Shown in pieces: positions 1 through 64,000 of a DNA stretch of 64,000 nucleotides (the first letter of the stretch is position 1; each line of letters starts with the position of its first letter). Origin of the DNA: Bacillus sp. PK3_68 (GTDB lineage Bacteria > Bacillota > Bacilli > Bacillales > Domibacillaceae). The translations under genes were made by a program, and so were the position numbers. The notes under the pieces were generated by a model that saw only the letters and a list, made by a program, of their open reading frames with translations, did no database searches and was not told where the DNA came from. Where the stretch lies: positions 3,262,001 to 3,326,000 of the forward strand of contig NZ_NQYC01000001.1 in NCBI RefSeq assembly GCF_003600835.1, given 5' to 3'.

Positions 1-497
1 ACCCCGTCCGGATGAAAATTATTCAATCATTTGTCCGCAACAAAGAACAGACGGTTCAGCAGCTAGCAGAGCGGATTACAGATGTACCGATCCCTTCGTT
101 GTATCGCCATATCAATACGCTCCTTGATGCTGGTTTTATTGAAGTAGTGCAAGAAAACCCGGTTCGCGGAACAATTGAAAAGGTGTTTGCGTTAAAACAA
201 CAGACGCCTAATGATTTTCTGAATTTATCGAAAGCAGAGCATTTGGATTTATTTACTACGTTCGTAGCCCAGTTAATTAGCATGTACGACCAGTATTTAA
301 GCGGGGATAATGTCGATTTGCAAAAAGACGGCGTGAGCTACCGTGTGGCGGAGCTGCATGTTACCGACGAGGAGTTCAGAGAACTGGCTGTCAAAATTGG
401 TACGTTAATTATGGAGGCTGTTCAGAATGAACCATCACCAGAACGGAAGGTAAAACAATTAGCAACCATCATTATTCCCGAGGGGGAGAAGTCATGA
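1..497 (+). CDS. Winged helix-turn-helix (ArsR-like) transcriptional regulator, 5' end outside window
   Basis: The reading frame is open to the left edge: the codons before the first ATG (base 12) read Pro-Val-Arg, giving PVRMKIIQSF. That is the usual way an ArsR-like domain continues after its first residues, so base 12 is probably not the true start. A winged helix (QQLAERITDVPIPSLYRHIN, then LLDAGFIEVV) is followed by about 100 residues typical of regulators with a C-terminal effector or dimer domain. The stop overlaps the start of the next gene (ATGA), so the regulator and the hydrolase are translationally coupled. It probably controls its own operon; the ligand is unknown. Confidence 0.75.
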   Translation, partial: PVRMKIIQSFVRNKEQTVQQLAERITDVPIPSLYRHINTLLDAGFIEVVQENPVRGTIEKVFALKQQTPNDFLNLSKAEHLDLFTTFVAQLISMYDQYLSGDNVDLQKDGVSYRVAELHVTDEEFRELAVKIGTLIMEAVQNEPSPERKVKQLATIIIPEGEKS

Positions 498-1441
498 TTG
501 AAACAGAGGTTATTCTTGAAAAGGACATTTTTGCGACGCTCGCATGCCCGGAACAAGAAGGAGCATTCCCGTCTATTTTATTGATTGCTGGCTCTGGTCC
601 GATTGACCGCAATGGAAACGGACCCAAAGGGAAGTATCAAACTTATTTGTATCAAGAATTAGCCCACTTTTTCACAGAACTCGGCTTTATCACGCTGCGC
701 TACGACAAGCGTGGAACAGGAAAGCGGAGTGGAAGCTTGATAAACTCGGGCTTGTCTGATCTTTTGCATGATGCTAAAGCAGCCGTCACTTTTTTGCAGA
801 CACAGCCAAACGTGTCAGCTGTGATTGTGTGCGGTCACAGTGAAGGCACTATTTTGGCAACAGACATTGCTGCAGAGATGACCGTGGATGGCTGCATGCT
901 TCTCTCTGGAGGTGTTGATAACTTAATGGAGGCACTTTATCATCAACGTCAGCAGGCCTATCGGGAACTGTTTGCCATGCCGGGATGGAAAGGCTGGTTG
1001 AACCGGAAACTGAAAGTAGATGAAAAAAATGAAAAAAAGACGGAAAAAATATTTCAAAAAATAAAGCAATCAAGCCGTGATACGATTCGAATTCAGGGGG
1101 TGCGGCAGCCGGCGAAATGGTTCCGTGAGCACGAGGCCTATAATACAAGAGCAGCTTTGCAGAAAGTGACCTGTCCCGTTTTTGCGTTGCATGGTGACAA
1201 GGATCCGCTTGTGGAAAGTTCTGTATTGGAGGAATTGGCCGGGCTTGTACAAGGAGAGAGCGAGTATCATATTGTTAAAGGCATGGAGCATGGCCTGCGA
1301 GAGCAAAAGGAGCCGAAGAACATTTTGCAAATGAAAAAGTTGATGAAAACAATTTTAGAGCGGCCGCTTCATAAAGCAGGATTACAGCTAATGGCTGCAT
1401 GGTTGGAGAGATATGTTACAAGTGGCCATAAATCTGTCTGA
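494..1441 (+). CDS. Alpha/beta hydrolase (serine esterase/peptidase-like)
   Basis: The 315-residue protein has the alpha/beta hydrolase layout. An oxyanion-side stretch LLIAGSGP lies near residues 30-36, the nucleophile elbow is G114-H-S116-E-G118, an acid candidate lies in ALHGDKDPLVE, and the catalytic His is in GMEHGL near residue 257. It has no signal peptide, so it should be cytoplasmic. The substrate cannot be read from the sequence. The start overlaps the stop of the upstream regulator by 4 bases, so the two form an operon. No clear terminator follows. Confidence 0.8.
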   Translation: MIETEVILEKDIFATLACPEQEGAFPSILLIAGSGPIDRNGNGPKGKYQTYLYQELAHFFTELGFITLRYDKRGTGKRSGSLINSGLSDLLHDAKAAVTFLQTQPNVSAVIVCGHSEGTILATDIAAEMTVDGCMLLSGGVDNLMEALYHQRQQAYRELFAMPGWKGWLNRKLKVDEKNEKKTEKIFQKIKQSSRDTIRIQGVRQPAKWFREHEAYNTRAALQKVTCPVFALHGDKDPLVESSVLEELAGLVQGESEYHIVKGMEHGLREQKEPKNILQMKKLMKTILERPLHKAGLQLMAAWLERYVTSGHKSV

Positions 1442-1489
1442 GTTACTAGAGCTGTGTTGAAATGTAAAGCTTAAAAGATCAGAAAATGA

Positions 1490-1657
1490 ATGGCAGGAAA
1501 GGAAGCAGATGCGGCCTTGAGATTTTCCGTTTCTTTACATGAGGATTCAGGCGTACTGCTCCCAATAGAAGATATTGATAAGTTATCAAGAAAAATAAAT
1601 AACAGAAATAAGAATGAACAAGAGCCTTTACATGAAGAAGGCTCTTTAATGTTATGA
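1490..1657 (+). CDS. Possible 55-residue small ORF (weak)
   Basis: A short frame starting MAGKEADAALRFSVSLHEDS runs between the hydrolase and the convergent monooxygenase. Its composition looks like a normal soluble protein, but there is no ribosome binding site and no family that I recognise. A 9-bp inverted repeat (AAGAGCCTT/AAGGCTCTT, 1620-1646) sits in its 3' part and could instead be a weak terminator between the converging genes. It may be a gene remnant or chance. Confidence 0.2.
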   Translation: MAGKEADAALRFSVSLHEDSGVLLPIEDIDKLSRKINNRNKNEQEPLHEEGSLML

Positions 1658-1706
1658 GAGCTGATTCCCAAAGTTTCTAAACTGGCGATAAACATAGAAA
1701 GGTATA

Positions 1707-3151
1707 TTAGCCCTGAGCTTTCAAGTGCAGAAATTCGTTAATCACTTGAACATAGTCATCCTTTGGATAGTCTTTATATAAAGTGCTTGATAATCGAATA
1801 GGATCGCCAAAAAAATATCTTTCATATTGGGTTTGTCTTGTACCAAACGAACTCATGGTAAGATCCCAGGCCAAACGAAATATTTTGATCCGGTCCTCCG
1901 CTGTTTTACTGGCTCCTTGCAGGTACTGGTCGAGATCGGCTCTAATAGCTGAATGAAAGGCTTTTTCTGTTGGCAAAGAAACCATCCCGCTGGCTCCGAT
2001 TAACTGGATAATCTCACTAAAGCGAGGATAAATCTTAGGAAAAACATTACTAGCCACCTGAAGTGGAATAAAGCTAGGCCGCATAGAGCCCCATTCATCG
2101 AGCTTTGCATCATTCTCTGACTTCTCTAATAATGCCTTCATTGTCTCAAGACCGATAATGATCTCTGACAGCTTTTCTTGAATATGTTGATATTCACTAA
2201 CATTAATTGTTTCAATAAGCAGCTCAGCCATGCCTAAAATAAATTCAGTTTTAACGATCTGTCTAGTGACTACTTGATGTATAGCAAAGGGAGAGAAAGA
2301 GCTGTGAGCAAAGAAGGTGTTGGCGGCTTCCATATTATCGTAAAAGAATACCCGATCCCAGGGAACCAATACGTCGTCAAAGACAAGGATAGAATCCATC
2401 TCTTCATAACGAGAACTGAGTGGATGATTAAAAAGAGATTCCCCTCCCACCAGGGTGTCACGGCAAATAAATTTCAATCCTTTTGTGTCAGAAGGGATGG
2501 AAAAAGCAAAGGCTTCATCACAGAAAAACCTGGGGCATTGAACACCAATACTTCATCAGTTAATCCTCCTTGAGTAGCCAAGAGACGAGCCCCTTTAATG
2601 ACTAGGCCTTCTTTATTTCTATCAATCACTTTAGCGGAGATGGGCTCATCGGAGCATTCGATATAGACTTGGGAACGGTTGACCTGAGGTGTAATAAACG
2701 TATGTGTAAACGAAAGATCTTTTTCTCGTGCCAATTTATATAATGATTGAATATTCTCTGGAAAACAATTGGCTTTGCCTGTTAACAATTCTGAAGAAGA
2801 GGCAAAGCTCATCAAAACAGTGTTCAAGTAGTCAGGGCTTCTTCCCATCATACCTCCAGTGTGCCTTGCCCAACGTTCCGTCATTTTCCGCCGTTTCATT
2901 AAGTCTTCTTTTGTTTTAGGCTGCAGGTAGGACAGCCCGATCGATTCCTTGGTTTCTGGGGAAAGAAAAGTCATCTCTTCTTTTAAATGGGGATCACATT
3001 GTAAATCATAGAGGGAAGCTTTTGTCTGAAGAAGTCCTTTAAAGGCAGGGTGCTCAGAGATCTTTCCCTCGATTTTTTCACCGTCAAACCAAATTTCAGT
3101 ATTCAGTTGATCCAAGCGGCTAATAAAGTCTTTTCCGTTAATAGCTCCCAC
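1707..3151 (-). pseudogene. 4-hydroxyphenylacetate 3-monooxygenase family (HpaB-like), frameshifted
   Basis: Two adjoining minus-strand frames (2474-3151 and 1707-2477) add up to one HpaB-type FAD-dependent hydroxylase of about 481 residues, the normal length. The N-terminal piece carries the GRSPDYLNTVLMSFAS stretch. The C-terminal piece carries KFICRDTLVGGE and FDDVLVPWDRVF, typical of the family. The frame is lost in an A5 run (2524-2528 on the plus strand). With one more base the join reads NAPGFFCDEAFAFSIPSDTK, exactly family-like. The start is GTG at 3151 behind GAGGGAG. The enzyme hydroxylates a phenolic acid using reduced flavin supplied by a partner, but no reductase gene is adjacent. 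It is either a recent pseudogene or a sequencing undercall. Confidence 0.85.
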
Positions 3152-3440
3152 GTCATCACTCCCTCAATTTATTGAGAATTCCCAAAATGCATTCAGCTAT
3201 TGTTTCATTTTATTAGCTAACATGCTAGTCTGTTCCGTATTTTTTAAAAGTGAAAAGCTTTGTTTTAAATAGCCAGCAAATATGAATAGTTAGGGTGAAT
3301 GTCCAAATTAGGCAGCCGGGAGGAAGGAATATAGTGAATAGACATTTAAGTTACAGGAGAGCATCAGCTTGCTGTTGGGGGGAGAATCAATCAATTGGTT
3401 TATTTATATAAGGGCTAACGTGTTTTTAGGATAAAAGCAA
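3152..3440. other. Intergenic region upstream of the HpaB-like gene
   Basis: This AT-rich region separates the HpaB-like start from the terminator of the small minus-strand gene's transcript. It must hold the HpaB-like promoter, but I could not pick out a confident -35/-10 pair. I see no ORF with a ribosome binding site. Confidence 0.4.
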
Positions 3441-3471
3441 ATCCGCCGTCGATAAAAATTCGACAGCGGAT
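3441..3471 (-). terminator. Intrinsic terminator of the 50-residue protein gene
   Basis: A 12-bp stem (ATCCGCCGTCGA/TCGACAGCGGAT, one mismatch) has a 7-base loop. On the minus strand it is followed by a T-rich tract (TTTGCTTTTA). It lies about 35 bases after the stop of the small minus-strand gene. Confidence 0.7.
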
Positions 3472-3506
3472 GGATAAAGAGCTATTGTGCAACGTGTCGT
3501 CAAGCT

Positions 3507-3659
3507 CTACGCTTCTACTAAGGAGTGATCATTAAAGTAAATAACTTCTGTAAGTATTTTATAACCTTGAATTCTTTTAAAAGCTTCTTTTGCTTCTTTT
3601 TGAGTATCAAATTCAAATACAGTTAAATTGCTTTTAGAATGAACAGTGATGATCCACAT
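3507..3659 (-). CDS. Conserved 50-residue hypothetical protein
   Basis: The longer frame can start further upstream, but GGAGG sits 9 bases before the internal ATG at 3659, giving a 50-residue product beginning MWIITVHSKSNLTVFEFDTQ. Small proteins with a KSNLTVFEF...EAKEA....GYKILTEVIYF pattern look familiar from other Bacillaceae, but I know of no function. The pattern suggests a compact beta-alpha-beta fold. It has its own terminator (3441-3471), so it is probably a single-gene transcript. Confidence 0.65.
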   Translation of the reverse strand: MWIITVHSKSNLTVFEFDTQKEAKEAFKRIQGYKILTEVIYFNDHSLVEA

Positions 3660-4448
3660 AGCAAGTTTCCTCCATACATAATAAAGTTCCTCCTGTAGAC
3701 TCTGCATCGCTACATGAAGATTTGGCTTTTTCTCTTTTGTCTGATTAGCTGCGCAACGGAAAACTTCTTCTTTTTGCAAATTCTTTTGTGTCTTTCCCTA
3801 TCAAGATGTGTCTTTCAATTAACTGGATTTTTATTTTATTTGTTTAAATTCCCTAATCAACCGTTAATTTTTTATAAGTTTAAACAAATTATATAGTGGG
3901 GTCAACACCTTTTTTGAAATAAAATTGAATATTCTTTTAACACTGAAAATGAAAGGCCTTTCAATAATGGAAGGAGATTTTTACTTGTTCAAGAGTGAAA
4001 AGCAAGGTGGATAAAAGAAGGAGAAAAACAAGAGAATAGGTAATGACCTGTTTATCCCAAATGCTTTTAAAGACTTATTAGAAATTCACTTTGATGACAG
4101 TTAAATACTGGCGGGAGGGCTATCAACAGAAAGGAAGTGGCTGCACTTCTTCAGTTAGTACTTCAGAGTCTATTGTGGTACCTATCAAGCAATTTAGTAA
4201 AATTCTATGTCTTTTCTATTCGCGTTTAAATTACATAAGATCATTGAATAAAATATAAGAATCAATTGGAAACGAGAGGGGGGAATAACTTAGAGGACTA
4301 AGAGGATAGACAGCTTACACACCTTTAAAAAAGATAATGAATGGATTCCGGTTGGCTCCTGCAATAATCACAGGAAGGGAAGAATAATCAATTACCGCTT
4401 TTGTGATATAATATTATGTCTAGAAAATAATATATACAGGAGGGTCCC
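3660..4448. other. 789-base region without a convincing gene
   Basis: I see only short frames without ribosome binding sites, including a hydrophobic one at 3714-3896 and a 54-codon one at 4094-4258. The right end carries a plausible -10 element (TATAAT at 4407-4412) about 40 bases before the permease start, without a good -35 hexamer. Base composition is AT-rich. It may be decayed coding sequence, but no family is recognisable. Confidence 0.4.
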
Positions 4449-5510
4449 ATGTCACAGTTAGACACTACATCTCAACATCAACAATCAGAACAGCGGAAAA
4501 CACTGTGGTTTGTGGTTGCGTTTATACTCATTGCAGCTGCTGGGTTACTTTATGTAAAATGGTGGCCTTATTATAATAAATCTATTTTATCCGCTCATAC
4601 ACATTCCATCGGCTCTTCTATTTTAGGGAATCTATCGGATGCCACGCCTTCGTGGAAGTCTGCTGTGGATTACGCAATTGTTTATTTTTCATCCGTATGG
4701 AAAGCGGCGGTTCTCGGCATCCTGCTAGGATCTTTGCTGCAAGTATTACTTCCGGCACAATGGCTTCTTAAATTTCTTGGAAAATCATCATTTGGCAGCA
4801 CTGCCATTGCGGGAATGGCTGCTGTCCCAGGTATGATGTGCAGCTGCTGTGCAGCTCCGATCGCCGTTGGCCTTCGTAAAAAAAATGTTTCTGTTGGAGC
4901 AGCGCTTGCTTTCTGGATCGGCAATCCGATGATTAATCCAGCTACACTTATTTTCATGACATTTGTCTTATCATGGAAATTTACATTGTTGCGTCTTGTG
5001 TTCGGTTTAATTTTAACGTTTGGTGTTAGTTACTTGGCGAACCGATTTGTGAAAGATGTCGAGCCGGTTGATATAGAACAAATGATGGTAGAAGAGAAAG
5101 CAGAAGGAAGTTTTTTAGCAAGATGGCTGAAGAGCGCAGGAAGCATGCTTCTTTATGTGGTACCAGCATATATACTGTCCGTGCTGCTTTTAGGAGCCGG
5201 GCGTGTGTGGCTATTTCCGCAATTAAATGAAGGAGCAGCGGACAGCCTCATGGCTATCATTCTGTTTGCGGTTGCCGGAATGCTGTTTGTCATTCCAACG
5301 GCTGCCGAGATTCCAATCATTCAAACATTTCTCTCTGTCGGGATTGGCAGCGGTCCAGCGGCGGCCCTGTTGATTACATTGCCAGCTGTTAGTCTGCCGT
5401 CTCTATTAATGGTAGCTAAATCGTTTCCAAAAAAAGTATTGGTTTTTGTCATCATGTCAGTCGTTATCCTTGGCATAGCAGGCGGCATAGCAGGGAAATG
5501 GCTTTTATAA
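4449..5510 (+). CDS. Permease of the DUF318/ArsP_1 family
   Basis: The 353-residue membrane protein has about eight hydrophobic segments in two halves. The family hallmark MMCSCCAAPIAVGLRKK (near residues 128-144) is followed by FWIGNPMINPATLIFM. The second half repeats the pattern with IPTAAEIPIIQTFLSVGIGSG. Members of this family include organoarsenical and other small-molecule exporters; the vicinal cysteines suggest metal, thiol or arsenical handling. No ars gene or ArsR regulator is adjacent, so the substrate is open. The start is supported by ACAGGAGGGTCCC before ATG, and a strong terminator follows at 5617. Confidence 0.85.
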   Translation: MSQLDTTSQHQQSEQRKTLWFVVAFILIAAAGLLYVKWWPYYNKSILSAHTHSIGSSILGNLSDATPSWKSAVDYAIVYFSSVWKAAVLGILLGSLLQVLLPAQWLLKFLGKSSFGSTAIAGMAAVPGMMCSCCAAPIAVGLRKKNVSVGAALAFWIGNPMINPATLIFMTFVLSWKFTLLRLVFGLILTFGVSYLANRFVKDVEPVDIEQMMVEEKAEGSFLARWLKSAGSMLLYVVPAYILSVLLLGAGRVWLFPQLNEGAADSLMAIILFAVAGMLFVIPTAAEIPIIQTFLSVGIGSGPAAALLITLPAVSLPSLLMVAKSFPKKVLVFVIMSVVILGIAGGIAGKWLL

Positions 5511-5616
5511 ATTCAGGAGTAGACCACTGCTAACAACCTCGAAGAATAATAGATCAAGATTACTTAAACAGTCTTAGCTTCCAATTTGAATCAAATAAAG
5601 GATGGAAAAGAGAAAA

Positions 5617-5645
5617 AGCAGCCGATAATCATCGGCTGCTTTTTT
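5617..5645 (+). terminator. Strong intrinsic terminator
   Basis: A perfect 10-bp stem AGCAGCCGAT/ATCGGCTGCT with a 4-base loop is followed by TTTTT. It ends the permease transcript. Confidence 0.9.
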
Positions 5646-5962
5646 GTTGTGTATTTTTCTTTGAATGTTCTCTTGATTTATGAATAACTTCAGTCCTTGT
5701 TTGCAAGATTTAATTAAAACATGCACTCATTACAACAAATCATTTTCAGCTTTATGCGTAAAGTTAGAGACTATGGGTGAATATATTGAGTCTTAATCCC
5801 TATAAAATATTAGATAAAAAGAACGAAATATATAGTGTATTTTGTAAAAAATAGCTATCGATCAAGTCTAATGAACTAAATAAAAATAATATATAAACCT
5901 AAAGAACTGATAAGCAATCGTTAATTGTTTTTAAGGGGCTGGGTTTGTAAAGGGAGAACGAG
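5646..5962. other. AT-rich intergenic region before the beta-helix gene
   Basis: This is 317 bases of AT-rich sequence with no ORF that has a ribosome binding site. It should contain the promoter of the next gene. The only clear signal is the Shine-Dalgarno AAGGGAGAACGAG just before ATG 5963. Confidence 0.4.
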
Positions 5963-7318
5963 ATGCAGCTTTTGAAAATATACATGATAAGTTTCTTAAC
6001 GGTTATACTTGTATCCGTTTTTGGATGTTCCGCTGTAGAGGCAGAAGAAAGTAAAAGTTATGGAATAGCTGATAAGACAACGGAATTGCAGAATGAATTA
6101 ATCCATTCTGCGGGCAAGGTAGTAGTATTGCCCGCAGGAAGTTCGTTTAAGGTTAGTGGCTTAACAATACCAGATAATACAACTGTTATTGGCTATGGTG
6201 CCAAAATCTATAACGATACAAAGCATAGGACTCTTTTAACAGTAGGCAATGGGGTAAAAATATACGGTTTGGAACTCCAGGGAGCAGGCAATAAAGCCGC
6301 TGATACGGCAGGGGTCGGCATAAAGATTAAAGGAGCCAAAGCAACAAGCTATGTTAGAAATGTTGTCATCGAGGATTGTTTTATTCATGATATTGGCTTT
6401 TACGGCATTGAAGCCCAATTTGCCGAGGGAGTATCTGTAAAAAACACAGTGATCGAGGATGTTGGCTATGCTGGTATCGGTGGATTATCTGTAAAGAATA
6501 CGCATATCAACAAAAGTCATATTAAAAGAGTTTCTCCGGGAGTAAAGGGAAATGCTTATGGCGTGTTTTTTTCAAGGGCAGGTGCTAACAACAGTAATTT
6601 GCGGGACTATCCCCGAAGCATGAACAGCTCGGTAACTAACACTATTATCGAAGACATTCCTCTATGGGAGGCGCTAGATACTCATGGTGGAGAAAATATT
6701 ACTTTTAACTACAATACCATCAAGAATACAAAAGTCGGCATAGCATTCGTTAATGCAAAAGGCAACGGGGGGAAAGAAGTGTTCGGCTCCCAGAAATGCA
6801 CGGCAAAAGGCAATAAAATTGATGGGATTGGCAAGGGATATGGGATCGTTGTGGCAGGTGCAGCTTCTAATCATGCCAGGGATTGTACAATTGAGAACAA
6901 CCAAATAAAAAATGCAGGACAGCAGGGAAACACGATTTCAGGTGCCATCCAAGCTTCCTATACACAGAATTTGATAATAAAAGGAAACTCTTTGATAAAT
7001 TGCTATGCCAATGGTATCCATCTATATATTCGTAATAAACAATTTATGGTGACTAAGAACACGATACAGGATGTGCAAGACCGCTCATATGTAGCGACGT
7101 CTGCTATTGCTTTTCGTTCCAATTACAATGAAGGGACGATTTCAGAAAATATTCTTAGCAGGAAAAACAAGTCACTAAACAAGTATGTGGCGGCTCGGGG
7201 TATTAATATAAGTGTAAAAACAAACATGAAGCTATGGATTGGAAAGAATACAAATACTTGTGTAATTCCAATAGCCGGAGGGGACGGCAGACATGTGACG
7301 CTTGCTGCTCCTTTATAG
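5963..7318 (+). CDS. Secreted right-handed parallel beta-helix protein (pectate-lyase-like fold)
   Basis: The 451-residue protein has an N-terminal hydrophobic signal (about residues 5-22). This ends in VFGC, a poor lipobox, or in AVEA|EE, a plausible signal peptidase I site. The mature part repeats short N-x-I/V units (NVVIEDCFIHDIGFYGIEAQ, NTIIEDI, NYNTIKNTKVGIAF, CTIENNQIKNAG, NLIIKGNSLINC) typical of PbH1 repeats in polysaccharide lyases and hydrolases. The N-terminal segment TELQNELIHSAGKVVVLPAG is like the start of pectate_lyase_3 domains. It probably acts on an extracellular or wall glycan. No sugar-uptake genes adjoin it, and it stands alone between terminators. Confidence 0.75.
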   Translation: MQLLKIYMISFLTVILVSVFGCSAVEAEESKSYGIADKTTELQNELIHSAGKVVVLPAGSSFKVSGLTIPDNTTVIGYGAKIYNDTKHRTLLTVGNGVKIYGLELQGAGNKAADTAGVGIKIKGAKATSYVRNVVIEDCFIHDIGFYGIEAQFAEGVSVKNTVIEDVGYAGIGGLSVKNTHINKSHIKRVSPGVKGNAYGVFFSRAGANNSNLRDYPRSMNSSVTNTIIEDIPLWEALDTHGGENITFNYNTIKNTKVGIAFVNAKGNGGKEVFGSQKCTAKGNKIDGIGKGYGIVVAGAASNHARDCTIENNQIKNAGQQGNTISGAIQASYTQNLIIKGNSLINCYANGIHLYIRNKQFMVTKNTIQDVQDRSYVATSAIAFRSNYNEGTISENILSRKNKSLNKYVAARGINISVKTNMKLWIGKNTNTCVIPIAGGDGRHVTLAAPL

Positions 7319-7395
7319 AGCACTTTATATTTTAAGTGTGAAATAATAGGAGGAAATATAGAATTACAAAGAAAAGAAGTGTGTAGTTAAAGAAC

Positions 7396-7434
7396 CCGAA
7401 TTCTCAGTGATTAAAAAGAGAATTCGGTTTTTTT
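7396..7434 (+). terminator. Intrinsic terminator after the beta-helix gene
   Basis: A perfect 10-bp stem CCGAATTCTC/GAGAATTCGG with a 12-base loop is followed by seven T. Confidence 0.9.
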
Positions 7435-7642
7435 ACTTTATGACGTATGGATTCTGCACCAGTAGAGTAAGAGATGGAAAGTGCATATGGGAATTTTTAC
7501 ATGACAGCTATATAATAAAAATGGAAGATTATTTCTGATGAAGTTACTATATAGCACGCGTAAGTGTTCTTTGCATTTGTTGTATAGCAGGCGGGATATC
7601 TATTCCAATCATATAAATTTTCTACATGGGGTGTGCGGTTAC

Positions 7643-8758
7643 ATGAGTATTTTACAAATAAGTGAGATAGAGATGAATAAAGGAAATACAATTATTTTTC
7701 CGAAGATTCATTTAGTTGTGCAAAAGGGGGAGGCAGTCGCCATCCAATGTAATAGCGAAGTAGGAAAACAATTAATCAACATGATTATTGGACAGGCGCC
7801 GCTTTCGAATGGGGAAATTTTATTGGAGGGATTGCCTTTAACCCATGATTTTAAAAGCATAGCGAAGCGTATCGGAATTTTCCTGCTGGATGAGGCATTG
7901 TACGATCGATTGACACCGAAGGAATATCTGAATTTCTTTAAAAAGCTATATAACGTGGAGGTGGAGATAGGTGGGCTCCTTCATAAAGTTAGCTTAATTA
8001 AGAAAGAAAAAATTAAAATTATCAACCTGTCTTATTCAGAAAAGAAAAGGCTACAGCTTGCCAGAGCTATCTTACATCAGCCGGATTTGCTGCTCATGGA
8101 AGAGCCTGACCAAAATATTGATATTGAGAGCAAGATTATTCTGCAAAGAGTGATAGAAGATTTTACAGAACAGGGCAAATCCGTTTTAATAACAACAAAT
8201 AATTTTGAAAGTGCCATATCTATAACCAATCACTTGTATCGTTTAAATGAACAAGGCTTAAAGAAAATTGAAGTGATAGAGGAAGAAAATAAAGAGGCCC
8301 CTTCATCTTTGCAAGAAGATGATTCTATGGACCTTCAAAAAATGGATGAAGAGACGGCGCTGTCACTTCCTAACGACACAGAACAAAGTGAAGAAGAAAA
8401 AACTTCAGTCCGTAAGCAGCTGAGGATTGAAAAGATTCCAGCAAAAATGAACGAAAAAATTGTTCTGTTTGATCCAACAGAAATTGTCTTTGTTGAGAGC
8501 AATGAAGGAATGTCTCAGCTTCATGTAAATGGGGAAGTCTTTCCTTGTTCTATTACACTAAATGAGCTATCTGATCGCCTACAGCCATTTGGTTTTTTTC
8601 GGTGTCATCGATCGTATATTGTTAATTTACAAAGAGTCCGTGAGGTAATCACGTGGACTAGAAACAGCTATAGCTTGATTCTTGAAGATTCACAGAAAAG
8701 CTCTATTCCCCTATCTAAAGGAAAGTTGAATGAGCTGAAGGATATTATCGGAATCTAA
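7643..8758 (+). CDS. Degenerate ABC ATPase domain fused to a C-terminal LytTR DNA-binding domain
   Basis: The chosen start gives 371 residues (MSILQISEIE); the frame is open further upstream, but no better start is seen. Residues 1-210 have the order of an ABC ATPase, but all motifs are eroded. The P-loop reads CNSEVGKQ (residues 36-43, Lys kept, glycines and Ser/Thr lost), the signature reads LSYSEKKR, and Walker B reads LLLMEEPDQNID. A charged linker (about 210-270) leads to a LytTR domain (FVESNEGMSQLHVNGE, then FFRCHRSYIVNLQRVREV). It is probably a transcriptional regulator that uses the ABC-like part to sense or dock on the transporter encoded next. Its usual DNA target, a pair of direct repeats, would be expected upstream of the operon. 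Confidence 0.8.
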   Translation: MSILQISEIEMNKGNTIIFPKIHLVVQKGEAVAIQCNSEVGKQLINMIIGQAPLSNGEILLEGLPLTHDFKSIAKRIGIFLLDEALYDRLTPKEYLNFFKKLYNVEVEIGGLLHKVSLIKKEKIKIINLSYSEKKRLQLARAILHQPDLLLMEEPDQNIDIESKIILQRVIEDFTEQGKSVLITTNNFESAISITNHLYRLNEQGLKKIEVIEEENKEAPSSLQEDDSMDLQKMDEETALSLPNDTEQSEEEKTSVRKQLRIEKIPAKMNEKIVLFDPTEIVFVESNEGMSQLHVNGEVFPCSITLNELSDRLQPFGFFRCHRSYIVNLQRVREVITWTRNSYSLILEDSQKSSIPLSKGKLNELKDIIGI

Positions 8759-8931
8759 CTTTACACACACATAAAAGAGTGAATTTTGGGTGAGAAATCT
8801 GCTCCATTCAGCTGAAAAATAACGCCATTTAACTACTCCTATACTCTTTTCACCTTGATGTTACTGCATCTATCCATTGTTGCAGATAAGATTGAGTCAG
8901 GAAAACGGAAATGAGAAAAGGGGTAAATGGA

Positions 8932-9777
8932 ATGGGAAATGTTATCGAAGTAAAAGAACTTGTTAAATCATTTGAAAATAAAATCGCCTTAAAAAACGTA
9001 AACTTTAAAGTAAAAAAAGGAGAAACGATTGGCTTTTTAGGCCCGAGTGGTTCCGGAAAAACGACAACGATAAAAATTTTAACAGCACAGTTGAACCCGA
9101 CTGCCGGAGAAGTCACAGTGTTTGGAGAACCGATACATAAATTAAAAGATCCCGCCTATATGAAGAGAATTGGCATCTTAACGGATAATAGCGGACTTTA
9201 CGAGCGGCTTAGCATCTACGATAACCTTTCGTTGTATTGTGATTTGTACGAAGTAAAGAAAAGCAGAATTAATGAAGTGCTTGAATCTGTCAATCTATTG
9301 GAAGAGAAGAGAAAGTTAATTTAAAAGCTGTCCAACGGGATGAAGCAGCGAGTCACATTGGCACGGGCCATCTTACATAAACCGGACCTGCTTTTTCTCG
9401 ATGAACCAACTTCGGCTTTAGACCCAGTCAATACCAGGCATATTCATGAAGGGTTAAAAAAATTGAACCAAGAAGGAACCACTATTTTCTTAACAACTCA
9501 CGATATGCAAGAAGCAGAAGGGCTTTGCGATCGGGTGGCTTTCTTAAATAATGGTGAAATAAGGCTGCTTGATACGCCACAAAATGTAAGAGCACAGCAG
9601 AAAAATACATCCATATTATTGTTGTTAAAGGGAGGCCGTGCAGTCGTCGTTAATAAAGATGGTGAGGGCGCAAAGGAAACCTATGAATATATGAAAACGG
9701 AGCAACTTTTAACGATTCATTCCAATGAGCCGACACTTGGAGATATTTTTGTACGTTTAACAGGGAGGAACTTATGA
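8932..9777 (+). pseudogene. ABC transporter ATP-binding protein with an in-frame stop codon
   Basis: One continuous frame encodes a 281-codon ATPase interrupted by TAA at 9322-9324. Before the stop are the Walker A GPSGSGKTT and the Q-loop region. Immediately after it come the signature KLSNGMKQR and Walker B LLFLDEPTSALDP, then the H-loop LTTHD. The frame is identical on both sides, so this is a substitution (a sense codon become TAA), not an indel. ATG 8932 has AAAAGGGG upstream; an earlier in-frame ATG exists at 8911. The stop would split the nucleotide-binding site, so without readthrough or restart the transporter should be dead. It overlaps the permease start by 4 bases. Confidence 0.85.
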
Positions 9778-10484
9778 TGATATTTTCATTGAAGCGAGTA
9801 AATGCAATATTTGTAAAGGACTGGAAGGACTTGCAAAGAAATTCCTATGTTTTATTTACCTTAGCCTTGCCTTTAGTTTTTGCTGCATGGCTCGGACGGA
9901 TAGGGGAAGACAACGCTCTTTTGGCGACCTACCCAATCAACCTATCTCTCGTTATTGCAGGTGCCTTTATTCAAGCAGCTATGGTGGCTGAGGAAAAAGA
10001 AAAAAATACATTGAGAGGGCTATTATTATCACCGGCCAGTACAGTAGAAATCCTCATAGGAAAAAGTGCATTATCCGCTGTTATGACGATTATTGTTATT
10101 ATTGGATCCATCTTTCTGTCCGACTATAAAACCCCTTCATTGCCACTGTTTTCATTTAGTATATTATTGGGATTAATGATCTATTTGGCTATCGGAACAA
10201 TTCTTGGTTTGCTTTCAAGAACAGTTATGGAAACGAGCATTATTGGAATGCCGGTATTGTTAATCTTTGGCATGAGTTCGATGCTTAAATCAATGATTGA
10301 AAATGACATGCTCTTGCGTATGATTAGTTATTTGCCAAATGAGCAATTAAATACGATTTGGTCTCATTTAAGCAATGGAGCCGGCTTAAGAGTCGTCCTT
10401 GAGAACATGATGATACTGCTGGTATGGGCCATCGTCTCATTTTTTATTACCGTTCTTATCTACAAAAAGAGAAGGATTGATTAA
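9774..10484 (+). CDS. ABC-2 type transporter permease
   Basis: The 236-residue protein has six hydrophobic segments. It contains the ABC-2 coupling region AAMVAEEKEKNTLRGLLLSPAS between the second and third, and ends in a basic tail KKRRID. It pairs with the upstream ATPase, from which its ATG is only displaced by an ATGA overlap. Family members export drugs, antimicrobial peptides or lipids, or Na+ (NatB). The substrate is unknown. The LytTR fusion protein two genes upstream is its likely regulator. Confidence 0.8.
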   Translation: MMIFSLKRVNAIFVKDWKDLQRNSYVLFTLALPLVFAAWLGRIGEDNALLATYPINLSLVIAGAFIQAAMVAEEKEKNTLRGLLLSPASTVEILIGKSALSAVMTIIVIIGSIFLSDYKTPSLPLFSFSILLGLMIYLAIGTILGLLSRTVMETSIIGMPVLLIFGMSSMLKSMIENDMLLRMISYLPNEQLNTIWSHLSNGAGLRVVLENMMILLVWAIVSFFITVLIYKKRRID

Positions 10485-10594
10485 GGAATAGGCTGGGCGA
10501 TGAAAGGGAGTGCGACAAGCTGAAGTAAAGCTTTGGGCTGTCAAGAGAAAGGTGAAAGCTGCTCTTGATGGGAAGAGATAAATGATAACTCGTA

Positions 10595-10632
10595 AGCAGG
10601 TCACTTGATAAAAGTGCCTGCTTTTTGTTTTT
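10595..10632 (+). terminator. Intrinsic terminator of the ABC module
   Basis: The stem AGCAGGTCACTT/AAGTGCCTGCT (one bulged T) has a short loop and is followed by TTTTGTTTTT. Confidence 0.8.
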
Positions 10633-10759
10633 ACTGCTTTCGCTTTTCTAAAAAAGAGCAAGACTTTATAAACTAATGATATCGAGTTAAATATTTTTTG
10701 GACTTTCCACATATAAATAGGTTGCTATGAGAAAAAGCTAGGCGGAAAGGTGGGAATCT

Positions 10760-11773
10760 ATGGTTATTGGGCTATCTATTGTACTGCTGCTTGTGTTGCT
10801 TCTGCCTTTCTTCGTGAAACAGGTGGAAGAGAATTTAGAAGTATTTTTGTTTCTTACGGGTTTTTTAGCGGCTATTATTGGCCAAGTGTTGGACAGGCCT
10901 CTGCTGGCTAAGGCATTGGAAGATCCGATCAACATCACTATAGCCGTTTTGGCAGCAGGACTGTTGTTTAAATGGCTGCGGACGCCTTTAGAAATCGGAA
11001 TTCACCGGATTAGCAGGATGATGCCTTTTCGATTGTTTATTGCGATGATCATTATTATATTGGGCTTGCTGTCAAGTGTGATTACTGCAATCATTGCCGC
11101 CCTTATTTTAGTTTTAATTGTTAGCGTTTTGAACCTTGATCGCCAGTCGGAGGTTCGGCTTGTCGTCTTAGCCTGCTTTTCGATTGGGCTCGGAGCCGCT
11201 TTAACACCGATTGGAGAACCGCTTTCAACCATTGCCATCAGCAAGCTGGGAGAGGATTTCTTTTATCTTCTGCGGTTGATGGGACCTGAAGTGTTAGCAG
11301 CCGTTTGGCTGTTGGGGCTTCTTTCTATGTTCGTTGTGCATCCAAAAAGGAACCAGCAAGGTCTAAATGATAATCAAAAGAGTGAATCATATGAAGAAAT
11401 CATCGTCCGAACGATTAAAATTTATTTGTTTGTCATGGGGCTGACCCTTCTTGGTGCAGGATTTGAACCGTTAATTAATCGTTATCTGCTAGACGTTCAT
11501 ACAGGCATCTTATATTGGATCAACATGATCTCAGCTATCCTTGATAATGCCACTCTCAGCGCTGCTGAAATTAGCCCTTCCATGGAAGGGGAAACAGTAA
11601 AAGCTATTCTACTCGGCCTTCTTATCAGCGGAGGGATGCTTGTGCCCGGCAATATTCCAAATATCATTTCAGCTGGAAAACTAGGAATCACCAGCAAGGA
11701 ATGGGCAAAATTTGGACTGCCTGTTGGGCTCTCGTTCATGGTTATTTTCTTTGTTGCTCTGACCTTTTTATAA
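10760..11773 (+). CDS. DUF1646 family membrane protein, putative cation transporter
   Basis: The 337-residue, strongly hydrophobic protein has about ten transmembrane segments. It contains GLGAALTPIGEPLSTIAISKL in the first half and DNATLSAAEISPSM plus GGMLVPGNIPNII in the second. This internal repeat pattern is that of the ion-transporter (IT) superfamily, as in NhaD-like antiporters, and matches DUF1646. The Asp-Asn and NIPN-type motifs are those expected around the ion path. The substrate is unproven. AGGCGGAAAGGTGG precedes ATG 10760, and a strong terminator follows. Confidence 0.75.
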   Translation: MVIGLSIVLLLVLLLPFFVKQVEENLEVFLFLTGFLAAIIGQVLDRPLLAKALEDPINITIAVLAAGLLFKWLRTPLEIGIHRISRMMPFRLFIAMIIIILGLLSSVITAIIAALILVLIVSVLNLDRQSEVRLVVLACFSIGLGAALTPIGEPLSTIAISKLGEDFFYLLRLMGPEVLAAVWLLGLLSMFVVHPKRNQQGLNDNQKSESYEEIIVRTIKIYLFVMGLTLLGAGFEPLINRYLLDVHTGILYWINMISAILDNATLSAAEISPSMEGETVKAILLGLLISGGMLVPGNIPNIISAGKLGITSKEWAKFGLPVGLSFMVIFFVALTFL

Positions 11774-11785
11774 GACTGATGAGAG

Positions 11786-11817
11786 AAAGCTTAAGAAAAT
11801 TTTCTTAAGCTTTTTTT
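11786..11817 (+). terminator. Intrinsic terminator after the DUF1646 gene
   Basis: A perfect 14-bp inverted repeat AAAGCTTAAGAAAA/TTTTCTTAAGCTTT is followed by more T. The arms are AT-rich and the loop is minimal. Confidence 0.85.
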
Positions 11818-11921
11818 ATTGATCAACATTGTATTTTAATTATGCCTTTAAGAAGAGGAATTTCCGTCAGCCTACCAATGTGGAAAACAGACTTTATCTA
11901 GATTGAGGGCTTTTTCTTTTT

Positions 11922-12806
11922 TTATTGGGTAAAGTAACTAGTAATGAGTTGATCAAGGGCTCGGAGAGGTTCATCCTCCAAGCAGTCACTACTTTTTTTC
12001 AATGAAGAGAGGGCACTTTCCACAAGAAATTTTCGCGGGTTCTTAGAGTGAAGAATCTCGTCCTGGATAAAGTCCAGCAACTCCATATACTTGTGCTTCT
12101 CTTCCTTCCGCTTTACGTCCTTTTTCAGTGTTAAGATGGCGTCGCACAGCTTCTGTTGAAAAGTTTGGTCGGTCTTCTCGCAGTCCGGTAGCCACCTGTC
12201 TAGAAACTCAGGAGGAATTAACTGATCTTTTGATTCCGCTACTTCATTCACCATGTTTACTACCCGCAATACACTGTAACGCACTGCTTGGTGAATGCCG
12301 GTGCCTGATTCCTGCACCAAAGTATAATATTTGAGAGTTTGATGCAAAATTCCGATAAGCATAATTGCACAATCAAACAAATAAGGGTGCTTGCTTTCAT
12401 CAAAAATGTCTACTAACCGTTTGTACATCCAGCGGATAGTGAGTAACTGTCCTCTCTTCATAAATTGTTTGAGGTCTGTGTCATTTGTAACGATTACTTC
12501 CTCAAAAAGAGAGATTAACTTAGTGGTCCTATTCGTTTTCATATGTAATTCAATTTGTTTAATGAAAATGTCAATGTCAGAAGGGTCCTGGCCAATAAGT
12601 AGCTCATTTCGTTCTTTTTCAAGCTGCTTATAAATGGTCTTGAAAAGAGCCATGAGCAGCTCATTTTTGGAGGAAAAGTAATTATAAAACGTTCCTTTGG
12701 AAATCCCGCTATAGTCTAATATGTCTTGGATAGATGTAGCTTGAAAGCCTTTCTCAACAAATAACTGATGGGCCATTTTTATAACATGCTGCTTTCTATC
12801 GTTCAT
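11922..12806 (-). CDS. TetR family transcriptional regulator
   Basis: The 294-residue protein has an N-terminal TetR helix-turn-helix: QLFVEKGFQATSIQDILDYS followed by GISKGTFYNYFSSKNELL (residues 14-51). The C-terminal ligand domain is longer than in most TetR proteins (about 200 residues usual). It is divergent from an MFS drug-efflux gene, the usual arrangement for a repressor of the pump. A perfect inverted repeat (12827-12843) lies 20-37 bases before its start and is the likely operator. The inducer is unknown. Confidence 0.85.
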   Translation of the reverse strand: MNDRKQHVIKMAHQLFVEKGFQATSIQDILDYSGISKGTFYNYFSSKNELLMALFKTIYKQLEKERNELLIGQDPSDIDIFIKQIELHMKTNRTTKLISLFEEVIVTNDTDLKQFMKRGQLLTIRWMYKRLVDIFDESKHPYLFDCAIMLIGILHQTLKYYTLVQESGTGIHQAVRYSVLRVVNMVNEVAESKDQLIPPEFLDRWLPDCEKTDQTFQQKLCDAILTLKKDVKRKEEKHKYMELLDFIQDEILHSKNPRKFLVESALSSLKKSSDCLEDEPLRALDQLITSYFTQ

Positions 12807-12826
12807 TTAATCACCTTTATAGTTAG

Positions 12827-12843
12827 TTGGACTCACTGTCCAA
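12827..12843. promoter_or_regulatory. Candidate TetR-family operator
   Basis: TTGGAC-TCACT-GTCCAA is a perfect 6-bp inverted repeat with a 5-base spacer, in the intergenic region between the TetR gene and the divergent MFS gene. Its position just upstream of the regulator start fits autorepression. No footprint data are available. Confidence 0.5.
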
Positions 12844-12998
12844 ATATTATAGTACATCATTTTTCAGACTAGTACAAACTCTGTAAAAAAGGCGGTTTAT
12901 ATGTTGCGGTATTTGGACTTATAGTATATGATATCTTTTGTGTGAAACGATGGTACAAAATTATGGACCGAATGTCTATCATCTATGGAGGGAAATGA

Positions 12999-14527
12999 AT
13001 GGATCAATCGATAAAAAAGACTAATCGTCCAAATTACGGAATTCTTGCTGTTTTGATGATTGGAGCTTTTATTGCATTTTTAAATAACACACTTCTCAAT
13101 ATTGCACTGCCTTCAATCATGAAGGATTTAGACGTAGGAGCCTCAACGGTTCAGTGGCTGACGACAGGGTTCATGTTAGTGAATGGAATTATGATTCCAA
13201 CCACTGCCTTTTTGATTCAAAAATATTCTGTGCGCCGGCTATTCTTGATCGCTATGGGCTTATTTACCATCGGAACGATCATTGCTGGAGTAGCTCATGT
13301 GTTCCCGCTTTTACTGATGGCACGCATGGTTCAAGCCTCTGGTTCAGCAATTATGATGCCGCTTCTGATGAACGTGATGCTCGTTAGCTTTCCAATAGAA
13401 AAAAGGGGGCTGCAATGGGGGTGTTTGGCTTAATTTTAATGGCTGCACCAGCGATTGGCCCAACTTTGTCAGGCTGGATTATTGAACACTATCATTGGAG
13501 AATGCTTTTCCACTTTGTGACACCGATCGGAATTGTTGTTCTCTTGATTGGCTTCTTTTTGCTTAAAGATAAAAAAGATAAAGTGGACATTCGCCTTGAT
13601 TTATTTTCTTTGCTCCTATCTAGCGTAGGATTCGGTGGTCTGTTGTATGGCTTCAGTTCTGCGGGAAGCAAAGGATGGGGTAGTCCACAAGTGTATGGAA
13701 CAATCCTTATAGGGGCTATTTCGCTAATATGGTTTATTTTGCGGCAATTAAAGATGGAACGGCCAATGCTTAACTTTAAAATCTTTAAGTACCCGATGTT
13801 TGCCTTATCATCGTCTATCACAATGGTTGTTAACATGGCGATGTTTTCTGGTATGCTGTTGATTCCTATTTACGTGCAGACCATTCGGGGAATTTCTCCG
13901 ATGGATGCCGGTTTGATGATGCTGCCTGGAGCGCTTGTCATGGCTCTTATGTCTCCTGTTACAGGAAGGTTATTTGATAAGTTCGGCGGTCGCATTTTAG
14001 CCGTTACCGGATTAACCATTACAACCATTACGACTTATTATTTCAGCAAATTGGCGCTGGATACAACATACACCCACTTAGTTATATTAAATGCTATCCG
14101 AATGTTTGGTATGTCGATGGTGATGATGCCTGTTTCAACAAATGGTTTAAATCAATTGCCAACACGTTTCTATCCACACGGTACTGCAATGAACAATACG
14201 TTGAATCAGGTGGCAGGTGCCATCGGTACAGCGCTGCTGGTCACGGTGATGTCTACCCGTACAGAAACACATGCGGAGGAACTGGCTGCTAATGCAATGA
14301 AGCATGCAACTGTCCAGCCATCAGAAGCGGCTATTGCTGGAATGAAACAGCAAATTGCGATGAAAGCCATGCTGGAAGGCATTAATGATGCCTTCTTTGT
14401 ATCAGCTTTAATTGCTGCTGTTGCACTTGTTCTGGCCCTCTTTATTAAGCGTTCTAAGCAGGCAGAAGATCCATTGAAGGGAAGCCCGCAAAGCAAAAGA
14501 ACTAGACAAGAGCTGGCAGAAGGATAA
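12999..14527 (+). pseudogene. MFS drug efflux transporter, DHA2 family (EmrB/QacA/LmrB-like), frameshifted
   Basis: Two overlapping frames (12999-13433 and 13415-14527) together form one 14-TM DHA2 transporter of about 509 residues. The N-terminal part has LNIALPSIMKDLDVGASTVQ and WLTTGFMLVNGIMIPTTAFL (motif D1 region). The later part has GPTLSGWIIEHYHWRMLF (motif C). The frame breaks in a G5 run at 13405-13409. One more G restores KRGAAMGVFGLILMAAPAIG. It probably exports a hydrophobic drug by proton exchange under control of the divergent TetR protein. It is either a recent lesion or an assembly undercall. Confidence 0.85.
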
Positions 14528-14571
14528 GTCGTTCGCTTCATTCCAAGCAGCAGGTGTGTAAGAGAAGATTG

Positions 14572-14602
14572 AGAGCTATCTTTTTCAAGATAGCTCTTTA
14601 TT
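14572..14602 (+). terminator. Intrinsic terminator of the MFS gene
   Basis: A perfect 11-bp stem AGAGCTATCTT/AAGATAGCTCT with a 4-base loop is followed by TTATTTA. Confidence 0.85.
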
Positions 14603-14723
14603 TATGGAGAAACAGGATTATAAAAGGTGGTATATAAACCTCGAAATTTTGATTATAACTTGTTTATTCGTGGAAAGATGAGAGTAAATATAAATTAGAA
14701 TCAAAAGGATAGAGGGGGCTCCT

Positions 14724-15227
14724 ATGGCTGCTGAAATGAATACTCAAAACATTCATCGAAACCGTGATATTTATTCATCAAAAAATTTGTGGTCCGGCTT
14801 TTTGTTTGGGGTGGGCTTCATTGCTTTTTTTGATGAAGCTGTTTTTCACCAGCTGCTTCACTGGCACCATTTTTACGATAAATCGACTACAGATATTGGC
14901 CTAGTTTCTGACGGTTTGTTCCACGCGTTTAGCTGGTTTGCCACGATTGGCGGTTTGTTTTTATTCGCTGATCTTCGCCGAAGGAAGGCTTTATGGCTTA
15001 CAAGGTGGTGGGGTGGCGTCTTGCTTGGAGCTGGAGTTTTTCAGCTTTACGATGGGACGATCCAGCATAAGGTTATGCGCATTCATCAAATTCGCTATGT
15101 GGAAAATGTGCTAGTTTATGATGCGATTTGGAATGTTACAGCCATTGCTATGATTGTAATTGGTGTTGTTCTTCTTTTTCGCACGCGACCCAAACAATCA
15201 TTAGAAGAGAGAGCTCAACATGAGTAG
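14724..15227 (+). CDS. DUF2243 family membrane protein
   Basis: The 167-residue protein has four hydrophobic segments and many conserved His near the membrane: FFDEAVFHQLLHWHHFYD and LYDGTIQHKVMRIHQIRY. This His-rich pattern is the DUF2243 signature. Its stop overlaps the start of the CtaG-like gene by 8 bases. That coupling and the histidines suggest a role in copper or haem handling for a terminal oxidase; this is inference. The AGAGGGGGCTCCT Shine-Dalgarno supports ATG 14724. Confidence 0.75.
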   Translation: MAAEMNTQNIHRNRDIYSSKNLWSGFLFGVGFIAFFDEAVFHQLLHWHHFYDKSTTDIGLVSDGLFHAFSWFATIGGLFLFADLRRRKALWLTRWWGGVLLGAGVFQLYDGTIQHKVMRIHQIRYVENVLVYDAIWNVTAIAMIVIGVVLLFRTRPKQSLEERAQHE

Positions 15228-16035
15228 TTATACAGATATTTGTTATACTGGCGGGCAACTGGCGGGGATTGTTCCACAAGTGCTTCTGATGCTCCCCTTT
15301 CTACTCGTTCTATTTCTCTATCTTTTAGCTGCCCTAGTTTCTAACCGCCGGCACAGGAAATGGCCATTATTTCGTACATGTTCTTGTATTGTAGGTGTCC
15401 TGCTGGCGGTTTGTTCTGTAGCTGGTCCACTTGCAGAACGGGCTCATATCGACTTTACAGCGCATATGACGGGGCATTTGTTTCTCGGCATGGCCGCTCC
15501 GCTTTTTCTTGTGCTCGCTGCACCGATGACCCTGATGCTGCGGACACTGCCGGTACATTTAGCGAGAAGGTTCGTACGTTTGTTAAAAAGTTGGCCGATT
15601 CAGCTCCTTAGCAATCCGGTAGTCGCCTCTTTGCTTAATGTTGGAGGGTTGTGGGTTCTTTACACCACTGACTTATATACGGCGATGCATCAGAACATTC
15701 TCCTTCACTTATTTGTTCACATACACGTATTTTTGGCTGGCTATCTTTTTACTGCCGCCATGATTTATATTGATCCAATGCCCCATAGAAAAAGTTTTAT
15801 ATATAGAGCGATTGTGCTGATTATCGCTCTAGCTGGTCATGGCATCTTATCTAAGTATATTTATGCGCATCCTCCGATTGGTGTTGCCGAAGGGCAAGCA
15901 AAAGCTGGAGGGATCTTAATGTACTATGGCGGCGATGCAATTGATCTGATACTTGTTTTTATTCTTTGTCTGCAATGGTACAGATCGGCTCGTCCTAGAG
16001 AGTATGTAGAGGGAAGGATACCGGAAGCTACCTAA
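15220..16035 (+). CDS. Cytochrome c oxidase assembly protein, CtaG (caa3) family
   Basis: The 271-residue protein has about seven transmembrane segments and the family motifs SVAGPLAERAHIDFTAHMTGHLFLG and HLFVHIHVFLAGYLFTAAM, followed by IDPMPHR. These His/Met-rich segments fit the role of CtaG_2 proteins in maturing caa3 oxidase, probably by copper delivery. It is coupled to the upstream DUF2243 gene. No ctaCDEF genes are in the window, so this is probably a stand-alone paralogue of the one in the main oxidase operon. Confidence 0.8.
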   Translation: MSSYTDICYTGGQLAGIVPQVLLMLPFLLVLFLYLLAALVSNRRHRKWPLFRTCSCIVGVLLAVCSVAGPLAERAHIDFTAHMTGHLFLGMAAPLFLVLAAPMTLMLRTLPVHLARRFVRLLKSWPIQLLSNPVVASLLNVGGLWVLYTTDLYTAMHQNILLHLFVHIHVFLAGYLFTAAMIYIDPMPHRKSFIYRAIVLIIALAGHGILSKYIYAHPPIGVAEGQAKAGGILMYYGGDAIDLILVFILCLQWYRSARPREYVEGRIPEAT

Positions 16036-16043
16036 ATAGTCTC

Positions 16044-16090
16044 AAGAAGGTGGACAAGGGGATCGTTAACTTTGGCTCACCTTCTTTTTC
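16044..16090 (+). terminator. Probable terminator after the CtaG-like gene
   Basis: AAGAAGGTG pairs with CACCTTCTT across a 25-base loop and is followed by TTTCTT. The stem is short but well placed 9 bases after the stop. Confidence 0.6.
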
Positions 16091-16194
16091 TTAGGGCTTA
16101 CTAATAAATTTGCGTTTTTAACGTACATACTATGGGAAATGAAATAGGTAAAGAAAGCGGAAAAAGATTCGAGAATAAGAAAGGGGAGGACAGT

Positions 16195-17166
16195 GTGAAT
16201 GAATTCTTACGATTGTTGAAATCCGGAAGTAAATCGGCTTTATGGGCAACAATTGTTAATACGATTGTTGCTCTTATTAAAACGGCAGCTTACCTCATTA
16301 CAGGAAATGTCGCTATGTTTGCTGAAATGATGCATAGCTTTGGAGATGCAGCGAATCAGTTGTTCGTTTTTATCGGTTCCTCATTAAGTAAAAAAGCCCC
16401 GACGGAAAGATTTCCAGGAGGGTTTGGCCGGTTAGTCAATCTTGTGCTTTTAGGTGCTGTGTTAGTTGTAGGTGTATTGGCTTATGAAACTATTAAGGAA
16501 GGTGTTCATCATATTTCAGAGGCAGCCCATTCTGAAGACTGGCTCTGGTTAAATATTGCTGTGCTTGGAGCGGCTGCCGTCTTAGAAGCCACCGTTCTTT
16601 ATAAGGCAATGAAAGAAATTACAGAGCATCTCCCTCCAGAAAAAGTCAAAGGTTTTAGAATGATCCCTGAGAGCTATAAGCATGTAAAAAGTGCCAAGCC
16701 AGCCACAAAGCTAGTCTTTTTAGAAGATAATGTGGCTGTTGGCGGTGCGCTGCTTGCTTTGATTGCTATTATTATCGCTACTTATACACCCTTTCACAGC
16801 GCTACAGGATATGCCTCCATTATTATTGGAGTGATGCTGATCTTAGTTGTCGGTCGGATATTTTTGGATAATGCGGCAGGAGCGCTTGGCGTCGCAGATG
16901 TTAAACTGCAAGCAAAAATTGGCGCTCGGGTTCTTCAGCATCCACAAGTGAAAGATATTCAAGACTTAGATGTGATTAAAGAAGGGGACGACTTTCATGT
17001 GGAGCTCCGGCTGGAAGTAGATCCAGAAATGACAATTAAAGTAGCAGATGATATTCGAGATCATATTGAAGAAAATATTAAGAAAAACGTAGCCAATGTG
17101 ACAGATGTGATTATTGAATTTGATGAAGATGATCGTGTCACTACGTGGCCTGGTCCAGTGAAGTAA
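16195..17166 (+). CDS. Cation diffusion facilitator (CDF) family transporter
   Basis: GTG 16195 has AGGGGAGGA just upstream, while the longer ATG frame from 16132 has no ribosome binding site, so I choose GTG (323 residues). The first part has the CDF pattern SALWATIVNTIVALIKTAAY, then AEMMHSFGDAANQ with the metal-binding H-x3-D pair in TM2. Later come further TM segments and a cytoplasmic C-terminal ferredoxin-like domain (HPQVKDIQDLDVIKEGDDFH, DVIIEFDE). It exports a divalent metal such as Zn, Fe or Mn by proton exchange. It lies directly before a manganese riboswitch unit, although it is transcribed separately. Confidence 0.85.
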   Translation: MNEFLRLLKSGSKSALWATIVNTIVALIKTAAYLITGNVAMFAEMMHSFGDAANQLFVFIGSSLSKKAPTERFPGGFGRLVNLVLLGAVLVVGVLAYETIKEGVHHISEAAHSEDWLWLNIAVLGAAAVLEATVLYKAMKEITEHLPPEKVKGFRMIPESYKHVKSAKPATKLVFLEDNVAVGGALLALIAIIIATYTPFHSATGYASIIIGVMLILVVGRIFLDNAAGALGVADVKLQAKIGARVLQHPQVKDIQDLDVIKEGDDFHVELRLEVDPEMTIKVADDIRDHIEENIKKNVANVTDVIIEFDEDDRVTTWPGPVK

Positions 17167-17218
17167 GCGGCTTTTCTGTTTACTTGCGGGAAGAGGGGAT
17201 CATGTTTCGAATTAGCGC

Positions 17219-17247
17219 TTGACACAAGTTATGTACTGAATTATTAT
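17219..17247 (+). promoter_or_regulatory. Sigma-A promoter of the manganese riboswitch unit
   Basis: TTGACA (17219-17224) and TATTAT (17242-17247) are 17 bases apart, close to consensus. The transcript would begin about 15-20 bases before the riboswitch core. Confidence 0.8.
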
Positions 17248-17269
17248 ATTAGTATAAACTCAATATTCC

Positions 17270-17367
17270 TTTTAAGGGGAGTAGCTTTTACAGCAAAGTC
17301 GTCATTACAGAGCAGACCGCTCTCGGCTTTGTTGGCAGCGATGAACGTTGTTAGCAAGACCTTACCA
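17270..17367 (+). promoter_or_regulatory. yybP-ykoY manganese riboswitch
   Basis: The element begins TTTTAAGGGGAGTAGC and ends TTAGCAAGACCTTACC, the two conserved ends of the yybP-ykoY family. Between them lies the long helix GCAAAGTCGTC...CGGCTTTGTTGGC. In this family Mn2+ binding at the crossover of the two arms stabilises the aptamer and prevents terminator formation, turning expression on. The end of the aptamer (AGACCTTACC) is also the left arm of the first terminator, so the two folds exclude each other. It controls the small ORF(s) and the YybP-like protein downstream. Confidence 0.92.
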
Positions 17368-17388
17368 AACGGTAGAGGTCTTTTTTGT
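17356..17388 (+). terminator. Riboswitch expression-platform terminator
   Basis: AGACCTTACC/GGTAGAGGTCT with an AAAC loop and six T. Its left arm overlaps the 3' end of the aptamer, the standard ON-switch design. Confidence 0.88.
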
Positions 17389-17393
17389 TGTAT

Positions 17394-17427
17394 AAGGCCT
17401 GTACCGATGGTGGTACAGGCCTTTTTA
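17394..17427 (+). terminator. Second tandem terminator
   Basis: A perfect 12-bp stem AAGGCCTGTACC/GGTACAGGCCTT with a 6-base loop is followed by T. It lies only 6 bases after the first terminator and does not overlap the aptamer. Confidence 0.85.
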
Positions 17428-17491
17428 GTTTACCTGCTAAGTGTGTGTAACTAACCAGTCTATTAAGTGAGGAGGGAAAACATGAAGAAAG

Positions 17492-17620
17492 ATGTTTATT
17501 ATTCCAACGAGCGGTGGAAAAGAACGAAGAATAGCTAAAAGATCAGTCTTCTATAAAAAAATTGAGAAGAAATTGGAAGAGAAATATGCAGACACTGTAA
17601 ACGGCCAGCAAGCTGGCTGA
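17492..17620 (+). CDS. Possible 42-residue basic peptide gene downstream of the Mn riboswitch
   Basis: Two overlapping short frames follow the terminators. One starts at ATG 17482 behind an ideal GAGGAGGGAAAAC site but stops after 18 codons (17538). The other, ATG 17492 to 17620, encodes 42 residues with a basic helix (KKIEKKLEEKYADTVNGQQA) but has a poorer site. The best start and the longer coding stretch lie in different frames. A single extra base near 17530 would explain this and give a 45-residue protein. Expression depends on passing two terminators. I do not recognise the peptide. Confidence 0.3.
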   Translation: MFIIPTSGGKERRIAKRSVFYKKIEKKLEEKYADTVNGQQAG

Positions 17621-17658
17621 CTCGCCTACAAAAATAAACGTACATGGAGGGTTTTTAT

Positions 17659-18105
17659 ATGTTTAAAAAAATAATGGCAGCAATGTTAGTGTTCGGTTTG
17701 TGTTTAGCTCCCGTCGGACATGTGATGGATCATAACTCTCAGGTGGCAAGCGCTAAATCATACAAATCCGGAAAAAGATCCTACAGTCCGCCTGCCAGCA
17801 ATAGCCCGTCACTTTTTAAGAAAAATCAAGATCAGCAAGTCAACAAACAGAAATCAACTACTAATTATTCAAAGAAATCAACGGCTTCCAAATCAAATAG
17901 AGGCGGTTTTCTAAAAGGTCTGTTTCTTGGAGGGGTAGCTGGTTTATTATTTGGAAGTCTGCTTGGTAACCTAGGCTTTTTAGGTTCCATGCTCGGGTTT
18001 TTGGTCAACATGATTGTTCTTATTGCCATTGTGATGGTGATCCGGAAAATTGTTGTTTCCTTGTTTAAAAACAAGCAGAGGGGCCATGATTCATGGAACA
18101 GATAA
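17659..18105 (+). CDS. YybP-like small exported membrane protein (Tim44-like annotation)
   Basis: ATG 17659 is chosen because GGAGGG lies 7 bases upstream; an earlier in-frame ATG (17644) lacks a site. The 148-residue product has a signal-like N-terminus (MFKKIMAAMLVFGLCLAPVG), a Ser/Lys/Gln-rich linker, and a C-terminal glycine-rich hydrophobic hairpin (FLKGLFLGGVAGLLFGSLLG, then two more hydrophobic runs). Proteins of this layout are commonly found under Mn riboswitches in Bacillus and are often labelled Tim44-like, without proven function. Given its control it probably helps manage excess Mn. Confidence 0.65.
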   Translation: MFKKIMAAMLVFGLCLAPVGHVMDHNSQVASAKSYKSGKRSYSPPASNSPSLFKKNQDQQVNKQKSTTNYSKKSTASKSNRGGFLKGLFLGGVAGLLFGSLLGNLGFLGSMLGFLVNMIVLIAIVMVIRKIVVSLFKNKQRGHDSWNR

Positions 18106-18383
18106 AGATTTCTGAGCAAGATATCATTAATGCTCTTTGCTTATATATATCAGACAAGAAGGAAGTGTCTCCTTATGAGGTTGATATGGAACTGATGTTT
18201 GATGACGAATATGGATTTTCGGCTGAATCCCATGTGGCAGGCCGGAAGCAAATTTTAGCGACTGTCAGTATAATTGAAGCTATTCGCTTTTGGCTCGACA
18301 CCGAATTGCATGTGGACCCATTCGCGGCAGGAATTGAATTAGTACTTGATGATCATGAAGGAATTATTGCCTGGGTTAGATAA
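18093..18383 (+). CDS. DUF2653 (YxcD-like) protein
   Basis: The 96-residue acidic protein has motifs EQDIINALCLYISDKKEVSP and EVDMELMFDDEYGFSAE typical of the YxcD family, which has no known biochemical role. Its ATG lies 13 bases inside the end of the upstream YybP-like gene, so it is translationally coupled and under the same riboswitch. The many Asp and Glu in repeated VELMFDDE-type strands could bind metal, which would fit the manganese context, but this is inference. Confidence 0.75.
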   Translation: MEQIKISEQDIINALCLYISDKKEVSPYEVDMELMFDDEYGFSAESHVAGRKQILATVSIIEAIRFWLDTELHVDPFAAGIELVLDDHEGIIAWVR

Positions 18384-18389
18384 TAAAAA

Positions 18390-18427
18390 AATGCCCCTTG
18401 CTGTTTTTAGCAGCAGGGGTTATTTTT
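18390..18427. terminator. Bidirectional terminator between DUF2653 and the diguanylate cyclase
   Basis: CCCCTTGCTG/CAGCAGGGG (one bulge) is flanked by A-rich sequence on the left and T-rich sequence on the right. It can serve both converging genes. Confidence 0.85.
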
Positions 18428-20009
18428 CGCTTTGGACAGGGAGTGGAGGAGAATATTTATCAGCTATATGCACACAGTTACGGCCGTTTTCTTTAGAAGT
18501 GTATAACGCTTGGTCAGCCGCCTCCAAGAGGGTATCAAGTGTATCTGTACGGGCCTGCACAGCAGCAACTCCAAAGCTTGCAGTAACAGAAAGAGATTCT
18601 TTGCTTGTTTCCAAAGGAGAAGCAGCAAGATGGGCACGGATGCTTTCTGCTCTTTTGCTCGCCTCATTAATATCTATATCAGGCAAACAAATGACAAATT
18701 CTTCCCCGCCATACCGGCCAAAAATGTCTGTTGGCTGCAGATGCTTTTGACAGATTGATACGACGTGGCGAATGGCTGAATCACCAATGCTGTGACCATA
18801 GCGGTCGTTGATTTTTTTAAAATAATCAATATCAAAGAGAAGAACAGACAGTGGTTTATTTGCTTTAATCGATTGCTCTAAATACTGCTCGCTTCTCTTG
18901 ATGAAATAGGAACGGTTATAAATTTGGGTTAGCCCATCGGTATAGGCCAGTCTTTTTAATTGTTTTTCCAGCATTTTTTGAGCAGTAATATCACTTAAAA
19001 CGATGATGCTGCCGACCACCGTTTTTCCGGCTTTGAATATAGGTGTGATTCGAACGTAATAATATTTATCGTTTTCTTCGTTCAACCACTCAAATGACCG
19101 TTCTCTTTCCGGGATATCATTCTCATAAAAAGTGAGCTCGCTTCCCTCATCTCTCCAGAGTAATTCAACGTTTTTCCCGACAGATGAAGCATTAAGCCTA
19201 AAGAGAATGCTTTCAGCGGCTTCGTTATAGTCTACGATTTGATAGGCTGTATTTACAACAAGTACGCCATCCCGCATGCTTTCAAAAACTCGGTCTCTTG
19301 CTATCGGCGATAGGGAGAGCAGCTTAAAGGAAAAGATCGCCCAGAGATATAAAGCAGAGGTAAAGCACATGACGACAGGTACTGGGTCCATTCCATGGGG
19401 AGAAAGGCCAACTAAGTATAAAAAGGAAGAAATCATTGGAATAACAAGACCCAATAGCAAGGGAGAAATTTGCTTCCAATAAACGGCTTTTGTCCGCTTC
19501 CAATACCATAATAAAATACATACACCGAGCAGGAGACAACCAAATGTATAGCTGCCATGCACGATATACCAAGGTCCAGCAACCATATCAGCCAGTGCAT
19601 AGTTTTCGTTTGGACGTAAATAGACAGAGCGGTAAAATAGATGGTGAAAATTATTTGTTAAACACATAAAAGAAGTAATGAATGGAATTAAAAAGAGAAC
19701 TAAAAGTTGTTTTAACTTGAGAAATTTATCTAATCCTGCATACTGCAAAACTAGAATGAGACAGCATGGAGAGATAAAGGGCAATCCTAGGTACTGGAAC
19801 TTCAACCAAAAAGAAATTTCTGTCAGAGTGCTGCTTGCCAGTTCAAAAGCATGTCCAAATGTGTAGATGGCTGAAAAAAATGACATCCAAATAAACGTTG
19901 TACTGCTGGAAGATAAGTGCCGTTTAACATAGGCATAGATTGTCAGAATAATGGATAAAACACCTGATACAGAGACAATAACAATATAACGGAAGATTTC
20001 TGAATTCAT
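18420..20009 (-). CDS. Membrane diguanylate cyclase: 7TM sensor, PAS, GGDEF
   Basis: The 529-residue protein starts with seven hydrophobic segments (about residues 5-230, the HisKA_7TM type). A PAS domain follows (DRVFESMRDGVLVVNTAYQI, to about 350). A GGDEF domain begins LAYTDGLTQIYNRSYF and has active site GRYGGEEF. The allosteric I-site Arg-x-x-Asp, expected five residues before GGEEF, reads Gln-Pro-Thr-Asp, so product feedback may be lost. It makes cyclic di-GMP in response to a membrane or PAS-bound signal. There is no EAL domain. It is a single-gene transcript sharing a terminator with its converging neighbour. Confidence 0.88.
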   Translation of the reverse strand: MNSEIFRYIVIVSVSGVLSIILTIYAYVKRHLSSSSTTFIWMSFFSAIYTFGHAFELASSTLTEISFWLKFQYLGLPFISPCCLILVLQYAGLDKFLKLKQLLVLFLIPFITSFMCLTNNFHHLFYRSVYLRPNENYALADMVAGPWYIVHGSYTFGCLLLGVCILLWYWKRTKAVYWKQISPLLLGLVIPMISSFLYLVGLSPHGMDPVPVVMCFTSALYLWAIFSFKLLSLSPIARDRVFESMRDGVLVVNTAYQIVDYNEAAESILFRLNASSVGKNVELLWRDEGSELTFYENDIPERERSFEWLNEENDKYYYVRITPIFKAGKTVVGSIIVLSDITAQKMLEKQLKRLAYTDGLTQIYNRSYFIKRSEQYLEQSIKANKPLSVLLFDIDYFKKINDRYGHSIGDSAIRHVVSICQKHLQPTDIFGRYGGEEFVICLPDIDINEASKRAESIRAHLAASPLETSKESLSVTASFGVAAVQARTDTLDTLLEAADQALYTSKENGRNCVHIADKYSPPLPVQSEK

Positions 20010-20324
20010 CGTCCAACTCCGAAAGTAGAATAAATAGATTGTTTCTCTCTATTATTGAAGTATTATAACAAAGTTTTTGTCAATTATATTAAAAACTTAG
20101 AAACATTAAGATAGTTTACAGTTCATTTATTGACATATGCTTTTCACCATTGCCTCTTTATAAGAATGGAGGAGAGGGAAACAGACAACCACCCCTATCT
20201 AAAGAGAAAGGGCTGATTCATGATCCGGCCGTTATATTTTTGTTTTAGATAGTAAGAAGTAGATGGCTATGGAAGTTGATGCTATGATATTTTTATGTTT
20301 ATTATGTGTAGTGGAGGGTTTGGA

Positions 20325-21320
20325 ATGTTGACGATTAAGGAAATTGCTGAAATGGCAAAAGTCTCAAGATCAACTGTTTCGCGTGTATTAAATGATTCAG
20401 GCTATGTGAGTGAAGAGGCACGCAATCGTGTTTTAGCAGTAATTGAGGAGACTGGGTACATGCCGAGTCAGCATGCAAAGGCACTTCGGACAAAAAGAAC
20501 GAAGGTAATTGGAGTGATCCTCCCGAAAATTAGCACGGAAACTTCAGGGCGTGTAGTAAACGGACTGAATGAAGTGTTTCAAGAGCAAGGGTATCAAATT
20601 CTTTTAACAACAACAAATCTCGATCCTCAAAAAGAGATTGAATACTTGCGTCTATTAAAGAGCAGACAAGTAGACGGAATTGTTTTAATTGCTACTAATG
20701 TCAATTCAGAGCTAGTGGCAGAGATCAGTCAGCTGAACATTCCATTTGTAGCGATCGGCCAGGACATCCCGCATGCCTCTAGTGTGATATTTGACGATTG
20801 TCATGCAGCCAAAGAAATAGCAAAGCGTCTTATTCTGAAAGGGTATAAAAATATCGCATTTATCGGTGTGGATGAATCAGACCCCTCTGTAGGTATCCAG
20901 CGTAAGCGAGGATTTACAGAGGCACTGAAAGAGCATAAGCTTCCTGTTTATCCAGAATGGATGGAGCAAGCAGATTTTAATATTTCTTCTGGTTTTGAAG
21001 CAATGAAAGAAATTATGGGCAGGTCTACAGAAGATAGCCGCCCTGATGCAGTTTTTGCGGTGACGGACCGGATAGCGATCGGCGCTATGCAATACTTAAA
21101 GGAAGCAGGGTATAGCATCCCTAAAGAAATAGCCATTGCTGGTATGGGAGCTGCTGATATTTCTAAGTATGTCCAGCCTGCTTTAATGACAATAGATTTT
21201 GGAAATGAACGGGCGGGACAGGAGGCAGCTGTTATTCTATTAGAACAAATTGAAAAAAACAGTGAAGGCCAAAAAAAATTAATTTTGAACTATAGAGTAA
21301 TTGAAGGCAATAGTGTATAA
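20325..21320 (+). CDS. scrR: LacI-family repressor of the sucrose operon (ScrR-like)
   Basis: ATG 20325 follows GTGGAGGGTTTGGA and gives 331 residues beginning MLTIKEIAEMAKVSRSTVSR, the classical LacI helix-turn-helix and hinge (VLNDSGYVSEEARNRV). The periplasmic-binding-like sensor domain follows (KVIGVILPKISTETSG..., later PDAVFAVTDRIAIGAM). It lies directly before the sucrose PTS genes, so it is very likely their repressor, probably responding to sucrose-6-phosphate or fructose. A perfect palindrome (21325-21342) just after its stop is a candidate operator. Confidence 0.85.
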   Translation: MLTIKEIAEMAKVSRSTVSRVLNDSGYVSEEARNRVLAVIEETGYMPSQHAKALRTKRTKVIGVILPKISTETSGRVVNGLNEVFQEQGYQILLTTTNLDPQKEIEYLRLLKSRQVDGIVLIATNVNSELVAEISQLNIPFVAIGQDIPHASSVIFDDCHAAKEIAKRLILKGYKNIAFIGVDESDPSVGIQRKRGFTEALKEHKLPVYPEWMEQADFNISSGFEAMKEIMGRSTEDSRPDAVFAVTDRIAIGAMQYLKEAGYSIPKEIAIAGMGAADISKYVQPALMTIDFGNERAGQEAAVILLEQIEKNSEGQKKLILNYRVIEGNSV

Positions 21321-21324
21321 TAAT

Positions 21325-21342
21325 TATGAAATCGATTTCATA
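21325..21342. promoter_or_regulatory. Palindrome: CcpA cre site and/or ScrR operator
   Basis: The perfect 18-bp palindrome TATGAAATCGATTTCATA contains TGAAATCGATTTCA (21327-21340), which matches the cre consensus TGWAANCGNTNWCA at every defined position. It lies 5 bases after the repressor stop and 240 bases before scrA. It could be the cre for catabolite repression, the repressor's own operator, or both, since LacI-family operators share the central CG. Confidence 0.75.
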
Positions 21343-21449
21343 GACTAATACCAACCGTTATTTTTAATGGTTTGAAGGTACCGAAGGCGGTGCCCGGTTT
21401 AATAAGCTATCATTGAGTCGTTGTTTTATCGTGATTGTTTTCTTTTTAG

Positions 21450-21526
21450 AGGAATCGGCTTTATCTTTTTACAGAGCAAAATCGATTCCTTGTATTTTTT
21501 TACCTTGTGGGATCGATTCCACAAGG
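21450..21526 (+). promoter_or_regulatory. scrA leader with a terminator-like stem and a long palindrome
   Basis: AGGAATCG (21450) pairs with CGATTCCT (21483-21490) and is followed by TGTATTTTTTT, so it could be a leader terminator. Thirteen bases later a 24-base near-perfect palindrome (CCTTGTGGGATC/GATTCCACAAGG, 21503-21526) shares the GATCGATTCC core with the first stem. This could be a repressor operator pair or mutually exclusive RNA folds. It does not match the SacY/LicT antiterminator site. Confidence 0.5.
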
Positions 21527-21580
21527 TGGCTAACTTCTAATTATTGAGGGCATGGATGACTAAAAAAGGGGTGTGAAAGT

Positions 21581-22981
21581 ATGGCTGATAATCGCCAGAT
21601 AGCTGCAGAAATTATTGAGGCCGTTGGTGGACAGGAAAATATAGTGTCAGCTGCTCATTGTGCTACACGCTTAAGAATGATGTTAAAAGACGTAGAAAAA
21701 GTTGATCAAGAAAAAGTAGAGAATATCGAAAGGGTTAAAGGAGCCTTTTTTAATTCAGGTCAATACCAGGTTATCCTCGGTACAGGAACAGTCAACAAAA
21801 TTTATGAAGAAGTGATCCGGTTGGGTGTTGAAAGTTCATCTAAAGGGGAGCAAGCGAAAGAAGCCGCTAAAAGCGGAAATGCTTTCCAAAGAGCTATTCG
21901 GTTATTCGGCGATGTGTTTGTTCCGATTATCCCTGCCCTTGTAGCAACAGGGCTATTTATGGGAGTCCGCGGTCTGATTATGCAGGAACAAATTCTTTCT
22001 TTGTTTGGTATAACACCTGATCATGTTCCAGAAAACTTTATTTTATTTACACAAGTGTTAACAGATACTGCTTTTATCTTTTTACCAGCATTAGTTGCCT
22101 GGTCCACATTTAGAGTATTTGGCGGTTCACCGATCATCGGTTTAGTTTTAGGTCTGATGCTTGTCAGTCCATCCTTGCCAAATGCCTGGGAAGTGGCTGG
22201 CGAGCAGGCAGAAGCGATTAAATTTTTTGGTTTTATCCCTGTTGTAGGTTATCAGGGATCTGTGCTGCCGGCGTTTATCGCAGGAATTATAGGGGCAAAG
22301 CTTGAACAACAAATTCGCAAACGTGTTCCTGATACGTTTGATCTAATTGTGACACCCTTTTTAACATTGCTCATAATGATTATGTTAGCTTTGTTCGTTA
22401 TTGGCCCTATTTTTCATAGTGTAGAAGAAATTATTTTAAATGCGACCGTGGCTGTTTTAAAATGGCCATTTGGAATTAGTGGTTTTATCATTGGCTTCCT
22501 AAATCAAATTATTGTTGTCACGGGAGTCCACCATGTATTCAATATGCTAGAAATTCAGCTGCTTGAGAAATTCGGAAACAATCCATATAACGCTATTGTT
22601 ACTTGTTCAGTTGCTGCACAAGGAGGAGCTGCATTAGCAGTAGGATTGAAAACAAAGTCTAAAAAACTGAAAGCATTGGCTCTTCCATCCTCATTATCTG
22701 CACTATTAGGCATTACAGAACCGGCTATTTTTGGTGTCAACTTGCGCTATTTTAAACCATTCGTCATGGGGCTGATTGGAGGCGGTGTAGGCGGGTTTCT
22801 TGCCTCGCTCTTTGGCTTGAAAGGCACGGGAATGGCCATCACTGTTATTCCAGGCACCCTACTCTATCTAAATGGGCAAATTGTTCTTTACTTACTTGTT
22901 AATGTTGCAGCCATTGCTGTTGCCTTTATATTAACTTGGATGTTTGGATTCAATGATAAGATGTTGAAAAGCCAAAAATAA
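21581..22981 (+). CDS. scrA: Sucrose-specific PTS transporter subunit EIIBC
   Basis: The 466-residue protein has an N-terminal EIIB domain with the phosphorylated Cys27 in AAHCATRLRMML. An EIIC domain of about ten membrane segments follows (from FQRAIRLFGDVFVPIIPALV to the C-terminus), including FLNQIIVVTGVHHVFNMLEI and GITEPAIFGVNLRYFKPFV, typical of the glucose-sucrose branch. It imports sucrose as sucrose-6-phosphate. It has no fused EIIA, which fits the separate EIIA gene at the end of this operon. The AAAAAGGGGTGTGAAAGT site precedes ATG. Confidence 0.9.
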   Translation: MADNRQIAAEIIEAVGGQENIVSAAHCATRLRMMLKDVEKVDQEKVENIERVKGAFFNSGQYQVILGTGTVNKIYEEVIRLGVESSSKGEQAKEAAKSGNAFQRAIRLFGDVFVPIIPALVATGLFMGVRGLIMQEQILSLFGITPDHVPENFILFTQVLTDTAFIFLPALVAWSTFRVFGGSPIIGLVLGLMLVSPSLPNAWEVAGEQAEAIKFFGFIPVVGYQGSVLPAFIAGIIGAKLEQQIRKRVPDTFDLIVTPFLTLLIMIMLALFVIGPIFHSVEEIILNATVAVLKWPFGISGFIIGFLNQIIVVTGVHHVFNMLEIQLLEKFGNNPYNAIVTCSVAAQGGAALAVGLKTKSKKLKALALPSSLSALLGITEPAIFGVNLRYFKPFVMGLIGGGVGGFLASLFGLKGTGMAITVIPGTLLYLNGQIVLYLLVNVAAIAVAFILTWMFGFNDKMLKSQK

Positions 22982-23015
22982 CTCTATCTATTTTGATTGA
23001 AAAGGGGAATATCCT

Positions 23016-23975
23016 GTGAAAAAAGGACTGCTCACGCTTGGCGAAGCTTTGGTCGATTTTATCCCGATGGACTCTGAGAACATGGCATATATAAAAAGCC
23101 CTGGCGGCGCTCCAGCCAATGTAGCGGTTGGAGCTGCTCGTCTAGGGATGAGAGCAACCTTTATCGGAAAAGTAGGCAAGGACGTGTTAGGCGTTTTTTT
23201 GAAGGAAACGCTCAAAAAATATGGAGTAGATATTTCCGCTGTCATCCTGACAGAACGCTATCGTACAGGACTTGTATTTGTCACGTTAGATGAAATAGGA
23301 GAGCGCAGTTTTAGTTTTTATATAAAAGAAAGCGCTGATTTCTTTCTGGAAAAATCGGAAATAAAAGAAAAGTGGTTTATTGATAAAAAAATTTTCCACT
23401 TCGGAACGATCTCTCTTTTAAAAGAGCCAGCGAGCATGGCTACACTGCAGGCACTTTCCTATGCAAAGAAGCACGGATTGATTGTTTCATTCGATCCAAA
23501 TGTCCGCTTGGCTTTATGGGAGAATGAGGAGCGGCTTAGACATATGATCTTTAAGATGATGGCAGAAGCAAACGTGTTAAAGCTGTCTGAGGAGGAGCTA
23601 TTGTTTTTAACAGGGGACACAGATATAAACACGGTTAAAAGCTGGATCAAAGAATATGATCTTTCACTTGTTTGTTTAACGAAGGGGGCACAAGGGAGTA
23701 TTGTATTCACAAAAAATGGATGGGCTGAAATAGGGGCGCTGCCGGTGAATGCCGTTGATACAACGGGCGCTGGGGATGCCTTCGTCTCCGGCTTGCTTTA
23801 TGGTCTTAACGAACGGACGGAGGGAATCCATTCGATTTCATTGGAGGAGGCAGCAGATCTCGCCCGTTTCGCTTCTGTATCCGGAGGGCTCGCCGCTTCA
23901 CAAAAAGGTGCGATGACTGCGCTGCCTACACTGAAAGAAGTTCGAAAAACTTTAACAAAAAATAGGAGTTTATAA
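23016..23975 (+). CDS. scrK: Fructokinase (PfkB family)
   Basis: GTG start at 23016 behind AAAGGGG. The 319-residue protein has both PfkB signatures: GGAPANVAVGAARLG near residue 31, and DTTGAGDAFVSGLLYG, with the catalytic Asp, near residue 250. It phosphorylates the fructose released from sucrose-6-phosphate. Its stop overlaps the next ATG, so it is coupled to the hydrolase gene. The genomic setting makes fructokinase much more likely than another PfkB sugar kinase. Confidence 0.85.
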   Translation: MKKGLLTLGEALVDFIPMDSENMAYIKSPGGAPANVAVGAARLGMRATFIGKVGKDVLGVFLKETLKKYGVDISAVILTERYRTGLVFVTLDEIGERSFSFYIKESADFFLEKSEIKEKWFIDKKIFHFGTISLLKEPASMATLQALSYAKKHGLIVSFDPNVRLALWENEERLRHMIFKMMAEANVLKLSEEELLFLTGDTDINTVKSWIKEYDLSLVCLTKGAQGSIVFTKNGWAEIGALPVNAVDTTGAGDAFVSGLLYGLNERTEGIHSISLEEAADLARFASVSGGLAASQKGAMTALPTLKEVRKTLTKNRSL

Positions 23976-25378
23976 TGAATCAACAAGAGTTACTTGGTCG
24001 TTTATCTGAGAAGATAAAAGAAAACGAGAAGCAGAGAAAAAATGATCCCTATCGTCTTCAATTTCATCTTATGCCGCCGATCGGGTTGCTAAATGATCCG
24101 AATGGGCTCATTCAGTATAAAGATAAATATCATGTTTTCTATCAATGGAATCCATTTGAAACATCACATGGACCAAAGTTTTGGGGGCATTATACCTCTG
24201 ATGATTTAGTTCATTGGGAGGATCATCCTCCAGCACTGATACCGACAGAATGGTATGAGCGAAACGGCTGTTATTCTGGAAGTGCCATTGAAGTCGGGGG
24301 GAAGTTACTCTTATTTTACACTGGGAATGTAAAAGATGAAGCAAAGCGAGAAACATACCAATGCGTAGCTGTCTCCGATAACGGAATGGATTTTGCAAAG
24401 GAAGGACCGGTTATTTTTCTTCCTGATGGCTTTACTCCCCACTTTCGTGACCCGAAGGTGTGGAGAAGAAATGATAGCTGGTACATGGTGGTTGGCGCAC
24501 AAACCTGTGAGAAGGAAGGAGCAGTAGTGCTTTTTTCATCGATAGATTTGCAGCATTGGGAGTATAGAGGACCAATTGCGGGAAGCTATATGAATGGTTT
24601 GAATGCTTTCGGGTATATGTGGGAGTGTCCGGATTTTTTTCAAATAGGTTCGAAAGATATTTTACTAGTCTCACCTCAAGGGCTGGAGCCGAGTGGGTAC
24701 CACTATCAAAATTTGTTTCAGTCTGGTTATTTCATTGGGGAATGGAAGGTGGGTACCACAGAGTTTAATCATGGAGATTTTTTGGAGCTAGATCGCGGAT
24801 TTGATTTTTATGCACCGCAGACGTTTGAGGATGAAAAGAGAAGAAGGATTATGTTTGGATGGATGGGAATAACCGATGAAAATGAATCTTTCCAGCCCAC
24901 AATTGAACAGGGATGGATCCACGCCTTAACAATCCCGCGCCAATTAATCTTAGAAGGAGAAAAGCTTTATCAAAAACCAGTTGAAGAACTGGTAAAGTTA
25001 CGTAGAAAAAAAGATTTTCACGGTACAGTTTCTTTAAGAGATGGCGTAAACACATACGAGGAGATTCGCGGGGAGGTTAGCGAAGTCAAAGTAAGATTTG
25101 ACTATGTCCATGCGGAAAAGGTAGAGATAGTTATTCGCAACAACGTCCATCTTTATTTTTATCCCGGTCAGGGCATCTTTACGTTGGAAAGGGAAGTGTT
25201 CAAAGGGGGAGCGTTCGAGAGTCGGACCTGTGAACTCTTGCAATTAAAAGACATGCATATTTTTTTAGATAGAAGCTCTATTGAAGTTTTTCTTAACGGA
25301 GGAGAGGAAGTGTTTACAGCTAGATTTTTGCCAATCCTGACAATCAATCCATTGTGTTTAAAGCAAGTGGACAGGTAG
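23975..25378 (+). CDS. scrB: Sucrose-6-phosphate hydrolase (GH32), C-terminus probably frameshifted
   Basis: This is a GH32 enzyme with the nucleophile motif LNDPNGL (residues about 40-46), FRDPKV and the acid/base ECPD. It hydrolyses sucrose-6-phosphate to glucose-6-phosphate and fructose. As read, the protein ends after 467 residues in the atypical tail LPILTINPLCLKQVDR. In another frame the same DNA encodes SIVFKASGQVEMFVEKWELG, a normal ScrB C-terminus ending at 25413. One missing base between 25325 and 25334 (a T5 run, or the AA after it) explains this. The true gene probably spans 23975-25413, about 479 residues. Confidence 0.9.
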   Translation: MNQQELLGRLSEKIKENEKQRKNDPYRLQFHLMPPIGLLNDPNGLIQYKDKYHVFYQWNPFETSHGPKFWGHYTSDDLVHWEDHPPALIPTEWYERNGCYSGSAIEVGGKLLLFYTGNVKDEAKRETYQCVAVSDNGMDFAKEGPVIFLPDGFTPHFRDPKVWRRNDSWYMVVGAQTCEKEGAVVLFSSIDLQHWEYRGPIAGSYMNGLNAFGYMWECPDFFQIGSKDILLVSPQGLEPSGYHYQNLFQSGYFIGEWKVGTTEFNHGDFLELDRGFDFYAPQTFEDEKRRRIMFGWMGITDENESFQPTIEQGWIHALTIPRQLILEGEKLYQKPVEELVKLRRKKDFHGTVSLRDGVNTYEEIRGEVSEVKVRFDYVHAEKVEIVIRNNVHLYFYPGQGIFTLEREVFKGGAFESRTCELLQLKDMHIFLDRSSIEVFLNGGEEVFTARFLPILTINPLCLKQVDR

Positions 25379-25450
25379 AGATGTTTGTTGAGAAATGGGA
25401 GCTAGGAGAATGAGTCATCCAGCACTGTATAGGTAAAAGGAGGAAAAAAA

Positions 25451-25951
25451 GTGTTCAAGAAAATGTTTGGCAAGAAGCAGGAACCACCAAAGACTGTTAC
25501 TATACTCGCGCCAGTAAATGGCCGGCTGCTTTCTCTAAAGGAAGTACCCGATCCTGTTTTTTCGAGAAAAATGATGGGGGACGGCATGGCTATTGAACCT
25601 TCTGAAGGGAAAATTGTCTCACCTGTCAAAGGAGAGGTTGTTTTAGTGTTCCCTACGAAGCATGCTATTGGCATTAAAGCAGAGAACGGCGCAGAGCTCC
25701 TCGTTCACATTGGGTTGGAAACTGTTTCAATGAACGGTGAAGGCTTTACAACCTATGTATCAGAAGGAGACAAAGTTGAACCTGGAGATACATTAGTCAC
25801 ATTTGATTTGCCGCTCGTTAAGGAAAAAGCAAAAAGCATTGTCACGCCGATCGTTGTAACGAATGCAGATGATATGGAAGCGATTGAGAAAGGAAATTTC
25901 AATGAAGTCACTAATAGTCAAAGCGAGATTATGACAGTGACTTGCTCTTAA
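25451..25951 (+). CDS. PTS EIIA component, glucose-type
   Basis: GTG 25451 follows AAGGAGGAAAAAAA. The 166-residue protein is a soluble EIIA-Glc (Crr-like) domain. His71 lies in FPTKHAIGI and the phospho-acceptor His86 in LLVHIGLETV, with the usual GEGFTTYVSEGDKVEPGD after them. It passes phosphate from HPr to the EIIB domain of ScrA, which lacks its own EIIA. As the last gene of the sucrose operon it makes the uptake system self-contained. Confidence 0.88.
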   Translation: MFKKMFGKKQEPPKTVTILAPVNGRLLSLKEVPDPVFSRKMMGDGMAIEPSEGKIVSPVKGEVVLVFPTKHAIGIKAENGAELLVHIGLETVSMNGEGFTTYVSEGDKVEPGDTLVTFDLPLVKEKAKSIVTPIVVTNADDMEAIEKGNFNEVTNSQSEIMTVTCS

Positions 25952-26060
25952 GGAATAAATCCACCGGTTCAGACTGCTGACAAACAGCTCGTCTCCTTCA
26001 TTGTCAGTTACTGTCATTGATCGAGGGAAGATATATCCATTAGGCCCTGCCTATATTCTA

Positions 26061-26094
26061 AAACAACTGCTGAAAGAAGGTAGTTGTTTTTTTA
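26061..26094 (+). terminator. Terminator of the sucrose operon
   Basis: ACAACTGC/GTAGTTGT (one G-U pair) with a 9-base loop and a run of seven T, about 110 bases after the EIIA stop. Confidence 0.75.
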
Positions 26095-26216
26095 ATTAAA
26101 AAGTAGCAGAAATCCTGATAATGGGGTCATTCTCAAAAAAGTGATATGATTTATAAGAGCAAACACACGTGGAAAATGTATACAGACTAAATCTTAGCCA
26201 TAGAGGTGGAAGGACA

Positions 26217-27071
26217 ATGAGCAAGATAGATTCTCGGCTTTACGACTATTTGGTTGATCACTCGAACGATATTACAGATAAGTGGCTAGCTGCAAGAGAA
26301 GAAAAGAAAGGCTCAGTTTATTCGGCTGATGTTGATGAGTCGATAGAAGAATTACTGCGAAAACAAAATCGGTTAACTAATTTAACGGTAGCTAGCACTC
26401 TTCTTGAAGAAAAAGAGACATTTAAGAAGCAAAAAGATCAATGGGCCCGGGAAGTAGCAGAAAGCAGAGTGGACAGCAATACGCCGATTCATGAAGTGCA
26501 GGCTGCGCTTCGTTCAGCAAGAACCGTGTATTGGCATTTTGTGAAGAAGTTTGTAGAGTTAAATAAGAACGAAGTGACTCATGAGGATATTGTAAGGTGG
26601 GGAACGGTTCTGCATGCGGCGTTTGATGATCTGAATATTAAATTCTCTGAAATGTATTTTAGATTGATGATGAGAAGACTCTCGGCTCAGCAGAGTTTAA
26701 TTGAAGAATTGGGCTCCCCTGTTATTCCGATTGCGGCTTCTAAAGGAATACTGCCGTTAGTTGGTGATATCGATACGGTGCGTGCCAAGAGCATTTTAGA
26801 ACAAATACCTGAAAAGTGTGTAGAAGCAAAAATTTCTCATCTATTCATTGACTTATCTGGCGTATCGATTATTGACACGATGGTTGCCCATCAGATTTTT
26901 CAAATCATCCAGGTTCTAAGCTTATTGGGCATTAAGTCAACCATGACAGGAATCCGGCCAGAAATTGCTCAAACGGCCGTACAGCTGGGTATCGATTTTT
27001 CTGGAGTAGACTCATTTAGCTCCTTGCAGCAAGCATTAGGAAAGCACTCATCCGAAAAGTTAGGTGAGTGA
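26217..27071 (+). CDS. RsbR-type stressosome protein (STAS domain)
   Basis: ATG 26217 has AGGTGGAAGG upstream and is preferred over the earlier frame opening; the product is 284 residues. The N-terminal helical sensor-like domain (about 1-150) is variable. The C-terminal STAS domain (PVIPIAASKGILPLVGDIDT onward) contains LSGVSIIDTMVAHQIF and STMTGIRPEIAQTAV, with the conserved threonines that RsbT phosphorylates in RsbRA paralogues. It probably joins the stressosome that controls sigma-B. No rsbS, rsbT or sigB is nearby, as usual for paralogues. Confidence 0.82.
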   Translation: MSKIDSRLYDYLVDHSNDITDKWLAAREEKKGSVYSADVDESIEELLRKQNRLTNLTVASTLLEEKETFKKQKDQWAREVAESRVDSNTPIHEVQAALRSARTVYWHFVKKFVELNKNEVTHEDIVRWGTVLHAAFDDLNIKFSEMYFRLMMRRLSAQQSLIEELGSPVIPIAASKGILPLVGDIDTVRAKSILEQIPEKCVEAKISHLFIDLSGVSIIDTMVAHQIFQIIQVLSLLGIKSTMTGIRPEIAQTAVQLGIDFSGVDSFSSLQQALGKHSSEKLGE

Positions 27072-27146
27072 TCAGCTGATGGCAGAAAGAGCTAAGTAAC
27101 GAGTCGGAAGCAAGAATGAATAATCACGAACTCAGGAGGGCTGTGC

Positions 27147-28715
27147 ATGTTTATCGCTGGACAAAAGGATATGCAGCAGATGGATGAGTATACAATAGGA
27201 AAGATTGGGCTTCCCGGTGTTGTCTTGATGGAAAACGCGGGAGCGAAGATAGCTGAAGAGGTTCTTTCAGCTTCTTGCTACGAGCATTCGAAAGTAATTG
27301 TGCTCGCCGGGGGAGGAAACAATGGCGGAGATGGTTTTGTCGTTACCCGCAAGCTATTTGATCAAGGGCTGAAGCCTCTTCTTTGCCTGTTGGTCAACCC
27401 TGAACGTGTAAAAGGTGATGCCAAAATCCATCTGGAAGCCTATGTTAACCGGGGACTGCCCATTTTTTATCTTCATGAGCAAGGATTGGACAGGCTTCAA
27501 AATCATTTAAACGAGGCTGATATTATTGTAGATGCGATGTTAGGAACGGGGATAAATGGCCCGGTCAGAGAGCCTTTTCTTCAAGTGATTTCCATGGTCA
27601 ACGAGCATGCTGGAAAGCGCTGCATTATCTCTATTGATCTCCCATCAGGTCTAAATAGTGATAACGGAAAAGTAGAGGGGGCAGCTGTGCAAGCTTCTAA
27701 GACGATCAGCTTTGTATTCCCGAAAAAAGGATTCTTTTTGAATGATGGTCCGGATTGCATTGGAGAATGGAAGGCAGTGGATATTTCTGTTCCACCTTCA
27801 GCGGCACCCATTCTAGGCCTCTCGATGCCACGGTTAATTACCGAATCGCTCGTCAGGGCCAGCCTGCCGAGACGGCCGGCAACTGGCCATAAGGGAACGT
27901 TCGGTCATGTTCTTGTAGCAGGGGGCTCCCGCCAGTACATAGGGGCACCTGTTTTTTCAGCTATAGCATCGCTGCGCAGCGGGGCCGGGTTAACCACGAT
28001 GGCTGTACCCGAAAACATTTATCCAATGGTTGCAGCCAAGCATCCAGAACTATTATTTTTGCCGTTGCCAGAAAAGAATGGTCATTTTTCAATAGAAGCG
28101 ATTAGTGAAATGGCCCCACGCCTTCATGAATTTGACAGTATAGCCGTTGGCCCTGGAATGAGCCGGTTTTCTGACGGTGAAAAATGGATTCGGAAATTAA
28201 TAAAGTCCCTGCCTTCCCAGCCCGTTGTCGTGGATGCAGATGCTTTATATTTAATTCGGAATGAATGGGATATTGTACGTGAGTATGAGGGCCATGTCAT
28301 TTTTACACCTCATCCAGGAGAAATGGCTAGATTATTAAATACAACGGTTAAAGAAATTGAGGCTGACCGCCTTGGGATAGCCAGCGCTTTTGCTGAAGAG
28401 CACCAGCTTTATTTATTGCTGAAAGGGCACCGTTCCGTTATTGCTACACCGAACGGGGAAGTATATATTAATCCAATTGGCAACAGTGCACTTGGAAAGG
28501 GCGGGAGCGGTGATGTGCTGACCGGAATGATTGCCTCCTTTCTTGCCCAAGGAGCCCAGCCTTTAGAGGCGCTCATTTCGGCCAGTTATTTGCATGCAAG
28601 ATCAGGGGAGGAAAAAGCTAAAGCTCTATCTCATTATGGAGTGATGCCTTTCGATATGATCGATGGGGTGTGTGAGCAGCTTAGGGAAATAGAGCAACGA
28701 GAATCGCAGCCATAA
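27147..28715 (+). CDS. nnr: Bifunctional NAD(P)HX epimerase and ADP-dependent NAD(P)HX dehydratase
   Basis: The 522-residue protein has two domains. The YjeF_N epimerase (about 1-215) has GGGNNGGDGFVVTRKL and AMLGTGINGPVREPF. The ribokinase-like dehydratase (about 230-515) has GTFGHVLVAGGSRQYIGAPV, TPHPGEMARLL and NSALGKGGSGDVLTGMIASF. It repairs hydrated NADH and NADPH. The start follows AGGAGGGCTGTGC. It ends in a bidirectional terminator and appears to be transcribed alone. Confidence 0.9.
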   Translation: MFIAGQKDMQQMDEYTIGKIGLPGVVLMENAGAKIAEEVLSASCYEHSKVIVLAGGGNNGGDGFVVTRKLFDQGLKPLLCLLVNPERVKGDAKIHLEAYVNRGLPIFYLHEQGLDRLQNHLNEADIIVDAMLGTGINGPVREPFLQVISMVNEHAGKRCIISIDLPSGLNSDNGKVEGAAVQASKTISFVFPKKGFFLNDGPDCIGEWKAVDISVPPSAAPILGLSMPRLITESLVRASLPRRPATGHKGTFGHVLVAGGSRQYIGAPVFSAIASLRSGAGLTTMAVPENIYPMVAAKHPELLFLPLPEKNGHFSIEAISEMAPRLHEFDSIAVGPGMSRFSDGEKWIRKLIKSLPSQPVVVDADALYLIRNEWDIVREYEGHVIFTPHPGEMARLLNTTVKEIEADRLGIASAFAEEHQLYLLLKGHRSVIATPNGEVYINPIGNSALGKGGSGDVLTGMIASFLAQGAQPLEALISASYLHARSGEEKAKALSHYGVMPFDMIDGVCEQLREIEQRESQP

Positions 28716-28755
28716 AAAAGGAGTACTAAAGTGAGAAACTTTAGTACTCCTTTTT
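28715..28755. terminator. Bidirectional terminator
   Basis: An 18-bp perfect stem AAAAAGGAGTACTAAAGT/ACTTTAGTACTCCTTTTT with a 5-base loop lies between converging genes. It has A and T tracts on both sides. Confidence 0.92.
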
Positions 28756-28756
28756 A

Positions 28757-30016
28757 TTAACAAAATGTATCTGTTGATTTTGGGTTCTTTAATCCAAAAA
28801 GCGGCCGGATAAATAAGGCTGCACACGTACCCAGCATAGCCATAACCATCCACACCCAGCCATGAAGGCTAAAGGAGGCAATCCCGCCGAAATAAGCTCC
28901 GATATTACATCCGAAGGCGAGACGGGAGCCGTAACCCATTAACAGTCCGCCTACGATGGCAGCTGCAGCGACTTTCGGCTGAATTTTTTTCGGCTTGAAC
29001 GTTCCCTGGAAAGCGGCTGAAATAAAAGCGCCTAAAATAATCCCGAAATTCATCACGCTTGTAGAATCGGCTAGAACGGTTTGTTTAAGCGCCTCACCAT
29101 TAGGGCCTGAGAAAAAGCCCCAGCTTGATACATCCACTCCCATAGCCATAAGCGCTTTGCCGCCCCAAAGAGCGAAAGCAGAAGTAATGCCCCATGGAGT
29201 TCCTCTAACAGTCAAGGTTAGTGCATTTAGCAAAGCCAATACAACGGCGGCTGTGATCAATGGCCAAGAGCCACGAAACACTTTTTTCCATCCGGTAGTA
29301 GTTGGCAGAGGCTTCATCATTGGTGGGTTTTTCTTCTTGGCGATTTGCACGGTGATCCAATAGATCGCTGCAAAAAGAATTAATTGAATGGCCAAAGCTC
29401 CAAAGTAACCTAGTCCAGTTGATTCAGCTAAGGAAATAGGCGGCAGTGAAGGCGTGTCCTCCATCCAAAAAGTAAAATGGTAAGCGCCTAGAACAGAGCC
29501 TGCAATAAAAGCAAGAAGTGTTAACAACATTGAAGAGGCTCCGCCACCTACTTGATACAATGTTCCAGAGGCACAGCCGTTTCCGAGCTGCATGCCAATT
29601 CCGAAAATAAATGAACCGAAGATTAAGCTTGTACCAACCGGCGACACATAGCCCGCAGGTGTGACACCGGTAAAGCTAAAACCCGTTCCTAGTATAATGG
29701 CGAACAGGGCGGAAGCAATCGCCAGCATAATCATATGCGCCTGCAGTCCTTGAACGTTTCCAACCGACATTAACCGGCGGAAAGCAGAAGTGAAACCGAA
29801 GCGGGCATATAATAGGGTAACCCCTAAGGCAATGCCGATGATAAATAAGGTTCCCTGTGTCCAGCTTGTCATACTTACAATAGAAGCCAAAAGAATGATT
29901 GCTATAAGAATACCGACTAATGCCAACGGCTTTTGCATCGGATTTAGCCGGGTAACGACCGTCGTTGATTGATGATCCCAATTTGGCGGCGGTGTAGGTA
30001 AAGTTGTTTGTGTCAA
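28757..30016 (-). CDS. YeeE/YedE family transporter, thiosulfate-importer (TsuA)-like
   Basis: TTG start behind AGAGGTGGAATAA. The 419-residue protein has about ten membrane segments. It has the two family motifs with a conserved Cys: GIGMQLGNGCASGTLYQVGG (near residue 145), and RLAFGCNIGAYFGGIASFSL (near 370) followed by HGW. In TsuA these cysteines line the thiosulfate path. No TusA-like partner or rhodanese is adjacent. It could supply sulfur for cysteine synthesis, which fits the sulfur theme of the methionine-salvage block 4 kb away. Confidence 0.82.
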   Translation of the reverse strand: MTQTTLPTPPPNWDHQSTTVVTRLNPMQKPLALVGILIAIILLASIVSMTSWTQGTLFIIGIALGVTLLYARFGFTSAFRRLMSVGNVQGLQAHMIMLAIASALFAIILGTGFSFTGVTPAGYVSPVGTSLIFGSFIFGIGMQLGNGCASGTLYQVGGGASSMLLTLLAFIAGSVLGAYHFTFWMEDTPSLPPISLAESTGLGYFGALAIQLILFAAIYWITVQIAKKKNPPMMKPLPTTTGWKKVFRGSWPLITAAVVLALLNALTLTVRGTPWGITSAFALWGGKALMAMGVDVSSWGFFSGPNGEALKQTVLADSTSVMNFGIILGAFISAAFQGTFKPKKIQPKVAAAAIVGGLLMGYGSRLAFGCNIGAYFGGIASFSLHGWVWMVMAMLGTCAALFIRPLFGLKNPKSTDTFC

Positions 30017-30179
30017 TTATTCCACCTCTTATCCTATTTAAATAGTTGGGATTAACGTTAATTATAATAACTCTTTTTTGACGAAATGTAAATAGAGTGT
30101 GAGATTCCTTTTCGTTACTCAGTTGGAAGCTACTTGAATGATCTATAAAAGCTTAATTAGCTATAGGCAGGAATGGTAA

Positions 30180-30536
30180 TCAGCGATTATAGCCGAATCA
30201 TTAAAAAATGGTGATGCAGAAGTAGAACAAGGAAGCGGGCAAATACAGACATCCGGCGAGATGATCGATAAAGTTAATTCAGCTGTAACGGAGATGGTTA
30301 ACAGTATTAAAACCGTTTCGAACAATTTATCCGATAGTACAGTAAGCGCCTGGAGCATGACTGATTGTGTAGAAGAAATAGCATTGGTTGGGGAAGAAGC
30401 GATGGCAGGGGGAAAGGAGACAGCCGATTCAACCCAACAGTCGAGCGCCACGATGGAAGAGGTGGCGGCAGGATCAAGACAGCTGGCAATATTAGCTGAG
30501 GTAACGAACGGATGAGTTGGGAAGTTTAAAGTTTAA
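30180..30536 (+). pseudogene. Remnant of a methyl-accepting chemotaxis protein C-terminus
   Basis: The frame reads as the end of a chemoreceptor: QTSGEMIDKVNSAVTEMVNS, then QQSSATMEEVAAGSRQLAIL (methylation-helix pattern), then AEVTNG, a TGA stop (30513-30515) and VGKFKV before TAA. This last is the usual terminal ending of these proteins. There is no start, no ligand domain and no membrane segment, and a stop lies just upstream (30177). The highly conserved signalling tip is also missing, so an internal deletion occurred. It is a dead fragment. Confidence 0.7.
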
Positions 30537-30757
30537 ACGAATATATAAAGTCTTTTATTCAGCTTCTTCTTGATTGTTAGTCGTTTTAAAGAAGCTGCTA
30601 GGTAATGTGATTGGCAATTGTCTTCCAAAATTTCGCGAACTCTTGTATATTCATAGTGTATAAGAGAAAAGAGGATGAATAAAGAGAGAATGCAAAGAAA
30701 GGCTTTCTAAAAATGAGTAATTACTGCTGTTTCTTAAAGGCTAAAGGAGGAGAGGAA

Positions 30758-31465
30758 ATGGAGCCCTTTTTAAAGAAGGTCTTTGTTGGCTTGCCGAAAA
30801 CAATCGGAGAAAAAGAGGCCGAGAACCCAATGGAACGAGAGTGGAGAAGCGGAATTTTTAAAGAGCCCGTGCAAGGTCCCATTTGGCTTGGAAAAACAAA
30901 ATTAACGGGAGATGGACAAGCCGATTTAAAAAATCACGGCGGCCTTGAAAAAGCTATATTTGCTTATCCTGTTGAACATTATTCTTATTGGGAGAAGGAG
31001 CTTGGAACACATCGGCTAGTTCCGGGCGGCATGGGCGAAAATTTCTTAATGGAACATCGAACAGAAGAGGGAATTGCAATTGGGGATACGTTCCAAATTG
31101 GGGAGGCCGTTGTGCAAGTATCACAGCCAAGGCAGCCCTGCTGGAAGCCGGCACGCCGCTTTGGAATAAAGAATTTGGCATTATTGCTGCAAAATACCGG
31201 AAAGACCGGCTGGTATTTTCGTGTGCTAAAGGAAGGCTATGTAGAAAAAGGCCAGAGCTTTACTTTATTGGAGCGTCCACTTCCGCAATGGACCGTTGCA
31301 AGGTGCAATGAAATAATGCATGTAGAGAAGCAAAATATAGAAGGAGCAAGTGAGTTGGCACAATGTGGCTTGCTTGCGCCCAACTGGAGGAAAACATTAA
31401 ATAAGCGTGTGGAAAAAGGAGAATTTTCCGATATACGAAAGAGAGTTTTTGGACCGAATGAATAA
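30758..31465 (+). CDS. MOSC domain protein with 3-alpha C-terminal domain (YiiM-like)
   Basis: ATG 30758 has AAAGGAGGAGAGGAA upstream and is preferred over the longer frame. The 235-residue protein has the MOSC pattern: DLKNHGGLEKAIFAYPVEHY, PGGMGENFLME, and the conserved Cys in QPRQPCWKPARRFG. A 3-alpha domain follows (SELAQCGLLAPNWRKTLNKR). MOSC proteins use molybdenum cofactor, usually to reduce N-hydroxylated compounds. It converges with a molybdopterin oxidoreductase gene, a suggestive neighbour. Confidence 0.85.
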   Translation: MEPFLKKVFVGLPKTIGEKEAENPMEREWRSGIFKEPVQGPIWLGKTKLTGDGQADLKNHGGLEKAIFAYPVEHYSYWEKELGTHRLVPGGMGENFLMEHRTEEGIAIGDTFQIGEAVVQVSQPRQPCWKPARRFGIKNLALLLQNTGKTGWYFRVLKEGYVEKGQSFTLLERPLPQWTVARCNEIMHVEKQNIEGASELAQCGLLAPNWRKTLNKRVEKGEFSDIRKRVFGPNE

Positions 31466-31469
31466 TGAA

Positions 31470-31492
31470 GATCACCGGCAAAGCCGGTGATC
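31470..31492. terminator. Hairpin between converging MOSC and molybdopterin genes
   Basis: A perfect 10-bp GC-rich stem GATCACCGGC/GCCGGTGATC with a 3-base loop. It has no good T tract on either side, so its terminator strength is uncertain. Confidence 0.5.
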
Positions 31493-31541
31493 CAAGGCTG
31501 TTGAGAAACTCCCGCTGTCTTTATTGCTCATAATAATCAGT

Positions 31542-33587
31542 TCACTTTACGTTTGTTGCTTCCACATTCACTCGGCCTGAGAAGAAGACAGCTCCGCCGC
31601 CCATATCCGCTATCCGGTCCGGTGTCAAAGAATTGACAAGGTGTTTCTTTCCAGAAATGTCTGACCAGAGCCCTTGGCTTACCACAACACCCGGCAATAC
31701 TTGGTTGCCTATAGACGCCGTTAACTCACATTCTCCTCGATTATTCCATATGCGAACTATCATGCCATCTTTAATTTCTAATCGGTCGGCATCGTGCTGG
31801 TTCATAAATAACTTAGGTGTTTTTTCGAGTTTTATATGCTTCTCATTATTAGAAAAAGTAGAATTTAAAAAGTTATGATTCGGTCCAGGCACAAAGAGAA
31901 AAGGAAAATCTGGCTCCTGTACTAACGGTGTGTATGTAGGAAGAGCCGGGTGGCCATCTGCCTCCATCTTTTCAGAATACAATTCGATTTTACCACTAGG
32001 TGTGCCTAAGTTGTTTAACGGTTTACTTATATTTCTTGCCTTCACAAAGCGCCGGTTCTTAAGCTCGTCATAGGTAATAACAGGGAAGTAAGGATTATCT
32101 ACATTACTTATCGCTTGTTCAATTAACTGTTCATCGGTGTCTTTAAAGGCCTGCTCATCAAATCCCATTGCCTCTGCCAATAAACGGAAAACCTCAGGGT
32201 TCGATTTACTTTCTCCATAAGGAGGGATGACCGGTTCCTGTAAATGAAGATAGTTGTGCCAATAAGATGTATACAAATCTGTGGTTTCAAAAGAGGATGT
32301 CGCTGGCAACACAATGTCAGCAAACATGGCTGTCTCTGTTAAAAATAGATCATGCACAACAGTGAACAGGTCGTCCCGTGCTAATCCGGCCCGGACTTTA
32401 TTGCCCTCTGGTGCTACAACGGCTGGATTGGAATTATAGACAAATAACGAACGAATCGGCCTCTCCAGCTCGAGCAGGGCGTTTCCCAGAAGGTTCATAT
32501 TGATGACCCGCGCTGGTTGTTTTAAAAGGTCCGGGCGTTGCAGTGCTCTCGTATTATAAGCTAGGTAACCAGAATTTGATTTAAGGGCACCGCCACCTTT
32601 TACTCGCCACTGTCCTGTTAAAGCAGGCAGGCAGGCGATCGTACGGACGATCATTCCACCATTATCATGGTGCTGCAAGCCGTTGCCAATACGGATCATG
32701 GAAGGAGAAGCAGTGCCATACATGCGAGCCAGTTTATATATATCATCAACAGGAACGCCTGTGATGTCGGAGACAGTCTGTGGCTCGTAGAGTTCTACAT
32801 GCTTCTCGAGTTCCGCGCATCCAACGGTATATTCTTGTAGGAATGAGCGGTCAACTAAATTTTCCTTATAAAGGATATGCATAATGCCGAGTGCAAGAGC
32901 GCCGTCTGTGCCGGGAAGGATGGGGATGAACCAGTCAGCCATCCTTCCTGTCTGGTTTTTGTGAACATCAATGACAACAATTTTTGCTCCATTTTTACGT
33001 GCTTTTTGTGCAATCGCCATTTGATGCATGTTTGTGCTGACGGCATTGATGCCCCAGATAACAAATAATTTGGTTTCTTCCATTTCCGCAGGGTCCGTTC
33101 CGTAGCTTCCGCCCATTGTATAGCTGTATCCCACAGAGCCGGCAATAGAGCAGATCGTCCGGTCAAGCTGACTTGAACCAAGGTGATAAAAGAAGCGTCG
33201 GTCCATGCCTTCTGCACTCAACTTTCCCATATTTCCATAAAAGCTGTACGGAAGAATCGACTCAGGGCCTTCCGCGGTAATAAGTTTCTTCCATTGGGAG
33301 GCAATCGTTTCAATCGCTTCCTGCCAGCTGATAGGAACAAACTTGCCTTCTCCTTTTTTTCCAGTGCGCTTTAACGGTGTTTTTATTCTCTTGTGATCGT
33401 AGAGGCGTTCGCCCATATTCCTTACTTTATTGCAAATATTCCCCTTCGTTATTGGATGTTGGGGATCACCTGCAATTTTTACGATCTTCCCATCTTTTTT
33501 ATGTATAAACAGCCCGCATTGGTCCGGACAGTCAAGCGAACAAACTGAAGGGACCACACCATTTTCTATGTCGATATATGATTGCAT
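31542..33587 (-). CDS. Molybdopterin oxidoreductase (YoaE-like, formate dehydrogenase/DMSO reductase family)
   Basis: The 681-residue protein has an N-terminal 4Fe-4S site (C16-x3-C20-x3-C24 and C52 in GNICNK) and then the bis-MGD molybdopterin domains (FVIWGINAVSTNMHQMAIAQ, FADIVLPATSSFETTD). A C-terminal dinucleotide-binding domain follows (NHDADRLEIKDGM-type region near residue 590). It lacks a Tat signal, so it should be cytoplasmic. Its closest named relative in my memory is B. subtilis YoaE, of unknown substrate. No electron-transfer or membrane subunit is adjacent. The start is supported by GGGGGATACTGAAT. Confidence 0.82.
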   Translation of the reverse strand: MQSYIDIENGVVPSVCSLDCPDQCGLFIHKKDGKIVKIAGDPQHPITKGNICNKVRNMGERLYDHKRIKTPLKRTGKKGEGKFVPISWQEAIETIASQWKKLITAEGPESILPYSFYGNMGKLSAEGMDRRFFYHLGSSQLDRTICSIAGSVGYSYTMGGSYGTDPAEMEETKLFVIWGINAVSTNMHQMAIAQKARKNGAKIVVIDVHKNQTGRMADWFIPILPGTDGALALGIMHILYKENLVDRSFLQEYTVGCAELEKHVELYEPQTVSDITGVPVDDIYKLARMYGTASPSMIRIGNGLQHHDNGGMIVRTIACLPALTGQWRVKGGGALKSNSGYLAYNTRALQRPDLLKQPARVINMNLLGNALLELERPIRSLFVYNSNPAVVAPEGNKVRAGLARDDLFTVVHDLFLTETAMFADIVLPATSSFETTDLYTSYWHNYLHLQEPVIPPYGESKSNPEVFRLLAEAMGFDEQAFKDTDEQLIEQAISNVDNPYFPVITYDELKNRRFVKARNISKPLNNLGTPSGKIELYSEKMEADGHPALPTYTPLVQEPDFPFLFVPGPNHNFLNSTFSNNEKHIKLEKTPKLFMNQHDADRLEIKDGMIVRIWNNRGECELTASIGNQVLPGVVVSQGLWSDISGKKHLVNSLTPDRIADMGGGAVFFSGRVNVEATNVK

Positions 33588-33796
33588 ATTCAGTATCCCC
33601 CATCATAAAGATTACTTTTCCGATTATAACACAGTAATGGAACATTTAGAATGTTATGAAAAGTTAATTGCTTTCTTTTGATTTATTTCCTATTCTCTAT
33701 TTGAAATAAGCTATATTTGATGGCATCGTTCGCTTTCTTTTCTGTAAAGGCTTCTATCGGCATAAAAGATTGAATAGTCTACTTATTAAAAAAACA

Positions 33797-33825
33797 TTGA
33801 CACGTCTTGGAGAACGTGGCATAAT
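33797..33825 (+). promoter_or_regulatory. Sigma-A promoter of the mtnX-mtnD-mtnW unit
   Basis: TTGACA (33797-33802) and CATAAT (33820-33825) are separated by 17 bases. The S-box begins about 38 bases downstream of the -10. Confidence 0.88.
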
Positions 33826-33862
33826 CCTAGTGAAGTTATAGGAATATAAAAATACGAAATAA

Positions 33863-33968
33863 ACTCTTATCAAGAGCAGGCGGAGGGATGAGCCCTATGA
33901 AGCCCGGCAACCGGCTTATTTTAAGTACGGTGCTAATTCTTACAGCATAAACGCTGGAAGATAAGAAG
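33863..33968 (+). promoter_or_regulatory. SAM-I (S-box) riboswitch upstream of mtnX
   Basis: The core has all S-box hallmarks: CTTATCAAGAG at the start of P1, GGCGGAGGGATGAGCCC, GAAGCCCGGCAACC, GGTGCTAATTC and the closing GATAAGAAG. P1 pairs 33865-33870 with 33960-33965. SAM binding stabilises P1 and lets the terminator at 33980 form. Without SAM, AGATAAGAAG pairs with the CTTCTTAT of the terminator arm. It therefore turns the salvage genes on when SAM is scarce. Confidence 0.96.
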
Positions 33969-33979
33969 TTGTGTTTATT

Positions 33980-34008
33980 AAAACCTCTTCTTATTGAAGA
34001 GGTTTTTT
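33980..34008 (+). terminator. S-box terminator (first copy)
   Basis: AAACCTCTTC/GAAGAGGTTT with a TTATT loop and a T tract. Its left arm includes the antiterminator-pairing sequence CTTCTTAT. Confidence 0.92.
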
Positions 34009-34072
34009 GTTTGTTACAAAAACATAAATATAAATTTTAGTTGTACAGTAAAAGGAAAGAAGTGGTGGCACC

Positions 34073-34738
34073 TTGAGAAAACCCGTCATATTTTGTGACT
34101 TTGATGGTACAGTGACTAAAAAAGATAACATCATTAGCATTATGAAGCAATTTGCTCCGCCTGAGTGGGAGAAATGGAAAGACGGGGTGCTTTCCCAATC
34201 TGTCAGCATTCAGGAAGGCGTCGGAAACATGTTTGCGCTTCTCCCATCTTCCCTTCGAAAAGACATTGTTGAGTATGTTGTAAATACGGCGCAGATTAGA
34301 GAAGGGTTCGGCGAGTTTGTGCAATATACGAAAAGCCAGGGGATTCCCCTTTATATTGTCAGCGGGGGCATTGACTTTTTTGTAAAACCGATGCTTGAGC
34401 CGTTCGATTCTATTGCTGGACTGTATTGTAATGAAGCAGATTTCAGCGGGGAGAATATTCATATTCGCTGGCCGCACGGTTGTGATCAAGAATGCCCGAA
34501 TCAAAATTGTGGTTGCTGCAAACCAGCCATCATTCGCCATACTGCAAATTCGAATATGTACAGCGTTGTGATTGGTGATTCAGTGACAGACTTACAAGCA
34601 GCAAAAATTGCCGATTCTGTTATTGCTAGAGATTACTTATTGGAAAAGTGCAAAGAACTTTCTATTCCTTTTCAGTCATTTGAAACATTTTATGATTGCA
34701 TTGAAATTTTAGAGAAACTAAAAGTAAACATAAAGTAA
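34073..34738 (+). CDS. mtnX: 2-hydroxy-3-keto-5-methylthiopentenyl-1-phosphate phosphatase
   Basis: TTG start at 34073 behind AGTGGTGG. The 221-residue HAD-superfamily protein has the nucleophile motif FCDFDGTVTKKD (Asp9, Asp11) and a later VIGDSVTDLQAAKIAD metal-binding motif. It has a cysteine cluster (CDQECPNQNCGCCKP) in the cap region. Family length and the next genes identify it as MtnX, which removes phosphate to make the acireductone. It is first in an operon under the S-box, and MtnW, two genes on, makes its substrate. Confidence 0.93.
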   Translation: MRKPVIFCDFDGTVTKKDNIISIMKQFAPPEWEKWKDGVLSQSVSIQEGVGNMFALLPSSLRKDIVEYVVNTAQIREGFGEFVQYTKSQGIPLYIVSGGIDFFVKPMLEPFDSIAGLYCNEADFSGENIHIRWPHGCDQECPNQNCGCCKPAIIRHTANSNMYSVVIGDSVTDLQAAKIADSVIARDYLLEKCKELSIPFQSFETFYDCIEILEKLKVNIK

Positions 34739-34805
34739 GCAGCTGTGCTTTTGACAGACTAATAGATAAATTTGGAATATTTATAAAAAATAAGGAGGGA
34801 TAGTC

Positions 34806-35318
34806 ATGACAACTATCAAAATTCAGGGAACAAATGAAGTGATTGAACAACAAGAAGAGGTAGTCTCCTTTTTGCAGCAGCAGGACGTTATTTATGAGCA
34901 TTGGGACATTTCAAAACTTCCTGCACATTTACAAGAAAAATATATTCTAAGCGATGAAGAGAAACAGGAGATTTTAGATGCTTTTGAGACGGAAATTAAA
35001 GACATCTCCGAAAGACGAGGGTACCAAGCGTGGGATGTGATCTCATTAGCGGACCATACTCCAAATCTAGAGGAGCTATTGAAAAACTTCCAGCGTGAAC
35101 ACCATCATACAGATGATGAAGTCCGGTTTATTGCAAGCGGACACGGTGTTTTTGTTATCCAAGGAAAGGATGGCCGGTTCTTTGAAGTGCATCTGAATCC
35201 AGGAGATCTTATTTCAGTCCCTGAAAGTGTCCGTCATTACTTTACCTTATCTGACGACCGTAAAGTAGTTGCCGTCCGCATTTTCGTAACAGAAGAGGGC
35301 TGGGTGCCAGTCTACTAA
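34806..35318 (+). CDS. mtnD: Acireductone dioxygenase (cupin)
   Basis: The 170-residue cupin carries the metal ligands His99-x-His101-x3-Glu105 in EHHHTDDEVRF and His144 in ESVRHYF. With Fe2+ it converts the acireductone to formate and the keto acid KMTB, the methionine precursor. With Ni2+ it makes CO and methylthiopropionate instead. The ATAAGGAGGGATAGTC site precedes ATG. It lies between mtnX and mtnW, while in B. subtilis it is at the end of the mtnWXBD operon, so the order differs. Confidence 0.94.
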   Translation: MTTIKIQGTNEVIEQQEEVVSFLQQQDVIYEHWDISKLPAHLQEKYILSDEEKQEILDAFETEIKDISERRGYQAWDVISLADHTPNLEELLKNFQREHHHTDDEVRFIASGHGVFVIQGKDGRFFEVHLNPGDLISVPESVRHYFTLSDDRKVVAVRIFVTEEGWVPVY

Positions 35319-35362
35319 AACCTAATGAACAAAGTCACAGAATGACAGAGGAGGACAATTGC

Positions 35363-36556
35363 ATGGGTGTAACAGCTACTTATCTGTTCCCGTCACATTC
35401 TGATCAGGAAAAAAAAGCAGAGCAATATGCTTTAGGCCTCACGGTCGGTTCTTGGACAGATATTCCACATCTTGAGCGGCAGCAATTACAAAAAAATAAA
35501 GGAGAAGTTGTATCAGTAGAAAAAGGAGAGGAAAAGGATACGGTAAAGATTCATTATCCATCCGCCAATTTTTCCGCTGATCTTCCCGCTATTTTAACTA
35601 CCGTATATGGGAAGCTTTCTTTCTTTGAAGGCCATGAGTTAATTGACCTAACATTTGATGATGAACTGCTCTCTCAATTCCCCGGTCCGCGGTTTGGAGT
35701 GAAAGGTGTGAGAGAGCAGTTAAATATATACGATCGCCCGTTATTAATGGCGATTTTTAAGGGAGTCATGGGAAGGGATCTGTCCTTTTTCTCTTCTCAA
35801 TTGGAGGACCTGCTTGCAGGAGGCATTGACCTGATTAAGGACGATGAGATTCTTTTTGACAATGAACTTACACCCTTTGAAAAGAGAATAACAACGGCCA
35901 AAGAAATTATTGGCCGTCATTCCGAGAATACAGGTCAACGTGCTTTATATGCGGTGAATTTATCAGGGAGGTCAAATAGACTTCATGAAAAAGCAGAGCG
36001 GGCACAGGAGTTGGGAGCGAATGCACTGTTGTTTAACGTTCACGCTTATGGATTAGATACGCTACAAACTTTGCGTGAAAACAACAACATTCGTTTGCCA
36101 ATTATGGCTCACTCGGCTTTATCGGGTGTGTTGGCCGGACAGCCTGGTGGCTACTCCTATGCCTTGCTGGTAGGGAAATTGACGCGTATGACAGGCGGGG
36201 ATTTCTCTTTATTTCCAAGCCCGTATGGCAATGTAGCGATCCCGTCAGCTGACGCCTTGGCGATTGGCAAGGCGCTTACGGAAGGAAGCCACTTTGAACA
36301 AACATTTTCTGTGCCTTCAGCCGGCATTCATCCAGGAATGGTGCCGCAGCTGTTAGGGGATTTCGGTAAAGAAAGTTTAATTATTAATGCAGGGGGAGGC
36401 GTATTCGGCCATCCGGATGGCCCGATAAATGGTGCACAAGCATTTCGGGCTGCAATTGATGCAAGTGTAAACGATATCTCATTGTTCGAAGCTGCTGAAA
36501 CATCAGCGCCTCTAAAACGTGCTATTGAAGAATGGGGAGTTATAGCTAATTCCTAG
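35363..36556 (+). CDS. mtnW: 2,3-diketo-5-methylthiopentyl-1-phosphate enolase (RuBisCO-like protein)
   Basis: ATG 35363 is chosen because GAGGAGGACAATTGC lies just before it; the longer frame has no site. The 397-residue protein is a RuBisCO-like protein. The metal-binding KDDE motif is present in GIDLIKDDEILFDNEL (Lys159 would be carbamylated). Other family segments are FPGPRFGVKGVRE and INAGGGVFGHPDGPINGAQA. It enolises the diketo phosphate made by MtnB and supplies MtnX. It does not fix CO2. It is the last gene of the first S-box unit. Confidence 0.94.
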   Translation: MGVTATYLFPSHSDQEKKAEQYALGLTVGSWTDIPHLERQQLQKNKGEVVSVEKGEEKDTVKIHYPSANFSADLPAILTTVYGKLSFFEGHELIDLTFDDELLSQFPGPRFGVKGVREQLNIYDRPLLMAIFKGVMGRDLSFFSSQLEDLLAGGIDLIKDDEILFDNELTPFEKRITTAKEIIGRHSENTGQRALYAVNLSGRSNRLHEKAERAQELGANALLFNVHAYGLDTLQTLRENNNIRLPIMAHSALSGVLAGQPGGYSYALLVGKLTRMTGGDFSLFPSPYGNVAIPSADALAIGKALTEGSHFEQTFSVPSAGIHPGMVPQLLGDFGKESLIINAGGGVFGHPDGPINGAQAFRAAIDASVNDISLFEAAETSAPLKRAIEEWGVIANS

Positions 36557-36595
36557 GTTGCCTTTCCGGTTTTGGAGATACTTTATAAAAAGATC

Positions 36596-36624
36596 TTGAC
36601 AGTTTTTGATGAACGTGACATAAT
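36596..36624 (+). promoter_or_regulatory. Sigma-A promoter of the mtnB-mtnA unit
   Basis: TTGACA (36596-36601) and CATAAT (36619-36624) have a 17-base spacer. The hexamers, spacing and the following TCCTAGT are shared with the promoter at 33797. Confidence 0.88.
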
Positions 36625-36662
36625 CCTAGTAAATTTATGCGAATAATTAATTTAATAATTCT

Positions 36663-36766
36663 ATCTTATCAAGAGCAGGCGGAGGGATGAGCCCTATGAA
36701 GCCCGGCAACCGACTTACCTAAGCACGGTGCTAATTCTCACAGCAGCAATGCTGAAAGATAAGAAG
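36663..36766 (+). promoter_or_regulatory. SAM-I (S-box) riboswitch upstream of mtnB
   Basis: It has the same architecture as the element at 33863. From CTTATCAAGAGCAGGCGGAG through GAAGCCCGGCAACCG the two are practically identical, and they differ mainly in the P3/P4 loops. P1 pairs CTTATC (36665-36670) with GATAAG (36758-36763). The antiterminator GATAAGAAG is exactly complementary to CTTCTTATC in the terminator. Confidence 0.96.
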
Positions 36767-36779
36767 TTGTTTTTTTTTG

Positions 36780-36809
36780 AAAACCTCTTCTTATCGAAGA
36801 GGTTTTTTT
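36780..36809 (+). terminator. S-box terminator (second copy)
   Basis: AAAACCTCTTC/GAAGAGGTTTT with a TTATC loop and a T run, 10 bases after an extra poly-T tract. Confidence 0.92.
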
Positions 36810-36831
36810 GCAGAGAGGAAGTTGATGGAGA

Positions 36832-37464
36832 TTGAGTATATTTATCACTCGTGCTCATGAATTGGCAGATATTAAAGATGAACTAGCGGCACGCGATTGG
36901 TTTATGGGGACCAGCGGAAACCTAGCAATAAAAGTTCAAGATGAGCCGCTGCAATTTCTTGTAACAGCCAGTGGAAAAGATAAACGAAAAAGAACAGCCG
37001 AAGATTTTTTAATCGTTGATAAAGAAGGAAATCCGATTGGTGAAACGAATGTCAAACCATCGGCTGAGACCCTGCTTCATTGTGAAATTTATGGAAGATC
37101 GAATGCCGGATGCAGCCTTCATGTTCATACGGTAGCTAACAATGTGATTTCTGAAATTTATGGTGATGAAGGAAAAGTCGTCTTCAAAGGACAGGAACTG
37201 ATCAAAGCATTTGGCCGCTGGGAGGAAGACGCGGAGTGGGAAATTCCTATTATTTATAACTATGCTCATATCCCGACGCTGGCAGCTGCCATGACTCCAT
37301 TCATAAAGGAAGACAAGGGAGCGGTGCTTATCCGGAACCATGGGATTACTGTCTGGGGAAGAGATGGGTTTGAAGCAAAGAAAGTGCTTGAAGCATGCGA
37401 GTTTCTATTTCAGTATCAGCTCACCCTTCTTCAAGCAAAGGCAAATCTACAGGCGGTCAAATAA
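36832..37464 (+). CDS. mtnB: Methylthioribulose-1-phosphate dehydratase
   Basis: The 210-residue class II aldolase-fold protein has [16 protein letters not shown], the substrate and Zn region [10 protein letters not shown] (His-x-His), and [13 protein letters not shown]. The start is probably TTG 36832, which gives an N-terminus in register with known MtnB; the ribosome binding site (AGAGGAAG or GGAG) is imperfect. It dehydrates MTRu-1-P to the diketo phosphate used by MtnW. It is the first gene of the second S-box unit. Confidence 0.93.
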
Positions 37465-37489
37465 CCGTAAAGAAAGGTGGGGAAAGAAG

Positions 37490-37873
37490 TTGATTAAGAG
37501 AATTGAGCATGCAGGAATCATGGTGAAGAATTTGGAAAAATCAATCGCATTTTATACAGATATAATCGGCTTTCAACTTTTGGGGCGTCTTGACCATCCA
37601 AACGGCCGAATAAAAATTGCCTTTATTGGAACAGAAGGTACGGATGGCACGCAAATTGAGCTGTTGGAAGGTTATAATGATTCGCTGCCGGCCGAAGGAA
37701 AAGTTCATCATCTTGCTTTGAAGGTGGATGGGATTGAAGAAGAGATTGCAAGATTGAAGGAAGCGGGTGTCCGTTTCATTGATGAGGAAATTACAACGCT
37801 GCCGAATGGCTCCCGCTATATGTTCTTTGAAGGGCCGGATGGCGAGTGGCTTGAATTATTCGAAACTAATTAA
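37490..37873 (+). CDS. VOC superfamily (glyoxalase-like) metalloenzyme in the methionine-salvage operon
   Basis: TTG start at 37490 behind AAGGTGGGGAAAGAAG, 25 bases after mtnB; the open frame extends upstream inside mtnB but has no site. The 127-residue single VOC unit has both beta-alpha-beta-beta-beta halves. Metal-ligand candidates are His8 (RIEHAGIMV), Glu in QIELLEGY, His in VHHLALKVDG, and Glu in GEWLELFE. It resembles glyoxalase I and methylmalonyl-CoA epimerases. It is not one of the known steps of the pathway. It might detoxify or epimerise a reactive dicarbonyl intermediate; this is inference from position. Confidence 0.8.
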   Translation: MIKRIEHAGIMVKNLEKSIAFYTDIIGFQLLGRLDHPNGRIKIAFIGTEGTDGTQIELLEGYNDSLPAEGKVHHLALKVDGIEEEIARLKEAGVRFIDEEITTLPNGSRYMFFEGPDGEWLELFETN

Positions 37874-37902
37874 TTTACAGAAAACATCAGGGGGAGTTTA
37901 GG

Positions 37903-39009
37903 ATGAGAAAGATATTTAAGAAACTGGCCGTATCCGGCTTAACTTTAACATTGCTGCTGACGGGCTGTTCAGGGGGCGAACAAGGTGCTTCGTCAAACGA
38001 AAAGAAGCCAGGAAAGATTGAAAATGTACCTGAGAGATTTGCAAATGGTGAAGAAGTAAAGGTAAAGGTCATCCGTAAAATTGGCGGCGATGATCATACA
38101 GCGCAATTTTTAGCAGGCGCAAAAAAAGAGGGGGAGGATCTCGGTTTCAAAGTGGATGTCTTCACAGCAAACGGTGACACAGCGAAGTTCCACGATGCCA
38201 TTGAACAAGCTGCCAATCAGGACTATGACGGAGTAGTTATCTCTCATGGAGATGATGCAGCAACAGTAGATGCTGTGAAAAAGCTAAGAGAGAAAGGCAA
38301 GAGTGTTGTCACCTTTGATTCTGTGGAAGATTTAAAGAGCGTAGACGGTGTGACACTAACTTCTCAAGATGATAAAGCATTGGCCACTTTGAGCTTGGAC
38401 CAATTGGTGAAGGATTTCAATGGCAAAGCAAAAATTGCTTACCTGTGGGTAGACGGTTTCCCGCCAATGGTTCGCCGGAATGCCGTATATGAAGAAACTT
38501 TAAAGAAAAATTCAGGCATTAAAGAGGTAGAAAGATTCGGAGTAGCGGCTGCCGATACATCCGTTCAAACACAAAATGCTGTTCAAGCCATGCTGAAGAA
38601 ATATCCGAAAGGAAAGTTGGATGCCATTTATGCCACATGGGATGCATTCGCCATCGGAGCCGCGCGTGCAATTAAAGAAGCAGGTCGCGATGAAGTGAAA
38701 ATTTATGGAATTGATGTTTCAAATGCCGATTTACAACTCATGCAGGAAAAAGGAAGCTCCTGGAAGTATACAGCCGCAGTAGATCCGGCGCTGATCGGAA
38801 AAATTGATATGAGAATTTTGGCGAAGAAACTTGCAGGAGAAGAAACACCGCAAGAATATGCATTAGATGCCAGTTTAATTTCGCAAAAAGAATTATCTTC
38901 CTCTAAAGAGCCGGTGAATATGGAAAGCTTAAAGAACGTTGTTCCGAACTGGGGAAAATCGGATGAATTTGAAGAAGAGTGGATGAAGACATTGAAAGAA
39001 CATTATTAA
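37903..39009 (+). CDS. Sugar-type ABC transporter substrate-binding lipoprotein (probable methylthioribose binding)
   Basis: The 368-residue protein has a lipoprotein signal with lipobox LLTGC (Cys22). A periplasmic-binding-protein type 1 fold of the ribose/galactose class (Peripla_BP_4) follows: KVKVIRKIGGDDHTAQFLAG, DYDGVVISHGDDAATVDAVK, LDAIYATWDAFAIGAARAIK. It is anchored outside the membrane and hands substrate to the permease. Its place between mtnB and mtnK under an S-box makes 5-methylthioribose the best candidate ligand. It is followed by a weak hairpin, which often allows more binding protein than ATPase to be made. Confidence 0.85.
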   Translation: MRKIFKKLAVSGLTLTLLLTGCSGGEQGASSNEKKPGKIENVPERFANGEEVKVKVIRKIGGDDHTAQFLAGAKKEGEDLGFKVDVFTANGDTAKFHDAIEQAANQDYDGVVISHGDDAATVDAVKKLREKGKSVVTFDSVEDLKSVDGVTLTSQDDKALATLSLDQLVKDFNGKAKIAYLWVDGFPPMVRRNAVYEETLKKNSGIKEVERFGVAAADTSVQTQNAVQAMLKKYPKGKLDAIYATWDAFAIGAARAIKEAGRDEVKIYGIDVSNADLQLMQEKGSSWKYTAAVDPALIGKIDMRILAKKLAGEETPQEYALDASLISQKELSSSKEPVNMESLKNVVPNWGKSDEFEEEWMKTLKEHY

Positions 39010-39018
39010 GAAAAAAGA

Positions 39019-39057
39019 GCATTCGCTTAGTTTTTAGCGGATGCTTCCGTTTTTCTT
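39019..39057 (+). terminator. Intra-operon hairpin after the binding-protein gene
   Basis: GCATTCGCT/AGCGGATGC (G-U tolerant 9-bp stem) with an 8-base loop and a T-rich tail (CCGTTTTTCTT). It is probably a partial terminator or 3'-protecting stem, giving excess binding protein over ATPase. Confidence 0.5.
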
Positions 39058-39092
39058 AATTGCCATACCCATTTCATGAGAAGGGAACGAAC

Positions 39093-40589
39093 ATGATGAT
39101 TGAAATGAAAAACATCTCCATTGATTTCCCAGGGGTGGCGGCTTTGAAGAATGTGGATTTTCATGTGGAAAAAGGAAAAATCCACGCCTTGATCGGTGCC
39201 AATGGAGCGGGAAAATCCACATTGATGAAAGTCCTATCCGGAGCTTACGACCATTATCGGGGCGAAATTTATTTTCATGGGGAAGAAGTGACACTTCGCT
39301 CTCCAAAAGACGCCAAACGATTAGGCGTTCAAATGGTGTATCAAGAAGTTGACACAGCTCTTATTCCTTATCTAACGGTTGGCGAGAATATCATGTTGGA
39401 GCAAATGATTCATCGCATGGGCCGAAAGCAGCTCATCAACTGGAAATCGATCCATAAGCAGGCAGCTGCTATCCTGACCCGTTTGCATGTAGCCATTTCC
39501 ACCTACCAACGAGTCGATGAACTCACACTCGCTGAAAAGCAAATGGTGTTAATCGCCAGAGCGATTTCCGATCAATGTAAATGTTTGGTGCTGGATGAGC
39601 CAACAGCCCCATTAAGCCAGGCAGAGACAGAAGAGTTATTTCGTTTAATCCGTCTATTAAAGCAAGACGGAGTAGCGATCATTTTTATTTCTCATCGCCT
39701 GCCAGAACTGTTTGCTATCTGTGAAGAAATAACTGTCATGAGAAATGGTGAACTTGTGATGAAAGAGGAAACGGCTGTTACTTCTCCTAAACATGTCATT
39801 GAACAAATGCTTGGAAAATCATTAGAAGAGCAATATCCTCCTCATCAGCCAACAACAGGAGAAACCATTCTTGAAGTGAAAGGCCTGTCTGACAATGGCA
39901 TGGTAAAAAACTTGAATATCCAAGTAAAAAGAGGAGAAATTGTTGGAATCGCCGGTCTTGTCGGCGCAGGCAAAACGGAGATCTGCCAGGCGTTGTTTGG
40001 TGCTTCTCCGCAAACATCAGGCGATGTGTTCATCCAAGGAAAGAAAGTGAAAATCACTTCTCCTTCTGATGCAGTCCGGCATGGAATGGTTCTTGTTCCG
40101 GAGGAAAGAAGAAAAGCGGGAATGGTTGTTTCTGAATCTGTAACAACGAATTTAACGGTTTCTAGCATGAAGCGATTCTCCAAGCTTTTTAGCTTAATTG
40201 ATTTTAAGGCAGAAAAAAGAGAAGCTGAAAAAATGGTCCAACGGCTTAGTGTTGTCACTCCATCTATAGAAACAACAATCGGAAATCTATCAGGCGGGAA
40301 CCAGCAAAAGGTGGTCATTGGCAAGTGGCTGATGGGCGACGCCGATGTCTATATTTTCGATGAGCCCACGAAGGGTGTGGATGTTGGAGCGAAGCGGGAG
40401 ATTTTCGGGCTGATTGCCGAGCTGGCGAAGCAAGGAAAAGGGATTATCTACGCTTCAAGTGAACTGGTGGATATTCTTGGAATGACAGATCGGTTATATG
40501 TAGTCTATGACGGAGAAGTGGTCAAGGAAATAGAAACAGGTTCTACAAACGAAGCAGAAATTCTATATTATTCAACAGGAGGAAAGTAG
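39093..40589 (+). CDS. Sugar-type ABC transporter ATP-binding protein (RbsA-like, two ATPase domains)
   Basis: ATG 39093 follows AGAAGGGAACGAAC; the frame opens earlier without a site. The 498-residue protein has two ABC domains. The N-domain has Walker A GANGAGKST and Walker B CLVLDEPTAPLS. The C-domain has GLVGAGKTE, signature LSGGNQQKV and Walker B IFDEPTKGVDVG. As in RbsA, the N-domain signature is degraded (LTLAEKQM). It powers the neighbouring permease. It sits two genes before mtnK, so it is inferred to take up methylthioribose. Confidence 0.88.
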   Translation: MMIEMKNISIDFPGVAALKNVDFHVEKGKIHALIGANGAGKSTLMKVLSGAYDHYRGEIYFHGEEVTLRSPKDAKRLGVQMVYQEVDTALIPYLTVGENIMLEQMIHRMGRKQLINWKSIHKQAAAILTRLHVAISTYQRVDELTLAEKQMVLIARAISDQCKCLVLDEPTAPLSQAETEELFRLIRLLKQDGVAIIFISHRLPELFAICEEITVMRNGELVMKEETAVTSPKHVIEQMLGKSLEEQYPPHQPTTGETILEVKGLSDNGMVKNLNIQVKRGEIVGIAGLVGAGKTEICQALFGASPQTSGDVFIQGKKVKITSPSDAVRHGMVLVPEERRKAGMVVSESVTTNLTVSSMKRFSKLFSLIDFKAEKREAEKMVQRLSVVTPSIETTIGNLSGGNQQKVVIGKWLMGDADVYIFDEPTKGVDVGAKREIFGLIAELAKQGKGIIYASSELVDILGMTDRLYVVYDGEVVKEIETGSTNEAEILYYSTGGK

Positions 40590-41594
40590 ATGGACACTGA
40601 ACAAACCATCGCAGTGAAAACTCAGTCCGTGAAACAGTCTTTTCAATTGTTTGACTGGTTATATAAGTATGGCACGATTGTGACGATCGGGCTTTTGATC
40701 GCCATCTTTACCTGGGCCAACCCAGCCTTTATTGAAGGGGAAAACATTATTAATATCTTGCGGTCGATCTCCATTGTAACGATCATTGCCATTGGTGTGA
40801 CTATCTCTCTGTCGATCAATGGATTTGATCTTTCTGTCGGTTCGACTGCATCTCTGGCGAACGCCATTGTAATTTCAATGTTTGTCTGGTATTCCCAGAA
40901 CATCTTTATCGCATTGATTGCTGTGCTAGCTGCTGCGCTTATCGTGGGAGCATTGAACTCTTTATTGATTGTGAAATTTAAGATTCCTGATATGCTTACG
41001 ACTTTGGCTATGATGTTTATTATTCAAGGGGTAGCCCTCACCTACACAAAAGGGGCAACGATTACACAAAACATGGTCATGCCAGATGGCACATTCGCCG
41101 CAGGAGCGATCAGCCCGTTATTTGAAAAAGCAGGGCAGGTGCCTTGGATTATCATCGTTATGGTCCTTGCTGTTGTTCTTGTACACATCTTTTTATCTTA
41201 CACAAAGCATGGAAGATACATGTATATGATCGGCGGCAACCAAGAGGCGGCCAGATTATCAGGGATACCGGTTAATAAGTACAAAATGATTGCTTACTTG
41301 CTTTCCGCTGTTTGTGCAGCCATTGGAGGGACGGTGCTTGCAGCCCGAGTGATGACTGCGGAAATTAATGCAGGTGCTCCATATTTAATGGATGCTGTGG
41401 CTGCCGCTTTTATTGGATTTGCTGTATTCGGGGCCGGCAAGCCGAATGCAATTGGCACATTTATTGGAGCTGTGCTGATTGGAATTTTGCAAAATGGGCT
41501 TGTGATGATGTCTGTTCCATATTATGCGATGGACATTGTTAAGGGAGCCGTTTTGGCTTTTGCATTAGGGCTGACTTACTATAAGCAGAGATAA
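40590..41594 (+). CDS. Sugar-type ABC transporter permease (RbsC-like)
   Basis: The 334-residue protein has eight to ten hydrophobic segments and the BPD_transp_2 pattern: TISLSINGFDLSVGSTASLA, GGNQEAARLSGIPVNKYKMI (the ATPase-contact loop), and AAAFIGFAVFGAGKPNAIGT. ATG 40590 starts immediately after the ATPase stop behind AGGAGGAAAG. Its stop is followed within 15 bases by the TTG start of mtnK. It forms the membrane channel of the inferred methylthioribose importer. Confidence 0.88.
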   Translation: MDTEQTIAVKTQSVKQSFQLFDWLYKYGTIVTIGLLIAIFTWANPAFIEGENIINILRSISIVTIIAIGVTISLSINGFDLSVGSTASLANAIVISMFVWYSQNIFIALIAVLAAALIVGALNSLLIVKFKIPDMLTTLAMMFIIQGVALTYTKGATITQNMVMPDGTFAAGAISPLFEKAGQVPWIIIVMVLAVVLVHIFLSYTKHGRYMYMIGGNQEAARLSGIPVNKYKMIAYLLSAVCAAIGGTVLAARVMTAEINAGAPYLMDAVAAAFIGFAVFGAGKPNAIGTFIGAVLIGILQNGLVMMSVPYYAMDIVKGAVLAFALGLTYYKQR

Positions 41595-41608
41595 TGGAGG
41601 GGACTTAT

Positions 41609-42892
41609 TTGAAAGATTTTACTTCAGCTTATTTTACGATGAATGAAGCAGATGCAGTAGAATATGCGCAAAAAAGATTAGATATTTTTGCTGAGGCTGC
41701 CGATTTGGAATGCCGTGAAATCGGGGATGGCAATTTGAATTATGTCTTTAAGGTCGTTGACCGTCGAAGCGGCCAGTCCATCATTATTAAGCAGGCAGGA
41801 CCAGTAGCTCGTATTTCTGATGCCTTTAAGGTTTCTCCGGACCGCAATCGAATTGAAAGTGAAATATTGGCGCTGCAAGGCGAATTGGCTCCCGGCTTTG
41901 TGCCAAAAGTTTATTCCTATGATCCTATTATGAACTGCTGTGTGATGGATGATTTATCTGATCATGAAATCATGCGTTCCGCTCTTTTAAAGCATAAAAA
42001 ATTCCCGTTATTCGCTGATCATATTACGACATTTCTTGCCCGTACCTTGCTGCTTACCTCAGATGTCGTCATGGGACATAAAGAAAAGAAGCAGAGGGTA
42101 CAGCAGTTTACAAACCCTGAACTTTGTGAAATTAGCGAAGATTTGGTTTATACAGAGCCATTTTATGACTGTGAGCAAAACGATGTATTTGAGGGAACGA
42201 AGGAATTTGCCCGTGAAGTGATTTGGAATGATGAAACGCTTAAGCTGGAGACAGCAAAACTAAAGTTTGATTTTATGACAAAGGCCCAATCGCTTCTTCA
42301 TGGCGACCTTCATACCGGTTCGATTTTTATTAAAGAAGATTCTACGAAAATGATTGATCCTGAGTTTGCTTTTTATGGGCCGGCTGGCTATGATATCGGG
42401 AATGTAGTAGCAAACCTTATCTTTGCCTATATTCATGCGAGCTATACAATAGAAGAAACAGAAGAAAGAAACGATTACCTGCAATATTTAGAAGAAACAA
42501 TTATTCAAGTGATTGAGCTGTTTGCAGAGAAGTTTATCCAGTTGTGGGATGAGACAGTGACAGAGCAGACAGCAACTCTACCAAGCTTTAAAGAGTGGTA
42601 TTTGGATTCTATTCTTGAAGATACCGCTGCGGTTGCTGGACTTGAACTATGCCGGAGAGTAATCGGTATTGCTCACGTGAAGGATTTGACATCGATTTCT
42701 TATGCAGAAGACCGGGCAACAGCAGAGAAAATTTGCTTAACGGCCGGAAAAGCATTTATCCTTCAGCGAGCAGGTATTCGGGCAGGCACTGATTTTGTGC
42801 AGGTACTGCGCCAGAGTGTAAATCAGTTTAGTAAAGGGGCAATCAGCGATGACAACACCAGTAGCAGCCATTCAATCAGTCCGGTTAGATGA
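41609..42892 (+). CDS. mtnK: 5-methylthioribose kinase
   Basis: TTG 41609 is chosen because GGAGGGG lies 7 bases before it; an ATG at 41594 touches the permease stop and has no site. The 427-residue APH-fold kinase has EIGDGNLNYVFKVVD (nucleotide loop), IIKQAGP, the catalytic loop LLHGDLHTGSIF and the metal-binding DPEFAFYGPAGYDIGN. It phosphorylates methylthioribose at C1. Its 3' end overlaps mtnA by 44 bases. Coupling of importer, kinase and isomerase argues for a common substrate. Confidence 0.94.
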   Translation: MKDFTSAYFTMNEADAVEYAQKRLDIFAEAADLECREIGDGNLNYVFKVVDRRSGQSIIIKQAGPVARISDAFKVSPDRNRIESEILALQGELAPGFVPKVYSYDPIMNCCVMDDLSDHEIMRSALLKHKKFPLFADHITTFLARTLLLTSDVVMGHKEKKQRVQQFTNPELCEISEDLVYTEPFYDCEQNDVFEGTKEFAREVIWNDETLKLETAKLKFDFMTKAQSLLHGDLHTGSIFIKEDSTKMIDPEFAFYGPAGYDIGNVVANLIFAYIHASYTIEETEERNDYLQYLEETIIQVIELFAEKFIQLWDETVTEQTATLPSFKEWYLDSILEDTAAVAGLELCRRVIGIAHVKDLTSISYAEDRATAEKICLTAGKAFILQRAGIRAGTDFVQVLRQSVNQFSKGAISDDNTSSSHSISPVR

Positions 42893-43916
42893 TGATAACG
42901 ATGCTCTTGTTCTTCTTGACCAGACGTTGCTGCCAAATGAAAAGGTTTTTCTTCAGCTTTCAAAGGTAGAAGAGATTTGGGATGCAATCTATCATTTAAA
43001 AGTGAGAGGAGCACCTGCTATCGGCATTGCAGCAGCTTATGGTGTTTATTTGGGCGTAAAGCGATTAGAAGCAGTAACCTTTACCGAGCTGGCAACTGAA
43101 TTTGAAAAAGTAAAAAAGTATCTGGAATCCTCCCGTCCAACAGCTGTCAACTTGTTTTGGGCCTTACAGCGGATGGAAGACCGCTTGCACATTGAAGCAG
43201 ATAAGGATGTAGCCGTTATTAAGAGGGCGTTGAGAGACGAAGCCGAAACGATCCGTGAGGAAGATGAACAGGTGTGCTTGGCCATCGGCGAACATGCGCT
43301 TTCGTTATTAGAACCGGGATGGGGGCTTCTCACTCATTGTAATGCAGGCACGATTGCAACAGCTAAATATGGAACGGCTTTGGCGCCTATCTATTTGGGG
43401 CAGGAACGGGAGTACAATTTCAGCGTATATGCGGATGAAACAAGACCGCTTCTCCAGGGGGCCCGCTTAACTGCATGGGAACTACAGCAAGCTGGAGTAG
43501 ATGTCACGTTAATTTGTGATAACATGGCTTCTCTCGTTATGAAAGAGGGCAAGGTGCAAGCGGTGTTAGTCGGCTGTGACCGGGTGGCTGCCAATGGGGA
43601 CGCAGCTAACAAAATTGGCACATCAGGATTAGCGGTGCTGGCCAAGCATTATGGCATTCCGTTTTATGTATGTGCTCCGCTGTCTACAGTGGATTTAAAA
43701 TGTGCATCAGGCGATGATATTCCAATTGAACTTAGAAAAGCAGAAGAAGTGAGTGCTCAATGGTATGAAAAACCAATGGCCCCGGAAAATGTGAAAGTGT
43801 ACAATCCGGCTTTTGATGTTACTGATCATGAATTGATTACTGCCATTGTTACAGAAAAAGGCATTGCTTACGCACCTTTTGAAAAAAGTTTAGCTGAATT
43901 GATAGAGAAAGAATAA
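42849..43916 (+). CDS. mtnA: Methylthioribose-1-phosphate isomerase
   Basis: The 355-residue protein belongs to the eIF2B-like isomerase family. It has KVRGAPAIGIAAAYGV, the active-site Cys164 in LTHCNAGTIATAKYGTAL, and the catalytic Asp in VGCDRVAANGDAANKIG. It converts MTR-1-P to MTRu-1-P, the substrate of MtnB encoded at the start of the same unit. It overlaps mtnK by 44 bases and ends at a strong terminator. Confidence 0.95.
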   Translation: MTTPVAAIQSVRLDDDNDALVLLDQTLLPNEKVFLQLSKVEEIWDAIYHLKVRGAPAIGIAAAYGVYLGVKRLEAVTFTELATEFEKVKKYLESSRPTAVNLFWALQRMEDRLHIEADKDVAVIKRALRDEAETIREEDEQVCLAIGEHALSLLEPGWGLLTHCNAGTIATAKYGTALAPIYLGQEREYNFSVYADETRPLLQGARLTAWELQQAGVDVTLICDNMASLVMKEGKVQAVLVGCDRVAANGDAANKIGTSGLAVLAKHYGIPFYVCAPLSTVDLKCASGDDIPIELRKAEEVSAQWYEKPMAPENVKVYNPAFDVTDHELITAIVTEKGIAYAPFEKSLAELIEKE

Positions 43917-43921
43917 TAAGC

Positions 43922-43965
43922 AGCAGGTCAAAGGCTTAATTACAGCCTTTAGACCTGCTTTTTTA
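43922..43965 (+). terminator. Terminator of the methionine-salvage operon
   Basis: An extended stem (GCAGGTC...GACCTGC, with inner AAGGCT/AGCCTT) is followed by TTTTTT. Confidence 0.9.
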
Positions 43966-44224
43966 CGTTGCTCTTAATAAAGGATCGCTTACTTTAGATA
44001 AGTAGATCATTTTTCCAAATATACAATAACTGATCCCGGATAAATAGTTTGTCATCCCCGATAAACAACTTTATTGCAGAAAAGTCGATTGCTTTTAGTT
44101 GTTGTGACATGATAAGAGGGTAAAGGGAGAAAAGGCACCTGTATCAAGACGCGTGGATAAACTGAATTTATTTAGCTGAGACTAATATTGTCTTTACGAA
44201 ACGAAAGAAAAGATGGTGATTAAC
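43966..44224. other. Intergenic region before the glutaminase gene
   Basis: AT-rich sequence without an ORF that has a ribosome binding site. It should hold the glutaminase promoter. I see only partial hexamers and no riboswitch. Confidence 0.35.
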
Positions 44225-45154
44225 ATGCCTTGCTACTCAAGCGAGAAATTAAACGGACTAGTAATGGAAGCAAAGAAGTATACAGCACAAGGAAAAGTAG
44301 CCGATTATATCCCAGCACTAAAGAAAGAAAATCCCAATGATTTGTCGGCAGCTATCTTTCATCCCGACGGAAGGTGCATTTCTGCCGGGGATGTGGACCA
44401 AAAAATCACGTTGCAAAGCATTTCTAAAGTACTGACACTTGCGCTTGCCTTGATGGATTGCGGAGAAGAGCGTGTGTTTGAAAAGGTAGGCTATGAGCCC
44501 ACAGGGGACCCATTCAATTCTATAGTAAAATTAGAGCTGTATAACCCTTCAAAACCGCTCAATCCGATGATCAATGCTGGAGCATTAGCTGTGACAAGCA
44601 TGATCAAGGGGCCCTCGATTGAAGCTCGTCTTGCCCGTATTCTTAGTTTTGTTCAAAAATTAACCGGGGACCAGGAAATGAGCTACTCCAAAGAAGTGGC
44701 ACAGTCGGAATTCGATACGGCGGATCTTAACCGGGCGTTATGCTACTTTATGAGAGAGCACCAAATTATTGAGGAAGAAGTAGAGGGACTTTTAGAGCTT
44801 TATACGAAGCAGTGTGCAATTGAAATGACCTGCCTGGACCTCGCGAGAATAGGACTCATTTTTGCCATGAACGGGGTGGACCCTCTTACAAAAGAGCAGT
44901 TAATCCCTAAAGACATCGTCCGGATATGTAAAACATTTATGGTTACCTGCGGAATGTATAATGCGGCTGGAGAATTTGCTGTCAGAATCGGCATTCCGGC
45001 TAAGAGCGGCGTTTCCGGTGGAATTATGGGAGCGGTGCCTAATCGATTTGGCATTGGGATATTTGGTCCCGCCCTTGATGAAAAAGGAAATAGCATAGCG
45101 GGACTGAAATTGTTGGAAATGCTTTCTGAACAGTATTCTTTAAGTATATTTTAA
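44225..45154 (+). CDS. glsA: Glutaminase (serine-dependent, GlsA family)
   Basis: ATG 44225 fits the usual family N-terminus; an in-frame ATG at 44213 is possible too, and neither has a strong site (GGTGA precedes 44225). The 309-residue protein has the beta-lactamase-like catalytic S-x-x-K in [27 protein letters not shown] and [13 protein letters not shown]. It hydrolyses glutamine to glutamate and ammonia in the cytoplasm. No glutamine transporter follows, unlike in the B. subtilis glsA-glnT pair. Confidence 0.9.
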
Positions 45155-45185
45155 TGTAAAAGGCGACAAAGCTTTTCATTCTTTT

Positions 45186-46124
45186 TTAAGAAGACATCCA
45201 TTGCCCTCCGTTCACATGAAGAGTTTGGCCTGTTACAAAGCGGGAGTCATCTGAAGCCAGGTACACGTAAGTGGGGGCAAGTTCAAACGGCTGGCCTTGG
45301 CGGTCCATCGGATTACCCGCTAATGAGACTTGATCGGCAGAGAAGCTGGATGGAATAAGAGGGGTCCATATCCGGCCAGGGGCGACTGCATTTACACGTA
45401 TGCCTTCTTCGACTAAGCTGTTTGCTAAGGCCCGGGTGAAACCAACGATTGCTGCTTTAGTCGCTGTATAATCAATCAATTGCTTGTTGCCATCATAGGC
45501 TACTACAGAAGCTGTATTAATGATAGAACTGCCTGCTTTTAGATGGGGCAGCGCCGCTCGTGTCGTGTAAAAATGAGAATAGATGTTTACTTTAAACGTA
45601 TCATCGAACTGTTCATCAGTGATGTCAAGCAGGCTGAGTTGTTGAAACTGAATACCGACATGGTTACAGAGAATATCCATTTTTCCAAAGGCTTGAACCG
45701 TTTTTTCTACGATACTAACACAGTGTTGTTTTTTTCTTACATCTCCAGGCAACAATAAACAGCGTCTGCCAAGCTCCTCCACTCTTAGTTTCGTCCGATT
45801 GGCATCCTCATGTTCATCTAGGTAAGAAATAGCTACATTGGCGCCTTCTTTAGCGAAAGCAATAGCCACAGCAGCTCCAATCCCGCTGTCACCGCCTGTG
45901 ATAAGCGCCGCCTTTCCTGTTAATTTTCCGCTTCCTTTGTAATTAGGATTTTCGATAATAGGTCTCGGCACCATGAATTTTTCTACGCCAGGCTGGTGAA
46001 ACTGGCGTTGTTCTGGAACGGTAACAGCGATTTCTTCGTAACGTGTTATTTTTCCATAGTTAGGATGCATTGGATATCGCTGTGAAGCTTGCCTTTTCTT
46101 TTTGTCATCAGCTGAATGGGTCAT
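45186..46124 (-). CDS. Short-chain dehydrogenase/reductase (YdaD/YhdF-like, general-stress type)
   Basis: ATG 46124 has GAGGAGG 7 bases upstream; a TTG two codons earlier is less likely. The 312-residue protein has a long N-terminal extension before the Rossmann motif [19 protein letters not shown]. The catalytic YTATK and [10 protein letters not shown] are present, as is the family end [10 protein letters not shown]. The usual NNAG motif reads NHVG. Relatives such as GSP39 (YdaD) are sigma-B-dependent in B. subtilis, but I could not find a sigma-B promoter here. The substrate is unknown. Confidence 0.85.
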
Positions 46125-46279
46125 GATCAAGCCTCCTCTTCAAATAATATCAAATTACATTATGTTAAAAAGGACAATTCAATGACTTTAATAGGGTTTT
46201 TTCAGCAGCTAAAGACGGTTCTATTTTAAAGGGAGTTGAATAATTTAAAGAAGATAAGACAGTCTGAGGAGGTGGCACC

Positions 46280-46450
46280 ATGAGATATTATGTTAGTCCC
46301 CAAGTAAGATTATTATTAGTGAACCAATCGCAAGAAAAAGTGCAAGTCCTCTATGCATCGAATCCACATGCTTGGCAAATGCCTATGATAGGACCTCGTC
46401 CTCCTTATTATTGTCATCCGAAATATCAGGCCTATTATCCGGTTCTATAA
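46280..46450 (+). CDS. Small Tyr/Pro-rich protein (56 residues)
   Basis: ATG 46280 lies behind an excellent GAGGAGGTGGCACC site. The product starts MRYYVSPQVRLLLVNQ and ends with an aromatic and proline-rich tail (GPRPPYYCHPKYQAYYPVL). It has no membrane segment. The composition is like small spore-coat or cell-surface proteins of Bacilli, but I recognise no family. It is divergent from the short-chain dehydrogenase and alone in its transcript. Confidence 0.6.
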   Translation: MRYYVSPQVRLLLVNQSQEKVQVLYASNPHAWQMPMIGPRPPYYCHPKYQAYYPVL

Positions 46451-46888
46451 TTAGATTTCCCATTTCGAAACAGTGGAAGGAGATACAGCAGATTCCATTC
46501 GCATGTATAGTTATTTTTTAAACAAAGGCTCTGTTAAAGAGAAAGGTTGTTTTTTAATAGTCGATTGGAGCGATAGGCGGTGACTCCGAAGGGAAAAGCG
46601 TCCGCCGGCAGAGGCAATCAACAACTGAGTATACTGCGGCCTAAATAGGGGAAAGTTGTTTTTCACAAGACGGAACAAGCGAAGTTACATTGGATAGGTA
46701 AAGCCATTGTCAAAAAATCGTCATTCAATTCTAGAACAAGGTCACATATCAGTCTTTTTATAAAAGAGTTAAATGGGGCAATTTTTCCCGGTTCATAGTC
46801 GGGGAGAGGGGGCTCCAAGGAAGAAACTTTTTGCCCCCTTTTTATTTGCACGGTCTTACGGGGATCGTTCTTTTTGTGATAATTTTCT
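46451..46888. other. Intergenic region with a decayed repeat and a terminator-like stem
   Basis: This region of 438 bases has no convincing gene. It contains a fragment resembling a Bacillus-type GC-rich interspersed repeat (46561-46620) and a stem AGGGGGC/GCCCCCT (46807-46839) followed by TTTTATTT on the plus strand, a possible terminator. Confidence 0.5.
46561..46620 (+). repeat. Fragment of a Bacillaceae interspersed GC-rich repeat
   Basis: CGATTGGAGCGATAGGCGG, then GACTCC and AAAGCGTCCGCCGGCAGAGG, resemble the common dispersed repeat of many Bacillus genomes (GGAGCGG-AAGGCGG-GACTCC-...-AAGCGTCCGCC), but in shortened form. It is GC-richer than its surroundings. Identification is from memory of that repeat's shape. 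Confidence 0.45.
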
Positions 46889-48142
46889 CTATTTCAGCGG
46901 TACAAGCGCCCGGGTTTGATCAATGTATACAAAGGCATTATAACGGTCGCTAATTTTAGAAGGAACGTAATTGCCATAGGCTTCGTATTCAGGATGATAG
47001 ACAACACCGATCGCCCTATGGCCAATCCAGCTGTCAAACAGATGACGGTTTTGCTCATTAAAAATTAAACATTTATTGTAAGCTCCTGCTTGATGAAGGA
47101 CATCTTCCCAAGAGTTTCTTTGAGCGGGCGGCACTTCCATCCTTTGAAATGGAAACCCCCATTCTTCTGCAGCGATCACAGTGCCATGATGAGTGCCAAA
47201 TCCAATGGCGTAGACATCTTCCGGTTCATTTTGTTCACGAATGAGCTGACCGACGTTAATCATTCCTTCATTCTTCATGTCTGTAGCAGAAGCATCTCCG
47301 ATATGGGTATTATGTTCCCAGACAATAATTTTTGTATTTTCTCCGTAGTAACTTCGTAATTCATTAATCGCTTCTACCATATGTTCATCACGAATATTCC
47401 AGGAAAGAGAATCATCTCGTACCATGGCACGGTAATATTCTTCGGCATTTTTGGCAACTAGTGCATTCACTTTTAAGTTGAGGTCTGCTTCTTCTTTCCC
47501 CTTATAATGCTTTTCATGTGTCCGTATAGATGCCAGCAGCCTTGATACTTCCTCTACACATACATCAGAAATATTTAAAGTGGAGATTGCGTAGTTTTCC
47601 GGCTGGCGATTGAAAGGCTCAAAGCAAGAAAAAGCTTTTCTTGCCAGCGTCAAATCTACACCGGCAGTTTCTGTCCGTGATAAATAACTCAGCACTTCCT
47701 CCATGGACTCCCATAAGCTATAGACATCAATCCCGTAGAAACCTACTTTCTTCTCTGTCGGCCTTGGTTCATTATGGGCACGCAGCCATTCGATGAGAGA
47801 GACGATTTCTTGATTTGCCCACATCCAGGTTGGCCAACGGTCAAAGGCGTGCAACACCTCTTTGGCTTCTTTCTTCTCCTTCTCATAGCCTTTAATATAA
47901 CGATTCACTTGCTGGGCTGATGGCCAGTCTCCCTCCACCGTGATCACTGAAAATCCCTTTTCCTCAATAAGCTGTTTTGACAGAGCAGCCCGCACGGAAT
48001 AAAACTCAGAAGTTCCATGGCTCGCCTCTCCTAAAAGAACAATCTTGGCATCCCCAATTTCCTCAATAAGCCTAGTTAAATCTTCATTCGTTTCAAAGGG
48101 GAAGGCATATTTTTTTACCGCACTGACAAGAGGTTGATTCAT
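46889..48142 (-). CDS. Erythromycin esterase-like protein
   Basis: The 417-residue protein has the EreA/EreB-like order: LLGEASHGTSEFYSVRAALS with the catalytic His and Glu, VEGDWPSAQQVNRYI, and WEHNTHIGDASATDM. AAAGGAG precedes ATG. Many chromosomal members in Bacillus do not give macrolide resistance and their true substrates are unknown. It diverges from a TetM-like GTPase gene; the two share a 187-base intergenic region. Confidence 0.85.
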   Translation of the reverse strand: MNQPLVSAVKKYAFPFETNEDLTRLIEEIGDAKIVLLGEASHGTSEFYSVRAALSKQLIEEKGFSVITVEGDWPSAQQVNRYIKGYEKEKKEAKEVLHAFDRWPTWMWANQEIVSLIEWLRAHNEPRPTEKKVGFYGIDVYSLWESMEEVLSYLSRTETAGVDLTLARKAFSCFEPFNRQPENYAISTLNISDVCVEEVSRLLASIRTHEKHYKGKEEADLNLKVNALVAKNAEEYYRAMVRDDSLSWNIRDEHMVEAINELRSYYGENTKIIVWEHNTHIGDASATDMKNEGMINVGQLIREQNEPEDVYAIGFGTHHGTVIAAEEWGFPFQRMEVPPAQRNSWEDVLHQAGAYNKCLIFNEQNRHLFDSWIGHRAIGVVYHPEYEAYGNYVPSKISDRYNAFVYIDQTRALVPLK

Positions 48143-48329
48143 CAGAAAAGCTCCTTTTCATGAGAAATTGATGGACATGTTCTATTTATTATGCACCTTT
48201 ACAGGGACAATACCCACTATGCAAAGAAAGCGAACAAGTTCTACAAAATTACAGAGGAAGACAGTTAGAAGGAAAGATTTTTGATATAATGCTTTGTATG
48301 TTTCGAAGAAATGTAACAGAGGTGCTAGG

Positions 48330-50273
48330 ATGAATAAAACAATCGGTATATTTGCACATGTGGATGCTGGCAAGACGACCTTTTCTGAACAGCTTCTTTA
48401 CCATACAAATAGCATTAAACAAAGAGGGAGAGTAGACCATAAGGATACTTTTTTGGATAATCATGAAATTGAGAAACAGCGAGGCATTACAGTGTTTGCG
48501 GATCAAGGGGTTATGGATTATCGCGATTCTACTTATTATTTGATTGATAACCCGGGCCACGTCGATTTTTCTCCAGAAATGGAACGGTCGATTCAAGTGT
48601 TGGACTATGCCATTATTATCATCAGTGCTGTCGAAGGAGTGGAAGGTCATACGGAAACAATCTGGCAGCTGCTGAAAAAACATAGCATTCCTGTATTTTT
48701 CTTTATCAATAAAATAGATCGTATCGGAGCCGATGTTGAAAGAGTGTTAGATGAAATTCGAGCGGAGCTGTCAAAGGACATTGTTAATCTGACAGAGGGG
48801 TTTAACAAAGGTGAAATGAGCGAGGCCATGATTGAATTTATCGCTGAGCGGGATGAAGCTTTGTTGGAGCAATATATAAACGGCAGCTACGAAAAAGATG
48901 TATGGCTTCATACTATGATTAAATTGATTAAGAAAAGAGAAATATTTCCATGCGCCAGCGGCTCAGCACTTCAAGACATTGGTATATCCTCCTTTTTGGA
49001 AAAGCTGGACGAGCTAACTGTCACCCATTATTCAAATGATCAGGCTTTTGCCGGCCGTGTTTATAAAGTAAAGCATGATCATAATGGAACAAGAATTACT
49101 TTCATGAAATTGCTAAGTGGTACATTGCATGTCCGTGACGAAGTACATTACGGAAATGGAATAATTGAAAAAGTAACTCAAATAAGAAAATACAATGGAA
49201 GCAAGTTTCATACAGCTGACCAGGCCGGGGCAGGGGAGCTGTTTGCTGTTACTGGATTGTCAGAGGCGCGTGCCGGCGATGGAATGGGTGTCTTACAAGA
49301 AAAAGCTGTGTATGAGATGGTCCCGACTTTAAAGTCCAAAGTGGTCATTGATCCTTCTATTCATGTAAAAGAAGCTCTGCGTTGCTTTCACATGCTGGAT
49401 ATTGAGGATCCCGCTTTGAACGTTACGTGGGAGGAGAATGTTCAGGAAATCCATATTCACGTAATGGGCGCTATTCAACTCGAAATTTTAAAGCAAGTAG
49501 TAAAGGAACGTTTTCAACTGGACGTGGCTTTCGGAGACCCGGAAATCATTTATAAGGAAACAATTGATTCGACCGTCAACGGATATGGCCATTTTGAACC
49601 ATTAGGACACTATGCAGAGGTTCATTTAAAACTTGAGCCTGCCGAAAGAAATAGCGGGATTGCATTTGAAAATGCTTGTCATATGAATGATCTGGCAGTA
49701 GGACACCAGAACTTAGTCCGCCATCACATTTTTGAGAAAGAACATAGAGGTCTGTTAACGGGCTCTACGCTAACGGATATGAAAGTTACCCTTCTTACCG
49801 GACGTGCCCATAACAAGCACACTTCGGGGGGCGACTTTAGAGAAGCAACTTACCGGGCGCTGAGACAAGGATTAGAAAAGGCAGAAAACATTCTATTGGA
49901 GCCGTATTACCATTTTAAAATTAAAGTGGAAATGGATCAGATGGGCAAAGTGCTTGCTGATATTCAGACGGCCCACGGCAGTTTTGATCCGCCACAAACA
50001 GAGGGGAATAAAGCGCTTTTGACCGGCAAAGCACCGGTAGCAACCTTTATGAATTACAGTACAGAGCTTGCTGCTTTTACACAAGGAAAGGGCGTGATGA
50101 ATATGATAGTTGGAGGCTATTACCGTTGTCATAACGAAGAAGAGGTCATTAAACGAATCGGGTATAATAAGAATGCTGATCCTGAATATAGTTCGTCCTC
50201 CATCTTTTGTTCAAAAGGGCAGGGTTACACGGTTGCTTGGGATGAGGCAGAAGCAAAAATGCATGGTCTCTAA
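48330..50273 (+). CDS. TetM/TetP-like ribosomal protection GTPase (EF-G paralogue)
   Basis: ATG 48330 follows AGAGGTGCTAGG; the frame opens earlier. The 647-residue protein has the EF-G-type GTPase: G1 AHVDAGKTT, G2 EIEKQRGIT, G3 DNPGHVDF, G4 NKIDR. Domains II to V follow, with GRAHNKHTSGGDFREATYRA in domain IV. It is as long as TetM and shorter than EF-G (about 690), and is like the chromosomal paralogues of spore formers, not mobile tet genes. It may remove antibiotics from or rescue ribosomes; tetracycline resistance is not proven. No leader-peptide attenuator is obvious and there are no mobile-element flanks. Confidence 0.83.
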   Translation: MNKTIGIFAHVDAGKTTFSEQLLYHTNSIKQRGRVDHKDTFLDNHEIEKQRGITVFADQGVMDYRDSTYYLIDNPGHVDFSPEMERSIQVLDYAIIIISAVEGVEGHTETIWQLLKKHSIPVFFFINKIDRIGADVERVLDEIRAELSKDIVNLTEGFNKGEMSEAMIEFIAERDEALLEQYINGSYEKDVWLHTMIKLIKKREIFPCASGSALQDIGISSFLEKLDELTVTHYSNDQAFAGRVYKVKHDHNGTRITFMKLLSGTLHVRDEVHYGNGIIEKVTQIRKYNGSKFHTADQAGAGELFAVTGLSEARAGDGMGVLQEKAVYEMVPTLKSKVVIDPSIHVKEALRCFHMLDIEDPALNVTWEENVQEIHIHVMGAIQLEILKQVVKERFQLDVAFGDPEIIYKETIDSTVNGYGHFEPLGHYAEVHLKLEPAERNSGIAFENACHMNDLAVGHQNLVRHHIFEKEHRGLLTGSTLTDMKVTLLTGRAHNKHTSGGDFREATYRALRQGLEKAENILLEPYYHFKIKVEMDQMGKVLADIQTAHGSFDPPQTEGNKALLTGKAPVATFMNYSTELAAFTQGKGVMNMIVGGYYRCHNEEEVIKRIGYNKNADPEYSSSSIFCSKGQGYTVAWDEAEAKMHGL

Positions 50274-50348
50274 TATATTCTGCCGTTTAAAAAAAGAAAA
50301 AAAGGAAAGAGTGTTAGGGAAAAAGTAAACAATAGCAGGAGTGAAAGC

Positions 50349-50690
50349 ATGAAAGGAAAAATGGCGGATCTAGGCTACAAAGAATTTGAATTGGAAGTAT
50401 CCTATGGAAAAAATAAAGAGTATGAAGCAGAAATTGAACAAGATAAAAAGAGTCACACATTTGAAGTGAAAATTGAAGATGAATTAAATGGTGTGGAGGT
50501 AGAGGGGGAAGAGGCGTTTAGACTTCTCTATCCATGTTTAAAGAAGCTGGAGATTAAGCATAGAACACCTAAACGGCAAGCAATTAGAAAAGCACTTGGC
50601 GCTTTCGGCTTGCCTGCCGGCTATAAAAAATTTGAAATTGAGATTGTGTTTAAAGATGGGAGCAAATTAGAAATAGAAGATGAGAGATAA
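50349..50690 (+). CDS. YusW-like domain protein
   Basis: The 113-residue charged protein begins near MADLGYKEFELEVSYGKNKE and repeats the strand pattern FEIEIVFKDGSKLEIE at its end. In between are GVEVEGEEAFRLLYPCLKKL, typical of the YusW family, usually a lipoprotein with one or two such domains. Here there is no signal peptide, so it should be cytoplasmic. The function is unknown. It shares a bidirectional terminator with mntH. Confidence 0.65.
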   Translation: MKGKMADLGYKEFELEVSYGKNKEYEAEIEQDKKSHTFEVKIEDELNGVEVEGEEAFRLLYPCLKKLEIKHRTPKRQAIRKALGAFGLPAGYKKFEIEIVFKDGSKLEIEDER

Positions 50691-50719
50691 AATAGCTTAT
50701 TTGCCATCAGTCCTATATG

Positions 50720-50766
50720 AAAAGCCCTTTCGCGCGGCTATCTGCTGCCACCCGAAAGGGCTTTTT
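50720..50766. terminator. Bidirectional terminator overlapping the 3' end of mntH
   Basis: A perfect 13-bp stem AAAAGCCCTTTCG/CGAAAGGGCTTTT has A and T flanks. The right arm and loop lie inside the last codons of the converging mntH gene (stop at 50738). Confidence 0.9.
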
Positions 50767-52057
50767 GTTTCTTAGGATCCCCTAGCGTTTCCACTAACAA
50801 GAAGAGGTTGAGAATAATAACGAGTGTAGCAATTCCCCAAGCAACAATAGTTGTAATCTTATGGTTAACAAGCCCTCCCATGATGTTTCGGTTACTGGTA
50901 AACAAAATGAGCGGAATGAGGGCAAACGCAATTCCAAATGAAAGGATAACCTGGCTCATGACGAGGGCCCCTGTAGGATTTACGCCTGAGATAATAATGA
51001 CAAGCGGGGGAATGATTGTAATCATTCTTCGCAAATAGAGATTGATATGCTTGCGGATAAACCCTTGCATAACTACATCTCCAGTCATTGTGCCAACTGC
51101 CGAGCTGGACAAGCCGGCAATTAACAAACCAAGACCAAAAGAAATACCAGCTGCTGGACCGATATAATCATGGAATCCCTGGAATGCTACATCTAAGTCT
51201 TCTACAACCATTCCTTTTTTAGAAAACAAAGCTGCAGCCACAATTAGCATACACATGTTAATGGCTCCTGCCACAATCATAGCAATGACAATATCAACAA
51301 ATTCAAACTTAAATATTTTGCGTTTTTCTGCTTCATCTCTGCCGACAACCCGATTTTGTGTAAGTGATGAGTGGAGATAAATCGCATGTGGCATCACGGT
51401 GGCGCCAAGAATGCCAGCAGCCAATACAATCGAGTCTACTCCTTCAAATTTAGGGATAAGCATGCCGCCCAACACTTCACTGATATCCGGCTTAGCTAAA
51501 AAGGTCTGAAAAGCAAAAGCAAGCACAACGATCAGGACCATAGCAGCAATCCCTGTCTCAAGTGGCCGATATCCCCGGCGCTGTAATTCTAATATAGCAA
51601 AGGAACCTATCGCTGTAATAATGGCGGCTGGCACCATCGGAATATGAAAAAGCAAATACAATCCTAAGGCAGCGCCAATGAATTCAGCGAGATCGGTTGC
51701 AATGATGACAAGTTCACTTTGTATCCATAAAAAAATCGAAACCCCTTTCGGAAAGCGGTCACGTGCCACTTCAGGCAGGTTCTTTCCAGTGGCGATTCCG
51801 AGTTTAGCGGATAGAGATTGGATAAGAACAGCCATCAAATTGGAAACAGCGATGACCCATAATAACAGATAACCGTATTTTGAGCCTGCTGTAATGTTTG
51901 TTGCGAAGTTTCCCGGGTCAATATAAGCAACGGCAGCAATAAATGCCGGACCGAGAAAGGGAAGTATTTTATTAATTCCTTTTGCCTCACCTCTTAGGAC
52001 AGCTTCGGCAGATTGGGTCGTTTTATTTACCTTTAGATTGCTTTCTTTGTAAGCCAA
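50738..52057 (-). CDS. mntH: NRAMP-family manganese transporter
   Basis: TTG start at 52057 with GGGAGGAAAG upstream. The 439-residue protein has eleven membrane segments and the NRAMP motifs AAVAYIDPGNFATNI (TM1, DPGN metal ligands) and TVMPHAIYLHSSL (TM6, MPH). It imports Mn2+ with protons. A candidate MntR box lies 44-58 bases upstream, so it is expected to be repressed when Mn is plentiful, the opposite of the riboswitch unit at 17.3 kb. Confidence 0.93.
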   Translation of the reverse strand: MAYKESNLKVNKTTQSAEAVLRGEAKGINKILPFLGPAFIAAVAYIDPGNFATNITAGSKYGYLLLWVIAVSNLMAVLIQSLSAKLGIATGKNLPEVARDRFPKGVSIFLWIQSELVIIATDLAEFIGAALGLYLLFHIPMVPAAIITAIGSFAILELQRRGYRPLETGIAAMVLIVVLAFAFQTFLAKPDISEVLGGMLIPKFEGVDSIVLAAGILGATVMPHAIYLHSSLTQNRVVGRDEAEKRKIFKFEFVDIVIAMIVAGAINMCMLIVAAALFSKKGMVVEDLDVAFQGFHDYIGPAAGISFGLGLLIAGLSSSAVGTMTGDVVMQGFIRKHINLYLRRMITIIPPLVIIISGVNPTGALVMSQVILSFGIAFALIPLILFTSNRNIMGGLVNHKITTIVAWGIATLVIILNLFLLVETLGDPKKQKALSGGSR

Positions 52058-52100
52058 TTTTTCTTTCCTCCCTGCCTAATTGTAAGTGGATAGCAATAAA

Positions 52101-52115
52101 GTTGCCTTAAGTAAA
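52101..52115 (-). promoter_or_regulatory. Candidate MntR operator upstream of mntH
   Basis: GTTGCCTTAAGTAAA (plus strand) matches the left half and centre of the known MntR site type (TTTGCCTTAAGGAAA-like, with central TTAA). It lies between a CATAAT -10-like element at about 52126 and the mntH start, where repressor binding would block transcription. Confidence 0.65.
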
Positions 52116-52252
52116 AATAATTATGTCTATTTTATGCAATAAATGCAGAAATGTAAATTATTTTTATTTCTAAATGATTAGCTGAATAAAACAGCTTCCG
52201 CTTTGCCATAGTAGAGGCATACAGTTATTTGATAGAGGAGGGGACCTTTCTG

Positions 52253-52519
52253 ATGGATCACACGAAAGCCAGCTGGAAAAATGAAAATGTTATTTCTCAA
52301 TTGCACAATTCCATAGACAATGTCATAGCGGCAATGGGCCAGGCACAATCAAACCCTACAGAGCAGGCCATCCGGCAAGCGCGCAATACGATTGACCAGG
52401 CAGGCAGCGCTCTAGCGAATGCTCTTGAAAAAAGTGAGCATTTAGAGCCCATTCATAGGCTGCAGGAGCAGCTAAATCGGAATAAGCAGCAGCTGGAACA
52501 GCTAGAGTCTAATAAGTAA
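52253..52519 (+). CDS. Hypothetical small coiled-coil protein
   Basis: ATG 52253 is chosen because GAGGAGGGGACC lies before it. The 88-residue protein is almost all helix: VISQLHNSIDNVIAAMGQAQ, then an Asn/Gln/Ala-rich middle and a leucine heptad end (LHRLQEQLNRNKQQLEQLES-like). I recognise no family. It is probably a soluble dimeric coiled coil. It is divergent from mntH but lies on the far side of the promoter region, and has its own terminator. Confidence 0.6.
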   Translation: MDHTKASWKNENVISQLHNSIDNVIAAMGQAQSNPTEQAIRQARNTIDQAGSALANALEKSEHLEPIHRLQEQLNRNKQQLEQLESNK

Positions 52520-52548
52520 TAGAAAAAGCTGATCTAGCGGTAATAAAA

Positions 52549-52582
52549 AGGACGGTTTTACCTTTATTGGGAAACCGTCCTT
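52549..52582. terminator. Bidirectional terminator
   Basis: AAGGACGGTTT/AAACCGTCCTT with a 12-base loop and A/T-rich flanks, between the coiled-coil gene and the converging cupin gene. Confidence 0.85.
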
Positions 52583-52590
52583 ATATTTTA

Positions 52591-53103
52591 TTATGGGATT
52601 TTCTCGTAGGCCAACTTCATAATAATATCCTGGTGCTGAGGATATTTTTGCAAAAGCATATTTTGGGTAAATAATTCAAAGTCTTCAAATTCGAAACCCG
52701 GAGAAACCATGCAGCCGACTAAAGAAAAAGCATCTTTCTGATTAACAGAAGAGCCAAAAATTGAATTTTTTGGAACGAGTGCCTGGGGGATTTCTCCCTT
52801 TTCTAGATCAATGCCTAATTGAATTTCTTCATATTCTCCATCTTCATGAATGACATGAATCGTCAAAGGGCTCCCAGCGTGAAAATACCATAATTCATCC
52901 GATTTAAGACGGTGAAAATGGGAAACGGCATTGGACGTTAATAAAAAATAAATGCTTGTATAAAGCTTTCGCTGACCTCTAAATGCTGCTTGGAGCTCTT
53001 TAGCGGATATTTGCTCTTCGGATGCAAATGTCCTTTTGTAATACCCTCCCTCAGGATGGGGAGACAGCCCAAGCTTTGAAATTAACGATTGTATTGTACT
53101 CAT
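52591..53103 (-). CDS. Cupin domain protein, DUF985 family
   Basis: ATG 53103 (AAGGAGG upstream at a rather long 12-base distance) gives 170 residues. The DUF985 pattern LGLSPHPEGGYYKRTFAS is followed by IYFLLTSNAVSHFHRLKSDE and LWYFHAGSPLTIHVI, and VSPGFEFEDFELF near the end. This is a double-stranded beta-helix with possible metal ligands His and Glu. Functions reported in the family are few; substrate unknown. It lies 40 bases downstream of the nucleoside transporter, so co-transcription is possible. Confidence 0.75.
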   Translation of the reverse strand: MSTIQSLISKLGLSPHPEGGYYKRTFASEEQISAKELQAAFRGQRKLYTSIYFLLTSNAVSHFHRLKSDELWYFHAGSPLTIHVIHEDGEYEEIQLGIDLEKGEIPQALVPKNSIFGSSVNQKDAFSLVGCMVSPGFEFEDFELFTQNMLLQKYPQHQDIIMKLAYEKIP

Positions 53104-53143
53104 ATGAATGATAAACCTCCTTATATATTCCACTCCTTTTTAA

Positions 53144-54342
53144 TTACCAAACAAAGAGCCCTACAATCATAGCTGTCAGACTGGAGACAAGAATACCGCT
53201 AAATAGCAATCTCCATGTATGGTCGGCAATAAAAGCGGATCTTTCCTGCCCAAATAAAGAGCGAATGCTTCCGAGAATAATCCCGATGGTCGGGAAATTG
53301 CAGAAGGAAATAAGAAAGGCGGAGATAACCGCTTTTGTATGGGCGTTTAGTGTCGCAAGCTCGGGTTTTAAATGCGTCATTGCGATAAATTCATTAGCGG
53401 CTAATTTTTCCCCCATAAATTGTGCAATTTTAAACACGTGAGCCCATTCCACTCCCATTAAGAAGCTTAATGGGGAAAATACTACAGCAAAAGCATTCTC
53501 AAGTGACAGCTGATGATGAATCAGACTTAATGCACTATCGGTAGCGGTGATAAGGGAAACAAAACCAATAAGCATGACGGCAATGATGAGGGCCAGTTTT
53601 CCCCCTGTTAGCATACTGTTTGAAATGACATCAAAGAAATTTCCTTTTGCTGTTTTAGAGGGAGCGTAGACGATATCCTCTTCTTTGGAAACAGTGTACG
53701 GATTTAGCAGCGAGGTAATCATTAAAGCACCGATCGCGTTTAAGGGAATAGCTGTTAATACATACTTTGCATCTAAAAGCTGCAAGTAACCGCCGAGCAT
53801 TCCCGCACTTACACAAGACATACTAATCATTGAGACAGTTAACAGCCTTGTGTTATCCATTTTATTTAATTGTTCACGGGTAACGGCAAGGGCTTCATTG
53901 TTCCCCAAAAACATCACTTGGATGGAATAGAAGCTTTCAAAGCGGGGAGTTCGTGTAACTTTGGAAAAGAACCAGCCGATGCCGTTAATAATGAGCGGTA
54001 AAATTCCAAAGTAAGTTAAAATATCAAAAAAAGTGATGACAAAAATAATCGGCATCAAAACATTCATGAAAAAAGTGAAGGCCGAGCTATTAACAGGTGC
54101 CAAGTTTCCAAATACGAAATTAATCCCAACCATGGAGCTGTTGATCAGCCAAAGAAAAAGTCAGAAATGAATGTAATGCTTTTCCCGCCAATGCCAGTGG
54201 ATAACATAAACCAGGTAACAGCTAACTGTAAAACGAACAATATAATGATTGGTTTAAAATTTACCTTCGAACGATTAAGGGAGAAAATGTAAGCCAAAAT
54301 CAATACTGCCAGGATCCCAATTACATTAATAACAAAATACAT
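53144..54342 (-). pseudogene. Concentrative nucleoside transporter (NupC/CNT family), frameshifted
   Basis: Two minus-strand frames (54145-54342 and 53144-54133) join into a CNT transporter of about 399 residues. The first carries VINVIGILAVLILAYIFSLN. The second carries GINFVFGNLAP, SIQVMFLGNNEALAVTREQL and FCNFPTIGIILGSIRSLFG, typical of NupC. The frame is lost in an A5 run (54155-54159, plus strand). With one more base the join reads DFFLWLINSSMVGINFVFG as in relatives. It imports nucleosides with H+ or Na+. It is probably functional if the break is a sequencing undercall. Confidence 0.85.
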
Positions 54343-54630
54343 TGGTTTACTCCTTTTACTTAGTGAGTGTGTACACTTCTCGTAATTTAAAACGCGGCCC
54401 TATTCTTTAATAAACTGCTGTATTGATTTAGAGCGATAAATAAGGAAAGTGTGCTGTTTTTCGGTAAGCTAGTTTATACGATGCAGTTAAGTCATGCTTA
54501 ACCTGGTTGCCCTGCCTGATTTGACAGCTGATGAGATATAGGACTTCTTATTAGAATGTTCAATCTAGGTAAGTGACAAACTGTTTTAAATTTCCATCTG
54601 ACAGGGAGGGAAGAAGACGAATGTTTCTAC
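54343..54630. other. Intergenic region between the nucleoside transporter and the RND pump gene
   Basis: It holds the upstream region of the minus-strand nucleoside transporter (AAAAGGAG site near 54347-54354) and no ORF with a site. No operator is obvious. Confidence 0.35.
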
Positions 54631-54669
54631 AAAAAAATCCCTTTCGACTGTTGCCGAGTCGAAAGGGAT
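54631..54669 (-). terminator. Intrinsic terminator of the RND pump gene
   Basis: A perfect 13-bp stem ATCCCTTTCGACT/AGTCGAAAGGGAT, read on the minus strand, with a 7-base loop and seven T. Confidence 0.92.
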
Positions 54670-54674
54670 GTTGG

Positions 54675-57600
54675 TTAACCTATATGTTTAGATAGGGAAG
54701 ACATATCGTCTTTTGATCTTTGGTTGTTTGTTTTCCGGCGTCTAGCGGTAAACAAACGATACACAGCTGGAATGAGCAGCAAAGTGATAAAGGTAGCAAA
54801 CAGGAGGCCGCATATGATAACGGTTGCCATAGGTGCCTGATAATTTCCTGAAGTGCCGGATGCCAAAGCCAAAGGGATCATGCCGCCTACTGTTGTTAAG
54901 GTGGTCATGAAAATCGGGCGGATACGGTTCTTTCCTGCTTCGACAAGGGCACTTTCAACAGAATAACCTTCTCTGCGAAGCTGGTTCGTGCGGTCAATAA
55001 GCAGAATGGCGTTGTTTAATACAATGCCGATAAGCATGATTACTCCGATTCCAGACATTAGATTTAATTCTCTTTGGGTAATAAATAATCCTAAAAGAAC
55101 GCCGGTGATTGTCATCGGAATCACTGACATTACAATAAGCGGATGGCCTAAATGGTTGAATTGCACAGCCATGACTACATATACAAGGAAGAGAGCAATC
55201 GCTAACACGAGAACCATATCCAGCATTAATTCTTGTTGCTGTTCGAGATCTCCTGCTACGCCGATTGTATATCCAGCAGGCGCTTTAAACTCTTCGATTA
55301 GCCTTTGTACATCTCGGTTAACGGCTCCGAGATCCTTTCCTTCAATGTCAGCCGATAGAGACATAAAGCGTTCACCATCTATATGAGAAATTTCGTTAGG
55401 TGTTTTCACACTCTTCAGCTCGATAAAAGCAGACAGTTGTTGTTCGCCGTTTTTGCCTGGCACAGTTAAATCTAGAAGGGAAGATTGCGTGTTTGTCTTT
55501 TCAGACCATCTCATCATTATAGGGACGTTTTCATCGTTAATTCTCATTTCACCGGCAGGTATCTGCAGAAGAGCCTGTTCAATGAGTTGTTTAATTTGGT
55601 TTTGGGATAATCCAGCCTTCTCAATTTCTTTGTTATTAAGAGCAACCACTTGTTCCTCGGAAGTGCGGTTCATAGAATTTTCTACACCGACGATTCCGTC
55701 AATGGAATAAAGCTCTTTAATAAAGTCATCTGCTACAGCTTGCAGTTCGTTAAAATCTTCTCCTTTAATATTTACTTGAACAGGGGAACCACCGCCGCCG
55801 GACATGGCACTTTGTACATTTTTGATTGGCTCGGTTTTCTGAAGATCGCGCAATGATTTTAAAATCTCTTCATTGACTGTTTTTTGATCTTTTTTTATTT
55901 GATCTCCCTTTGTCATATTGATAATGGCATAAAACATTCCCCCATTATCCATTACATAGTTGGAATCAACATCTTCAATAGAGCTTAATTTTTCATTTAT
56001 TTTCTGAGCAGCTTTTTCTTTTTCTTCAGAGGAAAGGCCTGTTTCTAAATTGACCATTAGTTCGGTATAGCGATTAAACATATCAGGCATAATGGTCATC
56101 GGAATTTTTCCAGCAAGGGATAGTGAACCGGCAAATATAATGAAAAAGAGAACGATGATTGTGAAACTGCGTCGCTTTTTCTTAATTGTCCAGGTGACTA
56201 TCCGGTTGTAGCCCTGCATGAAAGGTCCCTCTTTAAAATCTTTCTTCGGCTTTCGAAGCATTAGTAATTTCTCCGAGAGTGAAGGAATAAGGGTAAAGGC
56301 GATAATCACAGAGCTTATGAGTGTAATCGCGACGACTGCTGACAGCATCATCATAAATTGCCCCATTTCACCGCCAATCAGCCCAATTGGCAGAAATACA
56401 ACGATGGTTGTCAGCATGGAGGCAATAACAGCAGCAGCGACTTCCTTTGTGCCTGTTATTACTGCCTCAAGATTAGTGAGTCCCTGTTCTTTTTTCTATA
56501 GATCGATTCCAAAATCACGATGGAGGAATCTACCATCATGCCGATCCCTAAACCAAGTCCGATCAATGTCAACATGTTAAAGCTGTAACCAAACATCCAC
56601 ATAGCAGCAAATGTAAGTAAGACGGAGGTCGGAATGGACAAGCCGATAATAAAGGTAGCCCGGAGGTTGCGCAAAAAGATTAGAAGCACGGCAATGGCGA
56701 TTATTCCACCGATTAAAATGTTATCTGTTACTCCGTCCAAAGATTCTTTTACATAGTCTGCTTGCGCTACAATTTCATTTAACTGAAACCCTTTGACAAG
56801 CTGCTCCTTTTTCATGCGCTCAATCTCTGCCCGCACAGCTTTTGCCATCTCTATTTGTGTCACATCAGAGGACCGGCCGATTTGGACAAAAATAAAATCT
56901 TTTGTACCGTTTTTCCAGACGAAAGAGGAGCTTTCAAGCGGCTGAAGTGAAACATGAGCAATTTCTTTTAATTTAATGAAGCCGGTTGGAGTTGGAAGCT
57001 GAATATTTTGGATATCCTCTATACTTGTTAGCTTGGTATTCCAGCGCAGTGAAGGGGAGTTCTTGTCACCGCTTAATTCACCTAAAGACGCTTCATTGTT
57101 TGCTTGTTGGATGGCTTCCATCGCTTGCTGGATATCCACTCCGTTTTTTACCGTTTTTTGCCGGTCGAATTCAATGGCCGCTTCATACTCCACCACGCCT
57201 GAAAGTGAGACATCCCTTACTTCGGGTAGCGCCTCTAAACGCGGTTCCAGCACGTTTTTTGCAAAAGAAGTCATCTTCCCGATGTCACCACCGGATACAT
57301 CCATGAAAAACTCATAGCTCTGATTCGTTCCATATTGACCTGCCGAAATATCAGTGATACTGGAGACTTCGGTTTTTAAAGAGTTAGCGGCCGCTTCGAC
57401 TTCTCTATACAGCTCTTTTCCCCGTCCGCGCTCAAAGGTGATTTGAATGGAGCTGCGGCCAATGTTTGTTGTTGATTGGGTGCTCTCTATGCCGTCGATA
57501 GCTTCAAGTTTTTGTTCGAGCGGGGTCGTAATGGTCCGCTCGACCTCGATAGCAGCCATTTCCCCAGCACTTATTTCTATATAAGCACCGTCCATGCCGA

Positions 57601-57718
57601 TGGAGGGAAGCAGTTCTTTATCTAGTTTTAGAATGGAATATGCTCCGATTATTGCCACTAAAGCTGTCAATAACCCAATTAAAATTTTTCTTTGAACAAT
57701 AAATTTTACAAGGTTCAC
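54675..57718 (-). pseudogene. RND family efflux transporter (AcrB/SwrC-like), frameshifted
   Basis: Frames 56459-57760 and 54675-56417 together encode an RND permease of about 1014 residues. The first part has TM1, a porter domain and GLGLGIGMMVDSSIVILESI. The second has MLTTIVVFLPIGLIGGEMGQ, the second porter domain and LMSGIGVIMLIGIVLNNAIL. The frame is lost in a T6 run (56490-56495, plus strand). One more base restores YRKKEQGLTNLEAVITG. GTG 57718, 7 bases after GGAG, is the likely start. Gram-positive relatives (SwrC) export surfactin-like amphiphiles. No membrane-fusion protein is adjacent. Confidence 0.87.
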
Positions 57719-58130
57719 AATCATTCTCCTTTTATTTTGATGTGGTAATAGACATCCCAAGTACTGATCTTATGCTCAAAAATGAGGAGGATAAACCACT
57801 CAGGATAAACTCCTTTGGAAGGAATACGGGAATGAATAATTTCAAGGGAGGATGGTAGGCGTTGGCAGTATGTATCCTTAAAGAGCGCTATTTGTATTTC
57901 CATATTATCCCCATTTATGGATCTTCATAATGAACTACAGACAGATATTTCTCTCAGACTTTGGTCTGAGAGAAATGATAATAAGGCAGCCGTTTTGAAA
58001 AATAATTAAAAGGGAAAACTAGAAATAATGCACAGCGTTAGATAAATTTTGTGTGAGCAAGAAATGAATGATACGAGGGGGAATATATTGGCCCTTTTCG
58101 TATTTGAATTAATAAGGGAGATAGAAACAG
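57719..58130. other. Divergent intergenic region, RND pump and NhaP antiporter
   Basis: 412 bases contain no gene that I can support; a 60-codon minus-strand frame (57721-57903) lacks a site. The main signal is the perfect inverted repeat at 57948-57975. Confidence 0.4.
57948..57975. promoter_or_regulatory. Perfect 12-bp inverted repeat between divergent transporters
   Basis: TTTCTCTCAGAC-TTTG-GTCTGAGAGAAA. It is not followed by a T tract on either strand, so it is less likely to be a terminator. Position suits an operator for one or both divergent genes, or a 5'-UTR hairpin. Confidence 0.45.
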
Positions 58131-60170
58131 ATGGAGTTTTTTCTTGTCGTATTGTTGCTTCTAGCAGTCATTGGGTTTTCTAATGTATTGAATCATTTTA
58201 TACCGTTTGTTCCTGTACCACTCGTACAAGTTGCTTTGGGGGCAACGTTTGTAGCTTTTCTGCCCAATCTCCATATACCAATGGAACCCGAACTGTTTTT
58301 CGTATTATTTATCGCTCCCTTGCTCTTTAATGACGGAAGAAACGTGCCAAGGGCAGCTTTATGGAAAATGCGCAACCAAATTTTACTGCTTGCCCTCGGG
58401 CTTGTATTTGTGACGGTATTTGCTATCGGCGGTTTTATTCATTGGTTAATCCCCTCCATTCCTCTGCCTGCTGCATTTGCCTTAGCTGCTATTTTATCAC
58501 CGACGGATGTCGTAGCTGTTGGCGCTGTATCGAGCAGAGTCAGCTTGAACAAAAGAATCATGCATCTGCTTGAAGGGGAAGGCCTCATGAATGATGCATC
58601 TGGACTGGTTGCTTTCAAATTCGCAGTCGCTGCAACAGTAACGGGTGTTTTTTCGCTGGGAGAAGCCGTTTGGAGTTTTTTAGTTATTGCTATTGGCGGC
58701 TTTGCTATCGGAGCGGTCCTTGCTTTTGCTGTTATCCGCGTCAGAGTTTTTATCCGCCGTCTTGGAATGGAAGACGTGACAGTCCACATGCTCATTCAAA
58801 TTCTCACGCCTTTTCTCATTTATTTAGCTGCAGAACATGTGCATGTTTCGGGCATTTTAGCTGTGGTTGCCGCCGGTATTGTTCATGCGATTGAACGGGA
58901 CAGAGAGCAATCGCCGGCCGTGCAGCTGCAAGTAGTATCAAAAAGTACCTGGACTGTCATTTTATACATACTGAACGGTCTAGTGTTTGTGCTGCTCGGT
59001 TTACAAGTGCCGCTTGTGTTAAATGAAATTTTCCAAAGCCCGTTATTCAATAATGTCAAAGTTATTACATACATTTTCCTGATCGGTTCAGCACTTTTTC
59101 TGCTTCGCTTTATCTGGGTCTATTTCTCTTGGTGGGGCGGATGGACACTGCGGAAGCAGCAAGTGGAAAGGCCGTCGCTCAGATCTGTGGGAATTGTTAC
59201 GATCTCCGGAGTACGAGGAGCTGTAACGCTCGCGGGTGCTTTCACCATCCCGTATACACTGGCCGATGGCAGCCCCTTTCCTGAACGTGCGTTGATTGTT
59301 TTTATTGCCGCTGGTGTTATTTTAATGACGCTGACGACAGCGAGTATTGTCTTGCCGATTTTAGCTAAGCCAGTGAGAGAGAAGGGAGAGGAGAATAAAG
59401 AAAAGCTGGAAAAGTCGGCGTTTATTCAAACCCAAAAAGCGGCTATCCGTGCCATTCGCGAAGTGATCGATGAGGAAAACCGAGAAGCTGCTTTAGCGGT
59501 CATTGCCACCTATAATCGAACGATCAGTGAGCTGATTTTTGAAAGTGATGAAACAGATTCTTCTGAGTGGGAAAAAGAGAAAGCAGATACTCGCCTAAGA
59601 GCGCTTGGAGCAGAAGCGCAATACCTTGGCAAACTCATAAAAGAAAAAAGAATAAGCAAGGAAATGGCTTATTTGCTTCAAGAATATATTCATCGGCGGG
59701 AAATAGCAGTAATAAACCGTTTGAGGTATAAAATGCTTATTTTCTGGACGTTATTAAGACGGAGTGTTCTCCAGCTTATACAAGTTTTACTGCCTGGCAG
59801 TCAGGAGAGAAGAAAGCGCCAAAGAACAAAGTATAAAAAGATGCTCGAGTTAAAAATCGAAATGGTTGAATACGCCGTTGAAGTATTGAAGAACGAAATG
59901 AACGCCAACAATAAAAATGTGTCATTTCTTGTGATGGGAGAATATAATCAGCTGCTTGCGAAGCTAAAATTAATAAGGAACAATGGCACCTCTAAAAACT
60001 TTACCCGCTTAGGGCGCGAACTTCAGGTGAAAGCCTTTCAGGCAGAAAGAGATGAAGTGCAAAGCTTATATGAAAGAGGAAAGATTACATTAGACATAAC
60101 AAGAAAAATCCGCCAGCAAATCAATATAAGGGAGACTTACTGGATTGGGGAAAATAATTTAAATGTATGA
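58131..60170 (+). CDS. Na+/H+ antiporter, NhaP/CPA1 family
   Basis: The 679-residue protein has a 12-13 segment CPA1 membrane domain (about 1-410) with the ion-binding region LAAILSPTDVVAVGAVSSRV and LLEGEGLMNDASGLVAFKFA, and TISGVRGAVTLAGAFTIPYT. A long cytosolic helical tail of about 260 residues rich in Lys/Glu follows. It resembles B. subtilis NhaG/YvgP-type proteins in length. It exports Na+ or K+ in exchange for H+. AAGGGAGATAGAAACAG precedes ATG. Confidence 0.88.
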   Translation: MEFFLVVLLLLAVIGFSNVLNHFIPFVPVPLVQVALGATFVAFLPNLHIPMEPELFFVLFIAPLLFNDGRNVPRAALWKMRNQILLLALGLVFVTVFAIGGFIHWLIPSIPLPAAFALAAILSPTDVVAVGAVSSRVSLNKRIMHLLEGEGLMNDASGLVAFKFAVAATVTGVFSLGEAVWSFLVIAIGGFAIGAVLAFAVIRVRVFIRRLGMEDVTVHMLIQILTPFLIYLAAEHVHVSGILAVVAAGIVHAIERDREQSPAVQLQVVSKSTWTVILYILNGLVFVLLGLQVPLVLNEIFQSPLFNNVKVITYIFLIGSALFLLRFIWVYFSWWGGWTLRKQQVERPSLRSVGIVTISGVRGAVTLAGAFTIPYTLADGSPFPERALIVFIAAGVILMTLTTASIVLPILAKPVREKGEENKEKLEKSAFIQTQKAAIRAIREVIDEENREAALAVIATYNRTISELIFESDETDSSEWEKEKADTRLRALGAEAQYLGKLIKEKRISKEMAYLLQEYIHRREIAVINRLRYKMLIFWTLLRRSVLQLIQVLLPGSQERRKRQRTKYKKMLELKIEMVEYAVEVLKNEMNANNKNVSFLVMGEYNQLLAKLKLIRNNGTSKNFTRLGRELQVKAFQAERDEVQSLYERGKITLDITRKIRQQINIRETYWIGENNLNV

Positions 60171-60248
60171 GAAGAAATGATTCGCTGAAAGCTCATTGTG
60201 GTACACTTGAAAAGAGTGAAAACGGATTATAAACAGAGGTGTGCACAA

Positions 60249-61631
60249 GTGAAAACGGTCTTAGTTATTGGCGGTGGCATTACAGGGCTGTCCGCTATGT
60301 ATGAATTGCACAAATGGAAACAGCAAACACAATCAGATGTAAGGTTAGTGCTTACAGAAGCAGCTGGTGAGCTCGGCGGAAAGATCCGCACAGTAAAGAG
60401 CAACGGATTTATGATGGAAACAGGTGCTGACTCCATCGTCACACGCAAAGCGAGCAGCATGGCCTTTATTGAAGAACTTGGCTTGCAAAATGAAATGGTC
60501 TATAATGCGACGGGACGCTCGTTTATTTATACAGATGGAAAGTTAAAACCGATTCCTGCCGATGCCGTATTTGGTATTCCGGCAAGCGTGGAGTCGCTCG
60601 CCAAAAGTACACTTGTATCGGCAGAAGGAAAAGTAGAGGCGTTGAAAGATTTTTATATTAGAAATAATACCTTTACAAAAAACGACTCGATCGGCAAGTT
60701 TTTGGAGCACTTCTTCGGGAAGGAATTGGTTGAAAAACAGATTGCTCCCGTTCTCTCCGGCGTGTATTCCGGTAATCTCAGCGATTTGACTATTGCTTCT
60801 ACGCTCCCTTACTTGCTGGATTATAAAGAGAAGTATGGAAGCATTATTAAAGGATTGGAAGCAAATAAGGAAAAGTTTCAAAGCAGCGGGAAAAAGTTTC
60901 TTTCTTTTAAAAATGGCTTAGATACATTGATTGAGGCATTTGCAGGCAAGCTTGAGGAAGCGGAAATCCGCAAGAACATGAAGGCCGAGAAAATAAAAAA
61001 AATAAAGGATTATTATAAAGTCTCTTTTGCAAATGGTGAAGTGGTTGAAGCCGATTACGTGGTACTCAGCATTCCCCATACAGCTGCGGAAAAGCTATTT
61101 AATGACCAGGCGCTTGCTGGAGAATTTTCCCGCTTGAAAACCAGCTCTTTGATTAGTGTATATGCCGGTTTCAACGTGCCTGACAGCTTGCTTCCAGCAG
61201 ATGGAACAGGTTTTATTACAGCGAATACTCATGAGTTATCATGTAACGCATGCACCTGGACAAGCCGCAAATGGGCGCATACATCAGAAAGCGGCAATCT
61301 GCTCGTGCGTTTATTCTATAAAAGCAGTCACCCGGCATTCGCTTCCTTGCAGGAAATGAACGAAGAAGAACTGCTTCAAGTAGCCATAAAAGACATTCAT
61401 CAAGGGCTTGGCATGGAGCTTGAACCAATTGTGAGTGAAGTAACGAACTGGTCTGATAGTATGCCGAACTATTTAATCACCCATCCACAAACAGTCCAGG
61501 CACTTGAGAAGGACTTGGCAGCTTCTTATCCGGGTATTTTGCTGGCTGGCTGTTCTTATTACGGTGTAGGCATCCCAGATTGCATCGAGAATGGAGAAGC
61601 TGCGGCAAAAGGGATTATTGATCTTTTTTAA
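60249..61631 (+). CDS. hemY: Protoporphyrinogen/coproporphyrinogen III oxidase (HemY/CgoX family)
   Basis: GTG 60249 has AGAGGTGTGCACAA before it and gives an N-terminus starting at the FAD motif VKTVLVIGGGITGLSAMYEL (460 residues). Other family parts are LGGKIRTVKSNGFMMETGAD and SIVTRKASSMAFIEELGL; the end GCSYYGVGIPDCIENGEAAA is typical. In Gram-positives the enzyme oxidises coproporphyrinogen III in haem synthesis. It is isolated here: no hemE or hemH follows, unlike the usual hemEHY operon, so it may be a second copy. Confidence 0.87.
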   Translation: MKTVLVIGGGITGLSAMYELHKWKQQTQSDVRLVLTEAAGELGGKIRTVKSNGFMMETGADSIVTRKASSMAFIEELGLQNEMVYNATGRSFIYTDGKLKPIPADAVFGIPASVESLAKSTLVSAEGKVEALKDFYIRNNTFTKNDSIGKFLEHFFGKELVEKQIAPVLSGVYSGNLSDLTIASTLPYLLDYKEKYGSIIKGLEANKEKFQSSGKKFLSFKNGLDTLIEAFAGKLEEAEIRKNMKAEKIKKIKDYYKVSFANGEVVEADYVVLSIPHTAAEKLFNDQALAGEFSRLKTSSLISVYAGFNVPDSLLPADGTGFITANTHELSCNACTWTSRKWAHTSESGNLLVRLFYKSSHPAFASLQEMNEEELLQVAIKDIHQGLGMELEPIVSEVTNWSDSMPNYLITHPQTVQALEKDLAASYPGILLAGCSYYGVGIPDCIENGEAAAKGIIDLF

Positions 61632-61657
61632 AACGATTATATTTCACCGCATTACCG

Positions 61658-61698
61658 AAAAAGTGGGTCTCCTAAAGTTTCAGGAGACCCACTTTTTT
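61658..61698. terminator. Bidirectional terminator, hemY-type gene and ECF sigma gene
   Basis: A perfect stem AAAAGTGGGTCTCCT/AGGAGACCCACTTTT with an 8-base loop is followed by T on both strands. The right arm forms the last codons and stop of the sigma gene. Confidence 0.93.
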
Positions 61699-62153
61699 AT
61701 TCGTTCACTTTCTTTTAAAGGTAAATCTTCATAGTAGCGCAGATAGATAATTTCACAGTATGAAACAGAAAGCTGCAAGACAGCTTCCATCAGCCCCGAC
61801 TGTTCGTCTTTTTTTATTACTTGTCCTTCTACATTTTCCACAGAGACAGGAGAATGTATAGTATCCGTGTCCACTGTTTCTACACTACGAGTATGCCAGC
61901 TTTTTAAATGATCTTTACAATGATTGATAGCAATTCTCCACAGCCATGTTTTCATTTTTGACTGGTGATGGAAGGTGCGAATGAACTGGTAACATTTAAC
62001 GAAAATTTCTTGGGTTAGATCTTCGGCAACCGTTTTATTTCTTACGTAGGAATAGACAAGCACCAAAATGTCTTGTCCATACGTGGTCATCACCTGATGA
62101 AAGAGTGAATCATAATCATCGGCTTGAAGTGCTTCAACAAATATTTCTTCCAC
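61680..62153 (-). CDS. ECF sigma factor lacking most of region 4.2
   Basis: GTG 62153 lies behind GGAGGGG; the longer frame has no site. The 157-residue product has region 2 (TYGQDILVLVYSYVRNKTVA, DLTQEIFVKCYQFIRTF, KTWLWRIAINHCKDHLK) and the start of region 4 (YCEIIYLRYYEDLPLKE). It then ends SERIKKWVS, where the DNA-contacting helix-turn-helix of about 30 residues should be. These last codons are the terminator arm. No single-base change in the nearby frames restores the helix-turn-helix. It is probably a truncated, non-functional or altered sigma factor. No anti-sigma gene follows. Confidence 0.8.
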   Translation of the reverse strand: MEEIFVEALQADDYDSLFHQVMTTYGQDILVLVYSYVRNKTVAEDLTQEIFVKCYQFIRTFHHQSKMKTWLWRIAINHCKDHLKSWHTRSVETVDTDTIHSPVSVENVEGQVIKKDEQSGLMEAVLQLSVSYCEIIYLRYYEDLPLKESERIKKWVS

Positions 62154-62345
62154 CTCATTTCCCCTCCTAATTATTAGACGAAGCAAAAACACAAAAGGGT
62201 TCGGTTAAAAAGAAAAAAGCAGTGTAACAAAAACATTCCATCTTCTATGCGTTAGTTTCTTTGTTAATTATGTTTAAAAAATAAATAATTGGATACAATA
62301 AGTACGTAAGATTGATTGTTATTTACATGCTAGGAGGCAACAAAA

Positions 62346-62546
62346 ATGGAACACGGAAAAGTAAAATGGTTTAACAGTGAAAAAGGCTTCGGATTTATTG
62401 AAAGAGAAGACGGAGAAGATGTATTCGTTCATTTCTCGGCTATTCAAACTGAGGGATACAAAACTTTAGATGAAGGCCAGGAAGTAACATTTGACGTAGA
62501 GGAAGGCCAACGCGGCCTGCAAGCGGCAAATGTAACGCCGGTATAA
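62346..62546 (+). CDS. cspB: Cold-shock protein (CspB-like)
   Basis: The 66-residue OB-fold protein has RNP1 (KGFGFIE) and RNP2 (VFVHFSA), with [16 protein letters not shown] at its start. It binds single-stranded RNA and DNA as a chaperone. AGGAGGCAACAAAA precedes ATG, and a terminator follows immediately. The exact paralogue (B, C or D) cannot be fixed from sequence alone. Confidence 0.93.
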
Positions 62547-62558
62547 TTCACTGCATAC

Positions 62559-62593
62559 AAAAACAGACTCATGTACATGAGCCTGTTTTTTAT
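62559..62593. terminator. Terminator between cspB and the RsbR-like gene
   Basis: AAAACAGACTCATG/CATGAGCCTGTTTT with one internal mismatch and T flanks on both strands. Confidence 0.85.
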
Positions 62594-62597
62594 TTTG

Positions 62598-63440
62598 TCA
62601 GCTTTCAATTCTGCGAAAACCTAGGTTTTTTAATGCTTCCTGAAGGTTCACACAAGGATTTAGTTCGTTAAAATTAATACCGAGATTGACAATTGTTTGG
62701 GCGATCTCTGGACGAATGCCTGTTAAAGTGGCCTTGACTCCTGTTAAATGCAAAGCTCTGATAACTTGGAATAGCTGATCAGCAACCATTGTGTCAATAA
62801 TGGGAACGCCTGAGACATCAATAATCATGTGAGATAAGTTCATGCGCGCTCCTTCTTCCAGAGCAACTTCCATTACTAATTTAGCCCGATGTGTATCAAT
62901 GGCTCCCACTAGTGGAATGGCTGCAATTCCTTCTGCAACTGGGACGACGGGAACGGACAATTCTTCGAGTGCTGTATAGGCCATTTTCATAAGTTTATTG
63001 CTATGAGCTTCATATACTTCACCAATTATTTTGCAGATCTGATCAAGTAAAGGATCAATCATTTTTGAAACATCGAGCATGGTAATGGCGGCAAACTTTC
63101 TTTGCTCCAGCTCTTCTGTGAACACATCCCAAATAACTGTACGGTAAGTAGCTATCTCTCTCAGAATATTACTTAGGGAGATATTATATTGAATAGCAAT
63201 TTCCGCTGTTTTTCTTCCCAATTTTTCCACTTCTTTAGAAACAAGGTCTCCCTCTTCATATAGAGCTCTTCCAAAACACACGATTAATTTTGATCTATGC
63301 TTTCTGCGCTCAGCGAGGGAAGCGGTATTTTTTATTTCAGCTTTGTTATTTTCTTTATTGATAGCTCCTTCTATTCTTTGAGCTAAAGTCAGGTGGTTGT
63401 CTACAATTTTCGTCCCTATGTAAAGTAGCTCATCCTTCAT
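62598..63440 (-). CDS. RsbR-type stressosome protein (STAS domain), second copy
   Basis: The 280-residue protein has an N-terminal helical domain (about 1-160) unlike that of the RsbR-like protein at 26.2 kb. The C-terminal STAS domain (PVVPVAEGIAAIPLVGAIDT) contains VSGVPIIDTMVADQLF and ATLTGIRPEIAQTIVNLGI, which is strongly similar to the first copy. It probably mixes into stressosomes as an alternative sensor for sigma-B control. It shares a terminator region with cspB. Confidence 0.82.
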   Translation of the reverse strand: MKDELLYIGTKIVDNHLTLAQRIEGAINKENNKAEIKNTASLAERRKHRSKLIVCFGRALYEEGDLVSKEVEKLGRKTAEIAIQYNISLSNILREIATYRTVIWDVFTEELEQRKFAAITMLDVSKMIDPLLDQICKIIGEVYEAHSNKLMKMAYTALEELSVPVVPVAEGIAAIPLVGAIDTHRAKLVMEVALEEGARMNLSHMIIDVSGVPIIDTMVADQLFQVIRALHLTGVKATLTGIRPEIAQTIVNLGINFNELNPCVNLQEALKNLGFRRIES

Positions 63441-63589
63441 ATACGATACCTGCCCTTATAATAGTCTTTATCTTATTATAGTCCATTTTTAGCAAACAAA
63501 CAGAAATACTTCAATTTTAAAAGAAATAGTTTAAGATAGGAGGTAAGTAGCTTTACATACAAAAGAAAATAACAGAGGGGGAGGGGCAG

Positions 63590-63778
63590 ATGGTTATATT
63601 ATTCGTATTTGTTGTACTCTTGCTGGTTGCAGGCGCATATGGAACTGTTTTTGTTAGCACAAAAGGAGACAAAGAATATAGAAAAGCAACGAAAGGGAAT
63701 ATTGCTCGTTTATCTTGGATCTACGTGGTGGTAATAACACTTTCCCTGGCAGCAGTAGGTATCTACATCACTCTTTAG
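63590..63778 (+). CDS. Small two-helix membrane protein (62 residues)
   Basis: A GAGGGGGAGGGGCAG site precedes ATG. The product has two hydrophobic segments (about residues 1-22 and 42-61) joined by a charged loop STKGDKEYRKATKGNIARL. It resembles small proteins sometimes labelled BshB3 (possible bacillithiol contributor) in Bacillus annotations, but I cannot confirm this and no bacillithiol gene is nearby. Function unknown. Confidence 0.6.
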   Translation: MVILFVFVVLLLVAGAYGTVFVSTKGDKEYRKATKGNIARLSWIYVVVITLSLAAVGIYITL

Positions 63779-63870
63779 AAGGGATAGCAAGGAAAATAAT
63801 CAAGAGGGATCAGTTTCATACTAAAATAGCAAAAGAGCTTTATTTTATTAATGAATATGGAGGGATGAGA

Positions 63871-64000
63871 GTGAAGGCAGTTGTTCATGCAGAGGTGCCG
63901 GGGATTGCAGGAGTTACATACAGGGACATGGAAGAGGATCAGCCAAAGGCCGGGGAAGTCAAAATTAGGTTAAAAACAGCAGGGTTGAATCATCGGGATT
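63871..64000 (+). CDS. Zinc-type alcohol dehydrogenase / quinone oxidoreductase-like protein, 3' end outside window
   Basis: GTG 63871 follows ATGGAGGGATGAGA. The visible 43 residues include VTYRDMEEDQPKAGEVKIRL and end KTAGLNHRD, the N-terminus of MDR-superfamily oxidoreductases similar to B. subtilis YogA. The catalytic and NADPH-binding parts lie beyond the window. Confidence 0.8.
   Translation, partial: MKAVVHAEVPGIAGVTYRDMEEDQPKAGEVKIRLKTAGLNHRD

Follow-up and report, generated by a model that had tools for sequence, protein, structure and literature searches.

What does a ribose-type ABC importer carry when its genes stand among those of methionine salvage, behind a riboswitch for SAM? 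Such an importer is encoded in the window, by which we mean the whole 64,000-nucleotide stretch of Bacillus sp. PK3_68 DNA analysed here. From 36596 to about 43964, on the + strand, a promoter-like site and an S-box are followed by mtnB, a VOC gene, the genes of the binding protein, ATPase and permease, mtnK and mtnA. A sequence-only reading had named these genes, their order, the promoter and the SAM riboswitch, all of which are borne out by family scores, the Rfam match and the promoter-like site; the 44-base mtnK/mtnA overlap that it described is also there (42849-42892). Upstream lies an mtnX-mtnD-mtnW unit (34073-36556) under its own S-box (33864-33967), and the salvage route therefore extends upstream of the mtnB operon. 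The features are as follows:

33797-33825, + strand: promoter-like site of the mtnXDW unit, TTGACA-17-CATAAT (11/12, TG before the second hexamer)
33864-33967, + strand: first SAM (S-box) riboswitch, Rfam RF00162 81.4 bits, then a terminator-like hairpin at 33980-34006
34073-34738, + strand: mtnX, HK-MTPenyl-1-P phosphatase, NF007103 337.5 bits (cut-off 292)
34806-35318, + strand: mtnD, acireductone dioxygenase, PF03079 145.4 bits (no NCBIfam match at E 0.001)
35342-36556, + strand: mtnW, DK-MTP-1-P enolase (RuBisCO-like), NF007095 534.4 bits (cut-off 409)
36596-36624, + strand: promoter-like site of the mtnB-importer operon, TTGACA-17-CATAAT (11/12, TG before the second hexamer)
36663-36765, + strand: second SAM (S-box) riboswitch aptamer, Rfam RF00162 78.9 bits
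36758-36810, + strand: expression platform, with antiterminator arms at 36758-36766 and 36787-36795 that are perfectly complementary over 9 bases
36832-37464, + strand: mtnB, methylthioribulose-1-P dehydratase, NF005244 343 bits (cut-off 281)
37490-37873, + strand: VOC/glyoxalase-fold protein, PF00903 78.8 bits (score under every cut-off among the 20 NCBIfam families listed)
37903-39009, + strand: lipoprotein solute-binding protein, MtrB-like, PF13407 (Peripla_BP_4) 139 bits; 5ulb 353.5 and 4ry8 182.5 bits
39017-39046, + strand: intercistronic hairpin with T-rich tail in the binding protein/ATPase gap, 11 pairs, -21.6 kcal/mol, z -5.42
39096-40589 (alternative start 39093), + strand: double ATPase, MtrA-like, two ABC_tran stretches
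40590-41594, + strand: permease, MtrC-like, BPD_transp_2 145.3 bits; RbsC model 189.4 (cut-off 398)
41609-42892 (longest ORF from 41594), + strand: mtnK, methylthioribose kinase, TIGR01767 450 bits (cut-off 275)
42849-43916, + strand: mtnA, methylthioribose-1-P isomerase, NF004326 467.8 bits (cut-off 271)
43922-43964, + strand: terminator-like hairpin and T run at the operon end, -22.8 kcal/mol, z -5.99 (missing from the consensus scan)

The double ATPase scored under the cut-off of every NCBIfam family among the best 25 of its 190 matches, and mtnK is the sole TIGR01767 match in the whole genome. Family profile matches indicate that the genome encodes MtnK, MtnA, MtnB, MtnW, MtnX and MtnD together with MtnN, the last at a separate site. 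Judged from the sequence, translation of mtnK may begin at a TTG codon (41609), preceded by GGAGGGG, in place of the ATG at 41594; the relative at locus L069 has MKDFT as its N-terminus.

The promoter-like site at 36596-36624 is among the two best of 18 in the region, a total not above chance (20.1 in shuffles). The two S-box leaders are paralogous, with 84% mean column identity when aligned, and their assignment to the S-box class draws on RF00162 matches above the gathering score of 44.4 bits and, in the second leader, on a terminator/antiterminator platform. In folding, the antiterminator arms of this leader compete with P1 and with a terminator stem at about 36780-36806 that is followed by a T run. 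This second hairpin is missing from the consensus terminator scan, which counts T solely downstream of the stem and lists the first leader's hairpin only.

Homology and gene context together suggest that the importer very probably takes up methylthioribose (MTR), within a SAM-sensing scavenging and salvage unit. The same substrate had been proposed in the sequence-only reading, and it is the best-supported one because of the title of the homologous structure 4ry8, near-total co-occurrence with MtnK, and the S-box ahead of the importer. The two solved structures closest to the binding protein are Yersinia 5ulb and 4ry8 (the top two of the fold search when counted by entry), the latter, which we take to have been solved with MTR bound, being titled as a 5-methylthioribose transporter binding protein. 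The window's protein is homologous over its full length to this named MTR binding protein, and its pocket columns differ from those of ribose-binding protein. Within its clade the D63-D64-H65-T66 stretch is unlike that of 4ry8 and of most of the remaining Bacilli members, and the details of ligand binding may accordingly differ.

The co-occurrence of the ABC set with mtnK, for which the same reading had proposed a search, proved near-total: among 200 class-level genomes, MtnK was present in 68/69 genomes with the binding protein compared with 31/131 without it (p = 9e-28, a value inflated since the counted genomes are related). Binding-protein matches, counted from the best 10 or fewer scored candidates per genome, lay within 6 kb of mtnK in 39 of 70 cases. 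We further scanned for riboswitches the window and a context set of 54 loci (L046-L099, less L046, L047, L048 and L054), and found an S-box ahead of the importer unit in 16 of the 17 salvage-linked loci (window included) versus none of the 11 aldolase-linked ones. Where no other salvage gene and no aldolase turned up, the importer was preceded by an S-box in 16 of 23 loci, the other 7 being without.

These aldolase-linked loci raise the alternative that survives best, and it is compatible with MTR import: the importer may serve 5-deoxypentoses generally, MTR and 5-deoxyribose alike, with only MTR put to full use in this host because the DHAP-shunt aldolase was not found there. We rate its chances as about even. 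Six close relatives of 64-73% identity (L069, L090, L091, L094, L095 and L096) lie in blocks ordered SBP-ATPase-permease-mtnK-mtnA-aldolase, where an aldehyde dehydrogenase is present in four and BMC shell genes are present in three. They carry the window's residues at key pocket columns, as do the more distant aldolase-linked L072-L075 and L077, except that in these S140 is T and M189 is L. Both sugars are substrates of DrdK and of E. coli DHAP-shunt enzymes, according to PMC6079011 and PMC12632272. However, a PF00596 search of the host genome gave a single match, MtnB, and no class II aldolase like DrdA/Ald2; S-box control, moreover, suits sulfur, not carbon.

The closest relatives beyond the window's small clade include importers adjoining aldolase and microcompartment genes, and for such relatives 5-deoxyribose is at least as likely a substrate as MTR. 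The L069 locus carries a DeoR-type regulator as well as microcompartment genes. A literature search found no microcompartment link to MTR or 5-deoxyribose apart from a remark on Acetobacterium woodii, in which a methylthioribose kinase gene adjoins a BMC cluster but was deemed unrelated to it.

The window's importer-mtnK-mtnA block matches the aldolase-linked blocks (DHAP-shunt type), some of which carry microcompartment genes, in gene order and in the kinase and isomerase trees, the clade test having been performed after the quick tree was already seen. This correspondence may be new. A single cassette seems to serve carbon use at some loci and sulfur salvage at others, and 5-deoxyribose may therefore be a second substrate. 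We advance the fuller form tentatively, as a joint claim that falls a little short of an even bet: a portable 5-deoxypentose cassette, whose importer and kinase accept both MTR and 5-deoxyribose, would serve carbon use through an aldolase pathway with aldehyde dehydrogenase, in some also with a bacterial microcompartment, in some Bacillaceae and Paenibacillus, and S-box-controlled sulfur salvage in the window's clade, where it would replace the mtnK-mtnA-importer block that other salvage-linked Bacilli have.

Context labels were mixed in the binding-protein tree, with 16 changes versus a minimum of 3 (shuffled mean 28.3), and salvage-linked L063 and L078 sit within its aldolase-linked half; importer and kinase are therefore not always inherited together. 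The quick kinase tree likewise placed L063 among aldolase-linked rows. L063 and L064, which have long branches, were left out of the careful kinase and isomerase trees, and L086 and L087, from the same genomes as L046/L047, out of the binding-protein tree, the pocket count and the careful trees.

Two further alternatives concern other ligands. Import of the nucleoside MTA or of autoinducer-2 in place of MTR is very unlikely: MTA is the precursor of MTR, and LsrB-type proteins are distant relatives of the binding protein, but the LsrB model reached 40.4 bits versus a cut-off of 384, and the best solved relative named for a ligand is the MTR protein. Least credible is a ribose importer lying in the operon by chance, since the shared fold and transporter class of RbsABC, and the ribose and allose proteins in the Foldseek and NCBIfam match lists, are set against Rbs cut-offs far from reached (RbsB 49.8/337, RbsA 486.3/745, RbsC 189.4/398), the near-total co-occurrence with MtnK, and a separate RbsB elsewhere in the genome (365.3 versus 337), which adjoins an RbsC-like permease (387.4 versus 398, just under) and retains pocket residues absent from the operon protein. 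Relative to the ribose-contact residues of E. coli RbsB, the operon protein has R replaced by S140, N by W246 and Q by V293, and keeps D139, R192 and D271. Ribose import was set aside on the missed cut-offs, the differing pocket columns and the separate RbsB.

The VOC gene is probably a passenger with no part in salvage. Matches at E<=1e-25 occurred in 7 of 21 genomes (its own and 20 relatives), and in the six inspected, all but G214, VOC adjoined mtnB only in its own genome and in G003. Around the VOC sites of G203, G206, G207 and G209, 16 kb held no mtn or importer match save a weak ABC ATPase in one, and B. badius (G002) has no VOC match, and none between mtnB and the importer. A role in salvage was set aside, VOC lying mostly away from mtn genes among the inspected genomes. 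Two loci speak against a passenger: in L065 a VOC homologue (59%) is found some 0.6 kb away from a second, divergent importer, and L071 has one (51%) at roughly 5 kb from the importer.

Combining these results with the known S-box mechanism and the known salvage pathway, we propose that low SAM would let transcription pass the leader, and that the lipid-anchored binding protein would capture MTR outside the cell for the ATPase and permease to bring inside, roles suggested by homology, linkage and pocket. MtnK, assigned like MtnA by sequence family, would then phosphorylate MTR and MtnA isomerise the product, after which the enzymes MtnB, MtnW, MtnX and MtnD, encoded in the two S-box units, would yield the keto acid of methionine. 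MtnN, encoded elsewhere in the genome, would supply internal MTR to the same route.

The sequence-only reading had called the system under-described. This holds in that the MTR ABC transporter mtrACB, named in 2011 and carrying an S-box in B. cereus, is termed probable and uncharacterised in PMC3228920, but not in that the transporter was already predicted and named there, the prediction being credited there to a 2004 NAR paper. The predicted pump type and a relative's structure named for MTR are thus already known, and one more example of a probable MTR importer is new. MTR is excreted by E. coli, which has no salvage pathway, and possibly by further species that likewise have none (PMC3228920), so that an importer dedicated to it and under SAM control would turn MTR into an interspecies sulfur source.

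The window's system resembles MtrACB in its three components, in the homology of the binding protein (49% to Yersinia 5ulb, 47-48% to Erwinia/Pantoea L097/L098) and in its tie to methionine salvage and SAM/methionine control. It differs in order, with the binding protein first and mtnK-mtnA downstream, in contrast to ATPase-permease-binding protein in L097/L098, and in control, by an S-box versus the metboxes of gammaproteobacteria (PMC3228920). Thermotoga lettingae TLET_1677 (4ry8) is 33% identical and has FF where the window has H65-T66, in the first pocket loop. RbsABC shares class and fold, whereas the window importer falls below its family cut-offs and has other pocket residues. YfnA of B. 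subtilis is not known to be an ABC protein. According to PMC5743806, MTR influx in B. subtilis is experimentally assigned to YfnA, renamed MtrA, so that a single protein there carries the substrate proposed for the three-part ABC importer here. The DHAP-shunt/5-deoxyribose clusters DrdK-DrdI-DrdA likewise hold an mtnK-type kinase, an mtnA-type isomerase and, in some, sugar transporters, as described in PMC6079011, and the window's kinase and isomerase group in the trees with aldolase-linked ones of this type; unlike these clusters, the window's host has no class II aldolase beyond MtnB, and has salvage enzymes and S-boxes instead. The comparison places a single transporter family under two controls, sulfur (S-box) and probably carbon (aldolase), and these two settings make the substrate range of the binding-protein family directly testable.

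All the elements that the sequence-only reading had placed in one operon, from promoter-like site and S-box (SAM riboswitch) to mtnA, are present in the order it gave. On the + strand, the S-box is followed by a folded terminator, mtnB, a VOC gene, the RbsABC-like importer (binding protein, double ATPase and permease), mtnK and mtnA:

33780-34010 (approximate), + strand: upstream leader of like make-up (promoter, S-box, terminator), 5' of mtnX-mtnD-mtnW
36596-36624, + strand: promoter-like site (consensus scan)
36663-36765, + strand: S-box aptamer (Rfam)
37490-37873, + strand: VOC gene, 3' of mtnB and 5' of the importer genes
39017-39046, + strand: strong hairpin with a T-rich tail, between the binding-protein and ATPase genes (z -5.42)
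43922-43964 (approximate), + strand: terminator-like hairpin at the operon end (folding)

The 3' P1 strand GATAAGAAG (36758) and CTTCTTATC (36787), the latter within the terminator stem, are perfectly complementary, and these arms are predicted to make the usual S-box antiterminator/terminator choice. Where the two leaders (33780-34010 and 36579-36815) align, mean column identity is 84%, which points to duplication of a regulatory leader. The consensus scan listed the terminator of the 33780-34010 leader only; that of the 36579-36815 leader and the final operon hairpin were absent from its list. The hairpin at 39017-39046 may lift the level of binding-protein mRNA relative to that of the membrane parts. 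Among the genomes looked at, only the window genome and genome G003 have a VOC gene in the mtnB-importer interval, and its homologues elsewhere mostly have no mtn genes nearby; at L065, a homologous locus in another genome, one is roughly 0.6 kb away from a second importer.

To compare regulation across homologous loci, we scanned 50 of the 54 context-set loci and the window for Rfam riboswitches, with locus classes assigned by tblastn. An S-box precedes the importer unit in 16 of the 17 salvage-linked loci (window included), the sole miss, L086, being cut by a contig end, and in none of the 11 aldolase-linked loci, two of which (L073, L075) have short upstream sequence; this contrast gives a Fisher p of 6e-7, with the sequences related. 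In aldolase-linked L075 an S-box lies 3' of the cluster. The other 23 loci comprise 16 with an S-box before the importer unit and seven without (L061, L062, L064, L065, L068 and enterobacterial L097 and L098); among the 23, mtnK is nearby in three (L053, L064, L068), and 15 of the 20 without it have an S-box. At L053 (8909-9203) a tandem pair of SAM riboswitches precedes an importer accompanied by a divergent mtnK.

Co-occurrence of importer and mtnK, a check proposed with the original reading, was assessed in 200 genomes from the class, own included (binding protein at E<=1e-40; MtnK above its cut-off). The binding protein was found in 69 genomes and MtnK in 99: both in 68, binding protein alone in 1, MtnK alone in 31 and neither in 100, such that 68/69 genomes with the binding protein have MtnK, versus 31/131 without it. 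The Fisher value of 9e-28 overstates this association because the genomes are related and hence non-independent. Among 70 binding-protein matches, 39 lie <=6 kb from mtnK, 13 farther away on the same contig and 17 on a different contig, with one lacking MtnK.

The binding pocket was aligned across 53 family members and four RbsB-type proteins of the genus, at columns that we take to be the ribose contacts of E. coli RbsB. D139, R192 and D271 (window numbering) are common to both sets, while W246 is present in 53/53 members versus N in the RbsB set, and the V293 column holds V or T versus Q; no family member has R at the S140 column. In the Thermotoga lettingae structure 4ry8, titled as a 5-methylthioribose transporter binding protein, the D139, R192, W246 and D271 columns read D, R, W and D, and the V293 column reads T (alignment read by eye); a full-text literature search for 4RY8 found no paper. 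D63-D64-H65-T66 agrees in the 18 nearest members and five other aldolase-linked ones, and the H65 column is F in 26 of the other 28 non-enterobacterial members.

The host genome has a single MtnK match and an MtnN (350.4 bits), and its sole class II aldolase match is MtnB; imported 5-deoxyribose would therefore be without a known class II aldolase route here. For methylthioribose (MTR), the route is encoded up to the MtnD product. Elsewhere in the genome, a separate protein above the RbsB cut-off adjoins an RbsC-like permease. Another sugar-binding-protein-like gene (PF13407, 57.2 bits) lies at about 20508-21158 of the window (G000:C1:3282508-3283158).

The window MtnK and MtnA each fall in one clade with 11 aldolase-linked enzymes and that of L068 (support 100/100 and 100/99), and the other 11 salvage-linked rows lie outside it. 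Forcing all 16 salvage rows together was rejected (MtnK p-AU 3e-33, MtnA p-AU 0.01) in a constrained-tree test that left out L063, L064 and duplicates, and whose group was chosen after a quick tree. The importer is 5' of mtnK-mtnA in 11/11 aldolase-linked loci, the window, L046, L047, L066 and L067; the remaining 12 salvage-linked loci with all five genes show the opposite order, mtnK-mtnA first. Gene order agrees with the kinase/isomerase grouping, which leads to a mosaic reading with apparent cassette exchange, in either direction, between carbon and sulfur use. In the midpoint-rooted isomerase tree the window clade is nested among aldolase-linked rows, a nesting not seen in the kinase tree; classes are less cleanly separated in the binding-protein tree, whose aldolase-linked half also holds salvage-linked L063 and L078.

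Three relatives place mtnK-mtnA beside a class II aldolase, an aldehyde dehydrogenase and bacterial microcompartment (BMC) shell genes:

L069:7107-14013
L090:13724-20953
L091:12423-19784

An aldehyde dehydrogenase gene is present in L096 as well. For L069, Pfam matches back the assignment of gene products as aldolase, aldehyde dehydrogenase, BMC, PduL-type and DeoR-type, and the L069 and L091 clusters include a PduL-type gene. The three clusters possibly encode a microcompartment for breakdown of a 5-deoxypentose (MTR or 5-deoxyribose); literature searches found no paper describing one.

Both the observation and the inference that the importer carries MTR are sound. The suggestion of an under-described system stands in part: the consulted portions of PMC3228920 call the MTR transporter, first identified in B. 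cereus, probable and uncharacterised, and place an S-box at it in that species, so this kind of system is already known, and the part most worth following is the apparent carbon/sulfur cassette exchange.
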